DNA of 7,113 nucleotides, from NCBI GenBank assembly GCA_003132865.1, contig PKYZ01000366.1, positions 1 to 7,113 of the forward strand, given 5' to 3'. The translations under genes and the position numbers were made by a program. This stretch comes from Bryobacterales bacterium. GTDB lineage: Bacteria; Acidobacteriota; Terriglobia; Bryobacterales; Bryobacteraceae. The notes beneath the pieces are model-generated. The model was not told the DNA's origin and ran no database searches. It saw nothing but the letters and a program-made list of their open reading frames with translations. This document shows, piece by piece, positions 1 to 7,113 of this stretch. Positions within the stretch are counted from its first letter, which is position 1. Each line of letters opens with the position of its first letter.

Positions 1-158
1 TCGCTATACGGTAAGCCATGGGAAACTCTCCGAGCCTCGTCCCCATCCGCCGCGCGCCGCAACCTATCCTCGAACGCCATATGGGCCGGGAATCCGCCGC
101 CGCGTTTCTCCGCGCCCCGCGCGCGTAATTTCACACGCCGTTCATCGTTCTGCAACAT
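1..158 (-). CDS. possible 5' part of a divergent gene, cut by the window edge
   Basis: On the minus strand an ATG at 158-156 opens a frame that stays free of stops to the window edge (52 codons), beginning MLQNDERRVKLRARG. A weak AAGG-type ribosome site lies about 8 nt upstream. A second ATG at 80-78 would give a start reading MAFEDRLRRAADGDEARR. I do not recognise a family. The frame is Arg-rich, and two plus-strand frames over the same bases are also open, so the lack of stops may only reflect high GC. If real, it would be transcribed divergently from the PHP gene. Confidence 0.2.
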   Translation of the reverse strand, partial: MLQNDERRVKLRARGAEKRGGGFPAHMAFEDRLRRAADGDEARRVSHGLPYS

Positions 159-181
159 GCCGGGCCTTACCCTTAAATAGG

Positions 182-203
182 AACATTTCTTTGTCGAAAT
201 GTT
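182..203. promoter_or_regulatory. perfect inverted repeat upstream of the PHP gene, possible operator or leader hairpin
   Basis: AACATTTC (182-189) and GAAATGTT (196-203) are exact reverse complements separated by TTTGTC. The arms are AT-rich in an otherwise GC-rich stretch. A weak -10-like TTAAAT sits just upstream at 173-178, so the repeat would fall at or just after a transcription start. That position fits a repressor site or a 5' leader hairpin. No cognate regulator is recognisable here. The repeat ends 11 nt before the Shine-Dalgarno sequence. Confidence 0.45.
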
Positions 204-214
204 TTGGAACGCCC

Positions 215-222
215 AGAGGAGG
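215..222 (+). promoter_or_regulatory. Shine-Dalgarno sequence that fixes the PHP gene start
   Basis: AGAGGAGG lies 4 nt before GTG at 227. It favours that GTG over an in-frame TTG at 191, which sits inside the inverted repeat and has no ribosome site of its own. Confidence 0.7.
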
Positions 223-226
223 CCAC

Positions 227-1354
227 GTGAAGAAAACGTCGCTGCATTTTCTGTGGAAAGACCGGAGCGCGCCGCATCGTTACCCAACCGCTGTTTCGCT
301 GCACGGCCACACACTCCATTCCTGGGAAAACCTGCGGTTCCTGCACTCGTTCAAACTCCCTTTACCTTTGATTCCCGCCGTGCTGCGCGTCGCGGGCTGG
401 CAACACCGCCGCGCCACCGGGCGGGACATGGCGCTGGCGCGAGTGCTCTGGACTCCGCCGCTCGCGCCGGATGAGGCGTATCGCCTGGAAGCCCGGCAAA
501 TCGCGAATCTGGGCCTCGAACCCATCGTTTCGCTGACGGATCACGACGATATCGAGAGCGGCTTAGCCCTGCGGCGGACTCCCGTGGCGCCCGCCGCGCC
601 CGTTTCCTTCGAGTGGACAGTCCCCTTCGGCAGGACCTTCTTTCATCTGGGCGTGCACAATCTGCCGCCCGCGCAAGCCCGTGCCATGGCGGCAGATCAG
701 CATCGTTACACGGCGCACCCGGAACCGGCCCGGCTCGCGGAATTGCTGGAAATGCTCCATGCGCGCGAAGACCTGCTCATCGTGCTGAACCATCCGCTTT
801 GGGACGAGGCGGATATCGGCGCGCGCGCCCATCGCCAGACGCTGGCGGCCTTGCTTTCCGGCTATTGCCGATGGGTTCACGCCATCGAGCTGAACGGCTT
901 GCGATCCTGGGACGAGAATAGCGAAGCGCTGGAACTGGCGCGCGCCTGGCAATTGCCGGCCATCTCGGGCGGCGACCGCCACGGCTTGGAGCCCAACGCC
1001 AACCTGAATCTGACACACGCCACCAGTTTTGCGGAGTTCGTGGCGGAGATCCGGCGCGAGCGGCTAAGCTCGATGCTGTTCATGCCGCAGTATCGGGAAA
1101 CGCTCGGGCTGCGCCGGTTCGAAACCGTAAAGGACATCGTGCGCTGCCATCCCGCGGCGCAACGGCCCCGCTGGGTGGATCGCTTCTTCTATGAGTGCGA
1201 AGACGGCGTGACGCGCCCCATCGCGGAACTCTGGCCGAATGAAGGTCCCGCGTTGCTGCGCTCGGTCTTTGCCATGCTGCGCCTGTCGGAATCGCAGAGC
1301 CTCCGCGCCGCGCTTCGTTTAACGGTCCCCGACCCCGCCGAGATGCTGCTTTGA
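227..1354 (+). CDS. PHP-domain metal-dependent phosphoesterase-like protein
   Basis: This 375-residue protein starts at GTG and has a PHP-type (polymerase and histidinol phosphatase) metal-site pattern. Visible motifs are the N-terminal HGHTLHS (His26, His28, His31), SLTDHDD (Asp105, His106), an acidic residue in SFEWTVPF (Glu129), HLGVHN (His140, His144), LNHPLWDE (His189) and a C-terminal GGDRHG (Asp250, His252). PHP proteins use such clusters to bind two or three metal ions and hydrolyse phosphoester bonds; the substrate here cannot be read from sequence. About 120 residues follow the last metal motif and have no recognisable domain. There is no signal peptide or membrane segment, so a cytoplasmic location is likely. 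It appears monocistronic: the next gene is nearly 190 nt away across a repeat. Family assignment is good, specific function is open. Confidence 0.85.
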   Translation: MKKTSLHFLWKDRSAPHRYPTAVSLHGHTLHSWENLRFLHSFKLPLPLIPAVLRVAGWQHRRATGRDMALARVLWTPPLAPDEAYRLEARQIANLGLEPIVSLTDHDDIESGLALRRTPVAPAAPVSFEWTVPFGRTFFHLGVHNLPPAQARAMAADQHRYTAHPEPARLAELLEMLHAREDLLIVLNHPLWDEADIGARAHRQTLAALLSGYCRWVHAIELNGLRSWDENSEALELARAWQLPAISGGDRHGLEPNANLNLTHATSFAEFVAEIRRERLSSMLFMPQYRETLGLRRFETVKDIVRCHPAAQRPRWVDRFFYECEDGVTRPIAELWPNEGPALLRSVFAMLRLSESQSLRAALRLTVPDPAEMLL

Positions 1355-1360
1355 GGGGGC

Positions 1361-1442
1361 ACCGCTTACTGACGTGCGCGGCTCGGTGGATCCGGCGCGC
1401 GTAACAGAGCCGGGCCCAGAGGGCACCCCGTAAGGGAGCGGT
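1361..1442. repeat. imperfect inverted repeat element, about 82 nt
   Basis: The outer arms are ACCGCT (1361-1366) and AGCGGT (1437-1442). Inside them TTAC (1366-1369) faces GTAA (1430-1433), and GGCTC (1380-1384) faces GAGCC (1407-1411). The arms are interrupted by bulges, as expected of an old dispersed palindromic element or a structured leader. The end motif GTAAGGGAGCGGTTCT resembles repeats I associate from memory with Solibacter-type genomes; that is recollection and was not checked. No ORF of note lies across it. Confidence 0.45.
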
Positions 1443-1453
1443 TCTTGGGCGGC

Positions 1454-1483
1454 TACCCCCCAGTACGTACCCTGTTAGTACCC
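1454..1483 (+). promoter_or_regulatory. triple TACCC motif ahead of the PilZ gene
   Basis: TACCC occurs at 1454-1458, 1468-1472 and 1479-1483. The last two are each preceded by AG or G as part of (A)GTACCC, and the middle copy lies in the palindrome GTACGTAC (1463-1470). The cluster lies about 60-90 nt before the PilZ start, where a promoter or activator site would be expected. No convincing -35/-10 pair is visible, so this is only a candidate. Confidence 0.25.
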
Positions 1484-1530
1484 GCATGACTATGTCCCAG
1501 ATACATTCCTGCCGGATAATGAGGCTTTCC

Positions 1531-1535
1531 AGGAG
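1531..1535 (+). promoter_or_regulatory. Shine-Dalgarno sequence of the PilZ gene
   Basis: AGGAG lies 6 nt upstream of the GTG at 1542. It supports that start over the out-of-frame ATG at 1486. Confidence 0.7.
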
Positions 1536-1541
1536 ACCCAC

Positions 1542-1913
1542 GTGGCGAACGACACAATCCGGGGCGACCGTCGCTTGCAGCGGCGCTACCCCCTCGAGTT
1601 GGATTTGGAATTCAGAATCATCGATGGCGACAAGGTCGTTTCCACGGGCGCCGGCAAGACGGGAAACATCAGCAGCGGAGGCGTTCTGTTTTATGCCGCG
1701 GAGGGCGTGCCAAACGGACCTCACGTGGAACTCACGGTCCGCTGGCCCGCGGTTCTGGGGAACGCGCCGTTTCTCGAGTTACGCATTTTCGGGCGCCTGG
1801 TCCGCAACGACTCTCAGGGCCTCGCCATACGCATGAGCCGGTATCATTTCGAGAAGCTGGGCGACCCGCGCGGCGCCTTCGAAGAACTCTTCATCGACGC
1901 CGTGATTCAGTAG
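1542..1913 (+). CDS. PilZ-domain protein, probable c-di-GMP receptor
   Basis: This 123-residue single-domain protein begins at GTG. The two PilZ ligand-binding signatures are present: an arginine cluster GDRRLQRRYPLEL (Arg10/Arg11 and Arg14/Arg15, the RxxxR motif) and GNISSGGVLF (Asn42, Ser44, Gly47, the [D/N]xSxxG motif). The rest reads as the beta-barrel, with strands around VELTVRWP and ELRIFGRLVR and a C-terminal helix HFEKLGDPRGAFEELF. Stand-alone PilZ proteins bind cyclic di-GMP and pass the signal on to motility, exopolysaccharide or other targets by protein contact. No diguanylate cyclase, phosphodiesterase or pilus gene is adjacent, so the target is unknown. The TAG stop is also the first codon of a 14-nt sequence shared with the end of the glycoside hydrolase gene. 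Confidence 0.9.
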   Translation: MANDTIRGDRRLQRRYPLELDLEFRIIDGDKVVSTGAGKTGNISSGGVLFYAAEGVPNGPHVELTVRWPAVLGNAPFLELRIFGRLVRNDSQGLAIRMSRYHFEKLGDPRGAFEELFIDAVIQ

Positions 1914-1946
1914 GTGGGACAGGCTTCAGCCAGGCTTCAGCCTGTC
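1911..1946. repeat. GTGG-headed hairpin, copy 1, with internal duplication
   Basis: GTGG (1914-1917) is followed by GACAGGCT (1918-1925) and its exact reverse complement AGCCTGTC (1939-1946). The interior holds a perfect 11-nt tandem duplication, CAGGCTTCAGC at 1920-1930 and 1931-1941. Deleting one unit gives a compact hairpin, GACAGGC-TTCA-GCCTGTC. The first 14 nt, from the TAG stop at 1911, are identical to 4796-4809. It could also lower read-through from the PilZ gene, but no T-tract follows. Confidence 0.75.
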
Positions 1947-1953
1947 ATTGGGC

Positions 1954-1981
1954 TTGACAATCGCTTGTGTTGCAGGACAAT
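1954..1981 (+). promoter_or_regulatory. sigma-70-like promoter for the HNH gene
   Basis: A perfect -35 TTGACA (1954-1959) is followed after 16 nt by GACAAT (1976-1981), a 4/6 match to the -10 box. Transcription would begin close to 1988, leaving a leader of about 10 nt before the ATG at 1999. No Shine-Dalgarno sequence is visible, which is consistent with leaderless or nearly leaderless translation. Confidence 0.5.
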
Positions 1982-1998
1982 GACACTTAGCGGCCCAC

Positions 1999-2337
1999 AT
2001 GCCCATTCGAGCCGAATACCGGAAGTATTACGATGCGCGGTGGCGCAAGTTCCGGCTGACCATGTTGGAAGCGGCCGGCAACGTGTGCCAGATGTGCCAC
2101 CAGCCGCACCGGTTGCTCAACGTGGCGCACCTCTCGCACGATCCGGCGGACCGCACCTGCCTGACAGTGCTGTGCCCAAGGTGCCATTCCAAACGTAACG
2201 CTGCACAGCGTAGCGCCATGACCCGCCGCACCCGCGCCCGCCAGCGCGGCCAACTGTGGCTGTCCGACGAGTTGGAAGTGGCGCCGGTGCCCGTGCGGTT
2301 GTGGCCCCTGCGCCTGCGCCAGATGGATCTCTTCTGA
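1999..2337 (+). CDS. small HNH-nuclease-like protein
   Basis: This 112-residue protein has the zinc-ribbon frame of HNH proteins: CQMC (Cys30, Cys33), then VAHLSHDP with the candidate catalytic His44, then LCPRCH (Cys59, Cys62, His63). HNH domains make metal-dependent cuts in DNA. Small stand-alone members with VAHLxH and LCxRCH are common in bacteria and phages, often without known function. By my alignment the central Asn of the motif is replaced by Cys54, and the segment between His44 and LCPRCH is shorter than usual, so activity is doubtful. The C-terminal tail is basic (RRTRARQRGQ), then ends in RQMDLF. The ATG at 1999 is the only sensible start because TGA lies in frame at 1981. Palindromic repeats flank the gene on both sides. 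No methylase, integrase or phage gene is adjacent. Confidence 0.75.
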   Translation: MPIRAEYRKYYDARWRKFRLTMLEAAGNVCQMCHQPHRLLNVAHLSHDPADRTCLTVLCPRCHSKRNAAQRSAMTRRTRARQRGQLWLSDELEVAPVPVRLWPLRLRQMDLF

Positions 2338-2345
2338 CCCGATGC

Positions 2346-2365
2346 GGCCGACGCCCTCGTCGGCC
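2346..2365. repeat. hairpin 1 of the cluster before the GH2 gene
   Basis: GGCCGACG (2346-2353), loop CCCT, CGTCGGCC (2358-2365): a perfect 8-bp stem beginning 8 nt after the HNH stop codon. It could end HNH transcription, but no T-tract follows. Confidence 0.7.
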
Positions 2366-2376
2366 TGTCGCGGTTG

Positions 2377-2397
2377 TCGAAAGCCTTGGCTCTTCGA
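2377..2397. repeat. hairpin 2 of the cluster, with one bulge
   Basis: TCGAAAGCC (2377-2385) faces GGCT (2388-2391) plus TTCGA (2393-2397), with C2392 as a single-base bulge. This is the weakest and least GC-rich of the five. Confidence 0.45.
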
Positions 2398-2405
2398 ACG
2401 AAAGA

Positions 2406-2425
2406 GCGGGTCCAGGGGGACCCGC
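2406..2425. repeat. hairpin 3 of the cluster
   Basis: GCGGGTCC (2406-2413), loop AGGG, GGACCCGC (2418-2425): a perfect 8-bp stem with the same 8+4+8 geometry as hairpin 1 but unrelated stem sequence. Confidence 0.7.
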
Positions 2426-2433
2426 GCAGACCG

Positions 2434-2448
2434 GGGGGGCTGCCCTCC
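2434..2448. repeat. hairpin 4 of the cluster, short G-rich stem
   Basis: GGGGGG (2434-2439), loop CTG, CCCTCC (2443-2448), including one G-T pair. It is short and simple in sequence, so it may be incidental. The run of seven G from 2433 is itself notable. Confidence 0.35.
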
Positions 2449-2453
2449 GTGCC

Positions 2454-2475
2454 GCGTCCCGATTCTTCGGGACGC
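2454..2475. repeat. hairpin 5 of the cluster
   Basis: GCGTCCCGA (2454-2462), loop TTCT, TCGGGACGC (2467-2475): a perfect 9-bp stem ending 25 nt before the GH2 start codon. It could influence initiation of that gene or mark an inserted palindromic element. Confidence 0.7.
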
Positions 2476-2500
2476 ATGCCGCGCGCTACCATTCCCACTT

Positions 2501-4798
2501 ATGGATATGTTTAACCGAAGAGGTTTTCTCAAGGCCGGCGCGGCGGGAGTGGGCGGCGCGGCTCTCTGGCAATCGGCCGCGGCAGCCCAAACCGCGCCGC
2601 CGCGCGCTTCCCTCCGCCGTGTCCTGCCGATGAACCGCAACTGGCTCTATGGCGGGCGCGCGGTCCCAGGCTGCTCCGCCCCGGATTTCGACGACATTAA
2701 ATTCCAGCGCGTCACCATCCCGCACTCGAACAAGATCTTCCCCTGGCACAGTTTCGACGAAAAGGATTTCCAGTTCGTCTCCATCTATCGCCGCCATTTC
2801 AAGCTGGCGCCGCAGGCGGGCCGCCGCGTTTTCGTGGATTTTGCCGGCGTCATGACCGCCGCCACAGTCACCATCAACGGCCACAAGCTCGGCGAATATC
2901 GCGGCGGCTACACACCTTTCTCCTTCGATGTGACGCCGCACCTGAAGCCGGACGCGCCGAACGTCCTGGCCGTCGAGGTGGATTCCACCGAGCGGCCCGA
3001 CATCCCGCCCTTCGGCGAGAACATCGACTACCTGACCTTCGGCGGCATCTATCGGGAAGTCGCGCTACGCATTGTACCGCCGGTATTCATCGACAACCTA
3101 TTTGCCAAGCCGGTGGATGTCTTGGGCGACGGCCGGCGCGTGGAGGTGAAGTGCCTGGTCAACGGACAAGCCGCGGGCCCGCTCACGCTGAAGGTGGAAC
3201 TGCGAGATGGCGGGCGCGTGCTGTCTTCGGTGGAAGGGGAGGTTTCCGGTCAGCCGCTGAGCCTTTCGAAGCTTGGCTCCATCGAACTTTGGGACCTCGA
3301 TCGCCCGAAACTCTATACCGTCACCGCCCGCCTCCACCAAGGCGGCGCCCCCATCGACGAGTACTCCACGCGTATCGGTTTCCGCGAAGCGCGCTTCACC
3401 CCGCAAGGCTTCATGCTGAACGGGAAACATATCAAGCTGCGCGGTCTCAACCGGCATCAGACATTTCCCTACGTCGGCGGAGCCATGCCCGCCCGCGTGC
3501 AGCGCCGCGATGCGCACGTCCTGAAGCGCGAGCTGAAGTGCAATATCGTGCGTACTTCGCATTATCCGCAGTCGCCGCACTTCCTGGACGCCTGCGACGA
3601 AGCCGGCCTGCTGGTCTTCGAGGAAATCCCCGGCTGGCAGCACATCGGCGACCAAGCCTGGCAGGATCTGGCGGTGCGCAACGTCGAAGCGATGATCCGC
3701 CGCGATTGGAATCATCCGTCGATCGTGCTGTGGGGCGTGCGCATCAACGAATCGCAGGATAACCACGATTTTTATACGCGCACCAACGCGTTGGCTCACG
3801 AGCTGGACAACTCCCGCCAGACCGGCGGCGTGCGCTACCTGTACGACACCGAATTGCTCGAAGACGTGATGACCATGAACGATTTCGGCTTCCCGCTGAG
3901 GCCGCCGAACCACCCGCTGTACCTCAACACCGAGTTCAACGGCCACATGTTCCCCACCAAGCGCAACGATAACGTGGACCGCGTGATGGAGCATGCCCTG
4001 CGCCACGCCCGCGTGCACAACCAACTGGCTTCGGACGATCGCTACGCTGGCGGCATCGGCTGGTGCGCCTTCGACTACAACACGCACGCCAACTTCGGCT
4101 CCGGCGATAAGATCTGCTACCACGGCGTGACGGACATTTTCCGCATACCGAAACCCGCCGGCCAGTTCTACCGCTCGCAGTGCGACCCCAAGGAGGAGAT
4201 CGTGCTGGAGCCGTGCTTCAACTGGTCGCAGGGCGATCAATCCGAAGGCGGCGGCATCCACCATGCCGTAATCGTTTCCAATTGCGATCACCTGAAGATC
4301 TATGTAAAGGACGATCTGAAGGCGGAGGTCGAACCCGATCGCGAGCACTATGGGCACCTGCAGCATCCGCCCTTCGTGATCGACTTGGCCGGCGAGCACC
4401 TGGAGGATTGGGGCGACCTGCGCATCGATGGCTATATCACTGGCGCGAAAGTAATCGAGAAGACCCTGCCGGGCAACGATTATGACCGCCAGTTGCATGT
4501 CGAGCCGGACGACGCGGTACTGGTGGGCGACGGCATCGATGCCACGCGGGTGGTGCTGCGCGTGACCAACGAACACGACGGCGCGCGGCCCTTCTCGACT
4601 GGCGCGGTTGCGCTGCGCCTGGAGGGTCCGGGCGAGATCGTCGGCGAGAATCCGTTTTCGCTCGTTGGCGGCGTGGGCGCCGTGTGGGTCCGCAGCAAAG
4701 AGGCGGCGGGTGTCATCCGGCTGCACGCACGGCATCAGTATTTGGGGGAGCGGACCGCCGAGATTCGGGTAACACCGGCCGAGGCGGAACAGGTGTAG
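2501..4798 (+). CDS. Tat-exported glycoside hydrolase family 2 enzyme, beta-galactosidase-like
   Basis: From ATG 2501 the protein has 765 residues. It opens with a twin-arginine signal (NRRGFLKAG, Arg6-Arg7), a hydrophobic Ala/Gly-rich segment and a likely cleavage after SAAAA near residue 29, so it should be exported folded to the periplasm. GH2 domains follow: a sugar-binding jelly roll (about 42-200, with GGYTPF at 135-140), an immunoglobulin-like sandwich (about 210-300), and a TIM barrel containing GLNRH (315-319) and RTSHYP (351-356). The acid/base is probably Glu417 in WGVRINES and the nucleophile Glu478 in LNTEFNGH. A C-terminal region of roughly 200 residues looks beta-rich and Ig-like. 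GH2 enzymes cleave terminal beta-galactose, beta-glucuronic acid or beta-mannose; the substrate cannot be fixed here. The frame runs open back to ATG 2342, but that extension covers the five hairpins, is Cys/Arg-rich and would bury the Tat signal. ATG 2507 is an alternative start; neither start has a clear ribosome site. Confidence 0.9.
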   Translation: MDMFNRRGFLKAGAAGVGGAALWQSAAAAQTAPPRASLRRVLPMNRNWLYGGRAVPGCSAPDFDDIKFQRVTIPHSNKIFPWHSFDEKDFQFVSIYRRHFKLAPQAGRRVFVDFAGVMTAATVTINGHKLGEYRGGYTPFSFDVTPHLKPDAPNVLAVEVDSTERPDIPPFGENIDYLTFGGIYREVALRIVPPVFIDNLFAKPVDVLGDGRRVEVKCLVNGQAAGPLTLKVELRDGGRVLSSVEGEVSGQPLSLSKLGSIELWDLDRPKLYTVTARLHQGGAPIDEYSTRIGFREARFTPQGFMLNGKHIKLRGLNRHQTFPYVGGAMPARVQRRDAHVLKRELKCNIVRTSHYPQSPHFLDACDEAGLLVFEEIPGWQHIGDQAWQDLAVRNVEAMIRRDWNHPSIVLWGVRINESQDNHDFYTRTNALAHELDNSRQTGGVRYLYDTELLEDVMTMNDFGFPLRPPNHPLYLNTEFNGHMFPTKRNDNVDRVMEHALRHARVHNQLASDDRYAGGIGWCAFDYNTHANFGSGDKICYHGVTDIFRIPKPAGQFYRSQCDPKEEIVLEPCFNWSQGDQSEGGGIHHAVIVSNCDHLKIYVKDDLKAEVEPDREHYGHLQHPPFVIDLAGEHLEDWGDLRIDGYITGAKVIEKTLPGNDYDRQLHVEPDDAVLVGDGIDATRVVLRVTNEHDGARPFSTGAVALRLEGPGEIVGENPFSLVGGVGAVWVRSKEAAGVIRLHARHQYLGERTAEIRVTPAEAEQV

Positions 4799-4823
4799 GT
4801 GGGACAGGCCTACTGGCCTGTCC
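4796..4823. repeat. GTGG-headed hairpin, copy 2
   Basis: GTGG (4799-4802) is followed by GACAGGCC (4803-4810), loop TACT, and GGCCTGTC (4815-4822), a perfect 8-bp stem. G4802 can also pair with C4823. The first 14 nt from the TAG stop are identical to those after the PilZ gene. The bases after it (TTCTGTCT) are pyrimidine-rich, so it may also act as a weak terminator for the GH2 gene. Confidence 0.75.
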
Positions 4824-4850
4824 TTCTGTCTCAACCGCCGTCCCGGTAGC

Positions 4851-4865
4851 CTTACCGATGGTAAG
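4851..4865. promoter_or_regulatory. inverted repeat at the antitoxin start, probable autoregulatory operator
   Basis: CTTACC (4851-4856) and GGTAAG (4860-4865) are perfect reverse complements around GAT, ending 8 nt before the ATG. AbrB/MazE-type antitoxins usually repress their own promoter through short palindromes in this position, so this is the natural operator candidate. Confidence 0.55.
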
Positions 4866-4867
4866 AT
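4862..4867 (+). promoter_or_regulatory. -10-like box of a leaderless antitoxin transcript
   Basis: TAAGAT fits the TAnnnT pattern and ends 6 nt before the ATG at 4874, the spacing typical of leaderless genes. There is no good Shine-Dalgarno sequence. The box overlaps the right arm of the inverted repeat, so a bound antitoxin would block it. No convincing -35 is visible. Confidence 0.4.
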
Positions 4868-4873
4868 GCCGTT

Positions 4874-5359
4874 ATGGAGCGAGTTACAGTTTCCTCTAAG
4901 GGCCAGATCGCGATTCCAAAGGCGGTCCGCGATCTCATGGACCTATCCGCAGGCGCCAAGCTGATGATCGAAGTCCGGGGACAGGAAATTGTGCTCTCCA
5001 AAGAACCAGCCTGGAAGAAGTTGCACGGGGCCGCCGCCGGCAGCGACCTGGTTACCGCCTTCGCCCTACACAAGAAGCGGGAGCGCGAGCATGAAGACTC
5101 GCGTGCTTGGTTCGTGGGCGATTCTGCCATTGATCCATTCCAAGAAAACCAGCCGACACCCTCGTGGCCGCGCTCCTCGCCGGAGGGCGAAGGCGGACAA
5201 GCTCGACTCCTGATGAGCGCTATCAACGTGGGCGAGGTTTACTACTTCCTGCGGAAGCACCACAGCCCGGACCTCGCGGAGTCTCCTAAAGAACTCCCCA
5301 ACCCCAAGTTCTCTCCCAGAATCGACCAGTCCCCCGGACTGGCCCCCTGCTTGGCCTGA
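4874..5359 (+). CDS. AbrB/MazE-family antitoxin with stop lost and read-through into toxin sequence
   Basis: Residues 1-45 form a swapped-hairpin AbrB-type DNA-binding domain (VTVSSKGQIAIPKAVRD, then AKLMIEVRGQEIVL). A toxin-binding tail follows (WKKLHGAAAGSDLVTAFALHKKREREHEDSRA), up to residue 78. In this family the protein should stop about there, after 75-85 residues. The next codon is TGG (5108-5110), one base from TGA, and the frame then continues for 83 more residues to a total of 161. The extension first reads the toxin gene out of frame. From 5183 it reads the true toxin frame (ARLLMSAINVGEVYYFLRK), and it ends inside the 67-nt insertion. The N-terminal domain looks intact, so operator binding may survive; the tail is probably a by-product of decay. 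Transcription probably starts at or beside the ATG under an autoregulatory palindrome. Confidence 0.8.
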   Translation: MERVTVSSKGQIAIPKAVRDLMDLSAGAKLMIEVRGQEIVLSKEPAWKKLHGAAAGSDLVTAFALHKKREREHEDSRAWFVGDSAIDPFQENQPTPSWPRSSPEGEGGQARLLMSAINVGEVYYFLRKHHSPDLAESPKELPNPKFSPRIDQSPGLAPCLA

Positions 5360-5567
5360 ATCCTCGCGCAGCTTGCCCGTAACGATCGAAGTACCCACGG
5401 CCGAGGATATCTGGCATGCCGCATCGCTGAAGGGGCGCTTCCCGATTTCATACGCCGACGCCTTCGCTGCGGCCCTTTCCCAGAAATACAATTGTCCTCT
5501 CGTCACCGGCGATCCCGAATTCCGGTCTGTCGACCAATCGGAACTCGACCAGATTGGGCGCGAGTAA
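5091..5567 (+). pseudogene. decayed PIN-domain (VapC-type) toxin
   Basis: PIN toxins are Mg-dependent RNases that depend on three or four acidic residues. The gene would start at ATG 5091, inside the antitoxin, reading MKTRVLGSWAIL. Its frame is broken three times. An extra A in the run 5145-5148 shifts to PADTLVAALLA (5149-5181). An extra base near 5182 shifts to the segment with LLMSAINVGEVYYFLRKHH (5183-5293). A 67-nt insertion (5294-5360) returns it to SSRSLPVTIEV through to TAA 5567, including the conserved YADAF and VTGDPEFR. Joining these pieces gives 135 residues, the normal length for the family. The Asp expected after VL is Gly (codon GGT at 5109-5111), which alone should abolish activity. 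The two 1-nt shifts could be sequencing errors; the insertion and the Asp loss are harder to explain that way. Confidence 0.85.
5294..5360. repeat. 67-nt palindrome-bearing insertion inside the toxin gene
   Basis: Aligning the toxin to its family pattern (KE then SSRSLPV) leaves 67 extra nucleotides. GAA occurs just before the insertion (5291-5293) and again at its end (5358-5360), which could be a 3-nt target duplication or chance microhomology. The insertion contains the hairpin CCAGTCC (5326-5332), loop CCC, GGACTGG (5336-5342). It has no coding capacity, so it looks like a small non-autonomous palindromic element. Confidence 0.6.
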
Positions 5568-5595
5568 CCAGGGCGAAGAGCCTTTCGAGGCGGTT

Positions 5596-5612
5596 GTGGC
5601 CCTTACGGCCAC
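5596..5612. terminator. hairpin between toxin remnant and tesA, possible bidirectional terminator
   Basis: GTGGCC (5596-5601), loop CTTAC, GGCCAC (5607-5612). It sits between two converging genes, where a terminator is expected, but there is no T-tract on either side. It is the only structure I see in the 107 nt between the two stop codons. Confidence 0.35.
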
Positions 5613-5674
5613 TCCACGTCCAGGGCATAGATTTCCTGCATGCCCACGTCGCGCACCGGCTGCATCCCGCTTAA

Positions 5675-6379
5675 CTACCCACCAGCCCCGGAGTGCCGCC
5701 CTCGCAGCAGCGGCTGCAAATACCGCATTACCGTGGCCGCCACCAGCCGGTTGCCGTCCGCCGTGGGGTGCAGCCCGTCGCGTTGCATGCGGCTGGTCCC
5801 CGCGACCCCCTCCAGCAGGAACGGGATCAGCGCGACCTTGTCCTTCGCCGCCAGATCGCTGTAAACGCGCTGAAACGCGGCAATATAATCCGGGCCGTAG
5901 TTAGGAGGGAGCGTCATGCCGGCCAGCAGCACCTCCGCGCCGGAATCCTTCAGCCCCACGACGATCTGGTCGAGGTTCGACCGGGTGGTGGAGACCGGCA
6001 GGCCGCGCAGCCCATCGTTGCCCCCGAATTCGACGATCGCCACCGCAGGCTTGAGCGCCGTCACCGTCTTCAGACGCTCGAGTGCATCGGTGGTGGTCTC
6101 GCCGCTGATCCCCCCGTTCACGACGCGGTACCGCAGGCCGCGGCGATCCAGTTCCTGCTGCAGGAAATCCGGATAGCTCTTGCCGGGATCGGCGCCGAAC
6201 CCGGCGGTCAGGCTGTCGCCAAAAGCCACGATCACGGGCCGGCTATCGGCAGGGGGAGCGGGTTGCGCGGGCTGGGCAGCCTCGCGCGCGGCGCCCGGCG
6301 CTGGTTCCGGCCTGGGACTTGGAGCGCTGCCGCAAGCGCCCAGTACCAGTAAGACCGCAAACAAACTGACGATACGCAT
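5675..6379 (-). CDS. tesA: TesA-like SGNH/GDSL esterase, predicted lipoprotein
   Basis: This 234-residue protein starts at ATG 6379-6377. It has a short signal peptide ending in the lipobox LGAC (Cys16), a Pro/Ala-rich linker (about 18-46), then an SGNH hydrolase domain. All four blocks are present: AFGDSLTAG (nucleophile Ser56), NGGISGETT (oxyanion Gly93), EFGGNDGLRG (oxyanion Asn121) and RDGLHPTADG (Asp201, His204). The family includes E. coli TesA, a periplasmic acyl-CoA thioesterase, lysophospholipase and arylesterase; the natural substrate is usually unclear. Unlike E. coli TesA, which is soluble, this one should be lipid-anchored to a membrane. It is divergent from the YbbA-like gene, 45 nt away, as in E. 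coli, which supports the assignment. The frame is open upstream across the ATPase gene, but that part is antisense and the lipobox fixes the start. No strong ribosome site is visible. Confidence 0.9.
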   Translation of the reverse strand: MRIVSLFAVLLVLGACGSAPSPRPEPAPGAAREAAQPAQPAPPADSRPVIVAFGDSLTAGFGADPGKSYPDFLQQELDRRGLRYRVVNGGISGETTTDALERLKTVTALKPAVAIVEFGGNDGLRGLPVSTTRSNLDQIVVGLKDSGAEVLLAGMTLPPNYGPDYIAAFQRVYSDLAAKDKVALIPFLLEGVAGTSRMQRDGLHPTADGNRLVAATVMRYLQPLLRGRHSGAGG

Positions 6380-6393
6380 CTGAATGCCATAAT
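6366..6393 (+). promoter_or_regulatory. candidate promoter for the ybbA-like gene
   Basis: CTGACG (6366-6371, 4/6 to the -35 box), 16 nt, then CATAAT (6388-6393, 5/6 to the -10 box). It would start transcription near 6400, about 25 nt before the ATG. Its -10 overlaps that of the opposing promoter, so the two genes could compete for polymerase. Confidence 0.35.
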
Positions 6394-6414
6394 AAAACGT
6401 AGACAGCCCGTCAA
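6389..6414 (-). promoter_or_regulatory. candidate promoter for the tesA-like gene
   Basis: Read on the minus strand: TTGACG (6414-6409, 5/6) and TATTAT (6394-6389, 5/6). The spacer is only 14 nt, shorter than optimal, which lowers confidence. The AT-rich patch 6388-6397 is the only one in the 45-nt divergent gap. Confidence 0.3.
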
Positions 6415-6424
6415 TGACACAGCC

Positions 6425-7087
6425 ATGATTCAGGCACACGGCCTTACCAAGACAATCGACACGGGCACGCATCGCGTGGAAATCCTGAAAGGCATCGATC
6501 TGGAAATCCCGCGCGCGCAATTCGCCGCCATCATGGGCCCGTCGGGCAGCGGCAAGAGCACCCTGTTGGGGCTGCTGGCCGGTCTGGACACGCCTACCGC
6601 CGGCACCATTTCGCTCGACGGGCAGGAAATCACCGGTCTGAAAGAGGACGAACTGGCGCTGGTGCGCGGCCGCAAGATCGGTTTTGTGTTTCAGTCCTAT
6701 CACCTGATCCCCACGCTGACCGCTGAGGAAAACGTGCTGCTGCCCATGGAACTGGCCGGCAATGGAAGCGGCGACGGCCCGGCGCGCGCGCGCGAACTTC
6801 TGGATCGCGTGGGCCTGGCGGACCGTCGCGATCATTACCCTGTACAGCTTTCCGGCGGCGAGCAGCAGCGCGTGGCGCTGGCCCGCGCCTTCATGGTGCG
6901 TCCGCCGATCCTGCTGGCTGATGAGCCGACCGGCAACCTGGATTCCGAAAACGGCCGCCTGGTGCTCAACTTGCTCCTGTCGCTCAATCGCCAGGAAGGC
7001 ACCACGCTGGTGCTGGTGACGCACGACCAGGAGCTGGCGAACGTTGCCGACCGCCGCATCCTGCTGCGCGATGGCCGCATCGTATGA
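6425..7087 (+). CDS. ybbA: YbbA-like ABC transporter ATP-binding protein (LolD/MacB type)
   Basis: This complete 220-residue ATPase subunit has Walker A GPSGSGKST (38-46), Q-loop Gln90 in FVFQSYHL, signature LSGGEQQR (142-149), Walker B ILLADEP (162-168), D-loop around GNLD (170-173) and H-loop His200 in VTHD. The length and the wording around FQSYHLIPTLTAEENV are typical of the LolD/MacB/YbbA group. That group pairs with a large FtsX-like permease and extracts or moves substrates at the inner membrane without pumping through a channel. YbbA is preferred over LolD because the gene is divergent from a TesA-like esterase, the E. coli tesA-ybbA-ybbP arrangement. A permease should follow but lies outside the window. 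No Shine-Dalgarno sequence is evident before ATG 6425. Confidence 0.9.
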   Translation: MIQAHGLTKTIDTGTHRVEILKGIDLEIPRAQFAAIMGPSGSGKSTLLGLLAGLDTPTAGTISLDGQEITGLKEDELALVRGRKIGFVFQSYHLIPTLTAEENVLLPMELAGNGSGDGPARARELLDRVGLADRRDHYPVQLSGGEQQRVALARAFMVRPPILLADEPTGNLDSENGRLVLNLLLSLNRQEGTTLVLVTHDQELANVADRRILLRDGRIV

Positions 7088-7092
7088 GAAAC

Positions 7093-7113
7093 GTGGCGCA
7101 CGCTTTAGCGTGC
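7093..7113. repeat. GTGG-headed hairpin, copy 3, at the window edge
   Basis: GTGG (7093-7096), one C, then GCACGC (7098-7103), loop TTTA, GCGTGC (7108-7113). It starts 5 nt after the stop codon of the ybbA-like gene. The layout matches copies 1 and 2, with several stem positions changed on both sides so that pairing is kept. The element may continue past the window. Confidence 0.65.

Follow-up and report, generated by a model that had tools for sequence, protein, structure and literature searches.

The window, which is the whole stretch of DNA analysed here (7,113 nucleotides from a Bryobacterales contig, PKYZ01000366.1), carries an antitoxin gene of the AbrB/MazE fold followed by the remains of a gene for a PIN-domain toxin of the VapC type (Table 1). 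The antitoxin starts with the ATG at 4874, and in the list of open reading frames its frame stays open for 161 codons (161 aa), up to the stop at 5357-5359. A Pfam scan with the whole run-on frame as query gave PF04014 at 31 bits against a cut-off of 24.7. Overlapping antitoxin and toxin genes, a feature of VapBC modules, are present in the window, with the toxin ATG at 5091 inside the antitoxin gene, an overlap of 20 bases in two different frames and a putative shared operon. At the site under study, antitoxin codon 79 is TGG (5108-5110) and toxin codon 7 is GGT, for Gly (5109-5111); the bases and the reading of both frames (TGG and GGT) given in the preliminary description were exact on re-reading.

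Table 1 Features of the antitoxin-toxin locus in the window
Feature	Position	Strand	Evidence
Inverted repeat CTTACC-GAT-GGTAAG, candidate operator upstream of the antitoxin	4851..4865	.	Pattern shared with relatives
Conserved antitoxin part, 78 codons, AbrB/MazE fold	4874..5107	+	PF04014 match; 78 aa is the usual length
Ancestral antitoxin/toxin overlap, toxin start to antitoxin stop	5091..5110	+	Alignment with 21 relatives
Toxin (VapC, PIN) start, reads MKTRVLGSWA	5091..5121	+	tblastn, frame 2
Site of the base change, TGGT in the window; TGA nested in GAT/GAC in relatives	5108..5111	+	Comparison with relatives
Antitoxin run-on	5108..5359	+	List of open reading frames
Micro-inversion, 21 bases, arms TTCTG/CAGAA, then one extra base	5122..5142	+	Protein comparison
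Toxin piece, second frame, RKPADTLVAALLA	5143..5181	+	tblastn, frame 3
Toxin piece, third frame, EGEGGQARLLMSAINVGEVYYFLRKHHSPDLAES	5183..5283	+	tblastn, frame 1
Insert, about 68 bases, not in functional relatives, contains CCAGTCCCCCGGACTGG	5284..5351	+	DNA matches of relatives
Toxin C-terminal half, first frame again	5358..5567	+	PF01850, tblastn

Lesions of the toxin gene and features around the module

When the relatives P0006 and P0018 were matched to the window by tblastn, the toxin was found to be spread over three frames (5091-5147, 5143-5187 and 5183-5356), and from about 5183 the run-on of the antitoxin is the middle part of the toxin in the toxin's own frame (toxin residues 31 onward). 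The N-terminal toxin piece is too short and had no Pfam match. The bases at 5122-5142 are the reverse complement of the sequence of the relatives, whose DNA was deduced from the three reading frames of P0002, P0003 and P0006; among the copies seen, this micro-inversion is common to the window and P0001 only, and it does not occur in P0002, P0003 or P0006. Further downstream, the DNA matches of functional relatives stop at about 5262-5283 and restart at about 5351, on either side of the insert. The C-terminal half was matched in the first frame by the intact relative P0040 (tblastn) and by PF01850 in the Pfam scan (5373-5564, 33.1 bits against a cut-off of 23.6). The PIN-domain toxin in the window is a remnant only; the intact P0040 scored 53.5 bits.

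The insert can be seen directly in P0006, P0018 and P0019, and is probably carried by P0003 and P0025 too, both of which end where it would give a stop, while P0001, P0002 and P0004 have no readable frame reaching it. As far as it is visible, the insert is as widely shared as the change at 5110. It contains a perfect palindrome, CCAGTCC-CCC-GGACTGG. Its identification as a dispersed repeat was unsupported, since of 237 family genomes only 3 gave matches, and these were 22-24 bases long. In P0004 the remains of the toxin seem to be linked to a second antitoxin fragment that is out of frame, which hints at rearranged or repeated copies of the dead module.

Upstream of the antitoxin, the pattern CTTAC N3-7 GTAAG was present within 60 bases of the gene in 14 of 20 relatives tested, against 6 of 10000 shuffled upstream sequences; the palindrome of the window taken by itself is not significant, being equalled by 75 of 300 shuffles. 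Similar palindromic stretches, GTGGGACAGGC...GCCTGTC, were noted by eye directly after two stop codons (1914-1950 and 4797-4824) and are perhaps terminators or a small repeat. The Rfam scan of the window gave no match. A small protein with two CxxC pairs is encoded at 1999-2337; it had no Pfam match above the cut-off, and presumably resembles an HNH nuclease.

The antitoxin stop codon in relatives

The first protein search used the 161-aa run-on frame as query, with a length limit that shuts out 78-aa antitoxins and favours run-ons, and a second search was hence performed with the 78-aa part. This found 663 antitoxin relatives. Of the 120 that were listed, 117 have lengths of 76-88 aa and 3 are run-on, and exactly 78 aa was recorded for 88, which agrees with the earlier proposal that a stop after 78 residues would give the usual length. 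The nearest listed relatives outside the run-on set are at most 88% identical and 76-88 aa long. In two other proteins, P0005 and P0008, a single frame runs through antitoxin and toxin as a fusion that retains the Asp, and P0005 has both Pfam domains.

Genome contigs were scanned with the antitoxin alignment, which gave 53 loci, and the best 21 (L001-L021) were read. All 21 are titled Acidobacteria or subgroups thereof, and their identity ranges from 77% down to 40%. In every one of them the antitoxin TGA is nested in the codon of the first catalytic Asp of the toxin. This Asp codon is GAT in 16 loci and GAC in 5, and is preceded by CTT (18), GTT (2) or ATT (1). The nucleotide alignment of the overlap in homologues, proposed in the preliminary description as a check, thus returned CTT, GTT or ATT, then GAT or GAC, with TGA ending the antitoxin, in 21 of 21; the proposal that the ancestral antitoxin stop was embedded in the catalytic codon of the toxin is borne out. 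All 21 loci have T immediately before the Asp codon, against 20% T at the third positions of Leu, Ile and Val codons elsewhere in those toxins. The 21 loci share ancestry, and the keeping of this T fits selection for the stop but common descent as well.

Among the loci that gave a row in a motif scan over 91 loci, the same nesting was also found in L064, L066, L071 and L074, and in L044, which comes from another phylum. The nested arrangement is not universal, because in two more distant relatives, L030 and L077, the antitoxin stop is TAG and lies outside the nested position. Most of L022-L053 matched at the antitoxin start only, with no PIN start at that place.

PIN genes in general were surveyed in 14 genomes, which were chosen for holding relatives from the antitoxin alignment and are not a random sample. 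The 90 genes were taken from the top of a longer list, leaving out rows that start past profile position 3 and G549:C107, which has two internal stops. An Asp near the start was present in 89 of the 90, and 79 of these 89 have an upstream frame of at least 45 codons. The commonest offsets were -14 (14 genes) and -11 (10 genes). A nested TGA was found in 9 of the 89. Three of these nine (L113, L139 and L169) are the known loci L018, L019 and L044, and two (L119 and L131) have a rival upstream frame, so that the clear new cases are four: L107, L128, L140 and L148. In two further PIN genes, L126 and L179, the TAG that ends the upstream frame shares the final base of the Asp codon, at offset +2. 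Judged from these sequences, the nested stop is the rule in the acidobacterial family of the window and an uncommon, recurrent option elsewhere.

In published work, an overlap of about 20-30 bases is reported as usual for toxin and antitoxin genes (PMC2446400), and a toxin start within the antitoxin gene is described as common and is held to permit translational coupling (PMC4229260). The window resembles overlapping toxin-antitoxin genes generally in its 20-base overlap and different frames. Unlike them, it belongs to a family in which the stop lies exactly in the catalytic Asp codon, in 21 of 21 family loci compared with 9 of 89 PIN genes surveyed. No description of a stop nested in the PIN catalytic codon was found in titles and abstract openings, in which subscription journals are thinly covered, and this argues only weakly for novelty.

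Descent of the base change at 5110

Among the matches listed in two protein searches, 180 proteins were checked, and 133 of them show the toxin motif, with Asp in 129 and Gly in 4 (P0006, P0018, P0019 and P0025). Four others, P0001-P0004, have Trp at the position of the antitoxin stop, which represents the same bases in the other frame. Eight close copies of the window, known from protein sequences only, therefore carry the change. They come from several sources and differ in their further lesions; P0018 alone represents 18 contigs. The database searched was clustered at 90% identity, so one of its clusters could conceal a copy that has the normal stop.

In a tree of 63 antitoxins, built on 78 columns only and with a bootstrap that had not settled, the run-on antitoxins of the window and P0001-P0004 group together in a single clade (support 100/96) inside the 78-aa antitoxins, with the 78-aa antitoxin P0181 as sister. 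The position of this single run-on clade inside the 78-aa antitoxins gives the direction of the change, from nested stop and Asp to Trp and Gly. The clade may represent a few populations sampled repeatedly. No DNA of a run-on copy was found among the 21 loci read of the 53 from genome contigs (best identity 77%), in viral contigs, or in 237 genomes of one family and 257 of the order (best match 73% DNA identity), and plasmids and phages gave no match.

A sequencing or assembly error at 5110 is hardly credible, since eight proteins from several sources agree on this state, four of them in each frame, and differ in their other lesions. These comparisons indicate that the base change is inherited and is neither private to the window nor, save with very low probability, a read error.

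Decay of the pair and its meaning

The locus is very probably a decayed VapBC-type pair of an acidobacterium, from a family with a nested antitoxin stop, in which the change at 5110 is accompanied by further lesions of the toxin; the type of overlap is uncommon but recurrent. The window is like type II VapBC modules (AbrB/MazE-fold VapB, PIN VapC) in the antitoxin-first order, the overlapping frames and the presence of PF04014 and PF01850, and it shares the upstream inverted repeat with relatives. It is unlike a working VapBC in that the toxin is broken and the antitoxin passes its normal end. The first conserved acidic residue of the PIN active site, which is Asp in 21 of 21 loci and in 129 of 133 motif-bearing proteins, is replaced by Gly, and the window is therefore a remnant of the VapBC family and not a working member. 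Comparison with relatives shows that in this family the toxin starts within the antitoxin gene, with the antitoxin TGA nested in the first catalytic Asp codon. It also shows that in the lineage of the window the substitution at 5110, with its polarity taken from the tree, at once changed Asp to Gly and left the antitoxin frame without its stop. The toxin was further wrecked by the insert, the inverted stretch and the frame shifts observed. The toxin is most likely inactive, and the end of the antitoxin, left without a partner, presumably drifts.

The preliminary description had proposed that one A-to-G change both killed the toxin and extended the antitoxin. That account holds for the run-on and for the loss of the Asp. 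As an explanation of the dead toxin it is not supported as stated, for besides the base change the toxin carries about 68 inserted bases, an inverted stretch and two frame shifts. The link claimed between the two genes is looser than was stated, and the coupling is partial. Two letters of the TGA also belong to the Asp codon. Of the nine possible single-base changes in TGA, the genetic code lets eight destroy the stop; five of the eight alter the Asp too, while the other three affect the T and leave the toxin unchanged where CTT precedes the Asp. Death of both halves in one step is possible.

The insert occurs in every copy able to show it. That the substitution came first, killing the toxin and extending the antitoxin at once with the remainder as later decay, is given a little less than an even chance. 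The change at 5110 is present in all eight close copies and the inversion only in the window and P0001, so the change is older at least than the inversion, and in P0006, P0018 and P0019 nothing interrupts the toxin frame between its start and the insert; the insert, however, is shared equally widely. Almost an even chance likewise falls to the opposite order, in which the insert killed the toxin and the substitution followed as a passenger in a gene free to drift. The insert splits the PIN domain in two and, visible in P0006, P0018 and P0019 and deduced for P0003 and P0025, dates back as far as the substitution to judge from these copies. Among the 180 proteins none was seen that combines the insert with the Asp, and likewise none that has Gly but lacks the insert, so that neither order is favoured.

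Retention of the antitoxin by selection, in a solitary role as antitoxin or repressor acting for example against related VapC toxins, appears improbable. No stop interrupts the 78 antitoxin codons in the window or in P0001-P0004, with few residue differences, and a candidate operator is present upstream; against this, P0025 has a frame shift inside the antitoxin, and the run-on substitutes for the usual C-terminal end. The locus supplies a clear case in which a single base is both a letter of the antitoxin stop and a letter of the toxin catalytic codon, and comparison with relatives establishes the ancestral state.

A broader reading, which we regard as rather doubtful, is that the catalytic Asp codon of PIN toxins is a recurrent parking place and a backstop for antitoxin stops, and that in such modules a single step destroys both halves more often than in others. 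Where GAT or GAC comes after a hydrophobic codon with T as its last base, TGA would arise in one antitoxin frame, and an antitoxin losing its own stop would be extended to precisely the Asp codon. Thereafter, most mutations removing the Asp would also extend the antitoxin. If this were true, the lineage of the window would be one caught example of the death of both halves. Should nested stops prove common, loss of the toxin and change of the antitoxin would be mechanically linked, and such a linkage would bear on the decay of toxin-antitoxin modules and on the origin of solitary antitoxins.
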